From the NCBI RefSeq assembly GCF_018199995.1, contig NZ_CP073578.1, positions 2,046,001-2,110,000 of the forward strand: a stretch of 64,000 nucleotides of DNA. The letters are read 5' to 3'. This DNA is from Photobacterium sp. GJ3. Its GTDB lineage: Bacteria; Pseudomonadota; Gammaproteobacteria; Enterobacterales; Vibrionaceae. The notes beneath the pieces are model-generated. The model saw only the letters and a list, made by a program, of their open reading frames with translations. It did no database searches and had not been told where the DNA came from. Numbering within the stretch: position 1 is the stretch's first letter; every line of letters starts with the position of its first letter. The position numbers and the translations under genes are program-made. This document shows positions 1-64,000 of the stretch, piece after piece.

Positions 1-719
1 ACTTTACCGCGACCCGTTTTATAAGCGTCCACAATCCCTTTACGGCCACTGATCAGTGCTGCCGTCGGGAAATCCGGGCCCGGAATATAATCCAGCAATT
101 GATCAATCGTAATTTGATCGTTGTCCATATATGCCAGACAGCCGTCAATCACTTCGCCCAGGTTATGAGGCGGAATATTGGTTGCCATACCCACCGCAAT
201 ACCAGACGCGCCGTTCACCAGCAGGTTTGGAATCTTGGTTGGCAACACCGCTGGAATACGTTCGGTACCGTCGTAGTTGTCAACATAGTCGACTGTTTCT
301 TTGTCCAGGTCGGCCAGCAGCTCGTGGGCAATCTTAGACATCCGAACTTCGGTATAACGCATTGCCGCCGCGGAGTCGCCGTCAATCGAACCAAAGTTAC
401 CCTGGCCGTCGACCAGCATATAACGAAGGGAGAAAGGCTGCGCCATACGCACAATGGTGTCGTATACCGCACTATCACCATGCGGGTGATATTTACCGAT
501 CACGTCGCCCACTACACGGGCAGATTTTTTGTATGGTTTGTTCCAGTCATTGCCCAGTACATTCATCGCGAATAGTACGCGGCGATGCACCGGCTTCAGG
601 CCATCACGCACATCAGGAAGAGCACGACCTACGATGACGGACATCGCGTAGTCGAGATATGAGCCTTTCAGCTCCTCTTCAATGTTTACCGGCGTGATCT
701 CTTTTGCAAGATCGCTCAT
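1..719 (-). CDS. gyrA: DNA gyrase subunit A, N-terminal part (runs off the window)
   Basis: Catalytic subunit of the type II topoisomerase that introduces negative supercoils using ATP, as an A2B2 complex with GyrB. About 239 N-terminal codons are present, starting [20 protein letters not shown]; the rest lies left of position 1. The DNA-cleavage domain is clear: the [20 protein letters not shown] block and the quinolone-resistance region [11 protein letters not shown], with Ser83 and Asp87 (E. coli numbering), the usual quinolone-susceptible residues. The catalytic Tyr lies in the conserved AAMRYTE motif. It is transcribed away from ubiG. Identification is very secure. Confidence 0.97.
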
Positions 720-1048
720 GGAGCCACTATCCCTCAGGTAATTTCTGTCGTATTTTTATACGTGCAAGGTGCGGGAATATAGCATATTTCCCACTTAATA
801 GGCACACCTTTCAGTGCCTTTCTTGTGAGTAATTTTGCGAATTGAACACAATTCCACCCCATAACCATTTGTCTGGCGGTGATTTCCTGAACGATATCTG
901 CTGTGTTTTCACTCAAATTTATTCCGGTAGCAACAGCCTTTCCCCAGCCAGGCTTTCGAATTTCTGTCAGAGATCAAGGATTAGATTTCAACTCAGGCTG
1001 CTTTCGCTATAATGCCCCCTTCGATATCAATGGAAATGGCAAGTAATA
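720..1048. promoter_or_regulatory. gyrA/ubiG divergent intergenic region
   Basis: This 329 bp stretch separates the divergent starts of gyrA and ubiG. A consensus TATAAT at 1008-1013 lies about 35 bases before the ubiG start and is a likely -10 element, although no strong -35 is visible 17 bases upstream. A 60-codon open frame on the minus strand (734-916) has no recognisable domain and I do not call it a gene. No RNA gene or repeat was seen. Confidence 0.45.
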
Positions 1049-1759
1049 ATGACCAAGCAGTTCAATGTCGATCCGGCAGAAATCAGTAAATTTGAAGAAA
1101 TGGCATCACGTTGGTGGGATCTGGACGGCGAGTTCAAGCCGCTGCATCAGATCAACCCGCTCCGTCTGAACTATGTGATTGACCATGCCGGTGGCCTGTT
1201 TGGCAAAAAAGTGCTCGATGTCGGCTGTGGCGGCGGCATTCTGGCCGAGAGCATGGCACAAGAAGGCGCACTGGTCACTGGTTTGGATATGGGGAAAGAA
1301 CCGCTGACCGTCGCCCGCTTACATGCACTGGAGACCGGAACCAAACTGGATTACATTCAGGAAACCGTCGAAGCTCACGCTGAACAACATCCGCAGAGCT
1401 ATGATGTCGTGACCTGTATGGAAATGCTGGAGCACGTCCCAGACCCGGCTTCTGTGATTGCCTCCTGCGCCAAACTGGTGAAGCCCGGCGGCCATGTTTT
1501 CTTCTCGACACTCAACCGCAATATGAAGTCGTATCTGTTCGCGATTGTCGGTGCTGAACAAGTCATGAAGCTGGTGCCAAAAGGCACACACGATCACAAA
1601 AAGTTTATTCGTCCATCAGAGCTCATGGCGATGGTCGATCTCACTGATTTGCAGGACCGCCATATCACGGGCCTTCATTACAACCCGCTGACGGACACTT
1701 ACACACTCGGTCAGAATGTCGATGTGAATTACATTCTGCACACCGTCATGCCTGAGTAA
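1049..1759 (+). CDS. ubiG: Ubiquinone biosynthesis O-methyltransferase UbiG
   Basis: SAM-dependent O-methyltransferase acting twice in ubiquinone synthesis, on the polyprenyl-catechol and on demethylubiquinol. The 236-residue length is typical. The glycine-rich SAM motif I reads [16 protein letters not shown] (about residues 55-70). The acidic motif II region [10 protein letters not shown] and the [13 protein letters not shown] block follow, as in UbiG/Coq3 proteins. The position next to gyrA is conserved across gammaproteobacteria. It stands alone on its transcript, with a strong hairpin terminator directly after the stop. Confidence 0.96.
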
Positions 1760-1770
1760 GCCCCTCTCTC

Positions 1771-1799
1771 AGCCAGACAGGGTAACCTGTCTGGCTTTC
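1771..1799 (+). terminator. Terminator after ubiG
   Basis: A perfect 11 bp stem (AGCCAGACAGG / CCTGTCTGGCT) with a GTAA loop is followed by a short T stretch, immediately downstream of ubiG. Confidence 0.8.
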
Positions 1800-1890
1800 T
1801 CACCGCAGCCACAACAGCCCGCATTTTTCCTGATATGCTTAATGCAATTGACGCGACTTCCGCGAAGATTCGTGCAAAGGATATTGCTCT

Positions 1891-2601
1891 ATGCTGAAAC
1901 ATCAACTCAACGCTGTCTTATTCGATCTGGATGGTACTTTGCTTGATACCGCACCGGATATGGCACGCGCAGCAAACCGGGTACTGGCTGATCATCAGAT
2001 TCCCCCGCTCACCCCCGCACAGATTCAGGCCAATACCAGCTACGGCGCGAATGGGTTGCTGGCCGCTGGATTTGGCACCATTCCCGACCACCTGGACCCC
2101 CGAGCACTCCGCCTGCAATTTCTTGAATATTACTTGAGTGACATTTGTTTAGAAACAGTTACTTACCATGGTATCGATTCACTTTTACGCTACCTGAAAG
2201 AGAATTCGATCCCTTGGGGGATAATGACAAACAAACCTGGTTTTCTGACCCAGCAACTCCTTCCATTTTTTCCGGAACTGAATGAAGCGGAAGTCATTGT
2301 CTGCGGCGATACACTCGCCAAAGCCAAACCTCACCCCGATCCACTCTGGCATGCCTGCGAACTGTTGAAGGTTGCCCCACAACACTGCCTTTATGTCGGA
2401 GATATCGAAAAAGATATGATTGCAGCACGATCAGCCGGAATGCCGGGCGCTGTCGCAGGCTGGGGATACATTGGCATGGAACACACACCACACCTTTGGC
2501 AGGCCGACATTATCCTTGCAGAACCCGCCGCATTAATCCAGTTGCTAGAACAACAAAATCGTAACGGACGCCCCTTTTTTAATCAATCATGCTACAGCTG
2601 A
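1891..2601 (+). CDS. HAD-family phosphatase (Gph / MupP-like)
   Basis: A 236-residue haloacid dehalogenase phosphatase of the phosphoglycolate phosphatase group. Motif I is LFDLDGTLLDTAPD (residues 10-23) with both nucleophile/acid Asp residues. Motif II is the Thr in GIMTNKP, a Lys sits in AKAKPHPDP, and the acidic motif IV is YVGDIEKDM. A Gph homologue would hydrolyse 2-phosphoglycolate. In pseudomonads the gene next to ubiG is mupP, the MurNAc-6-phosphate phosphatase of cell-wall recycling, and the same neighbourhood here makes that role possible. Sequence alone cannot separate the two. The start at 1891 is preceded by AAAGGATAT. Confidence 0.85.
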   Translation: MLKHQLNAVLFDLDGTLLDTAPDMARAANRVLADHQIPPLTPAQIQANTSYGANGLLAAGFGTIPDHLDPRALRLQFLEYYLSDICLETVTYHGIDSLLRYLKENSIPWGIMTNKPGFLTQQLLPFFPELNEAEVIVCGDTLAKAKPHPDPLWHACELLKVAPQHCLYVGDIEKDMIAARSAGMPGAVAGWGYIGMEHTPHLWQADIILAEPAALIQLLEQQNRNGRPFFNQSCYS

Positions 2602-2749
2602 AAATGGAGCTGAAAATCAGGAAAAATCAAGGAAAAAAAAATTTTTCCGCCCGGAAATTTTCACTGATTTTATTTGCAATTTTCTATGATACTGGCAAGT
2701 CTGATGAAATAGGTTAGTACATACTAACTATCCATTTTGCATCCCCACG

Positions 2750-2758
2750 TTATCCACA
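2750..2758 (+). promoter_or_regulatory. DnaA box upstream of nrdA
   Basis: TTATCCACA is an exact match to the DnaA consensus TTATNCACA. DnaA boxes in this position are known for the E. coli nrdAB promoter. Confidence 0.7.
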
Positions 2759-2795
2759 AGCGGTCAAAAAATACCAGCTTGCAAAATACCATGCT

Positions 2796-2811
2796 CAACA
2801 CTATCTTGTTT
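2796..2811 (+). promoter_or_regulatory. NrdR box 1
   Basis: CAACACTATCTTGTTT shares the ACACTATCTTG core of an enteric nrdA NrdR box as I recall it. It starts 32 bp before box 2, three helical turns, which is the usual pair geometry (16 bp gap). Confidence 0.7.
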
Positions 2812-2827
2812 GCCACATGGCTTAACA

Positions 2828-2843
2828 CCCCAATATATAGTGT
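2828..2843 (+). promoter_or_regulatory. NrdR box 2
   Basis: CCCCAATATATAGTGT closely fits the 16-mer palindromic NrdR consensus (ACACWATATATWGTGT) and pairs with box 1 at an integral helical spacing. Confidence 0.72.
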
Positions 2844-2951
2844 TTTGGTCTATTCTTTTAAGTGTAACGAAGATCACAATATTCGTTTACTTTTTTAATA
2901 AAATTGTAAAAAGACACTATTGATCAGGGAAAACCGGGAAAACGATTAAAA

Positions 2952-5219
2952 ATGAATCAACAGCTAACTGTTACCAAGCGTGATGGGCGCAAAGAACGCA
3001 TCGATCTGGACAAGATCCACCGTGTCATTACCTGGGCTGCTGAAGGCCTGGAGAATGTTTCCGTGTCGCAGGTTGAGCTGAAGTCACACATCCAGTTCTA
3101 CGACGGCATTCAAACGGAAGATATTCACGAGACCATCATCAAAGCAGCAGCTGACCTGATCTCTGAAGAGTCGCCTGATTACCAGTACTTGGCTGCCCGT
3201 CTGGCTATCTTCCATCTGCGCAAAAAAGCTTATGGCCAGTTTGAGCCACCGACGTTGCTTGACCATGTGAAGACCATGGTCGACAAAGGCAAATACGACA
3301 AGCATCTGCTGGAAGATTATTCCCCTGAAGAATTTGCCGTGATGGATAACTTTATCGATCACTGGCGTGATATGAACTTCTCTTATGCAGCCGTGAAGCA
3401 GCTGGAAGGCAAGTATCTGGTTCAGAACCGTGTCAGCGGCGAAATCTACGAAAGTGCGCAGTTCCTTTATGTGATGATCGCAGCGTGCCTGTTCAGCAAG
3501 TATCCGGCTGAAACGCGACTGGACTATATCAAGCGTTTCTATGACGCAGTCTCAACATTTAAGGTCTCGCTGCCAACGCCAATTATGTCTGGTGTGCGGA
3601 CCCCGACCCGTCAGTTCAGTTCTTGTGTGCTGATTGAATGTGACGACAGCCTGGATTCTATCAACGCAACAGCCAGCGCCATTGTTCGTTATGTCTCTCA
3701 GCGTGCCGGTATCGGAATTAACGCAGGCCGCATTCGTGCACTGGGTTCTGAAATCCGTGGCGGTGAAGCATTCCACACTGGTTGTATCCCATTCTACAAA
3801 TACTTCCAGACGGCTGTAAAATGCTGTTCTCAGGGCGGTGTTCGTGGCGGTGCAGCGACGCTGTTCTACCCAATCTGGCACCGCGAAGTTGAGTCGCTGC
3901 TGGTTCTGAAAAACAACCGGGGTGTTGAAGAGAACCGTGTTCGTCATATGGACTACGGCGTTCAGATCAACAAGCTGATGTACACCCGTCTGATCAAAGG
4001 TGAAAACATCAGTCTGTTTTCTCCGTCTGACGTACCTGGACTGTATGATGCCTTCTTTGCCGACCAGGATGAGTTCGAGCGCCTGTATGTGAAATACGAG
4101 CAAGACGAAAGCATTAAGAAGCAAACCGTGAAAGCAATCGATCTGTTCTCGCTGCTGATGCAAGAACGTGCATCCACGGGCCGTATCTACATCCAGAACG
4201 TCGATCACTGTAATACGCACAGCCCGTTTGACCCGTCTGTTGCACCGATCCGCCAGTCTAACCTGTGTCTGGAAATCGCGCTGCCAACAAAACCACTGAA
4301 TAATGTGGAAGACGAGAGCGGTGAAATTGCGCTGTGTACGTTGTCTGCATTTAACCTGGGTGCGATTGAACATCTGGACGAGCTGGAAGAACTGGCTGAA
4401 CTGACCGTTCGTGCACTGGATGCTCTGCTGGATTATCAGGATTACCCATTACCTGCTGCGCGTCGTGCAACCATGAACCGTCGTACACTGGGTGTTGGCG
4501 TGATCAACTTTGCTTACTATCTGGCGAAGCACGGTGTACGTTATTCTGACGGCAGCGCAAACAACCTGACACATCAGGCTTTCGAAGCCATTCAGTACTA
4601 CCTGCTGAAAGCGTCTGTTAGTCTGGCGAAAGAGCGCGGCGCATGTCCGGCGTTCAACGAAACGACGTATTCTCAGGGTGTGCTGCCAATCGACACCTAT
4701 AAGAAAGATCTGGATAAGATCTGTGCTCAGGAACTGCGTTACGACTGGGAAGCGTTGCGCGGAGAAATCGTCGAGCACGGTCTGCGTAACTCTACTCTGT
4801 CTGCGCTGATGCCATCTGAGACTTCATCTCAGATCTCGAATGCGACCAACGGCATTGAGCCACCACGTGGTTTCGTGTCCATCAAAGCATCCAAAGACGG
4901 CATCCTGAAACAAGTTGTGCCTGAGTACAACAAATACAAAGACAACTATGAGTTGCTTTGGAACATTGGCAGCAATGACGGCTACCTGCAACTGGTCGGT
5001 ATCATGCAGAAATTCGTTGACCAGGCGATCTCTGCGAATACTAATTACGATCCGAGCATTCAGCCAGGCGGCAAAGTGCCAATGAAACTCTTGCTGAAGG
5101 ACCTGCTGACAGCGTATAAACTCGGCGTCAAAACCCTGTACTATCACAACACCCGTGATGGCGCATCCGATGCGCAGGGCGATGTTGCTGCAGACGACTG
5201 CACCAGCTGCAAGATTTAA
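2952..5219 (+). CDS. nrdA: Class Ia ribonucleoside-diphosphate reductase, alpha subunit
   Basis: Catalytic subunit reducing ribonucleoside diphosphates to deoxy forms; works as an alpha2beta2 complex with NrdB. The 755 residues include an N-terminal ATP-cone (residues about 5-95, starting TVTKRDGRKERIDLDKI) for dATP/ATP activity control. The active-site cysteines are present: SSCVLIECDDSLDS, the thiyl-radical site SNLCLEIALP (with the catalytic Glu) and the partner in ALCTLSAFN. The substrate-radical relay end is also present. The C-terminal redox pair is a tight C-x-x-C (DCTSCKI), whereas E. coli has C-x4-C. First gene of nrdA-nrdB-yfaE. Confidence 0.98.
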   Translation: MNQQLTVTKRDGRKERIDLDKIHRVITWAAEGLENVSVSQVELKSHIQFYDGIQTEDIHETIIKAAADLISEESPDYQYLAARLAIFHLRKKAYGQFEPPTLLDHVKTMVDKGKYDKHLLEDYSPEEFAVMDNFIDHWRDMNFSYAAVKQLEGKYLVQNRVSGEIYESAQFLYVMIAACLFSKYPAETRLDYIKRFYDAVSTFKVSLPTPIMSGVRTPTRQFSSCVLIECDDSLDSINATASAIVRYVSQRAGIGINAGRIRALGSEIRGGEAFHTGCIPFYKYFQTAVKCCSQGGVRGGAATLFYPIWHREVESLLVLKNNRGVEENRVRHMDYGVQINKLMYTRLIKGENISLFSPSDVPGLYDAFFADQDEFERLYVKYEQDESIKKQTVKAIDLFSLLMQERASTGRIYIQNVDHCNTHSPFDPSVAPIRQSNLCLEIALPTKPLNNVEDESGEIALCTLSAFNLGAIEHLDELEELAELTVRALDALLDYQDYPLPAARRATMNRRTLGVGVINFAYYLAKHGVRYSDGSANNLTHQAFEAIQYYLLKASVSLAKERGACPAFNETTYSQGVLPIDTYKKDLDKICAQELRYDWEALRGEIVEHGLRNSTLSALMPSETSSQISNATNGIEPPRGFVSIKASKDGILKQVVPEYNKYKDNYELLWNIGSNDGYLQLVGIMQKFVDQAISANTNYDPSIQPGGKVPMKLLLKDLLTAYKLGVKTLYYHNTRDGASDAQGDVAADDCTSCKI

Positions 5220-5235
5220 CAATTACAAACCAAAT

Positions 5236-5251
5236 GGGAGCTTCGGCTCCC
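5236..5251 (+). other. Hairpin between nrdA and nrdB
   Basis: GGGAGC-TTCG-GCTCCC is a perfect 6 bp stem closed by a stable C(UUCG)G loop within the 51 bp nrdA-nrdB gap. It lacks a T-run, so it more likely protects or processes the mRNA than terminates it. It may help set different NrdA and NrdB levels. Confidence 0.6.
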
Positions 5252-5270
5252 CTTTGATGTTGAGGACACC

Positions 5271-6404
5271 ATGGCATACAGCACTTTCTGTAAAACCAAC
5301 AACAACCCGCTGAAAGAACCCATGTTCTTTGGTCAGCCTGTCAACGTTGCCCGTTACGACCAGCAGAAATTCGAAATCTTTGAAAAGCTGATCGAGAAGC
5401 AATTATCTTTCTTCTGGCGTCCGGAAGAAGTGGACGTGTCCAGCGACCGGATTAATTTCAATAATCTGCCTGAACATGAACGCCACATTTTCATCAGCAA
5501 CCTGAAGTATCAAACCCTGCTGGATTCTATTCAGGGACGCAGCCCGAACGTGGCACTGCTGCCGCTGGTCTCGATTCCTGAGCTGGAAACCTGGATTGAA
5601 ACCTGGTCGTTTTCTGAAACGATTCACTCACGTTCTTACACGCACATTATTCGCAATATCGTGAACGACCCAGGTGTGGTATTTGACGATATTGTTACCA
5701 ATGAGCACATCATCAAGCGTGCCGGTGACATCTCTTATTACTACGATCAGCTGATCCAGGGCACCAACGATTACCACCGCCTGGGTGAAGGTGTGCATAC
5801 CATCAATGGCGAAACCGTTGAAATCAGCCTGCACGAACTGAAGAAAAAGCTGTATCTGTGCATGATGTCAGTGAACGCGCTGGAAGCGATTCGCTTCTAC
5901 GTGAGTTTTGCCTGTTCGTTTGCATTTGCTGAACGCGAGCTGATGGAAGGGAACGCCAAAATCATCAAACTGATTGCGCGTGATGAAGCCCTGCACCTGA
6001 CGGGCACACAGCACATTTTGAACCTGATGCGTACCGGTCAGGATGATCCGGAAATGGCTGACATTGCGCATGAGCTGGAAGAACAAAGCTTCGAGATTTT
6101 CAGACAAGCCGCAGAGCAGGAAAAAGAATGGGCCGAGTATCTGTTCAAAGACGGGTCTATGATTGGTCTGAACAAAGACATCCTGTGCCAGTACGTAGAA
6201 TACATCACCAACCTGCGCATGACCGCCGTTGGCCTGAAGCCAGCTTATCCGGGGGCAACACAGAATCCGATTCCTTGGATTAATGCGTGGTTGTCTTCCG
6301 ACAACGTTCAGGTTGCGCCTCAGGAAGCGGAAATCAGTTCTTATCTGGTCGGTCAGATTGACAATGATGTCAGCGCTGACGATCTGGGTGATTTTGAACT
6401 ATGA
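5271..6404 (+). CDS. nrdB: Class Ia ribonucleoside-diphosphate reductase, beta subunit
   Basis: Radical-generating subunit, 377 residues, housing the diferric-tyrosyl cofactor. Metal ligands are recognisable: the Asp in [11 protein letters not shown] and H in the [15 protein letters not shown] block (which also holds the radical Tyr), the Glu of the [11 protein letters not shown] helix, and the E/H pair of [12 protein letters not shown]. The C-terminal tail, which docks on NrdA, is acidic and ends DDLGDFEL. The stop codon overlaps the yfaE start by 4 bases, which implies translational coupling. Confidence 0.98.
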
Positions 6405-6694
6405 CAAAACTGACCATTACGGTGAATGGGCAAGCGGTTTCGGGAAATAACCTCGAACCGCTGCTCCTTCAACTGGAACAGGCTGGCCTACAGCCTGAAT
6501 TCCAGTGCCGCAATGGAATGTGTGGTGCCTGCCGGTGCAAACTGAAATCAGGCCATGTGACGCAGTATGACGCTATGGCGTTTATCGCGCCGGGAGAAAT
6601 TCTGGCCTGTCGCGCGGTCCCGACGTCCGATCTGACGCTGGAGTTTGAATATCATCTCCAGCTTCCACCGCTCCAAACCGCAGTCAATGAATAA
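6401..6694 (+). CDS. yfaE: 2Fe-2S ferredoxin-like protein YfaE
   Basis: A 97-residue plant-type [2Fe-2S] ferredoxin. Three cluster cysteines lie in [14 protein letters not shown] and the fourth in ILACRA. Homologues supply electrons to maintain or regenerate the NrdB diferric-tyrosyl cofactor. The ATGA overlap with nrdB fits that job. The short length and absence of a flavin domain separate it from reductase fusions. Confidence 0.93.
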
Positions 6695-6698
6695 AAAA

Positions 6699-6730
6699 AG
6701 CCAGCCTGAACCATCACAGGCTGACTTTTT
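6699..6730. terminator. Bidirectional terminator between yfaE and the CinA-like gene
   Basis: A 10 bp stem (AGCCAGCCTG / CAGGCTGACT, one mismatch) is flanked by an A-run on the left and T5 on the right, so it can serve both convergent genes. Confidence 0.78.
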
Positions 6731-6745
6731 CTGATCCTGCCCGAT

Positions 6746-7978
6746 TTACATCGGTTCAACCGGTAAGAACAGCTCACTCAGTGTTTCGAAAGATTCATAC
6801 TGGCCGACAACCGTCTCGCCTGACTGCCAGCGTCTCAACATATCCAGCATCAACGTCGCAACCATCTTCCGGTGTGCTTTATTGCCATAGTCACGCTTCG
6901 TGCGAACATGCTGTGCCCAGTCGCCTTTGGGCGTGGAAAGCGCAATTGAAATCGCCCCCTCATGCAACGAGCCACAAACCAGCGCTAAATCGGACCCGGT
7001 TTGCTGGCGGGCAGCCGCCGCCATCGCTAAAGCTGCGCCCATCGGTTCAGCATCACTGATAGAAGGATCCACGTGCGTGGTTAGCAACCAAGCCTGACTC
7101 AGTGCCGACTGCGTCGCAGGATTATCCTGCAGCCAGTTCAGCACATCACCACCGGTAAACTGTTCGGCCACCGTGAGCGTCAACGGTGACTGAGAAAAGT
7201 GACTGCCGATGGTATCCAGCATAGTCAAACCCACCCCGACGATATTTTCACCAAGGTGTTTACGGATCTCGTTCATCACAACGGGAACCTGAGCGTCCCC
7301 TTTCGGCGTAAACAGTTTCACCTCAATAAATGGCATTGATGAGCGATAACCCAGCTGGAACAAAGGTGGCAGATTCAACGTCGACAAAGTGTCGTTGATA
7401 CCGGATTCAGACAGACCAAAACAATAAAGGCGATGACATTCCAGGGTCGAGACTTCCGGATGAAGTGCTTTCATCCGAGGCAGAATTTCCTGCTCAACCA
7501 TGACTTGAAACTCACTGGGTACACCTGGCGTGAAAAACAAATGGGCCCGGTTCAGCTTCATCTGGAATCCGCAGGCTGTCCCGACCGGGTTATCCAGTAT
7601 TTCAGCCCCTTCCGGTAACATTGCCTGCTTCAGGTTACCCTGCGGCATTTCCCGGCCAAAGGCCCTGTATTTTTCCAGCATCTGCTCAACCCAGAATTCG
7701 GATTGTTCCAAACCGACACCCGCGGCCACCGCAGCGGCCTGCGCTGTGAGATCATCCGTTGTCGGGCCCAAACCACCATTCACAATCACAAGATCTGCCG
7801 TCAGGCTGCATTGTTCGATTTCTGAGGCCAGGATTTCAAGATGATCCCCGACCGTAGTCCGGCGGGATAAGGCAAAACCATGCTGGAAAAACAACCGGGA
7901 TAGCCATGCCGCATTGGTATCGACAATATCTCCATGGAGGACTTCTTCACCGGTACTGATCATGACCACTTGCAACAT
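6746..7978 (-). CDS. CinA-like protein (nicotinamide-nucleotide amidase related)
   Basis: About 410 residues with an N-terminal MoCF/CinA domain: MISTGEEVLHGDIVDTNAAW opens it and LVIVNGGLGPTTDDLTAQAA carries the phosphate-binding GGLGPT-DD signature. The C-terminal half is a diverged CinA-type region. Family members hydrolyse ADP-ribose or deamidate NMN in pyridine nucleotide recycling; E. coli YfaY is the nearest type I know. The start at 7978 has GAGGAA five to six bases upstream. Upstream ATG/alternative starts at 7990 and 8011 lack a properly spaced ribosome site. Which activity remains is uncertain. Confidence 0.82.
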   Translation of the reverse strand: MLQVVMISTGEEVLHGDIVDTNAAWLSRLFFQHGFALSRRTTVGDHLEILASEIEQCSLTADLVIVNGGLGPTTDDLTAQAAAVAAGVGLEQSEFWVEQMLEKYRAFGREMPQGNLKQAMLPEGAEILDNPVGTACGFQMKLNRAHLFFTPGVPSEFQVMVEQEILPRMKALHPEVSTLECHRLYCFGLSESGINDTLSTLNLPPLFQLGYRSSMPFIEVKLFTPKGDAQVPVVMNEIRKHLGENIVGVGLTMLDTIGSHFSQSPLTLTVAEQFTGGDVLNWLQDNPATQSALSQAWLLTTHVDPSISDAEPMGAALAMAAAARQQTGSDLALVCGSLHEGAISIALSTPKGDWAQHVRTKRDYGNKAHRKMVATLMLDMLRRWQSGETVVGQYESFETLSELFLPVEPM

Positions 7979-8434
7979 GCTATTCCTCATCCTTATTGGT
8001 TTGTCTCTCACTGTAACACTTCACCATCAGCGAGAAAATCTTCCTCATCGTTAATTGAAATCCCCTAGACAAACAAGAGAACATCAAAACGAACAAAAAA
8101 ACAAAGTCGTAAAGATAAAATTACACCCATTAAACATAAGTTGACAGTCATTTTTTCTGCGATTAAAGTACACCGCATCGGATTACAACTGATAATCTGA
8201 TTAACTAATAGACAAAAACACCAAATGTTGCGCAGATGTTATGAGTAAACACGTCATGAAAACCTATTATCGTTGGCCACAATGGCCGACAGCGTTGTAA
8301 AGAAAGTTGAACATATCAATTCCTTCCAACCCGCTCCGCTATTGTGGCTATATTTTTTCTTCGGAGAGAATCAGCCTGACAGCCCCCCTCTCCCATCAAA
8401 TAATTCAATAAAAAATACAGGGAGTTATGACTCA
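7979..8434 (+). promoter_or_regulatory. Long leader region of the aromatic permease gene
   Basis: This 456 bp region between divergent genes holds a candidate promoter (TTGACA at 8141-8146, 17 bp, TAAAGT at 8164-8169). Upstream is a candidate TyrR box at 8108-8125 (CGTAAA-N6-ATTACA against TGTAAA-N6-TTTACA). The transcript would carry a leader of roughly 250 bases. An in-frame extension of the permease from 8273 has no family similarity and is not called. No hairpin with a T-run was seen. Confidence 0.5.
8108..8125 (+). promoter_or_regulatory. Candidate TyrR box
   Basis: CGTAAA-GATAAA-ATTACA matches 10 of 12 positions of the TyrR consensus and sits 15 bp before a TTGACA hexamer. Aromatic permease genes are classic TyrR targets, so the context supports it. 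Without a family model the match stays tentative. Confidence 0.45.
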
Positions 8435-9634
8435 ATGAGCATGAATAAAACTTTCGGCAGTACGCTCATTATTGCCGGCACAACCATTGGCGCAGGAATG
8501 CTGGCGCTGCCACTGGCTTCGGCTGGTCTGGGTTTCACCACCGCAACGTTAACCATGTTCGGAATCTGGGCACTGATGGTGTACACCGCTTTACTGATGC
8601 TGGAAGTGCATCAACACGCCGATCAGTCCGCCACGCTGCATACCCTCGCAAAAGAATTGCTCGGGAAAAAAGGCCAGCTTGTGGCCAACTTTGCCATGAT
8701 GTTTCTTTTCTATGCTTTATGTTCTGCGTACATCGCAGGGGGCGGTTCACAGCTTCAGGATAAGCTTGCCAATTGGTTGGGTCTGGATGTATTACCTCAG
8801 GTTGGCACGATTGTGTTCACCCTGCTGATCGCTGCAGTCGTTTCCATTGGCACCCATTCTGTCGATATGGTGAACCGAGTGCTTTTCACTTTGAAAGTGA
8901 TTGCGCTGATTGTCATGCTCAGTCTGCTGCTGCCCCATATCCAGGGCCAGCATTTGGTGGATATGCCCGTCGAAAAAGGTTTGCTGATTTCAGCATTGCC
9001 CGTTGTGTTCACCTCTTTTGGATTTCATGGCAGCATCCCCTCAATCGTGCGTTACGTCGGGATTGATATGAAAGCCTTACGGAAGGTCATGATCATTGGT
9101 GCATCCGTACCGCTTGCAATTTACCTGCTCTGGCAAATCGCCAGTCAGGGTATCCTGAGTCAATCAGAACTGATCGCAAATTCAAGCCTGGGGAATTTCA
9201 TCGCTGCGCTCAGCCAGTTGCTGCACAATCCGATGGTCAGTAATTCTGTCTCTGTTTTTGCGGATTTAGCACTGGCAACCTCATTCTTGGGTGTCAGTCT
9301 GGGACTGTTTGATTTTCTTTCCGATACGCTAAAGCGTAAGAATTCAAGCACTGGCCGGATTCAGACCGCTTTGTTTACCTTTGTCCCGCCGCTTTGCTTT
9401 GCCCTCTTCTACCCGCAAGGCTTTATCATGGCGCTTGGATACGCGGCGATTGCACTGGTGATACTGGCGATCTTCCTGCCAGTGGCCATGGTTCATGTAC
9501 AGCGCCGTCAGCGTAAGGATGGTTATCAGGTGATGGGCGGCCAACCGGCACTGATTCTGGCAGCTTCCGCTGGGATTCTGATTATCACAGCTCAGTTCCT
9601 GCAGATGGCAGGCGTGATCCCGGCTGTCGGCTAA
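8435..9634 (+). CDS. Aromatic amino acid permease (TyrP/Mtr family)
   Basis: About 399 residues, 11 predicted membrane segments, HAAAP family of proton-coupled tyrosine/tryptophan importers. The first helix has the family signature TLIIAGTTIGAGMLALPLA, and SFGFHGSIPSIVRYVG marks the middle. It resembles TyrP most by eye, but TnaB or Mtr roles cannot be excluded. The chosen start (8435) has GGAG 11 bases upstream; a second ATG at 8441 is also possible. It is followed by a strong terminator, so it is monocistronic. Confidence 0.88.
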   Translation: MSMNKTFGSTLIIAGTTIGAGMLALPLASAGLGFTTATLTMFGIWALMVYTALLMLEVHQHADQSATLHTLAKELLGKKGQLVANFAMMFLFYALCSAYIAGGGSQLQDKLANWLGLDVLPQVGTIVFTLLIAAVVSIGTHSVDMVNRVLFTLKVIALIVMLSLLLPHIQGQHLVDMPVEKGLLISALPVVFTSFGFHGSIPSIVRYVGIDMKALRKVMIIGASVPLAIYLLWQIASQGILSQSELIANSSLGNFIAALSQLLHNPMVSNSVSVFADLALATSFLGVSLGLFDFLSDTLKRKNSSTGRIQTALFTFVPPLCFALFYPQGFIMALGYAAIALVILAIFLPVAMVHVQRRQRKDGYQVMGGQPALILAASAGILIITAQFLQMAGVIPAVG

Positions 9635-9648
9635 GCCTTCTTTATCAC

Positions 9649-9693
9649 ACTGCACGTCAGGCCGAGCCTGTTCGGCTGACGTGCAGTTTTTCA
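9649..9693 (+). terminator. Terminator after the permease
   Basis: A long stem (ACTGCACGTCAG... / ...CTGACGTGCAGT, with one bulged G and an inner GCCGA/TCGGC extension) is followed by T5. The rest of the 319 bp gap up to 9953 is AT-rich and shows nothing else I can name. Confidence 0.85.
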
Positions 9694-9953
9694 TCAGAAC
9701 GTCACAAGACGGCTGTTCCCAAAGAGAAATTCAGCGGAAGGTGATTATTTGATGAATCACTTATCTATCAGAACATTAAATAGACAAAATCATCAATATA
9801 CGCATAGTTATGTGTTACCTTTCAAATATTTACACAAAAAAGACAGCCACTTTCTGAATCAAGATCACGCTTTATGTCCTCGTGCGTATATACGTGACTT
9901 ATTTTAGGCTATCGTTGAGACATTCACTCTTTTAAGCCATCCCTTTATCTGGT

Positions 9954-11918
9954 ATGAGCCAATCCTTTACGACCTTTGAATATCTGCAATCCCCTGTGTG
10001 GGTTTTCGATATCGAAAGAAAAGCCATTGTCTGGGCTAATTCTGCTGCTTTGCCACTTTGGGAAGCAGAGAACCTTGACGAGCTGACCGCACGAGATCTC
10101 GGCCGCGATATGTCCGATGCCGTTGAGGCAACTCTGAATGATTACCTTCAGATGTTCAATCGGGGTGAAGCGCTCAAACTCTGGTGGAGTTACAGCCCGA
10201 AGAGCAAAGTGAAAAATGCACTTTGCCACTTCTCCGGGATCCCGCTGGCAGATGGCAGACTGGCCATGCTGGTGCACGTGATTGCGGAAGAAGCCAGCCT
10301 GCGCCGGGAACTGGCGTTTTCAGACGGCTCTAATCTCGCACTCTTATTCTCATCAGAAGGGATGCTCCTGAGTGCAAACCGGGCTTTCATTCATGCCTTC
10401 GGGGAGCAACTCGACAGCCTGGCCACTTTTGTCGGCGATATCAATCTGGCCCACAAATGGCTGGAAGACGCCAGCAAGAACGGCATCGTGAATCGCCGCA
10501 AGTTGTGCTGGACCGGACGTAATTACGACTGGTTCAACATTGATGGCAAATGGCTGGCCGATAAACAGCAACTGCTATTAAGTCTGGTGAACATCAGCCA
10601 GGAGAAAGAGCAGCTCAAACAAGCCAAATATCAGTCTGAACACGATTATCTGACCGGATTGCTCAACCGCCGGGGCATGATTAATGCAATTCACGCCTCA
10701 CAACACACATCGCAGCCTTATACCCTGCTGTTTCTGGATATTGACGGCTTCAAACTCATCAACGACACCTATGGTCATGCTATTGGCGATAAAATGTTAC
10801 GTGCTATCGCCATTCGTTTGAGTGAAATTGTCAAATTCAACGGTTTACTCGCCCGTTTCGGGGGTGATGAATTCATTATTCAGCTGGATCAACGCCAGAT
10901 TGATGACCCGGCACGTTTTGCCCGGGCGCTGATCGCGAACCTCAACAAACCATTCCACCTGAAAGAAGTGGGTGAATTGTCGATCGGTTGCAGTATCGGG
11001 ATGGCCAACTTCCCGACGGATGCAAAGAAAATTGAAACCCTGATCACGCAGGCGGATATGGCGATGCATCGCGCCAAACTGCGGGGACGGAATCGTTGCC
11101 ATCATTTCTCGCCAGAAATGGCAGAAGATCTGTACCGGAAAATGACGCTGCGTCACCACCTCACGCTTGCAATGGATGCCGAAGCTTTCGAGCTTTATTA
11201 TCAGCCGATTGTTGATCTGAAAAACAATCGACTGGGCGGTTTCGAAGCACTGATTCGCTGGTACGATGAAGATCTCGGTCAGGTTGCCCCATCCGAGTTT
11301 ATTCCGCTGGCAGAAGAAACCGGACAAATCGTCCCGCTGGGCAAATGGACACTGAAACAAGCCTGTATGCAGCTGTCGAGCTGGAATAAAACCTACGGCA
11401 AGCGGTTTACCGTGAGTGTCAATTTATCCCGGGCGCAACTGCATGCCAGCCTTGCCGCTTACATCGGCACTTTACTGGAACAATACGACATCTCCCCGTC
11501 TCAGCTCGCGCTGGAGCTGACCGAATCGGCCATGCTGCAGGAATATGATGAAGCGAAACAATGCCTGGTGGATCTGGCAGAATTAGGGATCGAACTGCAC
11601 CTGGATGATTTCGGGACCGGTTATTCTTCCCTGTCTCAGCTCCAGAACCTGCCCATTACCATGGTAAAACTGGATCAAAGCTTTGTTCAGGCGAACACGC
11701 AAAGCAGCCGGGCGATTGTCGAAGCCACTTGCGCCATCTGCGATAAACTAAGTCTCAAACTGGTTGCAGAGGGTGTGGAAACACTCGAGCAGTTGGAGTT
11801 TATTCAAAGCTGCCAATTTGATTACTGCCAGGGTTACTACCTCGGTAAACCCATGCCAGCTCATGAACTGGAACAACGTCAGTTCAACCTGTTCAATGTG
11901 ATTCCCAAAGCCAGCTGA
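9954..11918 (+). CDS. PAS-GGDEF-EAL cyclic-di-GMP turnover protein
   Basis: A 654-residue soluble protein. PAS-like sensory segments occupy about residues 1-215 (SPVWVFDIERKAIVWANSAA). A GGDEF domain follows at about 230-385, with LTGLLNRRG and an intact ARFGGDEF signature. An EAL domain spans about 400-645, with GFEALIRW, the metal-binding LDDFGTGYSSL and VAEGVET. Both catalytic signatures are complete, so it could be bifunctional; many such proteins show only one activity. No membrane segment is seen, so it should sense cytosolic signals. Monocistronic. Confidence 0.92.
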   Translation: MSQSFTTFEYLQSPVWVFDIERKAIVWANSAALPLWEAENLDELTARDLGRDMSDAVEATLNDYLQMFNRGEALKLWWSYSPKSKVKNALCHFSGIPLADGRLAMLVHVIAEEASLRRELAFSDGSNLALLFSSEGMLLSANRAFIHAFGEQLDSLATFVGDINLAHKWLEDASKNGIVNRRKLCWTGRNYDWFNIDGKWLADKQQLLLSLVNISQEKEQLKQAKYQSEHDYLTGLLNRRGMINAIHASQHTSQPYTLLFLDIDGFKLINDTYGHAIGDKMLRAIAIRLSEIVKFNGLLARFGGDEFIIQLDQRQIDDPARFARALIANLNKPFHLKEVGELSIGCSIGMANFPTDAKKIETLITQADMAMHRAKLRGRNRCHHFSPEMAEDLYRKMTLRHHLTLAMDAEAFELYYQPIVDLKNNRLGGFEALIRWYDEDLGQVAPSEFIPLAEETGQIVPLGKWTLKQACMQLSSWNKTYGKRFTVSVNLSRAQLHASLAAYIGTLLEQYDISPSQLALELTESAMLQEYDEAKQCLVDLAELGIELHLDDFGTGYSSLSQLQNLPITMVKLDQSFVQANTQSSRAIVEATCAICDKLSLKLVAEGVETLEQLEFIQSCQFDYCQGYYLGKPMPAHELEQRQFNLFNVIPKAS

Positions 11919-11922
11919 TTCT

Positions 11923-11965
11923 CAGAAAGTTTACCGCCACCCATCTGGCTGCGGTAAACTTTCTG
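11923..11965. terminator. Bidirectional hairpin after the GGDEF-EAL gene
   Basis: A perfect 15 bp stem (CAGAAAGTTTACCGC / GCGGTAAACTTTCTG) with a 13-base loop lies between two convergent genes. It lacks a T-run but its position fits shared termination. Confidence 0.65.
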
Positions 11966-11977
11966 GCTGATAAATGA

Positions 11978-12706
11978 TCAGGTCCACATTGGGCTGAGTC
12001 CCTGCCACAGCGCGGCCATCCCAGCAAAAGTACATAGAATCAGTAACGCGTATCTGAGCCATTCCGTTTTAATGAAACGCTGAACCCGGTATGCGAGCAA
12101 AGTAGTCAGTACGGGAGCAGGTAAAATCAGGAGCGCTTGCTGAAAATGCCAGACACTGAAATGTCCGGTAGAAGATAAGGCAATCAGAGACAAGATACAG
12201 CTAAATACAAAATAAACCGCCAGATTTGCTCTGAGTTTTCCTGCTTCTGCATGCTGCAGAACCAAAGCCATCGGTGGGCCGCCTATACTGGTCGTCGTCC
12301 CCATTAACCCTGACGTGAAACCCGCAAAAAACAAAGCTTTCGGCGTTGGCTTAAACCGTACTTTCATCAGACTGATCAACACAGCCAGCAATACACCTGC
12401 ACCGACTACCAGCGCCAGGTGCTCAGCACTGATGTACAACATAATCCATCCGGCAACCATGGTGCCGGGTACCCGCCCGATGAATGCAGCACTCATCCCT
12501 TGAAACGAAATCATGCGACGATATTGCCACATGTTGATCAGCGCCAGCACCAGACCCACGAACGTGACCACACCCGGCACAAACCGGGGTTCAAAGAAAT
12601 AAATAATGGGCGCGGCGACAATCGCCATACCGAAGCCAACGGTACTTTGCACAAAACATCCCGCCGATAAAGCCAGCGCACAATAAATCAGGGTACTGGT
12701 GTCCAT
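11978..12706 (-). CDS. TauE/SafE-family membrane permease
   Basis: A 242-residue protein of the TauE/SafE (DUF81) family with about eight membrane segments. It shows the duplicated half-domain pattern: GCFVQSTVGFGMAIVAAP at residues 16-33 and the Gly-rich MGTTTSIGGPPMALVL at about 134-149. Family members are thought to export sulfite, sulfoacetate or related organosulfur anions. Its start overlaps the upstream methyltransferase stop by one base (TAATG), so the two are translated together. The substrate is unknown. Confidence 0.85.
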   Translation of the reverse strand: MDTSTLIYCALALSAGCFVQSTVGFGMAIVAAPIIYFFEPRFVPGVVTFVGLVLALINMWQYRRMISFQGMSAAFIGRVPGTMVAGWIMLYISAEHLALVVGAGVLLAVLISLMKVRFKPTPKALFFAGFTSGLMGTTTSIGGPPMALVLQHAEAGKLRANLAVYFVFSCILSLIALSSTGHFSVWHFQQALLILPAPVLTTLLAYRVQRFIKTEWLRYALLILCTFAGMAALWQGLSPMWT

Positions 12707-13908
12707 TATTTCTCCAATTGAGCGTGAATCAGAATATTCCTAGGGGTGATTGGCTTATCACAAAAAGTCCCGACTGAGACCTGATATCCGGCCTGCGCCA
12801 TCAACATGGCCCGATCGTAAACCAGCCAGAGTTCCAGCGGACGCCGGAACACCTGCCGGATCAGCTCCATCCGTTCAACCCGATGAAATCGGTGTTCGCC
12901 TGCCTGCTGCCAGTGGCGGTAGTCAATACCATTCGGCAGCTGAATCCCTTTTTTCTCTGCTGCCCACTGGCAGAACGCTTCAAAGCCTTCCTGCAGCAAG
13001 GCTTTCTGAACATTTGGCACAGGCAGATATTCGTCGGTGTGTTGCAAAGACTGTTGAAGTGCATCAAATCCAAGCCGGAAGCTGACTTCAACAAAACGCT
13101 GTTTTCTGACCCGTTGCCCCGCCGTGACCGTTTCCTGAAGCGGCATACGCAGATCATGTTTCGTCAGGACAAGCTGACTTGCTTTTGCCGGTTCCGATAA
13201 AGGCTCATACTGCGCTGCCCGGATCAGGTGATAGCAACACGGAGAAATACTGACAGCCTTTGCCTGCCGCGCTACCACCTGCTGCAACAGGGTCACATGC
13301 AAATCGCCACAGGCGTGCAGGGCAACCGCATGTTGCGCGGGCTGAACGAGAGCAGCACTCTCCGGTGAGAACGCATCCCCCTGCTGAAAAGTCATCGGTA
13401 AAGACAGACGTTTTGCCATCGCCTGACCTTCAGTGCATAAAGTGTGCTGCCATTCCAGGCTGACCACCGGCTGATGGTCGGCTGCTGCAAGTACCCGCCC
13501 GAGATACCCCTTCCCGGCACACCATTCAAGCCACGGGAGTCCATTGACAGGAATCGCCGCATGAAAAGCCAGAATCTGATGCCATTTCCGGCCCGGAATC
13601 CCCGCATCCAGATTTCTTGGCCACGATTGCTGCGACCTTGTCCGGGCAGGCAACTCAGGTAAAGCAGTCAGCTGGGCCAGGTTCTCTATCTCGGGCAAAT
13701 ATGGGCTCAAAGCCAGAGTCAGTGCTTTCGGATCGGCCAGCAAACGGGCAATCTCCGCTTCCGGCAAGTCATCCAGCCACTCGGCTAACGCAGGCAGAGA
13801 ATCCCGCCAGGGATAATCCGGACAGGCGAACGGCATGAATTGCCAGTAAGGCCGCAGTTTGGTGAGCCAGTGATCCAGTTGGCAGAAAACTTCAGAACAG
13901 GCAGACAT
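12706..13908 (-). CDS. METTL25-like SAM-dependent methyltransferase
   Basis: About 400 residues. SAM motif I is LEWCAGKGYLGRVLA (about residues 130-144), followed by SLEWQHTLC and a VALHACGDLHVTLL block. The HACGDL box and the later SISPCCYH segment are typical of the METTL25/RRNAD1-type methyltransferase_32 group. The target is not established for bacterial members. It forms a TAATG-coupled pair with the TauE-type permease. The start at 13908 (ATG) is preferred over a TTG one codon upstream. No signal peptide or membrane segment is visible. Confidence 0.75.
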   Translation of the reverse strand: MSACSEVFCQLDHWLTKLRPYWQFMPFACPDYPWRDSLPALAEWLDDLPEAEIARLLADPKALTLALSPYLPEIENLAQLTALPELPARTRSQQSWPRNLDAGIPGRKWHQILAFHAAIPVNGLPWLEWCAGKGYLGRVLAAADHQPVVSLEWQHTLCTEGQAMAKRLSLPMTFQQGDAFSPESAALVQPAQHAVALHACGDLHVTLLQQVVARQAKAVSISPCCYHLIRAAQYEPLSEPAKASQLVLTKHDLRMPLQETVTAGQRVRKQRFVEVSFRLGFDALQQSLQHTDEYLPVPNVQKALLQEGFEAFCQWAAEKKGIQLPNGIDYRHWQQAGEHRFHRVERMELIRQVFRRPLELWLVYDRAMLMAQAGYQVSVGTFCDKPITPRNILIHAQLEK

Positions 13909-14037
13909 CAATTCACTCAGAGCACATCAGATGGAAAGCCGGTATTTTATCTTATATTTGCACCAAGCAGCAGCGCATCTGCAAAAGAGAAACTCAAGAA
14001 TTACGTCATGTTGGTGATTTTCAACCACCTGAAACAA

Positions 14038-14063
14038 CAGAAGCTGCCAACAGGCAGCTTCTG
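14038..14063. terminator. Hairpin downstream of cysB
   Basis: An 11 bp stem (CAGAAGCTGCC / GGCAGCTTCTG) with loop AACA lies just past the cysB stop. It has no good T-run in either direction, so termination is possible but not certain. Confidence 0.45.
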
Positions 14064-14100
14064 AAAGAAAAGAGATGTTTCAACGTCAGGCTGGCAACGT

Positions 14101-15400
<1,300 letters not shown>

Positions 15401-16162
15401 ATGAGTATTCCTTTAGTTGTCGGTCTGATCGGCCTGTTGTTAGTTCTGGTAGTCGGTTACAACGTCATCATTCAGTATCGCCAGCAGCTGGAAAGCCAGA
15501 AACAGCAGGAGTTGGCGAAACACATTGCTATTATTGACTCCAGCGAAGACATGATCGGCCATGCGCATCATCTTCCTTATAGTAAGGAATTACTGGTTTG
15601 TCTGAATCAGCGCATTCTTTCTGCCCTGGAAAGCATGTTCGAAATCGATCAGTCAGATCGCTCGATGCCACAACGGATTCAAAATGTTCGCGAGCAGATC
15701 ACTCAACTCCAGCAAAACTATACGCCCAATGAAATGTCAGGTTTCAAAGTGCCGACAACCGACCGTCAGGCGATTGCGATGCTGCAACTTGTCAAACGAC
15801 TCAAGCAAGTCGTCAAAAGTGAACACAGTAAAGGCCGGTTAGGGACGCAGACTTTTGTGGCCGAGAATGCCCGTCTCGAAGGGCTGCAATTACGCATCAA
15901 CATCGAAAATGTCATTAAACGTGCCAATGAAGCCCGTATGAAACGACAAATCGGTACCGCGAAGCAGCTGCTAAGAAAAGGCCTGGATGCACTGTCGACG
16001 AAAAATCACAATTATGCCAATCAGGCGCGCGAAAAATTACAGGCGCTGCTGGATGAAATCGACAGTTCTCAGAATCAAACCCACGCCAAACAGCGGCAGG
16101 AAATGATCGAAAAAGAGCAGGACGAACTGGATGTTCTGTTCCAGCCAAAGAAAAAATGGTAA
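15401..16162 (+). CDS. Membrane-anchored coiled-coil protein of unknown function
   Basis: About 253 residues. One N-terminal membrane helix (IPLVVGLIGLLLVLVVGYNVI, residues 3-23) is followed by a charged, strongly helical cytoplasmic region rich in Gln, Lys and Glu, with heptad-like stretches (residues about 25-50 and 150-245). The tail is basic (PKKKW). I recognise no enzymatic motif. A homologue beside cysB is, to my recollection, common in vibrios. The ATG at 15401 is chosen because the membrane helix begins there; a TTG at 15365 would add 12 residues. Function unknown. Confidence 0.7.
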   Translation: MSIPLVVGLIGLLLVLVVGYNVIIQYRQQLESQKQQELAKHIAIIDSSEDMIGHAHHLPYSKELLVCLNQRILSALESMFEIDQSDRSMPQRIQNVREQITQLQQNYTPNEMSGFKVPTTDRQAIAMLQLVKRLKQVVKSEHSKGRLGTQTFVAENARLEGLQLRINIENVIKRANEARMKRQIGTAKQLLRKGLDALSTKNHNYANQAREKLQALLDEIDSSQNQTHAKQRQEMIEKEQDELDVLFQPKKKW

Positions 16163-16188
16163 TTCAGTTCTGATCCTTCAGCACAAGA

Positions 16189-16216
16189 ACAGGCCGCATC
16201 TGATGCGGCCTGTTTG
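16189..16216 (+). terminator. Terminator-like hairpin
   Basis: A perfect 11 bp stem (ACAGGCCGCAT / ATGCGGCCTGT) with a 3-base loop lies between convergent genes. The T-tract is weak on both strands. Confidence 0.65.
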
Positions 16217-16251
16217 ATTTCCAACCTGATCCCAGTCACGACCACGACTCT

Positions 16252-17481
16252 TTAGCCTTCAGATACCCCGATGCGATGTTCACTCAGCACCTTGGCCAGA
16301 ATGCTTCGGGACAGACACCCACGTAATCTGCCCTCGCTATCCAGCACAGGTAAAGGCCAGTTCGAATTCAATGTGGCTGGCAGGACATCTTCCAATAACT
16401 GATGGGCACGAATGGCAGGCACAGACTCCAGCAAGCCAACAAGACCTGCATTGAAGAGATGATGAGGCTGCGAACAGAGTTTGTCCTGCGTCAGCACACC
16501 AAGATACCCCTGCTGTTCATCCCAGATGTAAAGATACGACTGCTGGTTTGCTTTCAGAGCAAGTGCTGCTTCCTCTGGCGTCACAAGACCCAGCTGGTGA
16601 ATCTCACGGCTCATGGCACTGCCAACCGTCAGCGCCCGGGCGCGATTCACATCTCTGACAAAAGCTTCGACATAATCATCGGCAGGCCGGAGCAAAATAT
16701 CGACCGGCCTGCCCTGCTGAACCAGGACCCCATCACGGAGAATGGCAATCCGATCACCCAGCCGGAGCGCTTCATCCAGATCGTGTGTGATGAAAATAAT
16801 GGTTTTACCAAGCTCAGACTGAAGTGACATCAGTTGCGACTGCATCTCGCTGCGAATAAGTGGATCCAGCGCTGAAAAGGCTTCATCCATCAGTAATATA
16901 TCTGCATCGGTACACAGTGCCCGGGCCAGTCCGACCCGTTGCTGCTGGCCGCCAGACAGGCTGGACGGATAATGATCGCCATACCCGCTCAGTCCTACGG
17001 TATCCAGCCAGTACTGCGCTTTCTTCAGCCACACTGGCCGACTAAGCTTCTGTATCTGCAAACCATAACCAATATTCTGCAAGACCGTCCGGTGCGGGAA
17101 GAGTGCAAAGCGCTGAAAAACCATCGCCATACGCTGACGCCGGAAAGTTTGTAATGCAGCGCGACTCAAGGTGGTCACCTGAACATCGTCAATGTCCACT
17201 TGTCCCGCTGTCGGTTCAATCAATCGGTTAAACAGGCGAATCAGTGTCGACTTCCCGGAACCAGACAGCCCCATAACGACAAAGATCTCACCGGGATACA
17301 CCGACAGGTTGATGTCATTGAGCCCAACCGTGTGACCAGTCTCTGCCAGAATCGTTTCTTTGCTTGTTCCGGCAAGCACTTGTGACATTACCTGCTTGGC
17401 TCTCGGGCCGAAGACCTTATATAAACCCCGCACCTGAATCAGCGGTTTGCGGTCATCGTGACGCATGGAAGGATCAGTCAT
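16252..17481 (-). CDS. Osmoprotectant ABC transporter, ATP-binding subunit (ProV-like)
   Basis: About 409 residues. The ATPase core carries Walker A GLSGSGKST, the Q-loop VFQRFALFPH, signature LSGGQQQRVGLARAL, Walker B ILLMDEAFSALD and the ITHDLDEA switch. C-terminal CBS-type repeats (about residues 290-400) are typical of ProV/OpuAA subunits that sense ionic strength. The start at 17481 (MTDPSMRHDD) overlaps the permease 3' end by 8 bases; the longer frame upstream does not resemble the family. Last gene of a binding protein-permease-ATPase operon for a quaternary amine such as glycine betaine or choline. Confidence 0.88.
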   Translation of the reverse strand: MTDPSMRHDDRKPLIQVRGLYKVFGPRAKQVMSQVLAGTSKETILAETGHTVGLNDINLSVYPGEIFVVMGLSGSGKSTLIRLFNRLIEPTAGQVDIDDVQVTTLSRAALQTFRRQRMAMVFQRFALFPHRTVLQNIGYGLQIQKLSRPVWLKKAQYWLDTVGLSGYGDHYPSSLSGGQQQRVGLARALCTDADILLMDEAFSALDPLIRSEMQSQLMSLQSELGKTIIFITHDLDEALRLGDRIAILRDGVLVQQGRPVDILLRPADDYVEAFVRDVNRARALTVGSAMSREIHQLGLVTPEEAALALKANQQSYLYIWDEQQGYLGVLTQDKLCSQPHHLFNAGLVGLLESVPAIRAHQLLEDVLPATLNSNWPLPVLDSEGRLRGCLSRSILAKVLSEHRIGVSEG

Positions 17482-18376
17482 GCCGGCTCCCGGAAAGATG
17501 CTGCTGCGCCCGACGGGCATAGCTCTGAGAGATACGGTCAAACATGATCGCCAACGCGACAATGGCCAAACCATTCAGCAACCCCAGCGTGAAATACTGA
17601 TTCGTGATGGATTTCAGTACAGGCTGGCCCAGCCCTTTCACACCAATCATCGAAGCAATCACAACCATGGCCAGCGCCATCATAATGGTCTGATTGATGC
17701 CGGCCATTATCGTTGGCATTGCCAGCGGCAGCTGTACCCCGGTCAGGCGCTGCCAGCGACTGGCCCCGTAAGCTTCCGCAGCCTCCAGAACTTCTTTGTC
17801 TACCAGACGGATACCAAGATTGGTCAACCGGATCACCGGTGGAATGGCGTAAATCACCACAGCAATCAGGCCGGGAATTTTGCCGATTCCCAGCAGCATC
17901 ACAACCGGAATCAGATAGACAAATGCTGGCATGGTCTGCATCACATCCAGCAGGGGCGTGACCCAACTCTGCGCCCGGTCCGAGCGTGCCATCCAAATCC
18001 CAACAGGAAGACCAATCAACACCGCCAGCAGTGTCGACGCAATAATAATGCTCATCGTCCGCATGGTGTCTTCCCACATTCCAAACAGACCAATAAACAC
18101 AAAAGCCACAACAACCCCAACCACCAGCTTCCAGGAGCGGCTGGCATAAAATGCCAGTGCAGCCAGCAAGGCAATCATCAGCCACCAGGGCGTCGCCAGC
18201 AGCAATTTTTCAAACCCAATCAGGAAAGACAGCAGAGGATCAAAAAACGATTCAATCCTGTCGCCGTATTCACGGGAAAAAGTCCGGTACGCGCCATCCA
18301 GTGTCTGACGGATGGCCAGAAGTTGTTGCCGATCCAGTTGGGGAAATTCAGTGAGCCAGGAAGTATCAGACATCAT
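17474..18376 (-). CDS. Osmoprotectant ABC transporter, permease subunit (ProW-like)
   Basis: A 300-residue inner-membrane permease with about six to seven helices. The BPD-transport domain carries the conserved EAA loop EAAEAYGASRWQRLTGVQLP (about residues 200-219), which contacts the ATPase. ProW-type features include the long N-terminal region ahead of the first core helix and the DVMQTMPAFVYLIP segment. It lies between the binding protein (57 bp gap) and the ATPase (overlapping), so the three should be co-transcribed. Confidence 0.9.
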   Translation of the reverse strand: MMSDTSWLTEFPQLDRQQLLAIRQTLDGAYRTFSREYGDRIESFFDPLLSFLIGFEKLLLATPWWLMIALLAALAFYASRSWKLVVGVVVAFVFIGLFGMWEDTMRTMSIIIASTLLAVLIGLPVGIWMARSDRAQSWVTPLLDVMQTMPAFVYLIPVVMLLGIGKIPGLIAVVIYAIPPVIRLTNLGIRLVDKEVLEAAEAYGASRWQRLTGVQLPLAMPTIMAGINQTIMMALAMVVIASMIGVKGLGQPVLKSITNQYFTLGLLNGLAIVALAIMFDRISQSYARRAQQHLSGSRHD

Positions 18377-18433
18377 TTCAACAGCCGTCAGTATTCATCA
18401 AATCAGCCCGGTTTCACTACCGGGCAAGAACAT

Positions 18434-19447
18434 TCACTGCGCTTTCAACGCTTCCATCAAGCGCTTTTCCGCCTCAGGGCTGACCCATTGCGTCCATAAT
18501 TTTGGGTGCTCTCTGAAAAAATAGTCTGCCGCAATCTCACCATCCGCCTGATTTTCTTCCATCCAGGCCAGCATCCGATTCATTTGCGGATTGGTAAAAG
18601 AACGCTTCGACAGATACGCCAGCGCTTGCGGTGCGCGCTGGGCAAACTTTTCTGTCACTACGGTATCAACCGGTGATGGCGGGTACATGGTGGGTTTCGG
18701 ATTCAAACAGTCCGCCTGAGTAATACAGGATTGATAATGCGCCACATCCACACCGGTTCCGAAGTCAACTTTCACCATCTCATATTTCCCAAGGATGGCT
18801 GTCGGTGCCCAGTAATAGCCAAACCAGGGTTCCTTGCGCTCATACGCTTTTGCTATCGACGCTGCCAGTCCGGCACCTGAACCCGGATCCAACAGTTCAA
18901 AGCCACTGTCTGCCAGCTTGAGGGCATCAAAGAGATGTTCGGTTGTGATCTGGCAGGTCCACCCGGCCGGACATCCCATCATCGCAGCACGATCCGGGTC
19001 TTCCGGATGTCGGAAGAGTTTGGCTTTCGCCCGAATACCTGCCAGTGTTTTCAGTTCCGGGTATTGTTTCACCAGATAGGCTGGTACCCAGAACCCTTCT
19101 TCACCGCCATCCGATAACGTGACCCCGGCATAGCGCAAGCGACCTTCATTCACCCCGATATCCAGGGCTTCACGCATCGTATTACTCCACATTTCCGGGG
19201 CAATATCGGGCTCACTTTTTTCGATCATGGACGTGGTTGTCGGGATACTGTCTCCCGGCACCAGTTCGGCATCACAGCCGTAACCCTGCTGAAGAATGAA
19301 CTGATCAACGTGGGCGATAAAAGTGGCAGAATTCCAGTTCATATCCGCAATGGTGACATGACCACAATCATTGGCAGCAGAGGCAAACCAGCTGACCGGC
19401 AGGGCCGCCGATGCCAGCAGACCAGAGAACAACAGAGAAAAACGCAT
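18434..19447 (-). CDS. Osmoprotectant ABC transporter, periplasmic binding protein (ProX-like)
   Basis: A 337-residue OpuAC-type substrate-binding protein. A signal peptide (MRFSLLFSGLLASAALPVSW, cleavage near FASA-AN) is followed by the binding fold: VTIADMNWNSATFIAHVDQF, PGDSIPTTTSMIEKSEPDIA and EPWFGYYWAPTAILGKYEM. Trp and Tyr residues in these segments are the kind that cage quaternary ammonium groups. Four internal Cys residues could form disulfides. The start has AAGGA six bases upstream. First gene of the operon; glycine betaine, choline or proline betaine are the likely ligands. Confidence 0.87.
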   Translation of the reverse strand: MRFSLLFSGLLASAALPVSWFASAANDCGHVTIADMNWNSATFIAHVDQFILQQGYGCDAELVPGDSIPTTTSMIEKSEPDIAPEMWSNTMREALDIGVNEGRLRYAGVTLSDGGEEGFWVPAYLVKQYPELKTLAGIRAKAKLFRHPEDPDRAAMMGCPAGWTCQITTEHLFDALKLADSGFELLDPGSGAGLAASIAKAYERKEPWFGYYWAPTAILGKYEMVKVDFGTGVDVAHYQSCITQADCLNPKPTMYPPSPVDTVVTEKFAQRAPQALAYLSKRSFTNPQMNRMLAWMEENQADGEIAADYFFREHPKLWTQWVSPEAEKRLMEALKAQ

Positions 19448-19626
19448 AACACATCCTTATGGTGATGATTCCTTGAACCAAACCCGAATTTGACATTGTG
19501 ACGGGTGAATGTCTTTTCAGTATATGCAGACGAAAATGGAATTGTGATGTAAGAAGCTCATTTTTTGAGGCTAAGTTGTTCATTTCTGACTTGTTTGACC
19601 GAAGTCTGTCGGGTCATGATGAGCTT

Positions 19627-19635
19627 TGTTATAAT
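19627..19635 (+). promoter_or_regulatory. Extended -10 promoter of miaE
   Basis: TGTTATAAT combines the TGn extension with a consensus TATAAT, 60 bases before the miaE start. The -35 is poor, as is usual for extended -10 promoters. Confidence 0.6.
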
Positions 19636-19694
19636 CCGCCGACGATTTTCCCCTTCGACGGGAATCCCAGTTCAATTCAGTATTAAGACCACCT

Positions 19695-20486
19695 ATGACA
19701 GACACACATCACCAGATCAACGAACTGCTGACTCCGGTTCGCCAATTTCTGCATTGCGACACACCAGACAGCTGGATTGATGAAGCCCGCCGACCGGAAA
19801 ACTTAAACGAGCTGCTGGTTGATCACTGTAACTGTGAGCTGAAAGCAAGCCAGACGGCCATATACCTGATCCGAAAATATGCCGTGGATGAAGCCAGCGG
19901 ACAGGCACTGCTGGAATGGGCAAAGCCCTATGAAGACTTCGTGTATGGCAAATTGCGTCAGAAAGATGCGTTTCATGGCAAGAAAAACGGCCTGAGCGCA
20001 CCGCTGACAGCGAAAGCGGATTGTCCGTACGGACAGGATCTGATCGACAAAATGGTTCGCCTGATCAAAGAAGAATTTCATCATTTTGAGCAGGTGCTTG
20101 AGATCATGGACAGCCGGGGCATCGCCTATTCCAGCCTGACTGCGGGGCGCTATGCCCGCGGCCTGATGAAAGTCGTCCGCACGCATGAACCGGCCACTCT
20201 GGTGGATAAGCTGATTGTCGGTGCCTACATCGAAGCGCGTTCCTGCGAACGCTTCGCCAAACTGGCCCCCTTCCTGGATGAAGAACTGAAAAAGTTCTAT
20301 CTCTCCCTGCTGCGGTCAGAAGCCCGTCATTATCAGGATTACCTGAAACTGGCCGAACAGATTGCCGGAGAAGCGATCACCGATCGCATTCAGATCATTG
20401 GCCAACGTGAAGCTGAGCTGATCAACAGCCCGGATGATCGCTTCCGTTTTCACAGTGGGATTCCGGTGGCCGCGCTGGTGAACTGA
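19695..20486 (+). CDS. miaE: tRNA 2-methylthio-N6-isopentenyladenosine-37 hydroxylase MiaE
   Basis: Diiron mono-oxygenase that hydroxylates ms2i6A at position 37 of tRNAs to ms2io6A. The 263-residue length and sequence fit MiaE. Ligand motifs are visible in four-helix-bundle order: the NCELKAS Glu, KEEFHHFEQV (E..H), GAYIEARSCERF and LRSEARHYQDY (E..H). Its last 65 coding bases overlap the 3' end of the oppositely oriented sgrR-like gene. Confidence 0.95.
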   Translation: MTDTHHQINELLTPVRQFLHCDTPDSWIDEARRPENLNELLVDHCNCELKASQTAIYLIRKYAVDEASGQALLEWAKPYEDFVYGKLRQKDAFHGKKNGLSAPLTAKADCPYGQDLIDKMVRLIKEEFHHFEQVLEIMDSRGIAYSSLTAGRYARGLMKVVRTHEPATLVDKLIVGAYIEARSCERFAKLAPFLDEELKKFYLSLLRSEARHYQDYLKLAEQIAGEAITDRIQIIGQREAELINSPDDRFRFHSGIPVAALVN

Positions 20487-22194
20487 ACACCACGCGACTG
20501 AAATCGATCCAGCCATTCGCCAGCAGCGACACCCCGTTCAGATGGGGCCTGATACCCAGCTGCTGGCGGTTTTGCCATAACGGACGATAGAGTCCGCTTT
20601 CAACCAGCCAGCGCTCCACCGCCCCGAATGATTCCAGCCGCTCCGCCTCGCTCTCAAACTGAAAAACCGTTTCCAGCTTTTGATACAACACCTTCTGATG
20701 CCGGGTGCTCAGACAAACATTCAGCGCCGTACTTGCTTTGAGCCATTCCATCCAGCTCAGGACTGAATCTTCCCCGAACACCTCGCCGGAGATAATGATA
20801 TCCGCCTCTGCCAGCCGCTCGGCACGGTTAAAGTCCGGAAAGGTATCGATACAGCAGGTTGCAGCAATCCCGGCAGCATTCAGTGCCGCGGTCAATGACT
20901 CAGCCAGTGCGATATGATCACGCAATTGATAAGTCAGAACACACAATGGCCGCTCCGGTGCAGGCAGTCCGACGAAATCCACCGGCAGGCACTCTGATTG
21001 TTCAGGGGTTTCTGACTTCAGCATGCCCTTCGCAACCCGATAATCTGACAGGGCCATGCTCTCAGGCAGCGGCAATTGACGGAGAAACGCAGAGAGGCGC
21101 AACCTGTGTTTCTGGACCCGCATCCATGCCGTACGGTTTTCATTCAGTAAAACGTATTCACACCCCAGCTCCCAGGCTTCAAGCTGAGAAAACGGCGCAG
21201 TTTTCTCTGGCACCAGCCAAGGGTGGACAACATCACTGCTGAGATCAAAATCCATGGCCCGATCACCAATGTTCCAGATTTCCACCGCATCCAGCCAGGG
21301 ACGATACCCGTGATAGTGTTCAAAAGCAGTCAGTCGGGTCAGCCATTCTGTGCATTCATCCAGACGAAATGCGCCTGCGCCCAGGACTTGCCCATCGGGA
21401 GTCACTTTCGAAATACCGGCCGCTTTTTGTGTCAGCAGCGCTGGCACAAAATCCGGGGTTGCCTGAGTCACCAGTTTGAGACACAGCGGCGATAGCACAT
21501 CGACCCGCTCAATACAGTCAAACAGCCGGGCGTTGGTACAGTCTGATGCCTTTAACCGTTCAAAGTGAGCCTTCACTTCTGTTGCAGTCAGAGACGAACC
21601 GTCATGAAACATCAGCCCTTTGCGTAATGTGATCAGCCAGTCATCGCCACGTCGTTCCCAGTGCGCTGCCAGGTCACCTTCAATGCAGCCGGATCTCACA
21701 TCCCGTTGAAGCAATCCGGCATATATAGAGCTGCCAAGATGAATTTCCGTTCGCCGCGATAACTGCACCGCGTCCAGATCATGAATGCCGCGATAAAACG
21801 GGATCCGCAGAACATCCTGATGGTGCTGCGCAGGCGTTGGGAGCGCCACATGCCCGGAGCGATGCTGTGCCAGATATTCAGCCAGCAGTCCCTGCCTTTC
21901 CTGAGCAGGCAGCAGGGCAGTGGCACGTTCGATCTGGTTCTGTGCCAATAAAGATAAAGCCGCCTGCCTGATCGTCGAATCGACCGGCTTCAGCAGACAA
22001 ATCGTCGGCAGATTGCCCCGCCCGACCCCAGGTTGCCAGCGGATCCAACCTTCCTCTACCAGTTTTTTAATCACGATCTGAGCGTTGCGTCGGGTACAGG
22101 ATAGAACCCCGGCCAGATGGTCAAGGGACAGCCGCTGACGTTCTCCCACAGTCAACTCATCTCTCAGAAAAGTCAAAGCTCGCCAATAACGCAT
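20422..22194 (-). CDS. SgrR-family transcriptional regulator with solute-binding domain
   Basis: A 590-residue regulator with an N-terminal winged helix (about residues 10-80; LSLDHLAGVLSCTRRNAQIV) and a bacterial extracellular solute-binding type 5 domain (about 160-400; GDLAAHWERRGDDWLITLRK and the KGLMFHDGSSLTATEVKAHF block). In E. coli SgrR activates the sRNA sgrS and the setA efflux gene under glucose-phosphate stress. Here it is divergent from an MFS transporter, echoing the sgrR-setA link. There is no room in the 88 bp gap for an sgrS-sized RNA. The ligand is unknown. Confidence 0.85.
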   Translation of the reverse strand: MRYWRALTFLRDELTVGERQRLSLDHLAGVLSCTRRNAQIVIKKLVEEGWIRWQPGVGRGNLPTICLLKPVDSTIRQAALSLLAQNQIERATALLPAQERQGLLAEYLAQHRSGHVALPTPAQHHQDVLRIPFYRGIHDLDAVQLSRRTEIHLGSSIYAGLLQRDVRSGCIEGDLAAHWERRGDDWLITLRKGLMFHDGSSLTATEVKAHFERLKASDCTNARLFDCIERVDVLSPLCLKLVTQATPDFVPALLTQKAAGISKVTPDGQVLGAGAFRLDECTEWLTRLTAFEHYHGYRPWLDAVEIWNIGDRAMDFDLSSDVVHPWLVPEKTAPFSQLEAWELGCEYVLLNENRTAWMRVQKHRLRLSAFLRQLPLPESMALSDYRVAKGMLKSETPEQSECLPVDFVGLPAPERPLCVLTYQLRDHIALAESLTAALNAAGIAATCCIDTFPDFNRAERLAEADIIISGEVFGEDSVLSWMEWLKASTALNVCLSTRHQKVLYQKLETVFQFESEAERLESFGAVERWLVESGLYRPLWQNRQQLGIRPHLNGVSLLANGWIDFSRVVFSSPARPPESHCENGSDHPGC

Positions 22195-22282
22195 AAAAGG
22201 TGAAATTCCTTATTGTCCTTTACACTTTTTCTTCTTCTTTTATCACGGATAATCACAAACCTCTGTGATGTAAAAGGAATTT

Positions 22283-23497
22283 ATGATGACAACCACCACT
22301 CAATCCCACCCAGGTATCTGGAAAGACCCCCGGTTTCTGATGCTCTTTTCCAGTGCCTTCTTTGCCGCTTTCGGGGCCAAAATTTACAGCCTGGCCCTCC
22401 CCTTGCTGGTTTTTGATTTAACGTCTTCCGCAGAGTGGATGGGCTGGATGCGCGCAGTGGAGTACTTACCCAATCTGCTGCTGGCCCTGTTTATTGGCGT
22501 GTGGGTGGACAGAGTGAATCGCAAACACTGGTCGCAGGTCATGCTGATTGGTCAGTGCCTCTGCCTGCTGATCGCTTATACGGCAGTGGAATGGCTCGCA
22601 GAGCCGTTGTGGGCGCTTTTTCCTGCCGCCTTTCTGATGATGGCATTCGACTACGGCTACCATAATGCCCGTCTCGGCATGATGAAGACTGCGCTGCCAC
22701 AGGCATTGCAGAATACGGCCACCGCACGTTTCAGTACCCTGTACAGCTTTCTTGAAACGGTTGGCCCCGTGTTATCCGGGGCGCTGCTGCTGATGACGGC
22801 GATTCATCAGGTGTTCCTGCTGCTCATCGTGTTTTATCTGTTTGCTTTCATCCAATTGCACCGCATGTCGTTTGCCCCCGCTGAGCCGGTAGTCCATCCG
22901 CCGGTACTGACAGCACTCCGCGAAGGCTGGCAGGCGCTCACCGCCGACCGGGCAATGTGCCTGATCACTGCCGCTGTTGTGATCATCAATACCACCGGGG
23001 CTGTATTTCATGTTCAGTCGATTTATTTTGCGAAAGCAACCCTGATGATGAGCCATCTGGAAGTCAGTTATCTGATTGCGGCCTCTGGCATCGGCGGGGT
23101 GCTGGGCGGACTGGTTGCAGACAAAATCAGAAAGCGCATGGGGCTGGGCTTGCTGCTGATTCTTTCGATTGCGTTTGAATCCCTTGGATTTGTTCTGCCG
23201 GCTCTGTTCCCGAGTGCGCCCGTCTTAGCACTGTCTTTCTTCGTCATCAGCAGTATTGGTCTGATGAGCTCGATCTGCATCTGGAGTTACCGCCAGGAAG
23301 CATTCAGCGACGCAGTGCTGGGGCGTGTGGCTGGCATCACGGGGTCACTGTTTAAACTGGGGATGCCGTTCGGGTTAGCAGCATCCGGATATCTCGTGGC
23401 CGCGCTGGGAACTGATGTCCTGTTTTCACTGTGTTTTATCATTCAGCTCATCACAGCAATCCTGCTCTGCCTGACACGTGTGAGAAACATGGTGTAA
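22283..23497 (+). CDS. MFS transporter divergent from the SgrR-type regulator
   Basis: A 404-residue major facilitator protein with 12 predicted helices. Loop 2-3 holds the MFS motif A-like GVWVDRVNRKHW, and the second half repeats it as GGLVADKIRKRMG. Similar vibrio proteins are annotated as MFS efflux carriers. The divergent SgrR-type regulator suggests control by it and perhaps sugar or sugar-phosphate analogue export, by analogy with SetA. Ribosome site AAAGGAA lies eight bases before the ATG at 22283. Confidence 0.8.
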   Translation: MMTTTTQSHPGIWKDPRFLMLFSSAFFAAFGAKIYSLALPLLVFDLTSSAEWMGWMRAVEYLPNLLLALFIGVWVDRVNRKHWSQVMLIGQCLCLLIAYTAVEWLAEPLWALFPAAFLMMAFDYGYHNARLGMMKTALPQALQNTATARFSTLYSFLETVGPVLSGALLLMTAIHQVFLLLIVFYLFAFIQLHRMSFAPAEPVVHPPVLTALREGWQALTADRAMCLITAAVVIINTTGAVFHVQSIYFAKATLMMSHLEVSYLIAASGIGGVLGGLVADKIRKRMGLGLLLILSIAFESLGFVLPALFPSAPVLALSFFVISSIGLMSSICIWSYRQEAFSDAVLGRVAGITGSLFKLGMPFGLAASGYLVAALGTDVLFSLCFIIQLITAILLCLTRVRNMV

Positions 23498-23551
23498 TCC
23501 GCGAAGCTCAGCGAAACAAGAACACCGCTGATTCACACAATACACAGCGAT

Positions 23552-23583
23552 AAAAAAACCGCCTTCATGAAGGCGGTTTTTTT
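23552..23583. terminator. Bidirectional terminator between the MFS gene and topA
   Basis: A stem with CCGCCTT / AAGGCGG core is flanked by an A7 run on the left and T7 on the right. It is a strong intrinsic terminator in both directions. Confidence 0.9.
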
Positions 23584-23595
23584 CTGATGTCTACA

Positions 23596-26226
23596 TTACT
23601 TTTTCGCGTTTTTCCGCTTGTCGGTAATGATCCATTGTCCGGCATCATAAAGCGCAGTAAAACCTGTTGGCTTCCCGTCAACTTCGGAGCGCACATAATT
23701 TTCTTTGGTCTTCCGGCTGAATCGAACCACAGTTTTCACGCCATCCGGATCTTCCGTCGGTGCTTCCGTCAGATACAGGAACTTCGGCGACAACCTGTCT
23801 TTGAACCGAACCAGTTCTTCCACCAAAGGGGCACGGGTTTCACGAGATTTCGGGAAAGTGCTGGCAGCCAGGAACAAACCTGAGGCGCCATCACGCAAAA
23901 CAAAATAGGCATCTTCATCCTGCGTACAAGGCAGTTCCGGCAAATGTACCGGATCTTCCTTCGGCGGTGCCACTTCACCATTTTTCAGGATTTTTCGGGT
24001 ATTCTTACAACTCTCGTTGGTACAACCCATATACTTGCCGAAACGACCATTTTTCAGTTCCATGTCTGAGCCGCATTTATCGCACTCAACCACAGGGCCA
24101 TCATAGCCTTTCAGCTTGAATTCACCTTTCTCAACCACAAAGCCATCACAGCCCGGGTTGTTACCACACACATGCAGTTTACGGGTCTGGTCAATCAGAT
24201 AAGCATCCATGGCGGTGCCACACTTCGGACAGCGTTTCTTTGCCCGCAGTGCCGCAGTTTCAACGTCTTCTTCAAGAACGTTCACCACGCCTTCTTCATC
24301 GCCCAGATTAATCGTTGTTTTACAACGCTCCTTTGGCGGTAATGCATACCCGGAACACCCCAGAAATACCCCGGTCGATGCTGTGCGAATGCCCATTGGA
24401 CGTGAACAGGTCGGGCACTCAATATCGGTCAGGACGATCTTGTTCGGCTTCATGCCGCCCTCGTCCTCATCCAGCTCTGCCTTTTCCAACTCACCGGTAA
24501 AGTCACTGAAGAACTTATCCAGCACGGCTTTCCAGTTAGCTTCACCTTCTGCAATCTTATCCAGATCGCCTTCCATACGGGCAGTGAAGTCGTAATCCAT
24601 CAGATCAGCAAAGCTGTCTTCAAGGCGGTCGGAAACGATCTCACCCATCTTCTCTGCATAAAAGCGACGCTGATCCACTTTCACATAGCCCCGATCCTGA
24701 ATGGTCGAGATAATCGACGCATAAGTCGACGGACGGCCAATCCCGCGCTTCTCCAGCTCTTTCACCAAGGCAGCTTCCGTAAAACGAGCCGGTGGCTTGG
24801 TAAAGTGCTGTTTAGGTTCCAGTTGCTCAAGCGACAGGATATCGCCGACCTGAACCATTGGCAGCGTCGTGTCTTCATTTTTTCCGGATGGCCGCTGAAC
24901 TTTCGTCCAACCAGCAAAACGCAAGGTTCGGCCTTTGGCTTTCAGCGTAAAATCATCGGCCTGTACAGTAATGGTACTGGAATCATATTGGGCTGGCGTC
25001 ATCTGACAGGCCACGAACTGACGCCAGATCAGGTCGTACAGTTTCACCGCATCCTGATCCATGCCTTCAAGATCAGCAGGCAAGGTATCCACATTCGATG
25101 GACGAATCGCTTCGTGCGCTTCCTGTGCGTTTCCTTTACTGCCATAAACAGTTGGATTGGCAGGCAGATAGCTGTCGCCATATTCTGAGGCAATATAGCC
25201 ACGAACCGCTTCAACCGCTTCTTTGGACAGATTGGTCGAGTCCGTACGCATATAGGTAATATAACCCGCTTCATACAGACGCTGTGCCAGACCCATGGTT
25301 CGCTTCACACCGTAACCCAGGCGCGTACTCGCAGCCTGTTGCAGTGTCGACGTAATATAAGGTGCAGAAGGTTTACTGCTGGTTGGTTTGTCTTCGCGTT
25401 CAACCACTTTGTAGCTGGCTTTTTCCAGCAACGAGACCGCTGCATCCGTGTCTGTTTTATTCTCCGGACGGAAATTTTTGCCAGCTTGCTGCGCAACCAT
25501 CAGCCGCAAAGCGTCTTTGCCGCCAGTCACAGTGTTGGCGTGAATGTCCCAAAATTCTTCCGGAACAAACGCTTTGATTTCACGTTCACGCTCAACAATC
25601 AGCTTCACCGCAACAGACTGAACACGTCCTGCAGACAGGCCACGGGCGACCTTCTTCCACAGCAGCGGCGAAACCATGAAGCCGACCACCCGATCCAGAA
25701 AACGACGGGCTTGCTGGGCATTCACACCATCCAGGTTCAGTTCACCAGGCTTTTCAAACGCCTGCTGAATTGCATTCTTGGTGATTTCGTTGAAAACGAC
25801 ACGTTTATAGCGTTCCTCATCGCCACCGATGAGCTCACGAAGGTGCCACGCAATGGCTTCTCCTTCGCGGTCCAAATCGGTTGCGAGGTAGACATAATCG
25901 GCATTCTCAGCCAGTTTTTGCAGCTCTTGGACGACTTTTTCTTTACCGGGCAGCACGGCGTAATGCGCTTCCCAATCTTTATATGGGTTCACACCCATTT
26001 TATTGATCAGCGCCTTCAGCTCTTTCTCTTTCTTGACTCGTGCTTTCTCATCAACGCTCAGTCCTTTCGTCGACGTTGCAGCGGCTTTTTTTCCTGTGCT
26101 GCTAGTGCCCGTCGACAAATCCCGGACATGACCAACGCTGGACTTTACGATGAAATCCTTACCAAGGTACTTATTAATCGTTTTTGCCTTGGCGGGGGAC
26201 TCCACAATAACGAGAGATTTACCCAT
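23596..26226 (-). CDS. topA: DNA topoisomerase I
   Basis: Type IA topoisomerase relaxing negative supercoils, 876 residues. The N-terminal TOPRIM domain begins [20 protein letters not shown] and contains the acidic [13 protein letters not shown] motif. The nucleophilic Tyr lies in [11 protein letters not shown]-terminal zinc-ribbon repeats show paired cysteines ([31 protein letters not shown]), followed by a basic tail (KRKNAKK). The length matches E. coli TopA. It precedes cysB in gene order, as in enterics, though other genes now lie between. Confidence 0.98.
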
Positions 26227-26737
26227 ATGACTCTATTACGTCCTCGTGCTTGCGAAATTTTCAAATAAAAACATGTAGTTGCACGCTAAAAGTTACAGTG
26301 TACGCACGGCAACGCTCTTACAATATTGGGCTACTATACAAGAAGGTCAACCTGTTTTTAATAAATTCAGGCTGATTGCTCGACCCTTCTACACTTGTAA
26401 ACACAGTGTTAAGTGCACCTGTTTTTTCAAATCATCCGTGACATTTCATTCAATGATGTCCGAATTCGGGCTGGCGCAGATCATTACCACCTCGTCAGCG
26501 GTTTGACTATTCTCGCCCCATTTTATTTGTACCAGCTCACATAAATTTTCAGAAATGGACAAGGCAATGGCGATTTTCGCACGATTTATGTGCATCCAGG
26601 TGAATTCCTTGAATATTCAGTCTCTATATCGTCAATGAAACGACGAGGAGACCGAAATAATCAATGACTCTGTTCTTTCAATCGAAATACGCTGAAAAAT
26701 ATAACCCGCACTAAGCGGGTTATATCGGGGTCCATGT
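26227..26737. other. topA upstream intergenic region
   Basis: This 511 bp gap between sohB and topA (both minus strand) should contain the topA promoter(s) and, at its left-reading end, the sohB terminator. A 75-codon plus-strand frame starting with TTG (26279-26506) has no recognisable domain and no ribosome site, and is not called. E. coli has yciN in this interval; I do not see it here. Confidence 0.4.
26693..26723 (-). terminator. sohB terminator
   Basis: A 9 bp stem (ATAACCCGC / GCGGGTTAT) with loop ACTAA is followed on the minus strand by ATTTTTC. It lies just after the sohB stop. Confidence 0.75.
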
Positions 26738-27799
26738 TTACATGACAGGTCGCTGCCCGCGACCAATCCATTTCAGTAATAAATGATCCACCGCTTCACC
26801 GCCGGCTCCTGCCAAGCGTTCCGCCAGTTTTTTACGCTGAACAAAGCGAACTTGCAAGACTTCCCGGTCCTTACAGGCAGACATAATAAAGTCATCACTG
26901 GTGCCAATTTGGTCGACCAGACCCAGTGCAAATGCCTGCTTACCAAACCAGTGCTCACCGGTTGCCACCTTTTCCAGATCCAGTGCCGGACGGTGCTCTG
27001 CAATGAAATCTTTAAATAAACCATGGGTGGCTTCAATTTCGGTCTGAAACTTTTCACGGGCTTTGTCGGTGTTTTCACCGAACATGGTCAGCGTTCGCTT
27101 AAACTCACCCGCAGTGATTTGCTCAAACTCAATATTGTTCTTTTTCAGCAGCTTATTGAAATTGGGCAGTTGGGCAATCACCCCAATCGACCCCACGACG
27201 GCAAAAGGTGCCGAGATAATATGATCCGCCACACAGGCCATCATATATCCGCCACTGGCCGCAACTTTATCTACAGCAATGGTCAGTTTGATTCCCGCCT
27301 GTTTCAGACGATCCAACTGGGATGATGCCAAACCATAGCCATGTACCATGCCACCACCCGTTTCCAGTCGCAGCAAAACTTCATCGCCTTCAGTGGCCAC
27401 CGCCAGAATTGCAGAAACTTCTTCGCGAAGCCCTGCAACTTCTTTTGCGTCGATACTGCCATGGAAATCCAGTACGAATAGTCTGGGCTCACGGGCAACC
27501 GATAATTCACCCGACTTCGCCGCAGTCTTCACTTCATGCTGGCGGGCTTTATTTTTTTCTTTTTCGCTTTTTTTCTCTGCTTTTTCGCGCGCTTTCAGCA
27601 GAGGTTTATCAAACAGATGTGATTCAAGATGATGAACCGTCTCTTTGTATTGTTCAGTCAAATCGGTGACTTCAAGGGAGCCTTTTCGTGGGCCATGACG
27701 ACCGCCTGCGCTTTTTACAATGACCAGAATCGCAATGATTGCGACAACGACGGTCGCGATTTTGGCCAGAAAAAGTCCGTAATCAAACAAAAAATCCAA
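26738..27799 (-). CDS. sohB: Inner-membrane peptidase SohB (S49 family)
   Basis: Signal-peptide-peptidase-A-like serine protease, about 353 residues, anchored by one N-terminal helix (LAKIATVVVAIIAILVIV). The catalytic Ser lies in KVAASGGYMMACVAD and the Lys in TAGEFKRTLTMFGENT. The linker before the protease domain is Lys/Glu-rich. I choose the TTG at 27799: GAGGAA lies six bases upstream, and the resulting N-terminus (x-DFLFDYGLFLAK) aligns residue for residue with E. coli MELLSEYGLFLAK. The upstream TTG at 27847 would add 16 unmatched residues. Confidence 0.92.
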   Translation of the reverse strand: MDFLFDYGLFLAKIATVVVAIIAILVIVKSAGGRHGPRKGSLEVTDLTEQYKETVHHLESHLFDKPLLKAREKAEKKSEKEKNKARQHEVKTAAKSGELSVAREPRLFVLDFHGSIDAKEVAGLREEVSAILAVATEGDEVLLRLETGGGMVHGYGLASSQLDRLKQAGIKLTIAVDKVAASGGYMMACVADHIISAPFAVVGSIGVIAQLPNFNKLLKKNNIEFEQITAGEFKRTLTMFGENTDKAREKFQTEIEATHGLFKDFIAEHRPALDLEKVATGEHWFGKQAFALGLVDQIGTSDDFIMSACKDREVLQVRFVQRKKLAERLAGAGGEAVDHLLLKWIGRGQRPVM

Positions 27800-27995
27800 A
27801 AGAAGTTCCTCAATATCGGGTTTTGTTTCATTGTAATACCAATCCAATCAAGCCTCTAGGGGCGAATCGCTTTGATTGACCACAATCTCTTCGAGTGAAC
27901 CGACGCTTTTTACAATCAACGCGCCCGTTGGCTTGTCACATCGGCCAGAGAGCACCTACAATAGCGGCAAAATGCCCGACCAAGAAGGATATCAA

Positions 27996-28739
27996 GTGAA
28001 TTATCAAATTGCGGCCGACTCGTTGAAAGATCGAGTCATTCTGGTCACCGGTGCCGGTGATGGTATCGGCCGACAAGCTGCCCTCAGCTATGCTGCACAT
28101 GGCGCAACAGTCATTTTACTGGGCCGCACCGTGTCCAAACTTGAAGCCGTGTATGATGAGATTGAAGCGCTGGGCGCGCCTCAGCCAGCCATTATTCCCC
28201 TGGATATGAAAGGTGCAACCAAACAAAACTATCTGGATATGGTAGATACCATCAAAGATCAGTTTGGTCGTCTGGACGGTGTGCTGCACAATGCCAGCTT
28301 GCTTGGCGTTCTGAGTCCCTTTGACCAGTTGGGTGAAGACACCTTTGATGAAGTGATGCAAGTGAATGTCAAAGCGCAGTTCCTGCTGACGCAGGCGATC
28401 ATGCCGCTGCTCAAAGCATCTGAAGATGGCCGGATCATCTTCACCACGTCAACCGTTGGCCACATTGGCCGGGCGTTCTGGGGTGCCTATGCCATGTCGA
28501 AATTTGCGACCGAAGGGATGATGCAGATCGTGGCAGATGAATTGAGCAATACCCATGTCCGCGTCAACGCCATCAATCCGGGTGGTACCCGAACCGGCAT
28601 GCGTGCAAAAGCCTTCCCGGCAGAAGATCCGAAAACACTGAAAACCCCCTTGGATATCATGCCGCTCTATCTGTACCTGATGGGTCCAGAGAGCAAAGAT
28701 GTCAATGGTCAGTGTATTGATGCCCAGTCAAAAGACTAA
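27996..28739 (+). CDS. yciK: Short-chain dehydrogenase/reductase YciK
   Basis: NAD(P)-dependent oxidoreductase of the classical SDR family, about 247 residues. The Rossmann motif is VTGAGDGIGRQAAL, the NAG-type motif appears as LHNASLLG, and the active site is Ser (FTTSTVGH), Tyr and Lys (YAMSK). The GTG start at 27996 has AAGGA six bases upstream and gives an N-terminus of the same length as E. coli YciK. The ATG at 27972 and the longer frame lack both. Its natural substrate is not established. Conserved neighbour of rluB and sohB. Confidence 0.9.
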   Translation: MNYQIAADSLKDRVILVTGAGDGIGRQAALSYAAHGATVILLGRTVSKLEAVYDEIEALGAPQPAIIPLDMKGATKQNYLDMVDTIKDQFGRLDGVLHNASLLGVLSPFDQLGEDTFDEVMQVNVKAQFLLTQAIMPLLKASEDGRIIFTTSTVGHIGRAFWGAYAMSKFATEGMMQIVADELSNTHVRVNAINPGGTRTGMRAKAFPAEDPKTLKTPLDIMPLYLYLMGPESKDVNGQCIDAQSKD

Positions 28740-28762
28740 TCTGACCTCTTTCGCATTGAAAT

Positions 28763-28794
28763 AAAAAAGCCGACCTGCAGGGTCGGCTTTTTCA
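28763..28794. terminator. Bidirectional terminator between yciK and rluB
   Basis: An 11 bp stem (AAAAGCCGACC / GGTCGGCTTTT) with loop TGCAG has A- and T-runs on its two sides. It serves two convergent genes. Confidence 0.88.
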
Positions 28795-28823
28795 TGGTTC
28801 TTTATTATTCAGACTGCGGTCTG

Positions 28824-29822
28824 TTACTTGCTGCGCGTACGCGGCTTAGCAGGCTTATTCTTCAACGGATTCCGTCGATTCGCTGCGTTTCCGGACGGTT
28901 TGCGTTTGTTGCTAACTGGACGTTCAGTTGCTTCAGCCTGCTGACCACGGGTTGAGGACCGACGACGGCCACCCCGTGAATCATCCGTCACACGCTCTTC
29001 GTGACGACGAATTGCGCGGCGAATTTTCCGCACGCCCTTCTTGCGTTTCTGGCCTTCCACGGTCAGGTGCGTCCTGCTTTCAGCAGGCAATTCAACCACT
29101 TCACGCAGATAGTTCACTTCCTGCAGTTCCAGCTCCATCCAGCCACCACGCGGCAGATCCTTGGTCAGGAAAATATCGCCGTAGCGCACACGTTTCAAGC
29201 GGCTGACCGTCACACCCTGAGAATCCCACAGACGACGCACTTCGCGGTTACGACCTTCAGTAATGACCACGTAGAACGTATGGTTCATCCCTTCACCACC
29301 AGCGTAAACGACATCTTCGAAACGGGCCATGCCGTCTTCAAGTTCTACGCCGTTGACCAGATTTCTGACCATTTTCTCAGTGACTTCGCCGAATACACGA
29401 ACCATGTATTCCCGCTCAACACTGCGGCTTGGATGCATCAACCGGTTTGCCAGTTCACCATCCGTTGTGAACAGCAGCAACCCTGAAGTGTTCGCATCCA
29501 GACGACCCACAGATACCCAGCGCCCTTCTTTCAGGCGAGGCAAGCGATCAAACACCGTTCTGCGGCCTTCCGGATCGTGTCGGGTACACAGTTCACCCTC
29601 AGGTTTGTTATAAGCAAGCACACGGCAAACTTCTTCAGAAGGCTTGACCAGATCAACTTTGTGACCATCAATGCGAATCAGGACATCCAGATTCTCAAGG
29701 CGATCCCCTAACTGGGCTTTACGGCCATCAATGCTGACGCGCCCTTCCTGAATCATCATCTCAACTTCACGTCGAGAGCCCTGACCGGAACGTGCGAGAA
29801 CCTTCTGTAATTTTTCACTCAT
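28824..29822 (-). CDS. rluB: 23S rRNA pseudouridine-2605 synthase RluB
   Basis: About 332 residues. An N-terminal S4 RNA-binding domain ([20 protein letters not shown]) is followed by an RsuA-type catalytic domain with the catalytic Asp in [19 protein letters not shown] and the [13 protein letters not shown] motif. The C-terminus is a long basic, low-complexity tail (Arg/Lys/Pro/Asn-rich, about residues 270-332), usual for RluB. The start at 29822 is preferred because the S4 domain begins there. Faces yciK and shares its terminator. Confidence 0.94.
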
Positions 29823-29999
29823 CAGACAAACCTTTGTCGCCTTCACAGGCGTCGAAACATTCTAAAAACATCACCGTACCGCTCATTTTTCAGATACAAA
29901 CCGGACGGGATACCCGCCATCCATCAATAATTGATAATGACGTCAATAATTTTTCAAATCAGCCGTGAATTATGCCAAAAAGCTGCGACTGATACCACA

Positions 30000-30035
30000 G
30001 AAAAAGCAGGGAGACTCCGAAGGAATTCGGTCTCT
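30000..30035 (-). terminator. Terminator after yciO
   Basis: On the minus strand the stem GAGAC-CGAA / TTCG-GA-GTCTC (two-base bulge) is followed by CCTGCTTTTT. It lies 30-65 bases beyond the yciO stop. Confidence 0.55.
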
Positions 30036-30066
30036 CACACCGCTTTTTGTGCAGTCAGCGTCCGGT

Positions 30067-30687
30067 TCACTCAAACGGCGTGATATCACCTGCGCCTTGA
30101 CGGACAATTTCAACACTATCGTTACTGAAATCGATCACAGTCGTTGGCTCTTCTCCGAGGATACCGCCATGGATAATCAAATCGACTGCGTGCTGCAATG
30201 CATCCCGGATCTCCTCGGGATCGGACTCCGCCGTTTGATTTCCAGGCAGAATGAGGCTGGTCGACATCATGGGTTCACCCAAGGCATCCAGCAACGCCAG
30301 CGCAATTTCATTGTCCGGGACACGAATCCCAATGGTCTTCCGCTTTGGATTCATTAAACGGCGCGGGACTTCTTTCGTCCCTTTAAAGATAAAGGTATAA
30401 GCCCCGGGCGTGTTGTTTCTCAGCAGACGGAAAGCATCGTTTTCAACCCGTGCATATAACGACAGTTCAGACAAATCCCGGCATAACAAGGTGAAGTTAT
30501 GTTTCTCGTCCAATTTCCGTATACGACAAATACGGTCTAAGGCCTGTTTATTGGCGATCTGGCACCCCAGGGCATATCCCGAATCCGTCGGGTAAACTAT
30601 CACACCGCCATTTCGGACAATTGCAACCGCCTGATTGATCAACCGCGCTTGCGGATTGTCTGGATGAATATAAAAAATTTGGCTCAT
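30067..30687 (-). CDS. yciO: YciO/YrdC/Sua5-family protein
   Basis: A 206-residue protein of the YrdC fold, same length as E. coli YciO. Conserved segments include GGVIVYPTDSGYALGCQ, NNTPGAYTFIFKGTKEVPRR and TIGIRVPDNEIALALL. YrdC/Sua5 relatives make threonylcarbamoyl-AMP for tRNA t6A; YciO is a paralogue whose exact role is less clear. It follows rnm by 41 bases on the same strand, the conserved order rnm-yciO, and is probably co-transcribed. Confidence 0.92.
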   Translation of the reverse strand: MSQIFYIHPDNPQARLINQAVAIVRNGGVIVYPTDSGYALGCQIANKQALDRICRIRKLDEKHNFTLLCRDLSELSLYARVENDAFRLLRNNTPGAYTFIFKGTKEVPRRLMNPKRKTIGIRVPDNEIALALLDALGEPMMSTSLILPGNQTAESDPEEIRDALQHAVDLIIHGGILGEEPTTVIDFSNDSVEIVRQGAGDITPFE

Positions 30688-30728
30688 CGCTCCTCCTGAC
30701 CTGCACCCAACGTCGGCACAGGCTTACT

Positions 30729-31571
30729 TCATTCTTTTTCAAGGCCCCAGTCTTGCCAAACGGGCACCGAAGCTTTGGGTAACCACAGATTACGGCCCAA
30801 CTCTGTCCAGGGCGACGGATAGTGAAAATCGGAGCCTTGCGACGACAGCAAACCGAATTGTTCGGCATAGTCAGCCAGATTCCGGCGCTCCTGCTGCGCT
30901 TGCTGAGGCTGAGCGACTTCCATCGCATCCCCACCGGCCGCAACAAAATCCGCCAGCAATCGTTTCAACCATTTAGCAGTCATATTATACCGTCCCGGAT
31001 GGGCCAGCACGGCCTGACCACCCGCCTGGTGAATCACCGCCACCGCTTCTGCAATGCTGCACCAGTTCGGCGGCACATACCCCGGATTCCCCCGGGTCAG
31101 GTACTTCTTAAACACGGCCTGCATCGTTTTGGCATGCCCGTTTTCCACCAGCCATTTCGCAAAATGAGCCCGGGTCAGGGTTGCTTCGCCTGCCAATGCT
31201 TTAGCACCTTCGTAGGCACCGATAATCTGATTTTTCGCCAGCCGTTCGCCCATCAGCACCGCACGATTCTGACGCCGTTCAGCCTGTTCCGAAATCAGCG
31301 ATTGCAGTGCCGGATGTGCCGGATTGATGTTGAGCCCGACAATGTGAATATCAAAATTATTCCAAACTGTCGATATTTCAATCCCCTTAACCAAGGTTAA
31401 GGCCAAATTCTGCGCATCAATTGCCTGCTGTGCAATTGCCAGACCTGCGACGGTGTCGTGGTCAGTGATTGCCAGCACATCCACTCGGAATTCTGCAGCC
31501 CGACTGACCAGGTCTGCCGGGGATAAACGGCCATCAGAGGCCGTTGTATGACTATGTAAATCAAACAACAT
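30729..31571 (-). CDS. rnm: RNase AM (Rnm, formerly TrpH/YciV), PHP-domain nuclease
   Basis: A 280-residue PHP-family phosphoesterase. Metal ligands are visible in order: [21 protein letters not shown], the [10 protein letters not shown]-type Glu ([10 protein letters not shown]), VLAHPGRY and [10 protein letters not shown]. coli YciV (Rnm) trims the 5' ends of rRNAs and also has 3'-5' exonuclease activity on short oligonucleotides and phosphatase activity on 3',5'-bisphosphates. It is transcribed divergently from the trp operon, the conserved arrangement that gave the old name TrpH. Confidence 0.93.
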
Positions 31572-31583
31572 AAAAAGAAAGTC

Positions 31584-31617
31584 TTGACATAATATTCTTG
31601 AACTAGTTTACTAGTAC
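31584..31617 (+). promoter_or_regulatory. trp promoter with TrpR operator
   Basis: TTGACA (31584-31589), a 17 bp spacer and TTTACT (31607-31612) form the promoter. The palindrome GAACTAGTTTACTAGTAC (31600-31617) covers the -10. It differs by one base from the E. coli trp operator (GAACTAGTTAACTAGTAC), so TrpR repression is very likely. Confidence 0.88.
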
Positions 31618-31657
31618 ACAGTTACTCACTGAACACTTAATTACTCAGGTTCTGACT

Positions 31658-31720
31658 ATGGTACAGCAAAAACATCATCAGCTTTGCGCTTTCTTCTCTT
31701 GGTGGTGGCACAACCTTTAG
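31658..31720 (+). CDS. trpL: trp operon leader peptide
   Basis: A 20-residue leader, MVQQKHHQLCAFFSWWWHNL, with three consecutive Trp codons at 31700-31708, too short for ordinary gene calling. Its stop codon abuts the antiterminator segment. Ribosome stalling at the Trp run when charged tRNA-Trp is scarce would free the downstream genes. E. coli TrpL has two Trp codons, so this one may be more sensitive. Confidence 0.93.
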   Translation: MVQQKHHQLCAFFSWWWHNL

Positions 31721-31784
31721 CGGGTCGTGAAAGTTGCTGTGCACGCTGCACACAATCATGAACCCGCCTGAAGCGGGTTTTTTT
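31720..31784 (+). promoter_or_regulatory. trp attenuator
   Basis: Terminator stem AACCCGC (31761-31767) / GCGGGTT (31773-31779) with loop CTGAA ends in T7. The segment GCGGGT at 31720-31725 can instead pair with ACCCGC at 31762-31767, giving the competing antiterminator. Together with trpL this is a complete enteric-style attenuation switch. Confidence 0.9.
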
Positions 31785-31841
31785 GTACCTGACAACGAAA
31801 CAACATACGTATTTTCAATTTTGGCTAGTAAGGACAACACC

Positions 31842-32855
31842 ATGATTATCGTACTGAAACCAAGCGCCACCGAAGCACAGGCAAAAGACATCCTGACCCG
31901 CATTGAACAAGCCGGCCTGAAACCATTATATATGCCGGGCGTGGAACGCATCGTGCTGGGGGCGCTGGGTGACGAGCGTGTGTTGCAAAAACTGAATCTT
32001 GAAGCCAACCCATGCGTCGAGAATATTAAGCCCATTCTGACCAAATATAAGATGGTCAGCCGCGAAGTTCAGGCCCACGATACCGTGGTGCGCTTCGGTA
32101 ACGCTGCCGTGGGTGGCAACAAATTTGCCGTGATTGCCGGTCCCTGCTCTGTGGAGTCTGAACAGCAGTTACTCTCTGTTGCTGAAGTGGTGAAAAAACA
32201 CGGTGCTGTCGCACTGCGCGGTGGCGCGTACAAGCCCCGGACCAGCCCTTACGATTTCCAGGGCATGGGTGTTGAAGGCCTGAAGTTGCTGAAACAAGCC
32301 AGCCAAATGCTGGACATGCCGACCGTATCTGAAGTCATGGAAGTCGGTCAGATGGCGGCCATGTGTGAGTACATTGACTGCCTGCAGATTGGTGCCCGAA
32401 ACATGCAAAACTATGCTTTGCTTAAAGCTGTGGGTGAAAGTAAAAAGCCCGTTCTGCTCAAGCGTGGCCTGTCTGCGACGATTGAAGAACTGCTTTTAGC
32501 GGCAGAGTACATTTATGACGCCGGCAACCCGAACATCATCCTGTGCGAGCGTGGTATCCGCACCTTCGAAACGGCAACCCGCAATACGCTGGATCTCAAC
32601 GCCGTTGCCTACCTGAAACAAAAAACACATCTGCCGGTCGTTGTTGACCCTAGCCATGGTACGGGTGTTCGTGAACTGGTGATCCCGCTCTCCCGCGCTG
32701 CGGCGGCAGTCGGTGCGGACGGCATCATCGTTGAATCGCACCTCAACCCGGGGGAAGCCCTGTCTGACGGCCATCAGGCCCTGACCGGCCCCATGTTCGA
32801 ACAACTGATGCAGGAACTGAAACCTTTTGTAGAAGCTGCAGGTAAATCACTATGA
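31842..32855 (+). CDS. DAHP synthase, type I-beta, in the trp operon
   Basis: 3-deoxy-D-arabino-heptulosonate-7-phosphate synthase, the first step of aromatic biosynthesis (PEP + erythrose-4-phosphate), 337 residues. Residues 1-70 form a ferredoxin-like regulatory domain ([20 protein letters not shown]) as in Thermotoga-type I-beta enzymes. The barrel follows with [41 protein letters not shown] and [12 protein letters not shown]. Enteric AroF/G/H are of the I-alpha type. The start at 31842 has AAGGA seven bases upstream. It lies behind the trp attenuator and overlaps trpE by 4 bases, so it is regulated with tryptophan synthesis. Confidence 0.93.
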
Positions 32856-34420
32856 AAACAACGCCATTCGCTGTCGGTGAGTTGGATGTCCTGAGTTTGG
32901 ATGTCCCTTATGTTGCTGACCCAACGGAACTTTACTACGCCATCTGTGGTGAGCGTCCTCATAATCTCCTGCTGGAGTCGGCTGAAATCGACTCCAAAGA
33001 AGATTTGAAAAGCCTGATGCTAATCGATGCCGCTGTTCGTATCGTCTGCCGGGGTCGCGAAGTTCGTCTGGAAGCACTGACAGAAAATGGCGTGAATGTT
33101 CTTGAGGCGGTCAAAGCCAATATCGCTGAGAACATCGGGATCACAACAAATGACAACACGGTGATCCTGACTTTCGAAACCCATGGCAGAGCCATCGACG
33201 AAGACAGCCGTTTACGTCAGTCGTCACCTTTTGATGCGCTTCGCCTCATTCAGCAAATTTTTCATCAGCCTTCTCAGGCCCGGGAAGCGTTGTTCCTGGG
33301 CGGGCTGTTTGCCTATGACCTGGTGGCCAGTTTCGAACCCCTACCGACAGTTGAAGAAGGTAATCGCTGTCCGGATTACCTGTTCTATGTGGCAGAAACA
33401 CTGCTGATCGTTGATCACCAGCGCCGGAAAGGCACTTTGCAGGCCACTTTATTTGGTGGTGAGCACTTCACCACCAGTTACTTTGAACTGAGCCGCCGGT
33501 TGCAACATATCAAAGAACAATGCCTGGAGCCGGTCGCTCTGCCTGCGGCGCAACAGCTGGAACGCTGTGAGCCGGAAGTCAGCATCAGTGATGAAGACTT
33601 CTGCCAAACCGTTGAGCAACTGAAAGAATTTGTGGTACGCGGCGATGTTTTTCAGGTGGTGCCATCGCGTCAGTTTCGCCTGCCGTGCCCTTCACCACTG
33701 AATGCTTACAAAGCGCTGAAAATCGGGAACCCAAGTCCGTATATGTTCTATCTGCAGGATGCCGATTTCACCCTGTTTGGTGCTTCTCCCGAAAGCGCAC
33801 TCAAATACTGCACCCAAAGCAATCAGGTGGAAATTTATCCAATTGCCGGGACCCGGCCACGTGGCAAACGGGCAGATGGCAGCATTGATCTGGACCTGGA
33901 TGGCCGGATTGAACTGGAACTGCGCTGCGACAAGAAAGAAAACGCCGAACACATGATGCTGGTGGATCTGGCCCGAAATGATGTGGCCCGCATCAGCCAG
34001 CCCGGCACGCGTTATGTCGCGGACCTGCTGCAAGTTGACCGCTACAGCCATGTCATGCACCTGGTGTCCCGTGTCGTCGGCCAGCTCCGTGACGATCTGG
34101 ATGCCCTGCACGCCTATCAGGCCTGTATGAACATGGGCACCCTGACCGGTGCACCGAAAATCCGAGCCATGCAACTGATTCGTGATGTCGAACAACAACG
34201 TCGTGGCAGCTATGGCGGCGCCGTGGGTTATCTGACAGGCCATGGCGATATGGATACCTGCATCGTCATCCGCTCGGCTTATGTCGAAGATGGAATTGCA
34301 AGCGTTCAGGCAGGCGCCGGTGTGGTTTATGACTCCGTCCCTCAGGCCGAAGCCGATGAAACGCGAGGCAAAGCACAAGCCGTCATCACCGCCATTCGCC
34401 AAGCCCACAGCGCGCAATAA
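32852..34420 (+). CDS. trpE: Anthranilate synthase component I
   Basis: Converts chorismate to anthranilate with TrpG, 522 residues. The N-terminal [11 protein letters not shown] motif contains the Ser of the tryptophan feedback site. The chorismate-binding domain shows [29 protein letters not shown], the metal-binding acidic region [12 protein letters not shown], and [11 protein letters not shown]. Start overlaps the DAHP synthase stop by four bases (ATGA), implying coupled translation. Confidence 0.97.
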
Positions 34421-34430
34421 GGAGCCGAAC

Positions 34431-35051
34431 ATGAACCCGACCATCGACATTGTTTTACTGGATAACTTCGACTCTTTTACTTACAACCTGGTTGATCAGT
34501 TCCGCGCCATGGGTCACCCGGTCACGATTTTCCGAAACAGCCTGAGTGCCGAACAAATCGAAGCCGCACTCAACGAAAAAACCAATCCTGTTCTCGTGCT
34601 CTCACCCGGTCCGGGCGCACCGTCTGAAGCGGGCTGCATGCCTGAACTGATCAAACGCGTGTCAGGAAAAGTGCCCATGATTGGCATCTGTCTGGGTCAT
34701 CAGGCCATCGTGGAGGCCTATGGCGGCACCGTGGCAGGCGCTGGCGACATTGTTCATGGCAAAGCGGCACAAATGCAACACACCGGCCATGCCGTCTTTG
34801 GCTCATTGCCAAGCCCGATGACCATCGCCCGCTATCACTCACTGGTAGCAACACAGGTGCCAAGCGCACTCTCGGTGATCGCCGATGTTGAAGGCCTGGT
34901 CATGGCGGTGACTCATGAAGAAGACAATGTGTGCGGATTTCAGTTTCACCCGGAATCCATTCTGACCGCACAAGGCGCACAATTGCTGGCAAATACCCTG
35001 CTCTGGGTCACGGGCCAATCCAAAGTTCAGACCAAATTATCAAGTTGTTAA
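34431..35051 (+). CDS. trpG: Anthranilate synthase glutamine amidotransferase component
   Basis: A 206-residue class I glutamine amidotransferase that feeds ammonia to TrpE. It begins [20 protein letters not shown], has the oxyanion [11 protein letters not shown], the nucleophilic Cys in [12 protein letters not shown], and the His/Glu pair in [10 protein letters not shown]. It is a stand-alone gene, not fused to trpD as in E. coli. GGAG lies just before the ATG at 34431. Confidence 0.97.
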
Positions 35052-35064
35052 GAGGGACGCCCAG

Positions 35065-36075
35065 ATGAGTCATTCTATTTATCAGATTACCGAAAAGCTC
35101 TATGACCAGCAGACGCTGACACAGGCCGAAAGCCAGACCCTGTTTGATGCCATTATCAAAGGTGATGTAGAGCCTGCACTTCTGGCCGCGATTCTGACCG
35201 CACTGAAAATTAAAGGGGAAACGCCCGAGGAGCTTGCAGGGGCTGCCACGGCCATGCTGGCGAACGCCGCACCATTCCCACGCCCGGATTATGATTTTGG
35301 AGATATCGTCGGCACAGGCGGCGATGGTGCAAATACGATCAATATCTCCACCACCGCAGCTTTTGTTGCTGCGGCCTGCGGGGTGAAAATCGCCAAACAT
35401 GGTAACCGCGGGGTTTCCAGCAAATCAGGATCCTCCGACCTGCTGGATAAATTTGGCATCAATTTAGCGATGAGCGCGGCAGAAGCCCGAGCTGCGCTGG
35501 ATGAACAAGGCGTGTGCTTCCTGTTTGCACCGCAATATCACAGCGGTGTCCGCCATGCCATGCCTGCCCGTCAGGCCATGAAAACGCGCACGATTTTTAA
35601 CTTACTGGGCCCGCTGATTAACCCGGCCCGCCCAACTATTGAGCTGATGGGTGTTTATGATGCTGCACTGGTCCGTCCGATTGCAGAAACCATGATTGCG
35701 CTGGGCATGAAGCGGGCCGCGGTCGTTCACGGCAGCGGGTTGGATGAAGTCGCCATTCACGGTCCGACACAGGTCGCAGAAATCATCAACGGCGATATTC
35801 GCGAGTATACGCTGACCCCGGAAGATTTCGGCTTGCAATCCCATGCATTAGATGCGATTAAAGGAGGGGAACCCGAAGAGAATCGTGCCATTATCACCAA
35901 TATTCTGACCGGCAAAGGCACGACAGCACAACAAAGCGCTGTTGCCGTCAACGTTGCGTTGCTGCTTCGCCTGTTTGGTCAGGAAGACCTGAAAGCGAAT
36001 GCGCAGCAAGCCATGGAAGTGATGCAATCCGGCAAAGCTTACCAACTGGTCACGCAACTGGCCGCACGAGGTTAA
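35065..36075 (+). CDS. trpD: Anthranilate phosphoribosyltransferase
   Basis: Adds phosphoribosyl to anthranilate, 336 residues. The PRPP-binding [14 protein letters not shown] motif lies at about 84-97, with [17 protein letters not shown] next and the HGSGLDE signature near residue 230. Fourteen bases separate it from trpG and only two from trpCF, so it is firmly inside the operon. Confidence 0.97.
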
Positions 36076-36077
36076 GC

Positions 36078-37448
36078 ATGGAAACTGTACTCGCTAAAAT
36101 CGTCGCAGATAAAAAAATTTGGGTGGAAGCGCGCAAAGCCCGCCAGCCCCTGGACTCATTCATCGCAGACCTGACCCCGAGCGACCGGGACTTTTATCAG
36201 GCACTGAATCAGGATGGCGCCGCCTTCATTCTGGAATGTAAAAAGGCATCGCCGTCAAAAGGCCTGATCCGTCAGGACTTCAATCTGGATCAGATTGCTC
36301 AGGTATACCGTCAGTATGCCCATGCGATTTCGGTCCTGACGGACGAAAAGTATTTTCAGGGCAGTTTTGATTTCCTGCCCCAGGTTCGTCAGCAAGTGAC
36401 ACAGCCGGTGTTGTGTAAAGACTTCATGATTGATCCCTATCAGGTCTATCTGGCCCGCCACTATCAGGCCGATGCAATTCTGCTGATGCTCTCGGTGCTC
36501 AATGATGATGAATACCGCGAACTGGCTGCGCTGGCAGAAACCCTGAAACTGGGTGTCCTGACCGAAGTCAGTAATGAAGCAGAACTGGAACGTGCGATTA
36601 CACTGAAAGCCAAAGTGGTTGGCATCAATAACCGGAACCTGCGGGATCTGAGCATTGATCTGGATCGCACCAAACAGCTGGCTCCCCGTCTGGCGGAAGA
36701 TACCATCGTCATTTCTGAATCCGGCATTTATACCCACCAGCAGGTCTGGGATTTGTCTCAGTATGCCCATGGCTTTCTGATCGGCAGTTCCCTGATGAGT
36801 GAAGAGAATCTGGAACTGGCGGTGCGCAAAGTCCTGCTGGGGGAACACAAAGTCTGCGGCCTCACGCATCCGGATGATGCCTGTGCCGCGTATCAAAGCG
36901 GGGCTGTATTTGGTGGCCTGATTTTTGTGGAAGGCTCTCCGCGCGCGGTGGATACTGAGCTCGCCCGACTGGTCATGAGCGGTGCGCCACTCAAATATGT
37001 GGGCGTTTTCCGGAACGCCGATCCCGAGGCAGTCGCCAAGCAGGCCAATGCATTAAAACTGGCTGCGGTTCAGTTGCATGGCGATGAAACACCAGCGTAT
37101 ATCACCACCCTGAAAACACAGTTACATGAAGGTTGTGAAGTCTGGAAAGCCCATGGCATCACCGACTCATTGCCGGATCTGTCTGTCTGGCCCGTTGACC
37201 GCCACCTGCTGGATACTCAGGTGGGGAATCAAAGTGGCGGAACCGGCCAGACTTTCGACTGGTCTGTGCTGGCGCAATGTCCGCAAAAAGAGCAAATCAT
37301 GCTGGCGGGCGGCCTCGGACCAGAGAACGCACAACAAGCGGCCCAGCAAGGTTGCCGCGGACTGGATTTTAATTCCGGTGTTGAAAGTAAGCCCGGCAAG
37401 AAAGACAGACAAAAATTACTGACGGTGTTTCAGAAGCTGAAGCCTTAA
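36078..37448 (+). CDS. trpCF: Fused indole-3-glycerol phosphate synthase / PRA isomerase
   Basis: A 456-residue bifunctional enzyme. The N-terminal TrpC barrel (about 1-255) has FILECKKASPSKGLIR, the VLCKDFMIDPYQV segment and IGSSLM. The C-terminal TrpF barrel (about 256-456) begins HKVCGLTHPDDA and ends GGLGPENAQQ and LDFNSGVESKPGKKD. The two catalyse consecutive steps from phosphoribosylanthranilate to indole-glycerol phosphate. The same fusion exists in enterics and vibrios. Confidence 0.97.
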   Translation: METVLAKIVADKKIWVEARKARQPLDSFIADLTPSDRDFYQALNQDGAAFILECKKASPSKGLIRQDFNLDQIAQVYRQYAHAISVLTDEKYFQGSFDFLPQVRQQVTQPVLCKDFMIDPYQVYLARHYQADAILLMLSVLNDDEYRELAALAETLKLGVLTEVSNEAELERAITLKAKVVGINNRNLRDLSIDLDRTKQLAPRLAEDTIVISESGIYTHQQVWDLSQYAHGFLIGSSLMSEENLELAVRKVLLGEHKVCGLTHPDDACAAYQSGAVFGGLIFVEGSPRAVDTELARLVMSGAPLKYVGVFRNADPEAVAKQANALKLAAVQLHGDETPAYITTLKTQLHEGCEVWKAHGITDSLPDLSVWPVDRHLLDTQVGNQSGGTGQTFDWSVLAQCPQKEQIMLAGGLGPENAQQAAQQGCRGLDFNSGVESKPGKKDRQKLLTVFQKLKP

Positions 37449-37506
37449 CCACCTTTCAGCGACAGGGCATCACCCACACCGTTCACAAAAATAGGACTGC
37501 AAACAC

Positions 37507-38697
37507 ATGAGCAAACTTGACCCGTATTTTGGCGAATTTGGTGGCCAGTTTGTGCCCCAGATTCTGGTTCCGGCACTGGATCAGCTGGAAGACGCTTTTA
37601 TTGATGCACAAAAAGACCCGGCGTTTGAACAGGAGTTTTTAACCCTGTTGAAAGAATATGCGGGTCGTCCAACGGCGCTGACCCTGTGTCAGAACCTGAC
37701 CAAAGGCACGAAAACCAAACTTTACCTCAAGCGTGAAGACTTGCTGCACGGCGGCGCCCATAAAACCAACCAGGTGCTGGGTCAGGCGTTGCTGGCCAAG
37801 CGCATGGGTAAAGATGAGATTATTGCTGAAACCGGTGCGGGTCAGCATGGCGTCGCAACTGCACTGGCCTGTGCGCTGCTCGGTTTGAAGTGCCGCATTT
37901 ATATGGGCGCGAAAGACGTTGAGCGTCAAAGCCCGAATGTCTTCCGTATGAAATTGATGGGTGCTGAGGTGATCCCGGTTTACTCCGGCTCCGCAACCCT
38001 GAAAGATGCCTGTAACGAAGCGATGCGCGACTGGTCTGCCACTTATGATAAAGCGCATTATCTGCTTGGCACTGCTGCTGGCCCACATCCGTTTCCGACC
38101 ATCGTCCGCGAGTTTCAGCGCATTATCGGCGAAGAAACCAAAGTCCAGATTCGGGAGAAAGAAGGTCGCCTGCCAGATGCTGTCATTGCCTGTGTGGGCG
38201 GTGGTTCCAATGCCATTGGCATGTTTGCCGACTTTATCAAAGAAACATCAGTCAAGCTCATTGGCGTCGAGCCTGCCGGGAAAGGGCTGGATACGCCCAT
38301 GCACGGTGCACCACTCAAACACGGCAAGCTGGGGATTTTCTTTGGGATGAAAGCGCCCCTGATGCAAGATGAGCATGGACAGGTCGAAGAATCTTACTCA
38401 ATTTCTGCCGGTCTGGATTTCCCGTCCGTGGGTCCGCAGCACGCGCACCTGAACGCAACAGGCCGTGCTGAATACGGTTCTGTCACCGACGATGAAGCAC
38501 TGGATGCTTTTCAGGCACTGGCCCGTCACGAAGGGATTATTCCGGCTCTGGAATCAGCACACGCACTGGCTTATGCACTCAAGCTGATCCAGGAAAATCC
38601 GGACAAAGAACAACTGCTGGTGGTCAATCTTTCTGGCCGCGGCGATAAAGATATCTTCACCGTCCATAAGATTCTGGAAGAAAAGGGAGCGCTGTAA
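37507..38697 (+). CDS. trpB: Tryptophan synthase beta subunit
   Basis: PLP-dependent subunit joining indole and serine, 396 residues. The PLP lysine lies in [14 protein letters not shown], the COMM-domain region contains [12 protein letters not shown], and the phosphate-binding loop is [12 protein letters not shown]. There is a 58 bp gap to trpCF with no terminator. The stop codon overlaps the trpA start by one base (TAATG). Confidence 0.98.
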
Positions 38698-39503
38698 TGG
38701 ATCGTTATCAAGCTTTATTCAGCCGTTTGGCAACGCAACAGGAAGGCGCTTTTGTCCCCTTTGTCACGCTGGGCGATCCGACGCCGGCACTGTCCCTTCA
38801 AATCATCGACACGCTTGTGGAAGCGGGTGCGGATGCACTTGAACTGGGCATTCCGTTTTCAGACCCGCTGGCCGATGGCCCGACCATTCAGGGAGCGACG
38901 ATCCGGGCACTGGACGCTGGCACCACGCCAGACACCTGTTTTGAGATGCTGAAACAGGTACGCGCCAAATATCCGGCCTTACCCATTGGCCTGCTGATGT
39001 ATGCCAATCTGGTGTTTGCCGGTGGCATTGACAACTTTTATCGTCGCTGTCAGGAAGCCGGGGTGGATTCCGTTCTGGTTGCCGACGTCCCGGTGAATGA
39101 ATCTGCCGAGTTCAGAGCTGCAGCCGAAAAGTATGGCATTCACCCGATTTTCATCGCACCACCGAATGCCGATGATGCCACGCTGAAAACAGTGTCCGAT
39201 CTGGGTGGCGGCTACACTTACCTGTTGTCCCGTGCTGGAGTGACCGGCGCAGAAACCAAAGCCGGGATGCCAGTGGAACATTTGCTGAAAGCACTTCGCG
39301 ACCATCAGGCTCCGCCTGCATTGCTGGGCTTTGGCATATCTGAACCCGCGCAGGTTTCTGCTGCCATTGCGGCAGGCGCGGCAGGTGCCATCTCCGGCTC
39401 CGCCGTGGTGAAAATTATTGAGCAGCATCAGGACAATCCAACGCAAATGCTCCACACACTCAGTCAGTTTATTCAAAGCATGAAACTGGCCACAAAACGC
39501 TGA
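38697..39503 (+). CDS. trpA: Tryptophan synthase alpha subunit
   Basis: Cleaves indole-glycerol phosphate and channels indole to TrpB, 268 residues. The catalytic Glu and Asp lie in [19 protein letters not shown]. The phosphate-binding loop includes [12 protein letters not shown] and [12 protein letters not shown]. Last gene of the operon, coupled to trpB. Confidence 0.98.
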
Positions 39504-39520
39504 GTACACACGCTCCTCTT

Positions 39521-39550
39521 CCCTCTGGTTAACAGCCGTTAATCAGAGGG
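39521..39550 (+). terminator. Hairpin after trpA
   Basis: A 13 bp stem (CCCTCTGGTTAAC / GTTAATCAGAGGG, one G-U) with loop AGCC lies 17 bases past the trpA stop. It lacks a T-run, so it may stabilise the 3' end or act with Rho. Confidence 0.5.
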
Positions 39551-39720
39551 ACTTCAACATCCTCTCGATAACATTTCCGTTACACCCTTGAAGCCTACAT
39601 AAAAACCGAGATGCATATTGAGATTTGCCGTCACTGGTCAAACACCATCAATTTACCAACAGAAGTAGAAAGTATCAGTCTGAACCATTGATTATCGCAT
39701 TATTCTGCTGTAAAAACTCC

Positions 39721-39761
39721 TTTCGCAAAACTTTGACTCAAAGTCAGCAACATTTGCGAAA
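39721..39761 (+). repeat. Nested inverted repeats upstream of the symporter
   Basis: Outer arms TTTCGCAAA (39721-39729) and TTTGCGAAA (39753-39761) are perfectly complementary. Between them lies a second perfect palindrome, ACTTTGA-C-TCAAAGT (39730-39744). The element ends 46 bases before the GTG start. It may be an operator or an mRNA structure. Confidence 0.6.
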
Positions 39762-39807
39762 CATAAAGCTTTCGCGATTTAACAATTTTCAAAGTAAGGT
39801 ATTCAAG

Positions 39808-41067
39808 GTGCTTAAACAACAAGGACTACTTGGTAACATCGGGGTACAGGTTGTCATCGCCATGTGCTTGGGGGCACTGGCTGGTGCATTGATGGAAGAG
39901 TCTGCGAGCATGTTCGCGCCACTGGGTAGCATTTTCATCCATCTGATCAAAATGCTGGTCATCCCACTGGTGGCCGTTGCCATTATTTCCGGTGCAGCCA
40001 GCCTGGGGAACAGCCAATCTGCCGGTAAAATCGGCCTGCTCACACTGGGGTTCTTCGGCCTCACATCTGCCGTTGCTGTGGCACTGGCCCTATTCATGGG
40101 CGAAATGCTTCAGCCTGGAATTGGCGTTGACCTGACCAATGTTCAGGGAATGTTTGCCAATACCTATGCCGACAAAGGTGACCTGCCTTCATTCTGGGCA
40201 ACTATTCTTGGGATGATCCCAACCAACATTTTCCAGTCTCTGAATGAAGCCAACATTCTGCAAATTCTGGTCTTCTGCATGTTTTTCGGCCTGGCAGTTT
40301 CCAAGCTGGAGCAGGATCGCCGCGCTCCCCTGCTGAACGGTGTGAATGCGATTGTTGATGCCATGGTGTGGATGATCAACGTTGTGATGAAGATTGCACC
40401 GATTGGTGTCTTCGGTCTGATGGCTGACGCTGTCGGTGCCTTTGGCTTTGATGCACTGATGGTCGTATTCAAACTGTTTGTCGTCTATATTGCTGCCATT
40501 CTGGTTTACGGCTTCGTCTTCTACCCGCTGATGATTCAATGCTTCAGCAAGACTTCACCGCTGAAGTTCCTGTCAGCGATGAAGAAACCTCAGGCAGTTG
40601 CACTGTCAACAGCGTCTTCAATGGCCACCCTGCCGGTGACCATGGAAACCTGTGAAGAAGAACTGAAAGTGAAAAACAGCACCGCTGCTTTCGTGCTGCC
40701 GCTGGGTGCCACCATCAACATGAGTGGTAACGCGATTTACTACGGTCTGGTTGCGGTTTTCTTTGCTCAGCTGTTCAACGTTGAGCTGGATATGGCTGCC
40801 TACGTCGCCATTATCGTGACCTCTACGCTGGGTGCCGTAGGTCAGGCTGGTGTGCCGGGGCCGTCTTTCCTGGTTGTTGCAGTGCTTCTGGCTGCTGGTA
40901 TTCCAATTGAAGGCCTGCCACTGCTGTTCGCACTGGACCGGATTTTCGACATGATTCGTACCGCGCTGAACATCACGGGCGATGCAGCCTGTGCTGTCAT
41001 TGTTGACAGCCTGGTCAAAGATGAGAAGGCAGAAGATCTGCCAATGGCCACTCAAAAAGAAGCCTGA
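39808..41067 (+). CDS. Dicarboxylate/amino acid:cation symporter (DAACS family)
   Basis: About 419 residues of the glutamate/aspartate/dicarboxylate transporter fold. The first helix follows MLKQQGLLGN. The re-entrant hairpin HP1 carries the Ser-rich STASSMATLPVTMETCEEEL, TM7 has LPLGATINMSGNAIYYGL, and TM8 has ALDRIFDMIRTALNITGDA. The GTG start at 39808 is chosen from TAAGG eight bases upstream and because the membrane protein begins there. Likely substrates are glutamate, aspartate or C4-dicarboxylates with Na+ or H+; the exact one is not determined. Confidence 0.88.
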   Translation: MLKQQGLLGNIGVQVVIAMCLGALAGALMEESASMFAPLGSIFIHLIKMLVIPLVAVAIISGAASLGNSQSAGKIGLLTLGFFGLTSAVAVALALFMGEMLQPGIGVDLTNVQGMFANTYADKGDLPSFWATILGMIPTNIFQSLNEANILQILVFCMFFGLAVSKLEQDRRAPLLNGVNAIVDAMVWMINVVMKIAPIGVFGLMADAVGAFGFDALMVVFKLFVVYIAAILVYGFVFYPLMIQCFSKTSPLKFLSAMKKPQAVALSTASSMATLPVTMETCEEELKVKNSTAAFVLPLGATINMSGNAIYYGLVAVFFAQLFNVELDMAAYVAIIVTSTLGAVGQAGVPGPSFLVVAVLLAAGIPIEGLPLLFALDRIFDMIRTALNITGDAACAVIVDSLVKDEKAEDLPMATQKEA

Positions 41068-41091
41068 TCTTATCCGCTGATGCATCAACAG

Positions 41092-41118
41092 AAGGCTGCC
41101 ATTTCGGCAGCCTTTTTT
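41092..41118 (+). terminator. Terminator after the symporter
   Basis: Stem AAGGCTGCC / GGCAGCCTT (9 bp), loop ATTTC, then T6. Confidence 0.9.
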
Positions 41119-41251
41119 CAATCCGGGCCTCATCACCCCAACTTTCGTTCAAACTTACATCGGTTCTGGGTCAGACCAGGTGCTTTCCCCTTGCAAGGTG
41201 AACCATAATTGATGAACATATAAATACCTGTTCCAATCAACCTGTAAAATC

Positions 41252-41650
41252 ATGAATTCAGAAAATAATGTTCCTCGTGGCCAGTTATTACTGCGCACTC
41301 TGGCAATGCCTGCTGATACAAATGCCAATGGCGATATTTTCGGTGGCTGGATTATGTCGCAACTGGATTTAGCCGGTGCGATTCTGGCGAAAGAAATTTC
41401 CCGGGGCAAAGTCGTGACCGTGTCTGTCGACAACATCGTTTTTAAAGCCCCTGTCAGTGTGGGCGACGTGGTCTGCTGTTATGGCGAATGTAACCGGATC
41501 GGCAATACATCCATGTCGGTTGCCATGGAAGTCTGGGTGAAACCGGTCGGCAATGACGGTATTGGCGAACGCTACAAAGTCAGTGAAGCGACTTTTAATT
41601 ACGTTGCCATTGATGCCGATGGTAAGCCGCGTCCAATCAAGCAAAACTGA
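41252..41650 (+). CDS. yciA: Acyl-CoA thioesterase YciA
   Basis: Hot-dog-fold acyl-CoA thioester hydrolase, 132 residues. The conserved stretch TLAMPADTNANGDIFGGWIM contains the catalytic Asn/Asp region. VSVDNIVFKAPVSVGDVV and ATFNYVAID continue the fold. Members act broadly on acyl-CoA and form hexamers. It is followed by its own terminator. Confidence 0.94.
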   Translation: MNSENNVPRGQLLLRTLAMPADTNANGDIFGGWIMSQLDLAGAILAKEISRGKVVTVSVDNIVFKAPVSVGDVVCCYGECNRIGNTSMSVAMEVWVKPVGNDGIGERYKVSEATFNYVAIDADGKPRPIKQN

Positions 41651-41656
41651 CTGAAT

Positions 41657-41696
41657 GCCCGAACAGAGACCCTTGGCCCTAGTTCGGGCTTTTTCT
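41657..41696 (+). terminator. Terminator after yciA
   Basis: Stem GCCCGAAC / GTTCGGGC (8 bp) with a 17-base loop, followed by T5. Confidence 0.75.
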
Positions 41697-41749
41697 TTCC
41701 GTTATGATAACCGCTGCATTTTCACCACAAGTACAGGGAGACAGAACGA

Positions 41750-42052
41750 ATGTGGTACGTGATTTTTTCTCAAGATGTTGAAAACAGCCTCGAACGCCGC
41801 CTGAGTGTCCGCGAAAACCATCTGGCTCGCCTGAAAGCGCTCCAGGATGAAGGCAGACTGCTGGTTGCCGGACCCATGCCAGCCATCGACAGTGAGAATC
41901 CAGGCGAAGCGGGCTTTACCGGCTCGACCGTGATCGCAGAATTCGATTCACTGGAAGCAGCGAAGACCTGGGCAGATGCTGACCCTTACATCGAAGCGGG
42001 CGTTTATGACAACGTCATCGTGAAACCATTCAAAAAAGTACTGCCAGCTTGA
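41750..42052 (+). CDS. yciI: YciI-family protein
   Basis: A 100-residue ferredoxin-like-fold protein of the YCII family. It shows [16 protein letters not shown], the conserved His in [12 protein letters not shown], and [20 protein letters not shown]. Homologues are small cytosolic proteins with a possible His/Asp active site; no firm function is known for this branch. Its stop nearly abuts the lipoprotein gene, suggesting a two-gene transcript. Confidence 0.9.
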
Positions 42053-42054
42053 AC

Positions 42055-42471
42055 ATGCGCATTCGAACAACCTTAAAAACGGGTCTCCTCGCGACGGTCG
42101 CAACTTTGTTGCTCGCCGGTTGTGCGAAATCCCCCGATGAGCTCAATCATGAACTGGCTGAACGCCGGGCAGCGGTGATCAACTCCAAAGCCCCCTACCC
42201 GAAAGTGGATCAGTACCAGATCATGAGAGCCAAAGCCCGCCAGAGCATCGTCGAAATTACGATTCTCTATGGGGGGGGTGGCAAGACCTCTCCGACCAAA
42301 GCGGCACAGGCTGCCGCGGAAAGCTTCTGTACCGATCCGGAACTGACTCCGATGGTCAGTGAAGGATTAAGCTATCTGATTGAAATTCTGGACATGCGGG
42401 GCAGACCTGTGGTCCAGCAGCCGATCAATGCCCAGTTCTGCCAGCAGATCGCACCTCAGGGCGCATCCTAA
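42055..42471 (+). CDS. Lipoprotein resembling the type II secretion pilotin GspS-beta (AspS)
   Basis: A 138-residue lipoprotein: signal peptide with lipobox LLAGC (Cys near residue 23), then a small domain with VDQYQIMRAKARQSIVEITI and two later cysteines (ESFCTDPE, NAQFCQQ) that could pair. This pattern resembles the Vibrio-type pilotin AspS/GspS-beta, which carries the secretin GspD to the outer membrane. The assignment is from recalled family features. The ATG at 42055 lies 2 bases after the yciI stop; a TTG at 42049 would overlap yciI. Confidence 0.65.
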   Translation: MRIRTTLKTGLLATVATLLLAGCAKSPDELNHELAERRAAVINSKAPYPKVDQYQIMRAKARQSIVEITILYGGGGKTSPTKAAQAAAESFCTDPELTPMVSEGLSYLIEILDMRGRPVVQQPINAQFCQQIAPQGAS

Positions 42472-42484
42472 CGATGATAGGCAC

Positions 42485-42518
42485 CAGGGCCGGAAACATG
42501 TTCCGGCCCTGATGTTTT
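42485..42518 (+). terminator. Terminator after the pilotin-like gene
   Basis: Perfect 11 bp stem CAGGGCCGGAA / TTCCGGCCCTG, loop ACATG, then ATGTTTT. Convergent with the methyltransferase gene. Confidence 0.65.
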
Positions 42519-42522
42519 AGCC

Positions 42523-43473
42523 TCAAGCGACAGCGTCAGCACGGCTGAACACCATCACTTTTAATGCACTCTCCGAATCCAAATCAGCAAATTCAGGCGG
42601 ATTATCGAGCCGAGTCTTCAAGACCAGTGCCGGCGCTTCCTCGGCCATCCCATCCACCAGGAACTGCGGCGACACCGCAGGCGAATTCACACAAGCCAGC
42701 ACCTGCCCCTGCGCTGTCAGCATGTCCGGTAAACGACGCAGAATTTTGGCGTAATCTTTCGTCAGTGCAAAGCTGCCTTTCTGAAATGACGGTGGGTCAA
42801 TCACAATCAGATCATAAGGCCCTGCTTTTTTCAGTTTGCCCCAGGATTTGAACAGATCATGCCCGAAAAAGCTCACCCGGCTAAGATCATGCTGATTCAG
42901 ACGGTGATTGTCTCGCCCCCGGCTTAAAGCCGCTTTGGCCATATCCAGATTCACCACATGCGTAGCACCACCCGCAATAGCCGCGACAGAAAAGCCACAG
43001 GTATAAGCAAACAGATTCAGGACTTTTTTCCCGCGGGCCTGTTCCATTACCCAGCGGCGACCGTAACGCATATCCAGAAACAGACCGTTATTTTGCTTCT
43101 GACCCAGATCCAGTAAAAAGGTCAATCCGTTTTCAGTTACCTGCTGCATGGTTTCCATGGCGCCCCAGATGACGACCATGGGTGATCCTTCTCTGTCTCG
43201 GTGTTGCAGCAACAATGAGGTTGCCCCGGATTGTTGCCAGCATTCTGAGGCTGCCAGAACAGCCAATTGTGTTTGCAACGCATCCAGAAATTCAGGTGTG
43301 GGTTCTTTGAATAAAGACACCAACACCTGACCGCCCAGCCAGTCAACCGTCAGTTGTTCCAGTCCTGCCCAGCAACGCCCTCGGCCATGAAACAGGCGGC
43401 GAACTTCTGTCGGAGGTGACGCCAGTTGCGTTTGTAAATGCTGAAAAAATTGGGGTAAAGCAGAAACGTCCAT
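42523..43473 (-). CDS. Class I SAM methyltransferase (COG1092/RlmI-like)
   Basis: About 316 residues. The Rossmann core shows VLNLFAYTCGFSVAAIAGGA (motif I region), VNLDMAKAALSRGRDNHRLN (motif II), and the DPPSFQKGSF motif typical of RNA-base methyltransferases related to RlmI/RlmL. A PUA domain is not evident, so the RNA target is uncertain. The ATG at 43473 is chosen; one at 43494 would add seven residues and neither has a clear ribosome site. Lies 44 bp downstream of the RluA-type gene on the same strand, so the two may be co-transcribed. Confidence 0.82.
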   Translation of the reverse strand: MDVSALPQFFQHLQTQLASPPTEVRRLFHGRGRCWAGLEQLTVDWLGGQVLVSLFKEPTPEFLDALQTQLAVLAASECWQQSGATSLLLQHRDREGSPMVVIWGAMETMQQVTENGLTFLLDLGQKQNNGLFLDMRYGRRWVMEQARGKKVLNLFAYTCGFSVAAIAGGATHVVNLDMAKAALSRGRDNHRLNQHDLSRVSFFGHDLFKSWGKLKKAGPYDLIVIDPPSFQKGSFALTKDYAKILRRLPDMLTAQGQVLACVNSPAVSPQFLVDGMAEEAPALVLKTRLDNPPEFADLDSESALKVMVFSRADAVA

Positions 43474-43517
43474 CGAACACCGTCTGTTAAGCATGAAAAA
43501 AGAAAGAGAAAATAGGG

Positions 43518-44213
43518 TTAGTTCGCCCGTAAACCCGCTGGCAAAACAGGCCAGTCCAGTGTCCAGGGTGCCGACCAGTCTTTCAGCGCCGCGACCACAG
43601 TGTCACCCAGCCACAGCTGGCCGTGTGAAGGCGGACAAAGGAACTGATAATCTGTTCCCTGATAACGAAAACGCAACGCATAGGCATGGAGATAACCGCG
43701 ATCAGCGGGTTCCTGACCATAAATATCATCCCCAGTGATACCGGAGCCGACACTTTTCAGGGCGACCCGAATCTGGTGTGTTTTACCCGTGTAAGGTTTA
43801 CAGAGGAACAAGCGGCGGCCTTCGCCAGCAGCGGTCGAAATAAACTGAGTGATCGCCGGGTTGTTCCGGCTGTTTTCCAGTTTCCAGCTCCGTCTGCGTG
43901 AACGGCTCATATCGCCAATCACCGTCCCTTGTTTCTTCCTGGGTTTTTTACTGCCGATGGCCAGGTAGTATTTCTCGACTTCACGGCGGGCAAAACAGCC
44001 GGACAGCTCAGAAGCTGCCTGTGCATGTCTGCCCAGCAGTAAAATTCCGGAGGTCATTTTGTCCAGCCGGTGAATCAGATACAGTTGCTGATCACCCGTT
44101 GCCGCCGCAACTTCTGCCAGTAGCGGCTGGTCTTGATCATCTTTGTGGACACTGACGCCAGCATCTTTGCTGATCACAAGAAAGTCTGGGGTTTGATGAA
44201 GCAGTGAAAACAT
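43518..44213 (-). CDS. RluA-family pseudouridine synthase
   Basis: A 231-residue RNA pseudouridine synthase lacking an S4 domain. The catalytic Asp lies in YLIHRLDKMTSGILLLGRHA, and later motifs are KPYTGKTHQIRVALKSVG and LHAYALRFRYQG. The compact size and sequence suggest the small RluA-like group of unassigned target (TIGR01621-type) rather than RluA, RluC or RluD. It neighbours an RNA methyltransferase-like gene, so an RNA-modification pair is plausible. Confidence 0.85.
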   Translation of the reverse strand: MFSLLHQTPDFLVISKDAGVSVHKDDQDQPLLAEVAAATGDQQLYLIHRLDKMTSGILLLGRHAQAASELSGCFARREVEKYYLAIGSKKPRKKQGTVIGDMSRSRRRSWKLENSRNNPAITQFISTAAGEGRRLFLCKPYTGKTHQIRVALKSVGSGITGDDIYGQEPADRGYLHAYALRFRYQGTDYQFLCPPSHGQLWLGDTVVAALKDWSAPWTLDWPVLPAGLRAN

Positions 44214-44288
44214 TGGCGCACAAAATCGTCAGAGAAAAGCGGCAGTATACCGACTCTCCCGGCGGACGCCAGTCCTCTCCACTGTCCG

Positions 44289-44454
44289 TTATACCCATCA
44301 AAGTCAGTCAATGATCAGAAATAGCGCAGGAAAAATGGTTGAGAACAAGGCAGATTTTTTAGATAAGTAGCCATTCTACAATCAAAAAAACGAACGCAGT
44401 GATCGAACATTTGAACAAGCTAGGATGACCCGTGATTGACTGCGATTGGTATTA
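44289..44454. repeat. Inverted-repeat element abutting the NSS transporter stop
   Basis: About 166 bp with imperfect terminal inverted repeats. The left end TTATACCCATCAAAGTCAGTCA (44289-44310) aligns with the complement of the right end, TAATACCAATCGCAGTCAATCA, sharing TACC-ATC--AGTCA-TCA. The interior is non-coding. The shape resembles the miniature repetitive elements beginning TTATACCAAT that I recall from vibrios. The right end supplies the stop codon of the NSS transporter. Confidence 0.6.
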
Positions 44455-45783
44455 TTGCACGAAAAACACCAGCAGCATCAGAATCGGGCAGATAATCCGG
44501 ACATACCAAGGCCAGATCCGCCAAAACAAACTGGACTGCACATCAGGATAACCTGCACTGATTTCAGCCAGCACTTTGTCTCTGTGCCAGATCCAGCCGA
44601 CCAGAATCGCGAACAAAAGGCCAATGATGGGCTGCGCGTAGGCGGTTGTCATTGTGACCACGAACCCGAACAGGGATTCAAAGTTCACCACGATCACTGT
44701 CGCAATCACACCGATGATGCAACCAATCCACCATACGGCTTTGTGCCGGCTCTGCCCCAGTTCTTCGATCGTACACGATACAGGCACTTCAAGCATGGAA
44801 ATTGAGGATGTCAGCGCGGCAATCACCATCAACACAAAAAACAGGGTGCTGACGAGAATACCAACACCACCCATACTCTCGAACATCGCGGGCAGCACAC
44901 TGAACACCAGCGTATCCGATGCCAGCAATGCGCCGGATGCATCGTAAATCGCAACCCCATTGTTCTGCGCGACGAACATCGCAGGCAGGATAAGCAAACC
45001 GGCAATAAAGGCCACACCCGTATCCAGCAAGGCGACCTGCGCTGCTGTTTTGGGCAGATTCGCTGACTTACTCAGATAAGATCCATAGACCATCATGGTA
45101 CACACGCCGAGTGACAGTGAAAAAAAGGCCTGCCCCATGGCACTGACAATCAATTTTGGTGAGAAATGACTGGGATCGGGGATCAGGAACAATTGTAATC
45201 CGTCCATCGCCCCCGCTTGGGTCAGGATATAAATCACCATCACCACGAACAGGATCAGCAATAACGGCATCAATCGGGTCGACCACTTTTCAATCCCATT
45301 GGTCACGCCACTTCGAACTACCATCACCGTCAGCCACATAAACGCAAGCATCAGCACCAGATTCCGGGCCACCCCAAAAGTTTCCAGCCACTGAGCAACC
45401 TGCGTCAGCCCCACCAGTTCACAGAGCGGGGCAATCAGATAGCCCAGCAACCAGCCGGCGACAATGGCATAAAAGCTCAGAATCAGCGAGACCGCCAGCA
45501 TCCCGGCCAGTCCGACCAGGCCCATCAGCGCTCGTTGTGCTGGCCAAATCTTTCGCAGTGAGGTCATGGGATCGGCCTGACCATAACGACCGATCATGAG
45601 CTCTGCAACCAGCAGTGGATACGCCAGTGCGAAAACCATCAGCAAATAAACAATGAGGAACAAGGCGCCGCCATTGCTGGCAGCCTGAGTCGGAAATCCC
45701 CAGATATTGCCCAGACCAACGGCAGAACCGGCTGCCGCCAGAATGAAGCCGATCCGTGAACTGAATTGTGCTCGGTTAGCCAT
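44452..45783 (-). CDS. Sodium-dependent transporter, NSS (SLC6-like) family
   Basis: About 443 residues and 11-12 helices, LeuT fold. Helix 1 holds the Na+/substrate signature FILAAAGSAVGLGNIWGFPT. Helix 6 and the Na2 region follow (FFSLSLGVCTMMVYGSYLSK). Likely imports an amino acid or related amine with Na+; the substrate is not evident. Start chosen at the ATG 45783 (AGAGG seven bases upstream); a GTG directly precedes it. The final codons and TAA stop run into the terminal repeat of the adjacent repeat element. Confidence 0.9.
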   Translation of the reverse strand: MANRAQFSSRIGFILAAAGSAVGLGNIWGFPTQAASNGGALFLIVYLLMVFALAYPLLVAELMIGRYGQADPMTSLRKIWPAQRALMGLVGLAGMLAVSLILSFYAIVAGWLLGYLIAPLCELVGLTQVAQWLETFGVARNLVLMLAFMWLTVMVVRSGVTNGIEKWSTRLMPLLLILFVVMVIYILTQAGAMDGLQLFLIPDPSHFSPKLIVSAMGQAFFSLSLGVCTMMVYGSYLSKSANLPKTAAQVALLDTGVAFIAGLLILPAMFVAQNNGVAIYDASGALLASDTLVFSVLPAMFESMGGVGILVSTLFFVLMVIAALTSSISMLEVPVSCTIEELGQSRHKAVWWIGCIIGVIATVIVVNFESLFGFVVTMTTAYAQPIIGLLFAILVGWIWHRDKVLAEISAGYPDVQSSLFWRIWPWYVRIICPILMLLVFFVQ

Positions 45784-45964
45784 CACAAGACCTCTTCAAC
45801 AGCATCATTCCTAAAGATTAGCGATTCTGCAGCTTCCCGCCCCTTCAGGACTGATACAAATTGAAAAATTAAAAATCAGTCAAGTTTCTGCTTAAATCTA
45901 TGTTTTCAAGGGATTCCGGTGCAGAATAGAAGCCGTGTATGCAATTGAGAGACAAACCGCTTCT

Positions 45965-47422
45965 ATGGATCATATTTACCAAGTCTTAGCCTGGCTCAGT
46001 CTGTTCGCTTACTGGATAGCGATTGCAGCCGTCACTATGCGGGTCGTTTTCAAACGACGCGTTGTCGGCGTGTCTCTGGCCTGGCTGATGATTATCTATA
46101 TCATCCCCATCGGCGGCATTATTGCTTACTTGCTCTTTGGCGAACTCAACCTGGGTAAAAAGCGAGCGCTCAGAGCGGTGGAAATGTTTGAACCCTTCGC
46201 GAGCTGGTTCAAGCAACTGTATCACTGCCCGGGCCACCAACCCCAGCTGATGAGCCTGCATGCCAAACCCATTCACGATTTATGTGAAAACCGGCTTGGG
46301 ATTCCAGCACTGGTTGGGAACAGCCTGACGTTGCAGGATACCCCGCAAACCATTCTGCGCTCCCTCATTGATGATATTCATCAGGCACATCGCTCAATCC
46401 ACATGGAATTCTATATCTGGCATCCGGGCGGACTGGCCGATGAAGTCGCCACCGCATTGATTCTGGCAGCTAAGCGAGGCGTAAAGGTCAGAATCTTGCT
46501 CGACTCTGCGGGCAGTATGCGTTTCTTCCGCTCTCATTGGCCCCGATTGATGCGCCACGCTGGCATTGAAATCACTGAGGCGCTGGCAGTCACCCCTTTC
46601 CGGATGTTTCTGCGTCGGCTGGATCTACGACAACACCGGAAAATCGTGGTCATTGATACCCATGTTGCATACACCGGTTCGATGAACCTGGTTGATCCTG
46701 CTTTCTTCAAAACCGACGCAGGTGTCGGACAATGGATCGATGTGATGGTCCGGGTTACCGGACCAACTGTGTCTGTCCTGAATTGTATTCAGGCCTGGGA
46801 CTGGGAAGTGGAAACCGGGCAACGTTTTTTACCCCCGGTGCCTGAGTGCGGCGTGACCCCGCTGACCGAACAGAACGATATGATTCAGGTCATTCCATCC
46901 GGCCCCGGGATGCCAGACGAAATCATTCATCAGGTGCTGCTGATCAGCATCTATCAGGCTCGCCAGAGCGTCGTCATCACCACCCCTTATTTTGTACCGA
47001 GTGAACATCTGCTGCATGCCCTGATTAGTGCTGCAGAGCGAGGCATTGATGTCCACATTATTATCCCGGCCAAGAATGATTCCCTGATGGTCGAATGGGC
47101 CAGCCGGTCTTTCTTTGCTGAACTCTTAAGTGCCGGAGTTTCTATCCATCGTTTCAATGGTGGCTTGCTGCACACCAAGTCTGTCGTGGTCGATGGGACA
47201 CACAGCCTGATAGGCACAGTCAATCTGGACATGCGCAGCCTCTGGCTGAATTTTGAAGTGACCTTGTCTGTGGACAGCCCTGAATTCACACAGCAGCTGG
47301 CCTGGCTACAGCAGGAATACATCAAGCAATCCACCCGGATTGATCATCAGTCCTGGAAAAAACGTTCGCTCGGCCATAAATTTCTTGAGCAATGTTTTTA
47401 TATGTTCAGCCCACTACTCTAG
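45965..47422 (+). CDS. cls: Cardiolipin synthase
   Basis: Phospholipase-D-superfamily enzyme condensing phosphatidylglycerol to cardiolipin at the inner membrane, about 485 residues, the ClsA length. Two N-terminal membrane helices (VLAWLSLFAYWIAIAAVTM and VSLAWLMIIYIIPIGGIIAY) precede the two HKD motifs: QHRKIVVIDTHVAYTGSMN and LHTKSVVVDGTHSLIGTVN. The start at 45965 (MDHIYQVLAWL) matches the family; the in-frame extension upstream does not. Confidence 0.93.
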   Translation: MDHIYQVLAWLSLFAYWIAIAAVTMRVVFKRRVVGVSLAWLMIIYIIPIGGIIAYLLFGELNLGKKRALRAVEMFEPFASWFKQLYHCPGHQPQLMSLHAKPIHDLCENRLGIPALVGNSLTLQDTPQTILRSLIDDIHQAHRSIHMEFYIWHPGGLADEVATALILAAKRGVKVRILLDSAGSMRFFRSHWPRLMRHAGIEITEALAVTPFRMFLRRLDLRQHRKIVVIDTHVAYTGSMNLVDPAFFKTDAGVGQWIDVMVRVTGPTVSVLNCIQAWDWEVETGQRFLPPVPECGVTPLTEQNDMIQVIPSGPGMPDEIIHQVLLISIYQARQSVVITTPYFVPSEHLLHALISAAERGIDVHIIIPAKNDSLMVEWASRSFFAELLSAGVSIHRFNGGLLHTKSVVVDGTHSLIGTVNLDMRSLWLNFEVTLSVDSPEFTQQLAWLQQEYIKQSTRIDHQSWKKRSLGHKFLEQCFYMFSPLL

Positions 47423-47888
47423 CCAATACCGGGAGCCCGGCGATTCTGGCTGGGCTCTGTTAACCAGTCCAACGTGCCGTAAGAGCCGGTTCTCGGATCC
47501 CGATGCTCCCCGCTAAACCTCTGAAGCCACATGGTTTGTATATCAGTGAAACCTGAGATACGCTCACTAAAATGTCCAGAAACACGGCTTTCAGGAACAG
47601 AATGCCATATATCAGCCTAAACTTAAGTACCAAACCCAGATATGAAACAGGATTAATTCATTAAAAATTTGAAGCGAAGGTGTTCTTTAAGGTGACAGAA
47701 AAGTTTCATCATCGGGTCAAAAAAACATAAAATCCCACAAAATCATCATATAACGTATCTATTATCGCCTATGAAATTCTTGTCGAAACATTCCCCGCCT
47801 CACAGTCATTCTATAAAAGTATTGCTTTGCATTTTTATATGTCTATCTTTGTATTTAAGCACCAAAGTTACGATGAGCTGAGGTACAT
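47423..47888. other. Intergenic region after cls
   Basis: This 466 bp gap starts with a GC-rich segment (about 47430-47530) that can fold into small stems (GGAGCCC.../GGGCTC at 47432-47457; TCGG-ATC-CCGA near 47496). The first stem may terminate cls. The remainder is AT-rich and should contain the promoter of the next gene pair. I compared the GC-rich part with riboswitch and group II intron motifs from memory and found no convincing match. Confidence 0.35.
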
Positions 47889-48398
47889 GTGATTCTCATG
47901 AAGTATAAATTCACACAATATCTCCTCAGCATTGGCCTGCTGCTCTGCGGACTGTATGGCACACCAGCGACTGCATTCAATCCGCCGCCGCTGATAATAT
48001 CCGGTTTGTCTGAGGCGGGAGATCCGGTCGAGGTCACTCTGAGCCGTGATGAACTTGCCGCTTTTCCTCAAGAATCCGTATCAACGCCGATGCCTTGGGT
48101 AAACGGCATTCCAGAATTTCGCGGTGTGAATTTATATTCATTGCTGACACACTATCGTATTCAGCCTGGCAAGATTTACCTCTCCGCCTTAAATCGCTTC
48201 TCTGCTGAACTGGACTGGCAAGATATCAAGCAATACCAGCCTATTCTGGCGATACAACGTAACGGCGAGTGGATGCAGGTACGTGACTATGGCCCTTACT
48301 GGCTGATTTTTGCGATTAACCGTCATCCGGAACTGATCAATCAAGGTTTCCTGGAAAAGATGGTCTGGCAGTTACACGAAATCAACGTGGTCCCTTAA
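47889..48398 (+). CDS. Secreted molybdopterin-oxidoreductase-fold protein, partner of a GGDEF protein
   Basis: A 169-residue exported protein with signal peptide (FTQYLLSIGLLLCGLYGTPATA) and one domain resembling the sulfite-oxidase-type molybdopterin-binding fold: PLIISGLSEAGDPVEVTLSR, FRGVNLYSLLTHY, and RDYGPYWLIFAIN near the end. No Cys remains in the mature protein, so the cofactor-ligating residue is absent and it is probably a ligand-binding sensor. GAGG five bases before the GTG at 47889 favours that start; ATG 47898 is possible. One base separates it from the GGDEF gene. Confidence 0.72.
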   Translation: MILMKYKFTQYLLSIGLLLCGLYGTPATAFNPPPLIISGLSEAGDPVEVTLSRDELAAFPQESVSTPMPWVNGIPEFRGVNLYSLLTHYRIQPGKIYLSALNRFSAELDWQDIKQYQPILAIQRNGEWMQVRDYGPYWLIFAINRHPELINQGFLEKMVWQLHEINVVP

Positions 48399-48399
48399 T

Positions 48400-49581
48400 A
48401 TGATCATTTTCAAGCCATTGAAAGTATTTAATCTGGCCGGGATGCCATGGATGAAGAAGCTGCTGTTTCTGGCAGCACCGCTGTTGATCGTGTTCACTTT
48501 TGTGTCCGTCAGTGCTCTGGAATCGAATGCGGAATCCGTCAGTAAAAATCAGAACCTGGCCAGTTGGTTCATGATGCAACTGGGGGATGAATACAGCCAG
48601 TTAATTTTCCAGCTCCATGAATACGAGGTGGGACGTGCAACCAAAGATGATGCCCTACTGCAATACGAAATTTTGCTGAGTCGCTTTAATTCTATTGAGG
48701 TTAGCAGTCAGATCAATCGCTTGCACGATACGCTAGGCTCATTACAAACCTTTCAGCATCATTTTCAACTTGTGAAAGACTACGAACATGCTTTACTGCA
48801 ACTCAGCACCCCCGGGGAATCCATTGTACTGCTGAACCAGATTAAAGCTGACTATGATGAGTTAATGGGCTATGCGCTAAAGACATTCCTATTTTCAAAC
48901 AATGCGTTACAGTCAAAATATAATCACATTATTTCACAGCGCTGGCTCATTCATTCCTTACTCTTCTCCACAGTATTGATTGGCCTCATTATGATTTATC
49001 TGCTCAAGAAGGAATCAGAGGCTCACCACAAGCTCGCCATGTACGATTCACTCACCGGGATTCATAATCGTCTGTGGCTGAACCGTAAGCTGAAAACGAT
49101 GGAAAAGAGTCAGCATGTATTTGCTTTTTATCTGATTGATCTGAACGGATTCAAAGAAATCAATGATACCCTCGGCCACGGCGCGGGCGATCAGCTGCTG
49201 AAGACGGTTGCGCGACGGCTGGACAATTTAACCCATGAAGGCATGGATGTCGCACGGATGGGGGGCGATGAATTCGCGGTGATTCAAGCCTTTCCGCATG
49301 CAGTGAATCATGAGTATGTGGCACACTTCCTGCTCAATACCCTGGATCACGTCATGCGTATCCCAATCCAGCTCAAAGATCGGGAAGTCACGGTGTCTGC
49401 CAGCATCGGACTCAGCATTTATGTGCCAGGCAGTAAGAGCCTGTCGGAACTGCTGCAGGAAGCTGATTTCTCGATGTATGAAATGAAGCAGCAATTCAAA
49501 ATTCAGGCTCCGGCTCCTGCTGCCAGCATGTACCCGCCACCTCCGTCACAGAGTATGCCCGGCTATTTCAAACGCCAGTAA
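48400..49581 (+). CDS. Membrane diguanylate cyclase with periplasmic sensor domain
   Basis: A 393-residue protein. Helix 1 (about 18-38) and helix 2 (SLLFSTVLIGLIMIYLL, about 187-203) enclose a helical periplasmic region. A GGDEF domain follows (about 215-375): YDSLTGIHNRLWLNRKL, FYLIDLNGFKEINDTLGHGA and an intact ARMGGDEFAV. No RxxD inhibitory site is seen five residues upstream of GGDEF. It likely makes c-di-GMP under control of the adjacent secreted protein. The C-terminus is Pro-rich. The one-base gap suggests coupled translation. Confidence 0.9.
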   Translation: MIIFKPLKVFNLAGMPWMKKLLFLAAPLLIVFTFVSVSALESNAESVSKNQNLASWFMMQLGDEYSQLIFQLHEYEVGRATKDDALLQYEILLSRFNSIEVSSQINRLHDTLGSLQTFQHHFQLVKDYEHALLQLSTPGESIVLLNQIKADYDELMGYALKTFLFSNNALQSKYNHIISQRWLIHSLLFSTVLIGLIMIYLLKKESEAHHKLAMYDSLTGIHNRLWLNRKLKTMEKSQHVFAFYLIDLNGFKEINDTLGHGAGDQLLKTVARRLDNLTHEGMDVARMGGDEFAVIQAFPHAVNHEYVAHFLLNTLDHVMRIPIQLKDREVTVSASIGLSIYVPGSKSLSELLQEADFSMYEMKQQFKIQAPAPAASMYPPPPSQSMPGYFKRQ

Positions 49582-49600
49582 TCCGGCATCAGCAGACAGC

Positions 49601-50056
49601 TCAATTGGCAGACCAGATATCGTTATCCATCACTTTGCCCGTTTCCAACAGTGTTTTCAGATTACTGATGATGGCTGGCCAGCCTTCAGAAACATCCTGA
49701 TAGCTCAAAGAGCCGGATTGTAAATCGCTGTGAATCACAGTCAGTCGGGTATCCTGCCCCAGACTTTCCAGTGCAATGCTGACCTGGGATGAATGAGTCC
49801 CGCCATGATGCGCATCCGGTTCCTGCCAGCTCAGCACCAAGTGATGCGGCGGATGAATCTGCAATACCTTCCCGGAGACGTCCTCAACTTCGGAACCATC
49901 AGCACGGATGTGTGCCCACCGGTTTCCTACTTTCCAATCGGATTCGTTGATATGTCCCCAGTATTGCTGAGTCATTTTCGGATCGAACAGCGCATTCCAG
50001 ACATCCGTATCAGATGCAGCGATATAGCTGACATACTTAAAGTGTTCCAGGCTCAT
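49601..50056 (-). CDS. SRPBCC / AHSA1-like domain protein
   Basis: About 151 residues of the START/Bet v1-like superfamily, AHSA1 type: YIAASDTDVWNALFDPKMTQ at the start, WKVGNRWAHIRADGSEVED in the middle, and LTVIHSDLQSG. AGGAG five bases before the ATG at 50056 supports this start. Such proteins bind small hydrophobic ligands or, rarely, regulate chaperones; function unassigned. Convergent with the GGDEF gene. Confidence 0.82.
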   Translation of the reverse strand: MSLEHFKYVSYIAASDTDVWNALFDPKMTQQYWGHINESDWKVGNRWAHIRADGSEVEDVSGKVLQIHPPHHLVLSWQEPDAHHGGTHSSQVSIALESLGQDTRLTVIHSDLQSGSLSYQDVSEGWPAIISNLKTLLETGKVMDNDIWSAN

Positions 50057-50236
50057 GTTCACTCCTTGTCGCAAGGCAGCGAGTCTGACAAATTGAAAAG
50101 GCCCATCCGATTCACATCACCGGTTCAGGTGCTTGTTATCGCGTCTCTATTCAGATTAGCACTCTGTCATCAGGGTCTGTTCACTTTCATCTGAGATCAC
50201 AGGCACTGAACATGGACGTCCGAGAACACAACAGGG

Positions 50237-50746
50237 TCAGATGCAGGATTTTTTCATTTGCAGTAAAGTCCAGGGCTGCCCCTGAAAAACACGGGATGCC
50301 TGATCGGCCTGATAAATTTCAAACCCCAGTGCCCGGTAACAGCTGATCGCTCTGAAGTTATGCTCAAAAACAGCCAGCGATATTTCTTCCGCAGCGAGCT
50401 TCGTTTTTGCAACGTCGATGGCCAGTTCAATCATGATTTTTCCGTATCCATGGCCACGTTCAGACTCGCTGGCAATCAATACACGACACAAACGGCATTG
50501 ATTTTGCTGTTTGTCACACAGCTCAACATAGCCTTTCACTTGTCCGGCAACGGTAAATAGGAACGGATGAATTTCAGGACGGGAAACATGGTTCGAAATT
50601 TGTTCGGTGGTGAGGGGGAACTGATACAACGGCCCACCCCAGAGTAAATTGAATTCCTCATCCATAACCCAATCAATGAGCAATGCATGATCTTTTTCTG
50701 TAAACGGTTCGAGCTGATAACGGGATTTTAGCCGTTCGTTGAACAT
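50237..50746 (-). CDS. GNAT-family acetyltransferase
   Basis: About 169 residues, RimJ/RimL-like GNAT fold. The acetyl-CoA loop is ESERGHGYGKIMIELAIDVA (R-x-x-G-x-G/A pattern), and VFEHNFRAISCYRALGFEIY is the typical beta5-alpha4 segment. The start at 50746 (MFNERLKSRYQ) has AAGGAA five bases upstream; the frame continues 40 codons further without family similarity. Acetyl acceptor unknown. Confidence 0.85.
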   Translation of the reverse strand: MFNERLKSRYQLEPFTEKDHALLIDWVMDEEFNLLWGGPLYQFPLTTEQISNHVSRPEIHPFLFTVAGQVKGYVELCDKQQNQCRLCRVLIASESERGHGYGKIMIELAIDVAKTKLAAEEISLAVFEHNFRAISCYRALGFEIYQADQASRVFQGQPWTLLQMKKSCI

Positions 50747-51101
50747 GTTTTTCCTTATCACTAACTGACGTGTGAATTTTTCCTTCATTCCGGTGAAGAA
50801 CAACTGGTGAGGCAGGGTGACACCACACTGTGCCACTTTGCGCAGATGAACCCAATTGCACAACACACATTAGGGTCGCTGTTATTGCGTTCGAGGTCAA
50901 TACTCTCAATAAAATTGATTGCGCTAAGTCTCACTTTTCAAAAGAAAAATAATTGATTTTTGCTGATTATTTTCTCTTTGGTGAATCACCAGGGCCACTA
51001 CCTTTCATGCTGATTTCCTGGTGATGTAAAAAAACGGCCCCAGATCGCTGGGGCCGTTATTTCAGTCGTGAATCACAGAACCGTGGGCATCGCGACATCA
51101 C
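50747..51101. other. Intergenic region between the GNAT gene and the RidA remnant
   Basis: This 355 bp gap contains the promoter side of the GNAT gene and a strong terminator at 51027-51058. The remainder is AT-rich (about 50920-50990). No gene was found. Confidence 0.4.
51027..51058 (-). terminator. Terminator downstream of the RidA remnant and second GNAT gene
   Basis: Stem AACGGCCCC / GGGGCCGTT with 8-base loop; on the minus strand it is followed by T7. It lies 44 bases after the stop of the RidA-like fragment. Confidence 0.88.
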
Positions 51102-51236
51102 TCAATCCGCGATTTCAAAAATAGAATCGATAATCAAAGGCAAATTGCCACGAACAGACACAACCCCAAACACGGAGCGAGCGTGCTTCCCTTTTTCACC
51201 GAATACTTCAGCCAATTCTCCTGTACGAAAAATCAC
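51102..51236 (-). pseudogene. C-terminal remnant of a RidA (YjgF)-family gene
   Basis: Translating the minus strand gives about 45 residues ending in a stop: RTGELAEVFGEKGKHARSVF, then GVVSVRGNLPLIIDSIFEIAD. The G-KHARS--GV---LP---D-IFE pattern is the C-terminal third of RidA-family enamine/imine deaminases, including the conserved Arg. The N-terminal two thirds are missing: upstream lies the intact GNAT gene, whose stop is 14 bases away. The fragment has no start codon or ribosome site of its own. It keeps the terminator expected after a functional gene. Confidence 0.7.
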
Positions 51237-51249
51237 TGACTTGAGCCGG

Positions 51250-51720
51250 TTAAGCTTCCACAGTATTCAGGTCAAGCTCCATAAAAATACTCAAAGGGTG
51301 CTCCTGATACAGACCATACGGCGGACGCACCCGGTATCCCAGTGTCTGATACAAGCCCAGTGCTTCGGGTTGACTGACACCGGCTTCAAGCCGGACGACC
51401 TGAACGCCGTTATGCTTCAGATACTGATGCAGCGCTTCCATAATCTGCCGTGATATTCCCAGTCCACGGTAGTTATCCAGCACAAACATTCGCTTAATCT
51501 CCCCGTACTCACCGTCATCATGCATCATTTTAACGGCGCCAATACCTGCCAGCGCGCCGCGAACAAAAGCACCAACCAGGTGAACATTCTCATTCATCAG
51601 AGATTCTTCACTTTCGAGATGATTGGTCTCAGGTGGATATAAAGCATACATATAGTCGTCTGATGCACTCAAAATGACGCGTACATCATCACGATTGGGC
51701 TTAATTTTTTGAATATACAT
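51250..51720 (-). CDS. GNAT-family acetyltransferase
   Basis: A 156-residue GNAT. The acetyl-CoA loop is MFVLDNYRGLGISRQIMEAL and the C-terminal motif is VSQPEALGLYQTLGYRVRPP. The sequence resembles PanZ/YedL-like small acetyltransferases acting on free amines or amino acids, but no assignment is firm. It lies directly upstream of the RidA remnant; the deletion that truncated that gene may have fused its surroundings to this one. Confidence 0.85.
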   Translation of the reverse strand: MYIQKIKPNRDDVRVILSASDDYMYALYPPETNHLESEESLMNENVHLVGAFVRGALAGIGAVKMMHDDGEYGEIKRMFVLDNYRGLGISRQIMEALHQYLKHNGVQVVRLEAGVSQPEALGLYQTLGYRVRPPYGLYQEHPLSIFMELDLNTVEA

Positions 51721-51988
51721 AGTGTTAACTAACGAATTTTGTCACTGCTACACAGTCAAAAAATAGTGATATTCGGTGATTTGATTGAATTTCCGTCCAC
51801 ATGACATATCCGGAAAAACGCCTGAGCTCCCGAGCGATATTCAGCAATTCGGAAGCAAGCGCTCATCATAACAATCTTGTGACAAGAAAGTGAGTACCGC
51901 GTTTGAATGACTGCATTTTTGTGCACTTACGCACATATTACTTTTCAAACATTCATAGATTGAAGGGCATTTCAGTGACCATCAGGAG

Positions 51989-52024
51989 AAAAAACAGATG
52001 CACCCCTGATTCAGGGCACATCTG
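51989..52024 (-). terminator. Terminator ending the curli subunit operon
   Basis: On the minus strand CAGATG-TG-CCCTGA-AT-CAGGGG-TG-CATCTG is followed by T6. The stem includes the last codons and stop of the 52011-52361 gene, so the terminator overlaps coding sequence. Confidence 0.85.
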
Positions 52025-52361
52025 TGGTGATCTTGCAGTCTTCTGAAATGGTCAGGCCGGTGGTTTCACCTTGCGTTTCAATTGTCACCTGAACCGGAAA
52101 CTGGCGGCGATCCATCCGCATCTGGGCTTTGCTGCCGCCTTGCATGGTATTGCGCATTCGGTTTCCGGCGGCAGAGAGCATCTCTAAATCAACGCTGGCA
52201 GATTCAAGCGCAACCACGGCCAGCGCGACGGTTTGATCGTCAACCAGGCAGTCTATAGTCACCGGTTCTTGTAACAGAGATTCAGGATAAGCCCAGACAG
52301 CACTGGTCGCCATCATGAAAGCGGCTGCCATCGCCGCTTTCATACTACGTATACGCGCCAT
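52011..52361 (-). CDS. Small secreted protein at the end of the curli operon, possible CsgC/CsgH-type chaperone
   Basis: About 116 residues with a signal peptide (MKAAMAAAFMMATSAVWA, cleavage before YPES) and a mature part of about 90 residues, mostly predicted beta. Two Cys (TIDCLVDD near the start, SEDCKITT near the end) could join the sheet ends. E. coli csgC, a small beta-sandwich that blocks premature curlin fibre growth, occupies the same position after csgA. Sequence similarity to CsgC or CsgH is not obvious by eye. The start overlaps the csgA-like stop by one base (TGATG), so it is translated with the curlin. Confidence 0.6.
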   Translation of the reverse strand: MARIRSMKAAMAAAFMMATSAVWAYPESLLQEPVTIDCLVDDQTVALAVVALESASVDLEMLSAAGNRMRNTMQGGSKAQMRMDRRQFPVQVTIETQGETTGLTISEDCKITTDVP

Positions 52362-53152
52362 CACAGCTGCGTCGTGATAAAGGTGTTCCCCGAAGAATTC
52401 ACGATCGTATCGGTCGCAACATCATTGTTGGTCTGAGTAATGATCACGGTGTTATGATTCGCCGAGCCACCCACACCACTGATATTCACAGTCGCCGTCG
52501 ATGCATTCCCCCACTGAGTCACACCAACGGTATTGTGATCCGCTTCACCTGCCAACGCAACCTGAGCCAGATTACCATCGCCCTGCTGCCAGACATTCAC
52601 AATATTGTTATCCGGATTATCAAATGGCGCACCCGAAATATCAATCATCGCCATATTGGCACTGCCGATTTGCGTCGTACTCAGAATATTTTCATCACCT
52701 GCAGTAATATAAATATCCGATGTGTTCATAGAACCATTCTGTGTTACTGATGCTGAATTATAATCTGCATTATCCACCATCAAAATCATTGAACCATTGG
52801 TTGAACCAGTCTGGCTGACATAAACAACATTGTTATCTGAATTCAAATCCGCACTCACCCAGGAAGTCTGGGTTGTGCCAACTTGCGCAATCGTCACCGT
52901 ATTCTCACTGGAACCATGATCCATAAAGATCTCTGACATGTGCGTTTCACCACTCTGATTCACCGTGGTTGTATTGTTATCAGAATGATTATCGTGGTAA
53001 ACGCTCGAATAGTGGCCAGAGCCACCAGAAAACTGATAGACAGACACCGTATTTCCGTCACTACCATTCACCGCTGTATTGAAAGATGTATTGGTTGCAA
53101 CTGCACTGCCTGACGCAATAAGCACAGAAGCTGCAAGCATGATCTTGTTCAT
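52361..53152 (-). CDS. CsgA-like curlin subunit 3
   Basis: A 263-residue secreted amyloid repeat protein: signal peptide ending SGSAVA, then nine to ten repeats of about 22-27 residues with the pattern D-N-x5-Q-x-G-x2-x-S-x-V (for example SENTVTIAQVGTTQTSWVSA and DNNIVNVWQQGDGNLAQVAL). Asn and Gln ladders of this kind stack into curli fibres. It ends ITTQL. It is more diverged than the other two copies (VNGSDGNTVSVYQFSGGSG) and lies 219 bp after copy 2, behind a hairpin, so it may have a separate promoter. Confidence 0.88.
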   Translation of the reverse strand: MNKIMLAASVLIASGSAVATNTSFNTAVNGSDGNTVSVYQFSGGSGHYSSVYHDNHSDNNTTTVNQSGETHMSEIFMDHGSSENTVTIAQVGTTQTSWVSADLNSDNNVVYVSQTGSTNGSMILMVDNADYNSASVTQNGSMNTSDIYITAGDENILSTTQIGSANMAMIDISGAPFDNPDNNIVNVWQQGDGNLAQVALAGEADHNTVGVTQWGNASTATVNISGVGGSANHNTVIITQTNNDVATDTIVNSSGNTFITTQL

Positions 53153-53326
53153 GGGATTACCCTATCTCTGTCAAGTGATATGAATTTCACTTCTGCTCAT
53201 ATAATGACTTCGGTTATTTTCATTCATGTTTACCATCAGAACGTAAACATCTGAACACGATGAGAGAAGTATTCCTTTTCGCCACTACCTGCATTTTTGT
53301 ATTCCATTGTATTTCAATCGGAAAAG

Positions 53327-53355
53327 ATAAAGCGACGAACCTCGCCGCTTTATCA
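53327..53355 (-). terminator. Hairpin between curlin copies 2 and 3
   Basis: ATAAAGCG (53327-53334) pairs with CGCTTTAT (53346-53353), and on the minus strand the stem is followed by CTTTTCC. It is a weak terminator or attenuator that could lower expression of the third copy. Confidence 0.45.
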
Positions 53356-53371
53356 TTATCCGTTCATCACA

Positions 53372-54163
53372 TCAGAGCTGAATCGTGGTGAAATTATTAC
53401 CCGATGAATTCACGATGGTATCAATCGCAACATCCAGATCGGTCTGCGTAATACTCACTGAGTTATTATCGGCCTGACCACCCGCCCCGACAATTGTCAC
53501 CACTGCTAATGAAGCATCACCCAGCTGATTTACACCCACCATGTTGTTATCCGCTTCGCCAATCAGCGAAACAGTAGAGACATTGCCATCCCCTTCTTGC
53601 AGCACATTTACAACGTTGTTATCTGGGTTATCAAACGGTGCACCAGTAGCAACCACTGTTGAAAAGTTACCTGTGCCGATCTGCGTCGTGTTGAGGATAT
53701 TATCATCCCCCGCAAAGACCACAGTACTGGCTGTATTCACACTCCCCAACTGGGTGTGTGAGGCAAAGTTGCCATCGGCATTAAAGTCCATCCGAATGTA
53801 CGAATCATTACCAGCACCTGTCTGCGTGACCACCATACTGTTATCATCAGAACCGTCGTCCACAATCACTTCGGATACGTTGGAATCGCCCCACTGCGTG
53901 ACCAGACTCCAGTTATCATCAGAACCATCTTCATAGCTCACTTCAGAGGTATGCGTTAGACCCACCTGAGAAACACTGGTGGTGTTGTCGTCTGAATTAC
54001 CGGCATGATAAACCGATGAAAAATGGCCCGCACCGGGTGAAAACTGATAGACATTCACGGTGTTTCCATCACTGCCGCCTACCGCAGTATTCAGTGATGT
54101 ATTCGTTGCATAAGCAGAACCAGAAGCGAGCAATACTGATATTACTAAAGCTAACTTTTTCAT
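53372..54163 (-). CDS. CsgA-like curlin subunit 2
   Basis: 263 residues, exactly the length of its two neighbours. Signal peptide MKKLALVISVLLASGSAYA, then the repeats, e.g. DDNWSLVTQWGDSNVSEVIV and DNNVVNVLQEGDGNVSTVSL, ending NSSGNNFTTIQL. The N-terminal 60 and C-terminal 60 residues are nearly the same as in copy 1 and the middle repeats vary more. This suggests a recent tandem duplication with divergence of surface positions. Seventy-three bases separate it from copy 1. Confidence 0.92.
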   Translation of the reverse strand: MKKLALVISVLLASGSAYATNTSLNTAVGGSDGNTVNVYQFSPGAGHFSSVYHAGNSDDNTTSVSQVGLTHTSEVSYEDGSDDNWSLVTQWGDSNVSEVIVDDGSDDNSMVVTQTGAGNDSYIRMDFNADGNFASHTQLGSVNTASTVVFAGDDNILNTTQIGTGNFSTVVATGAPFDNPDNNVVNVLQEGDGNVSTVSLIGEADNNMVGVNQLGDASLAVVTIVGAGGQADNNSVSITQTDLDVAIDTIVNSSGNNFTTIQL

Positions 54164-54236
54164 GATAACACCTTATAAAACTTTTACGTTTCAATAGAAG
54201 ATTTAATTTAAAAACACTTAGGACAGCGATAAATAA

Positions 54237-55028
54237 TTAAAACTGAACTGTGGTGAAGTTATTGCCTGATGAGTTCACAATAGTATCAATCGCTGTATCC
54301 AGATCCGTCTGCGTAATACTCACTGAGTTATTATCCGCCTGACCAAAGAACCCTGTAATGGACACGAGTGCGAATGAAGCATCACCCAGTTGGTTTACAG
54401 AAACAGTATTGTTATCTGCTTCGCCATTCAGCAAGACGGTTGAAATATTGCCATCCCCATTTTGCAAAACATTCACGATGTTATTATCCGGATTATCAAA
54501 TGGCGCCCCTGCCGCGAAAATATTCGAGAAGTTACCCGCACCATTCTGCGTGGTGGTCATGATATTTTCATCCCCAGCGAAGACAACGGATACCGCTGTA
54601 TTCCCAACTCCTGTCTGAGTGTGCGCAGCAAAGTTATCGTCGGCATTAAAATTCATTTCAATATAAGAGCTGTTTGCAAATCCAGTTTGCGTTGCAATCG
54701 CGCCATTTCCGTCAGAACCAAAATCAACAACCACATCAGAAGTATTTGAATCCCCCCATTGTGTGACAACAGACCAGTTATCACTTGAGCCATGGTCATA
54801 ACTGACTTCTGAATCGTGAGTCAAGCCCACCTGAGAGACGGTCGTTGTATTATCATCGGAGTTATTGTCATGAAAGACCGATGAGAAATGACCCGCACCA
54901 GGAGAGAACTGATAAACATTCACGGTGTTTCCGTCACTGCCGCCCACAGCAGTATTCAAAGAAGTATTCGTTGCATAAACACTACCAGAGGCTAACAGCA
55001 CTGAGATTGCTAAAGCTAACTTTTTCAT
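54237..55028 (-). CDS. csgA: CsgA-like curlin subunit 1
   Basis: Major curlin candidate, 263 residues. Signal peptide MKKLALAISVLLASGSVYA. The mature protein has about nine repeats, such as SDDNTTTVSQVGLTHDSEVS, SSDNWSVVTQWGDSNTSDVV and DNNIVNVLQNGDGNISTVLL, nearly twice as many as E. coli CsgA (five). Acidic Asp pairs replace many of the Ser residues of the E. coli motif. It starts 19 bases after csgB, so the two are co-transcribed, and it is the closest copy to the promoter. Confidence 0.92.
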   Translation of the reverse strand: MKKLALAISVLLASGSVYATNTSLNTAVGGSDGNTVNVYQFSPGAGHFSSVFHDNNSDDNTTTVSQVGLTHDSEVSYDHGSSDNWSVVTQWGDSNTSDVVVDFGSDGNGAIATQTGFANSSYIEMNFNADDNFAAHTQTGVGNTAVSVVFAGDENIMTTTQNGAGNFSNIFAAGAPFDNPDNNIVNVLQNGDGNISTVLLNGEADNNTVSVNQLGDASFALVSITGFFGQADNNSVSITQTDLDTAIDTIVNSSGNNFTTVQF

Positions 55029-55047
55029 GGTACTTTCCTTAATTGTG

Positions 55048-55599
55048 TTAATAAACTGAAATATTTCTGCTCATGCCATTTAAAATCATGATGGATTCAT
55101 GACCGCTTTGATTGATGTCGAACCCAGAAAAAAGGACATAAGGCTTATTGACAACAACTGCTAAATTATCGTCGCCATGTTGGGTAATACTGTCACTATG
55201 GCCAATACCACTCTGGCTTAAAATTGCAGTATTTCCATTTCCGTATTGTTCTATGCTGCCATCATTTCCAATTCCATTTTGATAAATCGCAGCGTAATTT
55301 TCATTCCCATCCTGTTCAATATATGAACGATTGTAATGTCCCTCTTGATGAGAGTATGCAAAATTATCATGACCACTTATTTTTATTTTACTTTGATTCC
55401 CTCCAAGACCTCCTCCAGACTTTTGAACAATAATCGCCGTACTATCAGTTGCACCATATGCTTCAATAGAAGCAATATTGTCATCTGACCCCCAAACCTC
55501 ATTCAATTCATTATTTGCTAATTCACCTGCAGTCGATACCTGCGCGCAAATAAAAGATAAAGCAAATAATCCAGAATTTATTCTTTTCAAATGTTTCAT
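55048..55599 (-). CDS. csgB: Curlin nucleator CsgB-like protein
   Basis: A 183-residue secreted protein (signal peptide ending QVSTA-GE). Its repeats follow the curlin pattern: HDNFAYSHQEGHYNRSYIEQ, NENYAAIYQNGIGNDGSIEQ, NGNTAILSQSGIGHSDSITQ. It resembles CsgB in size, in being first in the subunit operon, and in a C-terminal repeat of different character (GFDINQSGHESIMILNGMSR) that could anchor it to the cell surface. The N-terminal ELANNELNEVWGSDDNIASI is non-repetitive. Confidence 0.85.
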   Translation of the reverse strand: MKHLKRINSGLFALSFICAQVSTAGELANNELNEVWGSDDNIASIEAYGATDSTAIIVQKSGGGLGGNQSKIKISGHDNFAYSHQEGHYNRSYIEQDGNENYAAIYQNGIGNDGSIEQYGNGNTAILSQSGIGHSDSITQHGDDNLAVVVNKPYVLFSGFDINQSGHESIMILNGMSRNISVY

Positions 55600-55683
55600 T
55601 TTCTTATCCAGAAGAAAACAGGTGTCGTAAAAATATTATGGCACTCGGATAAAATTGCACCATAAACTTAATAGTGAATTTAT

Positions 55684-55698
55684 CAATTATAATAATTG
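55684..55698 (-). promoter_or_regulatory. Palindrome with TATAAT upstream of csgB
   Basis: CAATTAT-A-ATAATTG is perfectly symmetric and contains TATAAT on the coding (minus) strand about 90 bases before csgB. It could be the -10 overlapped by an operator. No good -35 is visible 17 bases upstream. Confidence 0.5.
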
Positions 55699-55928
55699 AA
55701 AATTACGACTCCCCACCCAGATACATTTATAACAAAATCAGTTATTTACAATATAAAATCTCAGTCAGAGAGCGAATAAACCATTGTGTTACCTACTTAA
55801 CCGGCTGTTCTCCAATGTGATTTACAATACAATTTAGTACCACAACAATATCCTCATCACTTTCAAATAAATAACATCTATCAATAAACATTTACCACCG
55901 CCATCGTCAGTGGCTTTGGGATGACAAC

Positions 55929-55958
55929 AAAAAAGGCCAACACAAAGTGAAGGCCCTT
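55929..55958 (-). terminator. Terminator after csgG
   Basis: On the minus strand AAGGGCC and GGCCTTTTTT can pair around a 13-base loop, ending in a T-run, 32-61 bases past csgG. Confidence 0.6.
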
Positions 55959-55989
55959 GATATCAATGATTTAAATTTATGGCGATAAT

Positions 55990-56826
55990 TTAAATAATCG
56001 GCTGCTCTGTAAACATATACTTCTGAATCACAGGGTTATTGATCTCTGCACGGTTCGCCAGTTTCCAGAGATTGGTATTGATCCCATCCACAATCAGTTG
56101 GATCACTGCAGCATCTATCGCAGACATCACCGCAATATTGACCGGCTCATTGGTTGTGATGCCCAATTCCGCTTCCAGCAGATCTTTGTAATCAATAAAC
56201 TTGAAGACCCCTGTCTGAAACTCTTGTGAAAGAATCGTCTTACTGGTTGTGACGCTCACCAGAACCCGCCCGGTCCGCACATCAATAGCCCTGAGATTCA
56301 CCGTCACCTGATCGGTCCGGTATTGTGAAGAAATACCAATCCCCAGATAACGTGCACCGGAACCACCTGTCTGAATGTTGGTATCGTAGGCCACGATCCC
56401 CCCTTCAATGACAATATTCGATGACATCAGTGAAGGAAGATGCGAACCATGATTCACCGGTATTTCCTGCTTTTGCTGTGCCGCACGAATGATCTTTCGC
56501 TCTGTGAGCAAATTTTGCAGCCCTTCCCGCTCCAGCGGAATAAACCATTTGGAGTTCAGCAAAGAAGTGGTCAGCAGCGCCGCCCCTCCCTGAGGAACCG
56601 CTGTGGAAAAGTTACTGTTCGGCTGCGGCTTATACTGCCCGGTCTGATCTCTGAAATCATAAACAGAGACAAATATCTGCCCCTGAGGCATCGGCAAAGA
56701 CACTAAATCCTCAAAAATTGCCCCACGGGGCATTAAGGTTGGTTCCCTGTCTGCATCAGGCATTCGCATTGAATTCGAACATGCATTGACGAACAACACA
56801 GAGCACAAAAGGATCAACTTTTTCAT
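55990..56826 (-). CDS. csgG: Curli secretion pore lipoprotein CsgG
   Basis: Outer-membrane nonameric channel exporting curlins, 278 residues. The lipobox is VNACSNS (Cys near 16). The channel constriction region is conserved: TGQYKPQPNSNFSTAVPQGG, with the Tyr, Asn and Phe that line the E. coli pore. LEREGLQNLLTERKIIRAAQ and VIEGGIVAYDTNIQTGGSGA follow. Length matches the E. coli protein. Thirteen bases after csgF, last gene of csgDEFG. Confidence 0.97.
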   Translation of the reverse strand: MKKLILLCSVLFVNACSNSMRMPDADREPTLMPRGAIFEDLVSLPMPQGQIFVSVYDFRDQTGQYKPQPNSNFSTAVPQGGAALLTTSLLNSKWFIPLEREGLQNLLTERKIIRAAQQKQEIPVNHGSHLPSLMSSNIVIEGGIVAYDTNIQTGGSGARYLGIGISSQYRTDQVTVNLRAIDVRTGRVLVSVTTSKTILSQEFQTGVFKFIDYKDLLEAELGITTNEPVNIAVMSAIDAAVIQLIVDGINTNLWKLANRAEINNPVIQKYMFTEQPII

Positions 56827-56839
56827 GACGAACTCCCTG

Positions 56840-57241
56840 TTAATCAGGCATCAAACCATTGACCTGAATGGTTGATGACTCTCCCGTTTGTTTATCCGTA
56901 ATTTGAATCAGTAAGGTGCCGTTATCATCCAGAATATTCAGGACGAAATCATCGGTTGTGAGTTGCCCTGTATTGCCATTCCCCACATCAGCCAATAACT
57001 GGCTGATTAATCTGGACTCTAAGTTTGCCGTTAATCGTTCTAAATCTGACTGTTGCTCAAACGGATCACTCGCTGATGGATCTTTGTGATCATTAATGGC
57101 ATTTGCAACACCCAGCAAGAAATTACCGTTTAAAGGGTTCCCGCCAAAATTTGGGTTTACAGGTGTATAAATCAGTTCGGTCGCCTGTGCATTCCAGCTC
57201 ATGCAGCCAAACAATAGCAGCATACAAAACTTCCTTTTCAT
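56840..57241 (-). CDS. csgF: Curli assembly factor CsgF
   Basis: A 133-residue secreted protein that caps the CsgG channel and tethers the nucleator outside. After the signal peptide (ending NAQA-TE), it shows the conserved LIYTPVNPNFGGNPLNGNFL, which inserts in the CsgG pore, then a helical neck (LERLTANLESRLISQLLADV) and a C-terminal domain. Eleven bases after csgE. Confidence 0.95.
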   Translation of the reverse strand: MKRKFCMLLLFGCMSWNAQATELIYTPVNPNFGGNPLNGNFLLGVANAINDHKDPSASDPFEQQSDLERLTANLESRLISQLLADVGNGNTGQLTTDDFVLNILDDNGTLLIQITDKQTGESSTIQVNGLMPD

Positions 57242-57252
57242 GAGTTTGCTCC

Positions 57253-57765
57253 TTAAATTTCGTCATAGTCAACATCGAAGGTATCTTTTAAATACCGCTC
57301 TATTCGCCATCTGAGAACATAGTTTTTGACTGCATTGACGGCCTGGTCCGTTTTTTCCTCAGCATTTTGTCGCCCCGGAGAAAGTGCGGTTCTGTAAATC
57401 ATATTCTGCCGGTGATAAATGCTGATAATACTTCCGGATAAAGCGGTCGGCCTTTCTTTTACCACTAAGTTCTCTTTTAATTCATCCAATTGATCTTCAA
57501 GCTTCTGTGCAAACAGTGAATAAAAGCTTTCTCCCAGTCGTGTCATCGTTCGGTCGATCACTGCACCGCTGATTTCACGCAGACTGTCCAGGTTTTCGAG
57601 TCGACCTTTCGTTTCAAGCGGTTCATCACTTTCAAGCTTCGGACCATTCTCAAGTTTCTTCCCATTTTCCAGAGGTTGCTCTTTCCCGGAGTTTTGTGCC
57701 TGGGAAAAGACAAATAACGGGCACATGCACAGCATGCACAAGAGCGTCAGGTTCAATTTTTTCAT
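57253..57765 (-). CDS. csgE: Curli assembly factor CsgE, with an unusual N-terminal linker
   Basis: Periplasmic specificity factor that closes and loads CsgG. The CsgE domain is about residues 60-170, with ISGAVIDRTMTRLGESFYSL and YLKDTFDVDYDEI. Between the signal peptide (ending FSQA) and this domain lies an extra 35-residue stretch of degenerate repeats (PLENGKKLENGPKLESDEPL then ETKGRLENLD). At 170 residues it is longer than E. coli CsgE (129). Its start overlaps csgD by 4 bases. Confidence 0.9.
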   Translation of the reverse strand: MKKLNLTLLCMLCMCPLFVFSQAQNSGKEQPLENGKKLENGPKLESDEPLETKGRLENLDSLREISGAVIDRTMTRLGESFYSLFAQKLEDQLDELKENLVVKERPTALSGSIISIYHRQNMIYRTALSPGRQNAEEKTDQAVNAVKNYVLRWRIERYLKDTFDVDYDEI

Positions 57766-58424
57766 GAGCTTAAACTATTCAAGGTATGGTTTTTCGCCCA
57801 CATAAAAGCCTGCAGGCGGTTTTTAACCTTAATTTTCTTAAAAACATTATGAAGATGGGTTTTGACCGTATTTTCACTGACAAACAGAGACTCAGCAATT
57901 TGCGAGTTTGAAGCACCAGAGACCAGCAACTGCATGATTTCCTTTTCTCTTGCGGTTAATTCAACCGTCATCTTTGGGAAACTTGTCTGCGTACTCCGGT
58001 ATTCTGAAATCAATGCCTGACACAATTTTCGACTGAACCATAATTCACCATTTTGTATTTTTGTTAACCCTTCAGATAATATCTCAAGAGAATCACTGGT
58101 ATAAAACACGCCCACTAAATTTGGCCATATTTTCAGCGCTTCGACCTGAACATCATTGGGAACATTAATTAAGACTTCCGAAGGGATAACTTCCATTTCG
58201 GCAATTGTATTTAAATAATGTTCATTCGACTTTTTCGTTGCACTGGCAGAATCCAGCAAGAAGAGTGTTTCTTCAATCTCACCTGATGATAACGCCTTCA
58301 TCTCATCAATCGAGATCGAATTGACCGTCATTTTTACATGTCGAATCAAATACTCTTTTAATATCGAGGCTTGAATACTCTCGTCAGAAACGAGTGCCAG
58401 TCGGCTGTATGGTTTAATAGACAT
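57762..58424 (-). CDS. csgD: LuxR-type curli regulator CsgD
   Basis: Master activator of curli and biofilm genes, 220 residues. The N-terminal receiver-like domain (about 1-140) lacks the usual phospho-acceptor pocket: LFLLDSASATK replaces the DxxMP type. The C-terminal LuxR helix-turn-helix (about 155-215) has LTAREKEIMQLLVSGASNSQ and ENTVKTHLHNVFKKIKVKNR. It heads csgDEFG and overlaps csgE by four bases. In enterics CsgD integrates c-di-GMP signals through its promoter; similar inputs are likely here but not shown. Confidence 0.93.
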   Translation of the reverse strand: MSIKPYSRLALVSDESIQASILKEYLIRHVKMTVNSISIDEMKALSSGEIEETLFLLDSASATKKSNEHYLNTIAEMEVIPSEVLINVPNDVQVEALKIWPNLVGVFYTSDSLEILSEGLTKIQNGELWFSRKLCQALISEYRSTQTSFPKMTVELTAREKEIMQLLVSGASNSQIAESLFVSENTVKTHLHNVFKKIKVKNRLQAFMWAKNHTLNSLSS

Positions 58425-58757
58425 CCCTGCTAACCCTCAGTTTATTTTGCTACGACTTTTGTATTGCTAACTTTAGTTCACGTCAAAAAAATAACAAACA
58501 GGGATATCAACACACACCGACCGGGTTAATTACCTATTTTTCATGATCTTAAAACTGCCTCATTCTTTAAACCTTTGGCCTTTTTCTGGTCCTTTCTCAA
58601 TTTCGCGACACTTTCAGGCTTTCTTTTTATGATTTAAACCAAAAGTGATTTGAATCATCAACTAAAGGGCTCGTTTTAGTTTTATGGATTGAAATGAATC
58701 AGTTAACAATGGAATTAAAAAGATAGGTGAATGAATGCATATTTTTAGGCGATGTCA

Positions 58758-58779
58758 AATTTTTCTGGTCGGAAAAATT
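58758..58779. repeat. Inverted repeat upstream of csgD
   Basis: AATTTTTC-TGGTCG-GAAAAATT is a perfect 8 bp inverted repeat about 335 bases before csgD. It could be a regulator site; no match to a known operator is claimed. Confidence 0.4.
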
Positions 58780-58911
58780 AGGCATGACTGAAGTCAATTC
58801 GACGTTTGGCGATGGACAGGTTCACAGTAAGGAAAGGGTAAGTTGGCAACCGACTCACGTTGCATTCTCTGCACTGTGATGCGTGGGCAGCGAACTGTTC
58901 AGGAACCGGAT

Positions 58912-58948
58912 CAAAAAATCCCGCCGGGCTGGTACAGTCCGGCGGGAT
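58912..58948 (-). terminator. adhP terminator
   Basis: Stem ATCCCGCCGG / CCGGCGGGAT (10 bp), 11-base loop, then T6 on the minus strand. Confidence 0.9.
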
Positions 58949-58972
58949 AAGATTCGAGGGTATCAACCGCAA

Positions 58973-59989
58973 TCACGACTCCAAATTCATGACAATCCGG
59001 CCCGTGATTTCACCTTTCATCATGTCATCGAAGATCTCGTTAATCTCTTCCAGCGCCTTCACTTCTGTGATTGCCCGGACTTTACCTTCTGCTGCAAACT
59101 GCAAACATTCCTGCAGATCTTTACGTGTCCCGACAATCGAGCCAATCACTTTAATACCGTTCAGGACCGTATCGAAAATCGGGATTGGCATTTCATCCGG
59201 TGGTAAACCCACCAGCACACAGCTTCCGCCACGGCGGACTGAACGATAGGCTTCCTCGAACGCGGGTTTCGAAACGGCAGTACAGACGACCCCATGGACC
59301 CCGCCCACCAATCGCTGAATCGCCTCGGAAGGTTTCTCTTTCATAAAATCGATGCAGTGTGTTGCACCCAGTTCTTTTGCCAGTGCCATTTTCTCGGCAC
59401 CCGTATCGACTGCAATCACGTTCATCCCCATGGCTTTGGCATACTGAACCGCCAGATGCCCCAAGCCACCAACACCGATAATCGCAACCCATTGCCCGGG
59501 TTTCACATCGGTCACTTTCAGCGCTTTGTAGGTTGTCACCCCGGCACAGAACAAAGGCGCAGCATCAACAGAAGACAGTCCATCCGGGACCTTGACCACA
59601 TACTCGCCATGGGCCAGACAATATTCGGCATATCCTCCATCCACAGAATAGCCCGCATTGTGCTGATCCAGGCACAGAGTCTCCTGACCCGACAAACAAT
59701 AGTCGCAATGACCACAGGCTGAATACAGCCAGGGCACGCCAACACGATCGCCAATCTTCAGGTGATGGATTTCGCTGCCAACCTGAACGATTTCGCCCAC
59801 CCCTTCATGGCCAGGCACCAATGGCATTTTGGGTTTAACCGGCCAATCGCCATGGCAGGCATGTAAGTCGGTATGGCATACGCCACAGGCGTGGATTTTC
59901 ACCAGAACATCGCGAGGTTTCACGGCAGGAACAGGGATATCTTTGATTTCAAGTTTCCCTTTGAATTCATTCACAACAGCGGCTTTCAT
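58973..59989 (-). CDS. adhP: Zinc-dependent alcohol dehydrogenase AdhP
   Basis: Ethanol-active medium-chain dehydrogenase, 338 residues. Catalytic zinc ligands lie in [15 protein letters not shown] and [13 protein letters not shown]. The structural zinc site is [15 protein letters not shown]. The NAD-binding motif is [20 protein letters not shown]. The length and motifs match E. coli AdhP (336 residues). Followed by a strong terminator, so a single-gene transcript. Confidence 0.94.
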
Positions 59990-60134
59990 GTGTCCGGCTC
60001 CTTATGAGTAAGTGAACCGTGATTGTTGCGCAGAAAATCGGAGAAGGCATGGATCTGGATCAATATTCACCCAAACTCATATTTTTTCTGTCTGAGTTGG
60101 CTTCCCGATCCGGATTGGTTCGCGAGCGGTTTTG

Positions 60135-60162
60135 AATGCACAGGTACCATCACCTGTGCATT
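60135..60162 (-). terminator. Hairpin after the 60.2-61.0 kb lipoprotein gene
   Basis: Perfect stem AATGCACAGGT / ACCTGTGCATT (11 bp) with a 6-base loop, starting 8 bases after the stop. T-run is weak (CAAAACC follows). Confidence 0.55.
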
Positions 60163-60170
60163 CAACTGAA

Positions 60171-61016
60171 TCAACGCAGGGTAACTTTCGTCGAGATGCC
60201 AGAAGAAACATTCATCTTCAGAGCGCCGATCGCAACCCGGGTAGAGGAACGCATTTCAAACAACGTCTCTTGCTCCGGAATGTAATGACGCGTGATATCG
60301 TAAACCATCGTCCCACCACCATGAATTTCAGCATGGGTGTTCGAGTGGATATTGATGGTCGTACCCGGCTTCACCTTCAGATCAAAATAGGCTTTCTGAT
60401 CTTTAATTTCGTTGAGTGTATAGAGGACATTCACATCCTCAATACGCTGACCGTCAGCCAGCTCGTCAATCGGCATTTTGACCGAGAGTGTTTCCCCAAC
60501 CTCGAATGTTTTCTGATCCAGGTCCGCATACATCACGAACTGTGGCAGCAACTCGAGCACATCTTCGTCAGCCACGTCCACTTGAGCATCGCCAAGTGTT
60601 TTTTCGAAATGAACCTCACCGGTTGCAGACTGCTTAGCCAGTATGCGAACACCCTCGAGTTCAACGGCTTCCGGCGACTCAATGGATGAAGGCTCTTCAG
60701 TAGAAGAATTTCGGAACTTCTGAATATCCAGCTCCAGAGGAACCGAGCCATCCGCTTCTGCTGCCGCGGTTGACAGATTCACAACCCTTTCCGATTTCAC
60801 CTCTAAGTCATCCGGAATCATCTCCAGTAAAAACGCCAGTTCCGGCGGTCTTTGCCCCTGATAATCCGAATCCATTTTGAAAGTCACATTTTCTTGGATC
60901 GTGAATGCTTGATTCGGCTGATAGCCGAGATCAATAGTCACTGATTCTTTTGGAACATCCGAACAGGCAGCCAACTGAATGCTGCACAGCAAAATTATTT
61001 TTTTAAACGCCATCAT
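60171..61016 (-). CDS. Lipoprotein of unknown function
   Basis: About 281 residues. The signal peptide MAFKKIILLCSIQLAACSDV has a lipobox LAAC, so the mature protein starts at that Cys and should be sorted to the outer membrane (Ser-Asp at +2/+3 leaves this open). The rest is acidic, predicted beta-rich, with a TFKMDSDYQG-type opening and a FDLKVKPGTTINIHSNTHAE segment. I recognise no family. Two ATGs (61016, 61013) are possible starts. It faces the EamA transporter divergently. Confidence 0.65.
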   Translation of the reverse strand: MMAFKKIILLCSIQLAACSDVPKESVTIDLGYQPNQAFTIQENVTFKMDSDYQGQRPPELAFLLEMIPDDLEVKSERVVNLSTAAAEADGSVPLELDIQKFRNSSTEEPSSIESPEAVELEGVRILAKQSATGEVHFEKTLGDAQVDVADEDVLELLPQFVMYADLDQKTFEVGETLSVKMPIDELADGQRIEDVNVLYTLNEIKDQKAYFDLKVKPGTTINIHSNTHAEIHGGGTMVYDITRHYIPEQETLFEMRSSTRVAIGALKMNVSSGISTKVTLR

Positions 61017-61368
61017 GACCACTCATTAGGAAAACATCTCATCAAGTATGCAAATACTTGGATACGCTATAGATGCGTCCACTTCCCAGAAGAAGATAAA
61101 TCAGATTGAGAGTCGGCTAATTTACCGCCACTTTGACCACTGATAGCGGAATAACCCACCGGAACTTCATCGCATTGTTGACTCAAAAACCTGCTACAGC
61201 CCTCTGATAAGTTGTAATTTTACAACAAATGACATGACACACTTCACACTTGGCAACTTGAGTTGCCATTTTTTGATCTAACTTTTGGGTCAAATTTTCT
61301 TGTCTTACCAGTCAGGTTTTGGTTAAATGCTCCACATTCGGCATCGTTCTTAGTCATTGAGAAGTTAA
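61017..61368. promoter_or_regulatory. Divergent region between the lipoprotein and EamA genes
   Basis: This 352 bp stretch has a 16 bp perfect palindrome GTTGTAA-TT-TTACAAC (61212-61227) and, 25 bases further, a terminator-like hairpin GGCAACT-TG-AGTTGCC followed by AT6 (61253-61275). The hairpin reads toward EamA and lies upstream of it. No open frame was seen. Confidence 0.5.
61253..61275 (+). terminator. Terminator-like hairpin in the EamA leader
   Basis: A perfect 7 bp stem with 2-base spacer, then A and T6, about 95 bases before the EamA start. It could be a leader attenuator or end a small RNA. Confidence 0.5.
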
Positions 61369-62301
61369 ATGTTGTCACAGAACCAAATTTCACACCTGAA
61401 GTTATTTTTCTTCACTGTACTGATTAGTCTGTCTTTCCCGATTGGCAGCCATATTACGGCAACCATGGATCCACTCATCGTGACCTGGGTGCGCTATTTG
61501 CTGGCCAGTGTACTCTTTGTCGGCCTGCTGATTCTGAAGGGACAATTTCGTATCCCCTCAGCAAAGGATTTAGGGCGCTACACGCTGATCAGCCTGCCTG
61601 CGCTGAGCTATTTTGTGGCCATGTTCATCGCGTTGCGTGAAACCAGCCCGTTGGATGCCAGTGCGTTGTACACCACGGTCCCTTTGATGAGCGCCGTGCT
61701 GGCGGCTATTGTATTTAAGCGCCGGACCTCCCTTGCCGTGACACTGTCGCTTGTCGGGGGCATGCTGGGTGCTGCATTGATCATTTTCCGGGGGGATTTA
61801 TCTGCGGCCGGTTCCATTGCCATGACAACCTCCAACAAAATCTATTTGCTGGGCTGTCTGGGCATGGCGCTGAACCCGATCATTGTGAAGAAGTGCTACA
61901 AAGGTGAGTCCTTTGTTCATCTGACCTGCTGGACTTTGATTTGTGCAACAGGCCTGCTGACCCTTGCCACCGCCCCGCAGCTGATCCAAACCCAATGGAC
62001 GCAAATTCCGGGAGATATCTGGCTGGGCATTGGCTATCTGGCTGTGTTTGCGACCGCAATCAGCTTCTTCCTGTTTCAGCAAGGCAGCGTGGCGCTGGCA
62101 CCGGAACAGGTCTCGGCTTATACCTACCTGATCCCCGTGCTGGTGATGCTGGTCAATCGTTTTACCGGCGACATGGTGCCCTGGGAAAGTGTCAGCTATG
62201 GCGTCGTCACGGTGCTGCTGTCGATGACGGTGATGATCCGCCGCGGCGCGCCAGCTCAGGTGCAACCCGCAGCCCAGCCTGCGCAGGCCATCTCAAAATA
62301 A
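61369..62301 (+). CDS. EamA-family drug/metabolite transporter
   Basis: A 310-residue DMT-superfamily protein with 10 helices in two EamA repeats: LSFPIGSHITATMDPLIVTW and LASVLFVGLLIL in the first half; MALNPIIVKKCYKGE, AISFFLFQQGSVALAPEQVS and YLIPVLVMLVN in the second. Members export amino acids, pentoses or metabolites; substrate unknown. Its transcription terminator has been split by the IS element that follows. Confidence 0.88.
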   Translation: MLSQNQISHLKLFFFTVLISLSFPIGSHITATMDPLIVTWVRYLLASVLFVGLLILKGQFRIPSAKDLGRYTLISLPALSYFVAMFIALRETSPLDASALYTTVPLMSAVLAAIVFKRRTSLAVTLSLVGGMLGAALIIFRGDLSAAGSIAMTTSNKIYLLGCLGMALNPIIVKKCYKGESFVHLTCWTLICATGLLTLATAPQLIQTQWTQIPGDIWLGIGYLAVFATAISFFLFQQGSVALAPEQVSAYTYLIPVLVMLVNRFTGDMVPWESVSYGVVTVLLSMTVMIRRGAPAQVQPAAQPAQAISK

Positions 62302-62309
62302 ACACATTC

Positions 62310-62324
62310 AAGCCGGGCCTCTTG
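62310..62324 (+). terminator. Left half of the EamA terminator, split by the IS
   Basis: Left arm AAGCCGGGC (62310-62318) and loop CTCTT (62319-62323). Its perfect partner GCCCGGCTT lies at 63752-63760, on the far side of the IS, followed by TT. Removing the IS and one TTG repeat restores a 9 bp stem with a CTCTT loop. Confidence 0.85.
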
Positions 62325-62355
62325 TGAAGTGACCCCATAAAGTTGGACATTTCTG

Positions 62356-63204
62356 TTAAACGGCTTGTAAGGCCTGCTTCCGATATTCTATCGGTGTCAG
62401 GCCTTTTAGTTTCACCTTGATGCGTTTGGTATTGTAATACTCAATATATTCTTGGATTTTCTCTATGAGATCATTTGCGTCTTCAAAGTGCTGGTTATGG
62501 TACATCTCGGTTTTGAGCAGGGCAAAGAAGTTCTCAGCGATGGCGTTGTCTAAGCAGTTACCTTTTCTCGACATACTTTGCGTTAACCCTCTGGCAGCCA
62601 CTGTCTGCTGGTATGTCCGGTGACGATACTGCCAACCTTGATCGCTATGTATGATTGGCTTTGCGTTTCGAGCTAGCTTCGAGATCGCTTCCGTCAACAT
62701 GTCAGTAACGAGCGACAAGCGTGCATTCTTATCAACCTTATAAGCAACGACTTCTTGAGTAAACAAGTCAACCACGGGTGATAGGTAAACTCTCTGCTCT
62801 TTGACTTTGAACTCCGTAACGTCAGTTACCCATTTCTCATCTGGCTTGGTCGCCGTAAAATCTCTTTCAAGTACATTAGGAGCAACTTTTCCAGACTCGC
62901 CTCGGTAAGCGCGGTATTTCTTCGGCCTGACTATCGATTTCAGTTCAAGTTGAGCCATAAGCCGCTGTACGGTCTTGTGGTTCAGTATGATGCCTTGCTT
63001 TCTCAGCTCTAAGTGAATGCGGCGATAGCCATATCGTCCCTTATGTTCATGATAAATTGACGTTATCAGCTCCCGTTCATTCGCATAGCTATCAGGTCGC
63101 TTACTGGCTTGCATCTGGTAATAGAATGCACTTCTCGCAAGCTGGAGAGCTTGGAGTAGGTCTTTTAAGGAGTGCGTGTTTCTTAGAGTTAGAGCTATTG
63201 CCGT
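62356..63204 (-). CDS. IS150-group transposase OrfB (frameshift product with OrfA)
   Basis: DDE integrase-type catalytic domain, about 282 residues from the frameshift point. It has an HTH_21-like start (LLQALQLARSAFYYQMQASK) and the catalytic triad: Asp in DEKWVTDVTEFKV, Asp in IIHSDQGWQYRH and Glu in DNAIAENFFALLKTE. The second Asp and the Glu are 35 residues apart (D-35-E). It has no start codon of its own near the overlap; it should be made as an OrfAB fusion by -1 frameshifting at A6 (63204-63209). Confidence 0.93.
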   Translation of the reverse strand, partial: TAIALTLRNTHSLKDLLQALQLARSAFYYQMQASKRPDSYANERELITSIYHEHKGRYGYRRIHLELRKQGIILNHKTVQRLMAQLELKSIVRPKKYRAYRGESGKVAPNVLERDFTATKPDEKWVTDVTEFKVKEQRVYLSPVVDLFTQEVVAYKVDKNARLSLVTDMLTEAISKLARNAKPIIHSDQGWQYRHRTYQQTVAARGLTQSMSRKGNCLDNAIAENFFALLKTEMYHNQHFEDANDLIEKIQEYIEYYNTKRIKVKLKGLTPIEYRKQALQAV

Positions 63205-63704
63205 TTTTTCTTTGTTTGACGGCGCTTTTCCTGCTCTAACTCCTCCAACTTTTTTAGGACAGCATTCTCTGCTCTCAAGTAGGCTAACTCATCTTTTAGC
63301 TCCTCAAGCGTCATTTCATCATCTGATTTGGTCGTACGTTGAGGTTGCTGCTTCATGGGTGGCCTTCCTATTGCGTGAGGCTTAAGCCCTTTGATACCTT
63401 GCTCTTTATATCTTTTGAGCCAAACAGATAGTATCCCAGGGGTAGAGAGATTTAAGACTGCACTAGTGTGCGTCAGAGACCAGCCATTCGTCCACATTAA
63501 ATTTAATGCTTGGAGCTTAGCTTCAGCCGTTGATGTATGAGCTGTTGGTAAAAATGAATCAGTACCGTGAATAGCAAAGACTTGAGTCCAGTACCTTATT
63601 TGCCTAGAAGAGATGGAATGTTGCTTGGATAAAAGACCGGATGGCACGCCACTCAAGCACTGCTTAGCAATGACGCACTTCAATTCGCGGCAATATTTGG
63701 ACAT
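63195..63704 (-). CDS. IS150-group OrfA (DNA-binding protein)
   Basis: A 169-residue protein with two helix-turn-helix units: a first (LSGVPSGLLSKQHSISSRQI) and a second (WSLTHTSAVLNLSTPGILSV). Its end is a leucine-zipper-like LKDELAYLRAENAVLKKLEE segment and a Lys/Arg-rich tail (KRRQTKKKRQ). It recognises the IS ends and regulates transposition. The ATG at 63704 is preferred; the longer frame starts inside the terminal repeat. Confidence 0.92.
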   Translation of the reverse strand: MSKYCRELKCVIAKQCLSGVPSGLLSKQHSISSRQIRYWTQVFAIHGTDSFLPTAHTSTAEAKLQALNLMWTNGWSLTHTSAVLNLSTPGILSVWLKRYKEQGIKGLKPHAIGRPPMKQQPQRTTKSDDEMTLEELKDELAYLRAENAVLKKLEELEQEKRRQTKKKRQ

Positions 63705-63751
63705 AAAAGACCCCCAATAATTGGTGTCCAACTATTGGGGGTCAGTTCATT

Positions 63752-63762
63752 GCCCGGCTTTT
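63752..63762 (+). terminator. Right half of the EamA terminator
   Basis: Right arm GCCCGGCTT with TT, complementary to 62310-62318. The intervening IS prevents normal folding unless both arms remain in one transcript. Confidence 0.8.
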
Positions 63763-63842
63763 AACTATTTTCCCACTTTTTTTGTTCTTCTCGCCTGCAT
63801 CGACAATACTGGAAAAGACTTGGCAACGATTCAGGCAACTGC

Positions 63843-64000
63843 ATGACCTCCAGACCCGATTTTCTCTGCGATCAACTCAGACTCATCGACGGCACCGTAC
63901 CTTCCACCCAGCATCCGCTGAACAAACATACCAAAATGACCTGGAGCCCTTTCCAGTTTTTCCGGGGGTCTGCTCAGATCTTCTACGCCGATTTGGCAGC
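63843..64000 (+). CDS. DUF2252-like protein, N-terminal part (runs off the window)
   Basis: About 52 codons before the edge: it begins MTSRPDFLCDQLRLIDG and contains KMTWSPFQFFRGSAQIFYADLA. The SPFxFFRG---F--DLA motif is the start of the DUF2252 family, whose members have a kinase-like fold of unknown function. An upstream start cannot be excluded. Confidence 0.6.
   Translation, partial: MTSRPDFLCDQLRLIDGTVPSTQHPLNKHTKMTWSPFQFFRGSAQIFYADLA

Follow-up and report, generated by a model that had tools for sequence, protein, structure and literature searches.

Tandem csgA genes in a common beta-solenoid register in the curli cluster of Photobacterium sp. GJ3

We report that the stretch of DNA analysed here (the window; 64,000 nucleotides), from the marine Photobacterium sp. 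GJ3, carries a curli cluster in the order csgD-E-F-G-B-A1-A2-A3-orfC, with all features on the minus strand. The csgD gene (57762..58424) encodes a LuxR-type regulator with a VpsT-like receiver (Pfam GerE and VpsT-like_REC) that scored 171.4 bits against the NCBIfam CsgD model, under that model's cut-off of 250. It is followed by csgE (57253..57765; Pfam CsgE, 105.6 bits), csgF (56840..57241; Pfam CsgF, 100.2 bits) and csgG (55990..56826; Pfam CsgG, 269.9 bits), the last coding for the secretion pore of 278 aa. A spacer of 390 nt (55600..55989), presumed to be the csgB promoter region and in its last part 81% identical over 105 columns to its counterpart in the nearest relative, G007, separates csgG from csgB (55048..55599). 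The latter encodes a minor curlin of 183 aa (Curlin_rpt, 51.6 bits), and its top NCBIfam match was CsgB at 69.1 bits, under the model cut-off of 165. Then come csgA1 (54237..55028), a 73-nt spacer (54164..54236), csgA2 (53372..54163), a hairpin (53326..53354), csgA3 (52361..53152) and orfC (52011..52364); a terminator-like hairpin with a T run (51994..52025; 13 pairs, loop of 6) ends the cluster.

An earlier sequence-only reading had described three curlin genes of 263 codons in one direction with nine to ten repeats each, and both statements hold: each copy has 9.5 repeats, i.e. nine full ones (Gln spacings 22-28) and a terminal half repeat. All three exceed the Pfam gathering cut-off of 20.7 bits for Curlin_rpt (A1 39.0, A2 42.9 and A3 44.6 bits), while against the NCBIfam CsgA equivalog PRK10051 they scored 25.1-38.6 bits and did not reach its cut-off of 160; we therefore assign them to the curlin family and not to the equivalog. 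The copies are encoded together with csgB, csgE, csgF and csgG and have the stacked strand-arc-strand beta-solenoid of the family; A1 is without Lys or Arg beyond residue 20. A search of the same genome with A1 returned only the three copies, and the 34-position Pfam curlin model gave four matches, all within the curli locus. Foldseek with A1 gave nothing at E <= 0.001.

The start of orfC overlaps the stop codon of csgA3, and in six of 12 Photobacterium loci, the window among them, an orfC homologue comes after the final csgA. It encodes a small, probably secreted beta-sandwich protein (predicted structure with eight strands, pLDDT 80.3), and we take it as a probable CsgH-type curlin chaperone. 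CsgH is defined in PMC4838910 by two cysteines far apart in sequence; orfC resembles the CsgH/CsgC chaperones described there in its size, its beta-sandwich model, its position beside the subunit genes and its two distant cysteines (C35 and C106, invariant in all seven rows). It differs in having no detectable sequence match to solved CsgH or CsgC and in its lack of an overall basic character, with 14 Asp/Glu and 7 Lys/Arg beyond residue 20. For E. coli CsgC, PMC4838910 describes a loss of potency in the presence of salt. Pfam gave no match to orfC and the PDB sequence search no CsgC/CsgH match; two PDB matches to ribosomal proteins were dismissed as chance level. In the fold comparison, CsgH 2N59 and CsgC 2Y2Y were not named among the matches listed.

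The three curlins align without gaps, with A1 and A2 identical at 206 of 263 residues (78%), A1 and A3 at 157/263 and A2 and A3 at 156/263. Specifically, the Gln of motif a lies at residues 40, 66, 90, 114, 138, 161, 189, 213, 240 and 262 in every copy, the window and G007 proteins, five in all and each of 263 aa, have one and the same Gln spacing, and inward positions are much more conserved than outward ones. The ends of A1 and A2 are alike and the centre varies, as had been noticed: the first two 20-residue blocks share 18/20 and 20/20 residues and block 241-260 shares 19/20, whereas block 101-120 shares 11/20. The suggestion that copy 3 is older also stands, since the A3 branch groups with the second G007 copy (support 87/71) in a curlin tree that was flagged for long branches and uneven composition. 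Asp-Asn pairs at repeat starts, by contrast, had been called unusual; they are real yet common across the genus: position Q-8 is Asp in 40 of the 50 repeats counted for the window and G007 proteins and in 97 of 137 in the other 15 Photobacterium curlins, counts in which the anchor pattern may include extra positions. Outside Photobacterium this count covers csgA-size ORFs only (230 aa or more), the curlins of other genera having come from a motif scan that may miss diverged ones. A cation-binding Asp ladder is not pressed as a new idea, given that Asp-Asn is common in the genus and that PMC10192328 already describes Asp/Glu ladders, with effects of calcium, for R15.5.

Among the 12 Photobacterium loci, curlin lengths differ mainly by whole repeats of ~24 residues, in addition to arc and N-terminal indels (start codons were shifted to an inner Met for G007_a, G007_b, N510 and G033_b). 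Seven of ten co-resident curlin pairs, three of these seven from the window, are equal in length and three are unequal; the unequal copies are those of G008 (214/214/316) and G044 (223/316). Copy counts exclude L015/L022 (one genome) and L016, loci that end before csgA. Single-copy orthologues can likewise be gapless and of exactly one length, as in N510/G026 (259 = 259 at 71% identity) and Phal/G016 (211 = 211 at 94%). For non-curlin orthologues, 11 of 47 pairs were gapless in the 55-65% identity range and 42 of 112 in the 65-75% range; the pairs are reciprocal best ORFs of at least 120 aa from the 12 loci (399 pairs kept, those with at least 55% identity tabulated), which may include spurious ORFs and are not independent pairs. 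A gap-free alignment at the identity of the copies is uncommon, not rare. Genus-wide, 36 of 43 curlin pairs at 55-65% identity were gapped, and six of the seven gapless ones lie among the five window and G007 proteins. The length variability that would count against the sequence-only reading occurs between lineages and not among the closest relatives.

A hairpin had also been noted ahead of copy 3, and it is present in the A2-A3 spacer with 13 pairs (6 G-C) followed by TTTTCC. Its GC-containing stem and subsequent T run are those of an intrinsic terminator, with only four T before CC, and we regard it as terminator-like or attenuator-like. The whole spacer of 219 nt gave a folding z of -2.83, and the 57-nt stretch around the hairpin -24.4 kcal/mol with a z of -5.0, which is inflated because the stretch was picked around a known hairpin. 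The element divides csgB-A1-A2 from A3-orfC; in the A1-A2 spacer no hairpin of at least 8 pairs was found. In six multi-copy loci, hairpins occupy seven of eight csgA-csgA spacers, and they also lie 3' of the last csgA in six loci (Pchi, G033, G044, G008, N510 and G026). The A2/A3 hairpin may be a csgA terminator duplicated along with the gene; with its short T run it could also protect the A1-A2 mRNA end instead of terminating.

Moreover, in three relatives the csgB promoter region recurs as a copy within a csgA-csgA spacer. With these copies and the spacer hairpins, the later csgA genes of multi-copy loci look like separate expression cassettes as judged from sequence; the hairpins in multi-copy loci and the promoter-region copies in three relatives are new. 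No csgB promoter copy was detected in the window spacers (shuffles scored as high in 212 of 300 cases for A2-A3 and 294 of 300 for A1-A2), and a sigma-70 scan was uninformative (16 sites found, 16.3 expected). With the G007 spacer, blastn at E <= 0.01 gave two matches only, 26 nt in the P. salinisoli csgB region (E 0.001) and 23 nt at the hairpin between A2 and A3 of the window (E 0.004). Remnants of csgB or csgA in the spacers were considered and rejected: tblastn matches below E 0.01 all hit residues 1-21 of csgB ORFs that extend too far, into the promoter region, and the weak matches (two csgA-type, E 0.84 and 0.96; one of 18 nt to csgB, E 0.049) were at chance level.

The equal length had been taken as a sign of selection on fibril register, perhaps for mixed fibres. 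The register part holds at the repeat level, given the Gln spacing and the inward conservation, and is not supported for whole-protein length as a mixed-fibre signature. If subunits co-assembled and selection equalised their lengths to fit one register, the predominance of equal co-resident pairs and the low share of gapless non-curlin pairs near 60% identity would be accounted for, and equal-length pairs of 68-69% identity differ strongly in net charge (P. chitinilyticum, -18/+1; G033, -17/+1), as expected for partners with different surface roles. However, an exact match in length is seen beyond co-resident copies: because single-copy orthologues are just as constant, and because G008 and G044 hold unequal copies together, exact length is not sufficient evidence for mixed fibres. 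By our own reasoning from the architecture in PMC10192328, an n-repeat solenoid could also stack on an m-repeat one, which would make equal length unnecessary for mixing, and we consider length matching for mixed fibres unlikely. Still less probable is gene conversion as the process that holds length and termini similar among the copies. The conversion test gave a weak hint for the C-terminal third of A1/A2, where codons 214-243 show a synonymous difference of just 0.24, a level that 9 of 500 shuffles also reached, and contain 29 nt of uninterrupted identity. This pair is one of six that were tested, and correction leaves the signal weak. Over their full length A1 and A2 are close to synonymous saturation (dS 1.51), A3 shares no such tract with either other copy (values as low in 402 and 455 of 500 shuffles), and likeness of the signal peptide is also seen across species (A1-G007_a, pS 0.33 over codons 1-20). 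As a cause of equal length, conversion was set aside on this single weak tract.

That interchangeable copies merely raise CsgA output agrees with A1 and A2, which are 78% identical and, being 73 nt apart with no hairpin found between them, probably on one transcript. Yet the A3 type has been distinct from the A1/A2 type since before the G007 split and dN/dS is well below 1 wherever computable, so plain dosage seems rather doubtful to us. Slightly better placed, and still tentative, is the idea that each copy acts as an expression cassette encoding an interchangeable subunit of shared spine and differing surface, the cell setting the surface charge of a common fibre by the choice of cassette. 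Later copies mostly lie behind a terminator-like hairpin, in some species together with the csgB promoter-region copy. The charge contrast is clearest in P. chitinilyticum and G033 and milder between A1/A2 and A3.

We favour, at a probability of roughly 70%, tandem duplication of csgA with purifying selection on the beta-solenoid register and a hairpin that ends or attenuates transcription. The locus is a curli (type VIII secretion) cluster whose major-subunit gene underwent tandem duplication; the duplication into A1/A2 and A3 types appears common to the window and G007, and that of A1 and A2 about contemporary with the split of the two species. Equal length would then reflect descent from a single 9.5-repeat gene together with selection: indels shifting the strands of the stacked beta-arches have, we infer, been purged, with repeat number altered between lineages mainly by whole units. 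Inward steric-zipper residues are kept while outward positions diverge, and fibres, where formed, would be expected to share their spine and to differ somewhat in surface. The A2/A3 hairpin most likely terminates or attenuates transcription, such that csgB-A1-A2 would be made in bulk and A3-orfC in smaller amount, with orfC a putative CsgH-like anti-aggregation chaperone that may be translationally coupled to A3.

Extra curlin copies have been suggested to modulate fibril properties, perhaps under separate regulation (PMC3521004). The Photobacterium loci, with identical register, conserved zipper, diverged surfaces and mappable regulatory elements between the copies, provide a natural test set for why bacteria retain several major curlin genes. 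The data also suggest that whole arches account for most change in curlin length, a point of relevance to the evolution of amyloid solenoids.

Multi-copy, long and acidic curlins are already published, with up to six csgA/B homologues in some genera (PMC3521004) and up to 30 per genome in PMC10192328. In the multi-copy genomes of PMC3521004 the extra copies are dissimilar and often in additional operons, whereas those of the window are collinear, in register and in one cluster. With the E. coli/Salmonella curli system (csgDEFG / csgBAC) the window shares csgB, csgA, csgD-G, the curlin repeat and a nucleator-type together with a major-type subunit; it differs in its three csgA genes and in A1 lacking Gln at Q+11 in any of its nine full repeats. 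Enterobacteriales CsgA has 4-5 repeats (PMC3521004), compared with 9.5 in the window copies, and operons are divergent in Enterobacteriales and Vibrionales (PMC3521004), while csgDEFG and csgB-A of the window share one direction. Finally, CsgA R15.5 of Pontibacter korlensis (PDB 8c50), as presented in PMC10192328, has 15.5 regular centrosymmetric repeats, in contrast to the 9.5 uneven repeats of the window copies.

The window carries three csgA (major curlin) genes, A1 (54237-55028), A2 (53372-54163) and A3 (52361-53152), all on the minus strand and, as the sequence-only reading had stated, each an ORF of 263 codons; all three score above the Pfam curlin-repeat cut-off. Upstream of A1 lie csgD, csgE, csgF, csgG and the minor curlin gene csgB, all with the same orientation, and downstream of A3 lies a small ORF, orfC, the start of which overlaps the A3 stop codon and which is followed by a terminator-like hairpin (52025-51994). 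With A1 as query only these three copies were found in the whole genome (5.3 Mb); csgG is present in 13 of 52 genomes of the genus, this one included, and the best named matches are Photobacterium salinisoli and P. halotolerans. The three proteins align without gaps (identities A1-A2 206/263, A1-A3 157/263 and A2-A3 156/263) and in register, with ten motif-a glutamines (the conserved Gln marking each repeat) at identical residues and spaced 26, 24, 24, 24, 23, 28, 24, 27 and 22, i.e. nine full repeats plus one half repeat, in agreement with the nine to ten noted from sequence alone. Past residue 20, A1, A2 and A3 have 0, 1 and 0 Lys/Arg and 27, 30 and 22 Asp/Glu, respectively, and their net charges are -27, -29 and -22.

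Twelve Photobacterium loci had a readable csgA region (the window, L098, L018-L021, L023 and L099-L103, without L022). Of these, six carry a single copy and four carry two, while the window and G008 (L102) carry three each. The curlin lengths, with the start codon shifted to an inner Met in four proteins, are 263 x 3 in the window, 263 x 2 in its nearest relative G007 (L098), 221 x 2 in both P. chitinilyticum (L023) and G033, 214, 214 and 316 in G008, and 223 and 316 in G044; the single-copy curlins have 284, 211, 211, 259, 259 and 217 residues. Length is constant among the closest relatives and varies between lineages, and the last copies of G008 and G044 have four repeats more than the adjoining 214- and 223-residue copies. 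All 20 Photobacterium curlins end with a motif-a Gln and one last residue, and while N510 and G026, which have single csgA genes, space their motif-a glutamines evenly at 24 residues, most others share a similar uneven series.

Equal length had been taken to reflect selection on fibril register, perhaps in mixed fibres. Among ten co-resident curlin pairs seven are equal in length and three unequal, and single-copy orthologues are equally constant (N510/G026, 71% identity; Phal/G016, 94%). At 65-75% identity 8/10 curlin pairs are gapless vs 42/112 non-curlin orthologue pairs, and at 55-65% 7/43 vs 11/47; the pairs are not independent, and six of the seven gapless curlin pairs in the latter range are among the five window and G007 proteins. 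The curlins of close relatives thus appear to keep register more tightly than ordinary proteins, while in distant lineages length shifts by whole repeats, in arcs and near the N-terminus. Together these patterns are consistent with selection acting on each protein's own arch register, and do not single out co-assembly.

Positions were counted from the motif-a Gln and assigned as inward or outward following the N-x-psi-x-psi-x-Q motif of PMC10192328. A1 and A2 differ at 6/76 inward and 31/76 outward sites, A1 and A3 at 16/76 and 53/76, and the P. chitinilyticum copies at 5/60 and 38/60; outward divergence was the higher in 11/11 pairs tested. Charge changes also fall mainly on outward sites (P. 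chitinilyticum 21 vs 1 inward; A1-A3 8 vs 1), and the equal-length copies a and b can have net charges as different as -18 and +1 (P. chitinilyticum, L023 11879-12544 and 13138-13803) or -17 and +1 (G033, L103 9379-10044 and 8110-8775).

In the curlin tree, for which the tool warned about long branches and composition, A1, A2 and G007_a, one of the two G007 curlins, group together (support 99/97) and A3 pairs with the other, G007_b (87/71). A1 and G007_a are joined with a support of only 91/64, and therefore the A1/A2 split may precede or follow the species split, in agreement with the synonymous divergences (A1-A2 1.51, A1-G007_a 1.57, A2-G007_a 1.67). In that tree the P. chitinilyticum/G033/G044/G008 group has duplications of its own, distinct from those of the window/G007 group. 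Of ten pairs, eight allowed a dN/dS ratio to be computed (0.095-0.21), and the other two were saturated. Gene conversion between the copies gave a single candidate, A1-A2 codons 214-243, where the low synonymous difference (9/500 shuffles as low) is a possible but weak signal of a conversion tract since six pairs were tested.

The hairpin noticed ahead of A3 is present: 13 pairs (53326-53354) in the 219-nt A2-A3 spacer, with -24.4 kcal/mol and z -5.0 for a 57-nt stretch chosen around it and z -2.83 for the whole spacer; none was found in the 73-nt A1-A2 spacer. Hairpins are present in 7/8 csgA-csgA spacers of six multi-copy loci (z -2.3 to -7.9, chosen stretches) and also after the last csgA in P. 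chitinilyticum, G033, G044, G008, N510 and G026, and the spacer hairpins may therefore be csgA terminators duplicated along with the gene. Beside such terminator-like hairpins, the csgB promoter region recurs as a copy in the spacers of P. chitinilyticum, G033 and G044 (L023 12545-13137; L103 8776-9378; L101 6454-6786), with 0/300 shuffles as high in each and, in P. chitinilyticum, 77% over 101 nt (E 6.6e-18). The G008 b-c spacer is borderline (2/300), and no copy was found in the two window spacers (212/300 and 294/300) or in the G007 and G008 a-b spacers (156/300 and 222/300). Judged from these elements, the later csgA genes of some relatives resemble independent cassettes that have both a terminator and a promoter; the hairpin of the window separates csgB-A1-A2 from A3-orfC, with an extra A3 promoter only putative.

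OrfC matched no Pfam family, and homologues follow the last csgA in 6/12 loci (the window, L098, L018, L019, L099 and L021). Two distant cysteines are common to the seven aligned sequences (six Photobacterium and Vibrio L030), and structure prediction gives a beta-sandwich of eight strands (pLDDT 80.3). Since distant cysteines and genes adjoining subunit genes characterise CsgH-like proteins in PMC4838910, orfC is probably CsgH-like; only probably, as solved CsgH and CsgC were recovered neither by sequence nor among the fold matches listed. That text describes a conserved positive surface, whereas orfC is acidic overall (past residue 20, 7 Lys/Arg and 14 Asp/Glu), albeit less so than its CsgA.

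In other genera, a motif scan of the stretch examined detected a csgB-like ORF without a csgA-like ORF in 10/19 Shewanella loci (L039, L044, L045, L046, L047, L049, L052, L053, L057 and L064), and three of these genomes, listed ORF by ORF, have more curlin-repeat frames on other contigs. Microbulbifer L060, L061 and L066 have equal-length tandem curlin ORFs 3' of csgB (293/293, 293/293 and 291/291, counted from the first start codon), and other Microbulbifer loci show nearly equal lengths. In Vibrio L038 (7144-14909) and L031 (7168-14080) a second csgB-csgA-like pair, with unequal csgA lengths, adjoins the first. In six Aliivibrio loci csgB-A is on the strand opposite csgDEFG.

Listings and abstract openings in the literature searched, with few subscription papers, gave no description of Photobacterium csgA cassettes, or of hairpins or promoter copies between csgA paralogues. 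According to PMC3521004, curlins can reach 529 residues and 22 repeats, and some genera have as many as six csgA/B homologues. PMC10192328 describes genomes with as many as 30 copies, repeats averaging 23 +/- 5, curlins of a degenerate class, half repeats at the ends and, in R15.5, acidic ladders with calcium effects. The window locus is a real, mostly ordinary multi-copy member of a known system. Its csgDEFG and csgB-A (55048-58424) are codirectional, unlike those of Vibrionales, which PMC3521004 reports as divergent. What is added is a common spine with a diverged surface, a recurrent inter-copy hairpin and, in some relatives, a promoter copy, which make directly testable the suggestion in PMC3521004 that extra copies tune fibril properties, possibly under separate regulation.
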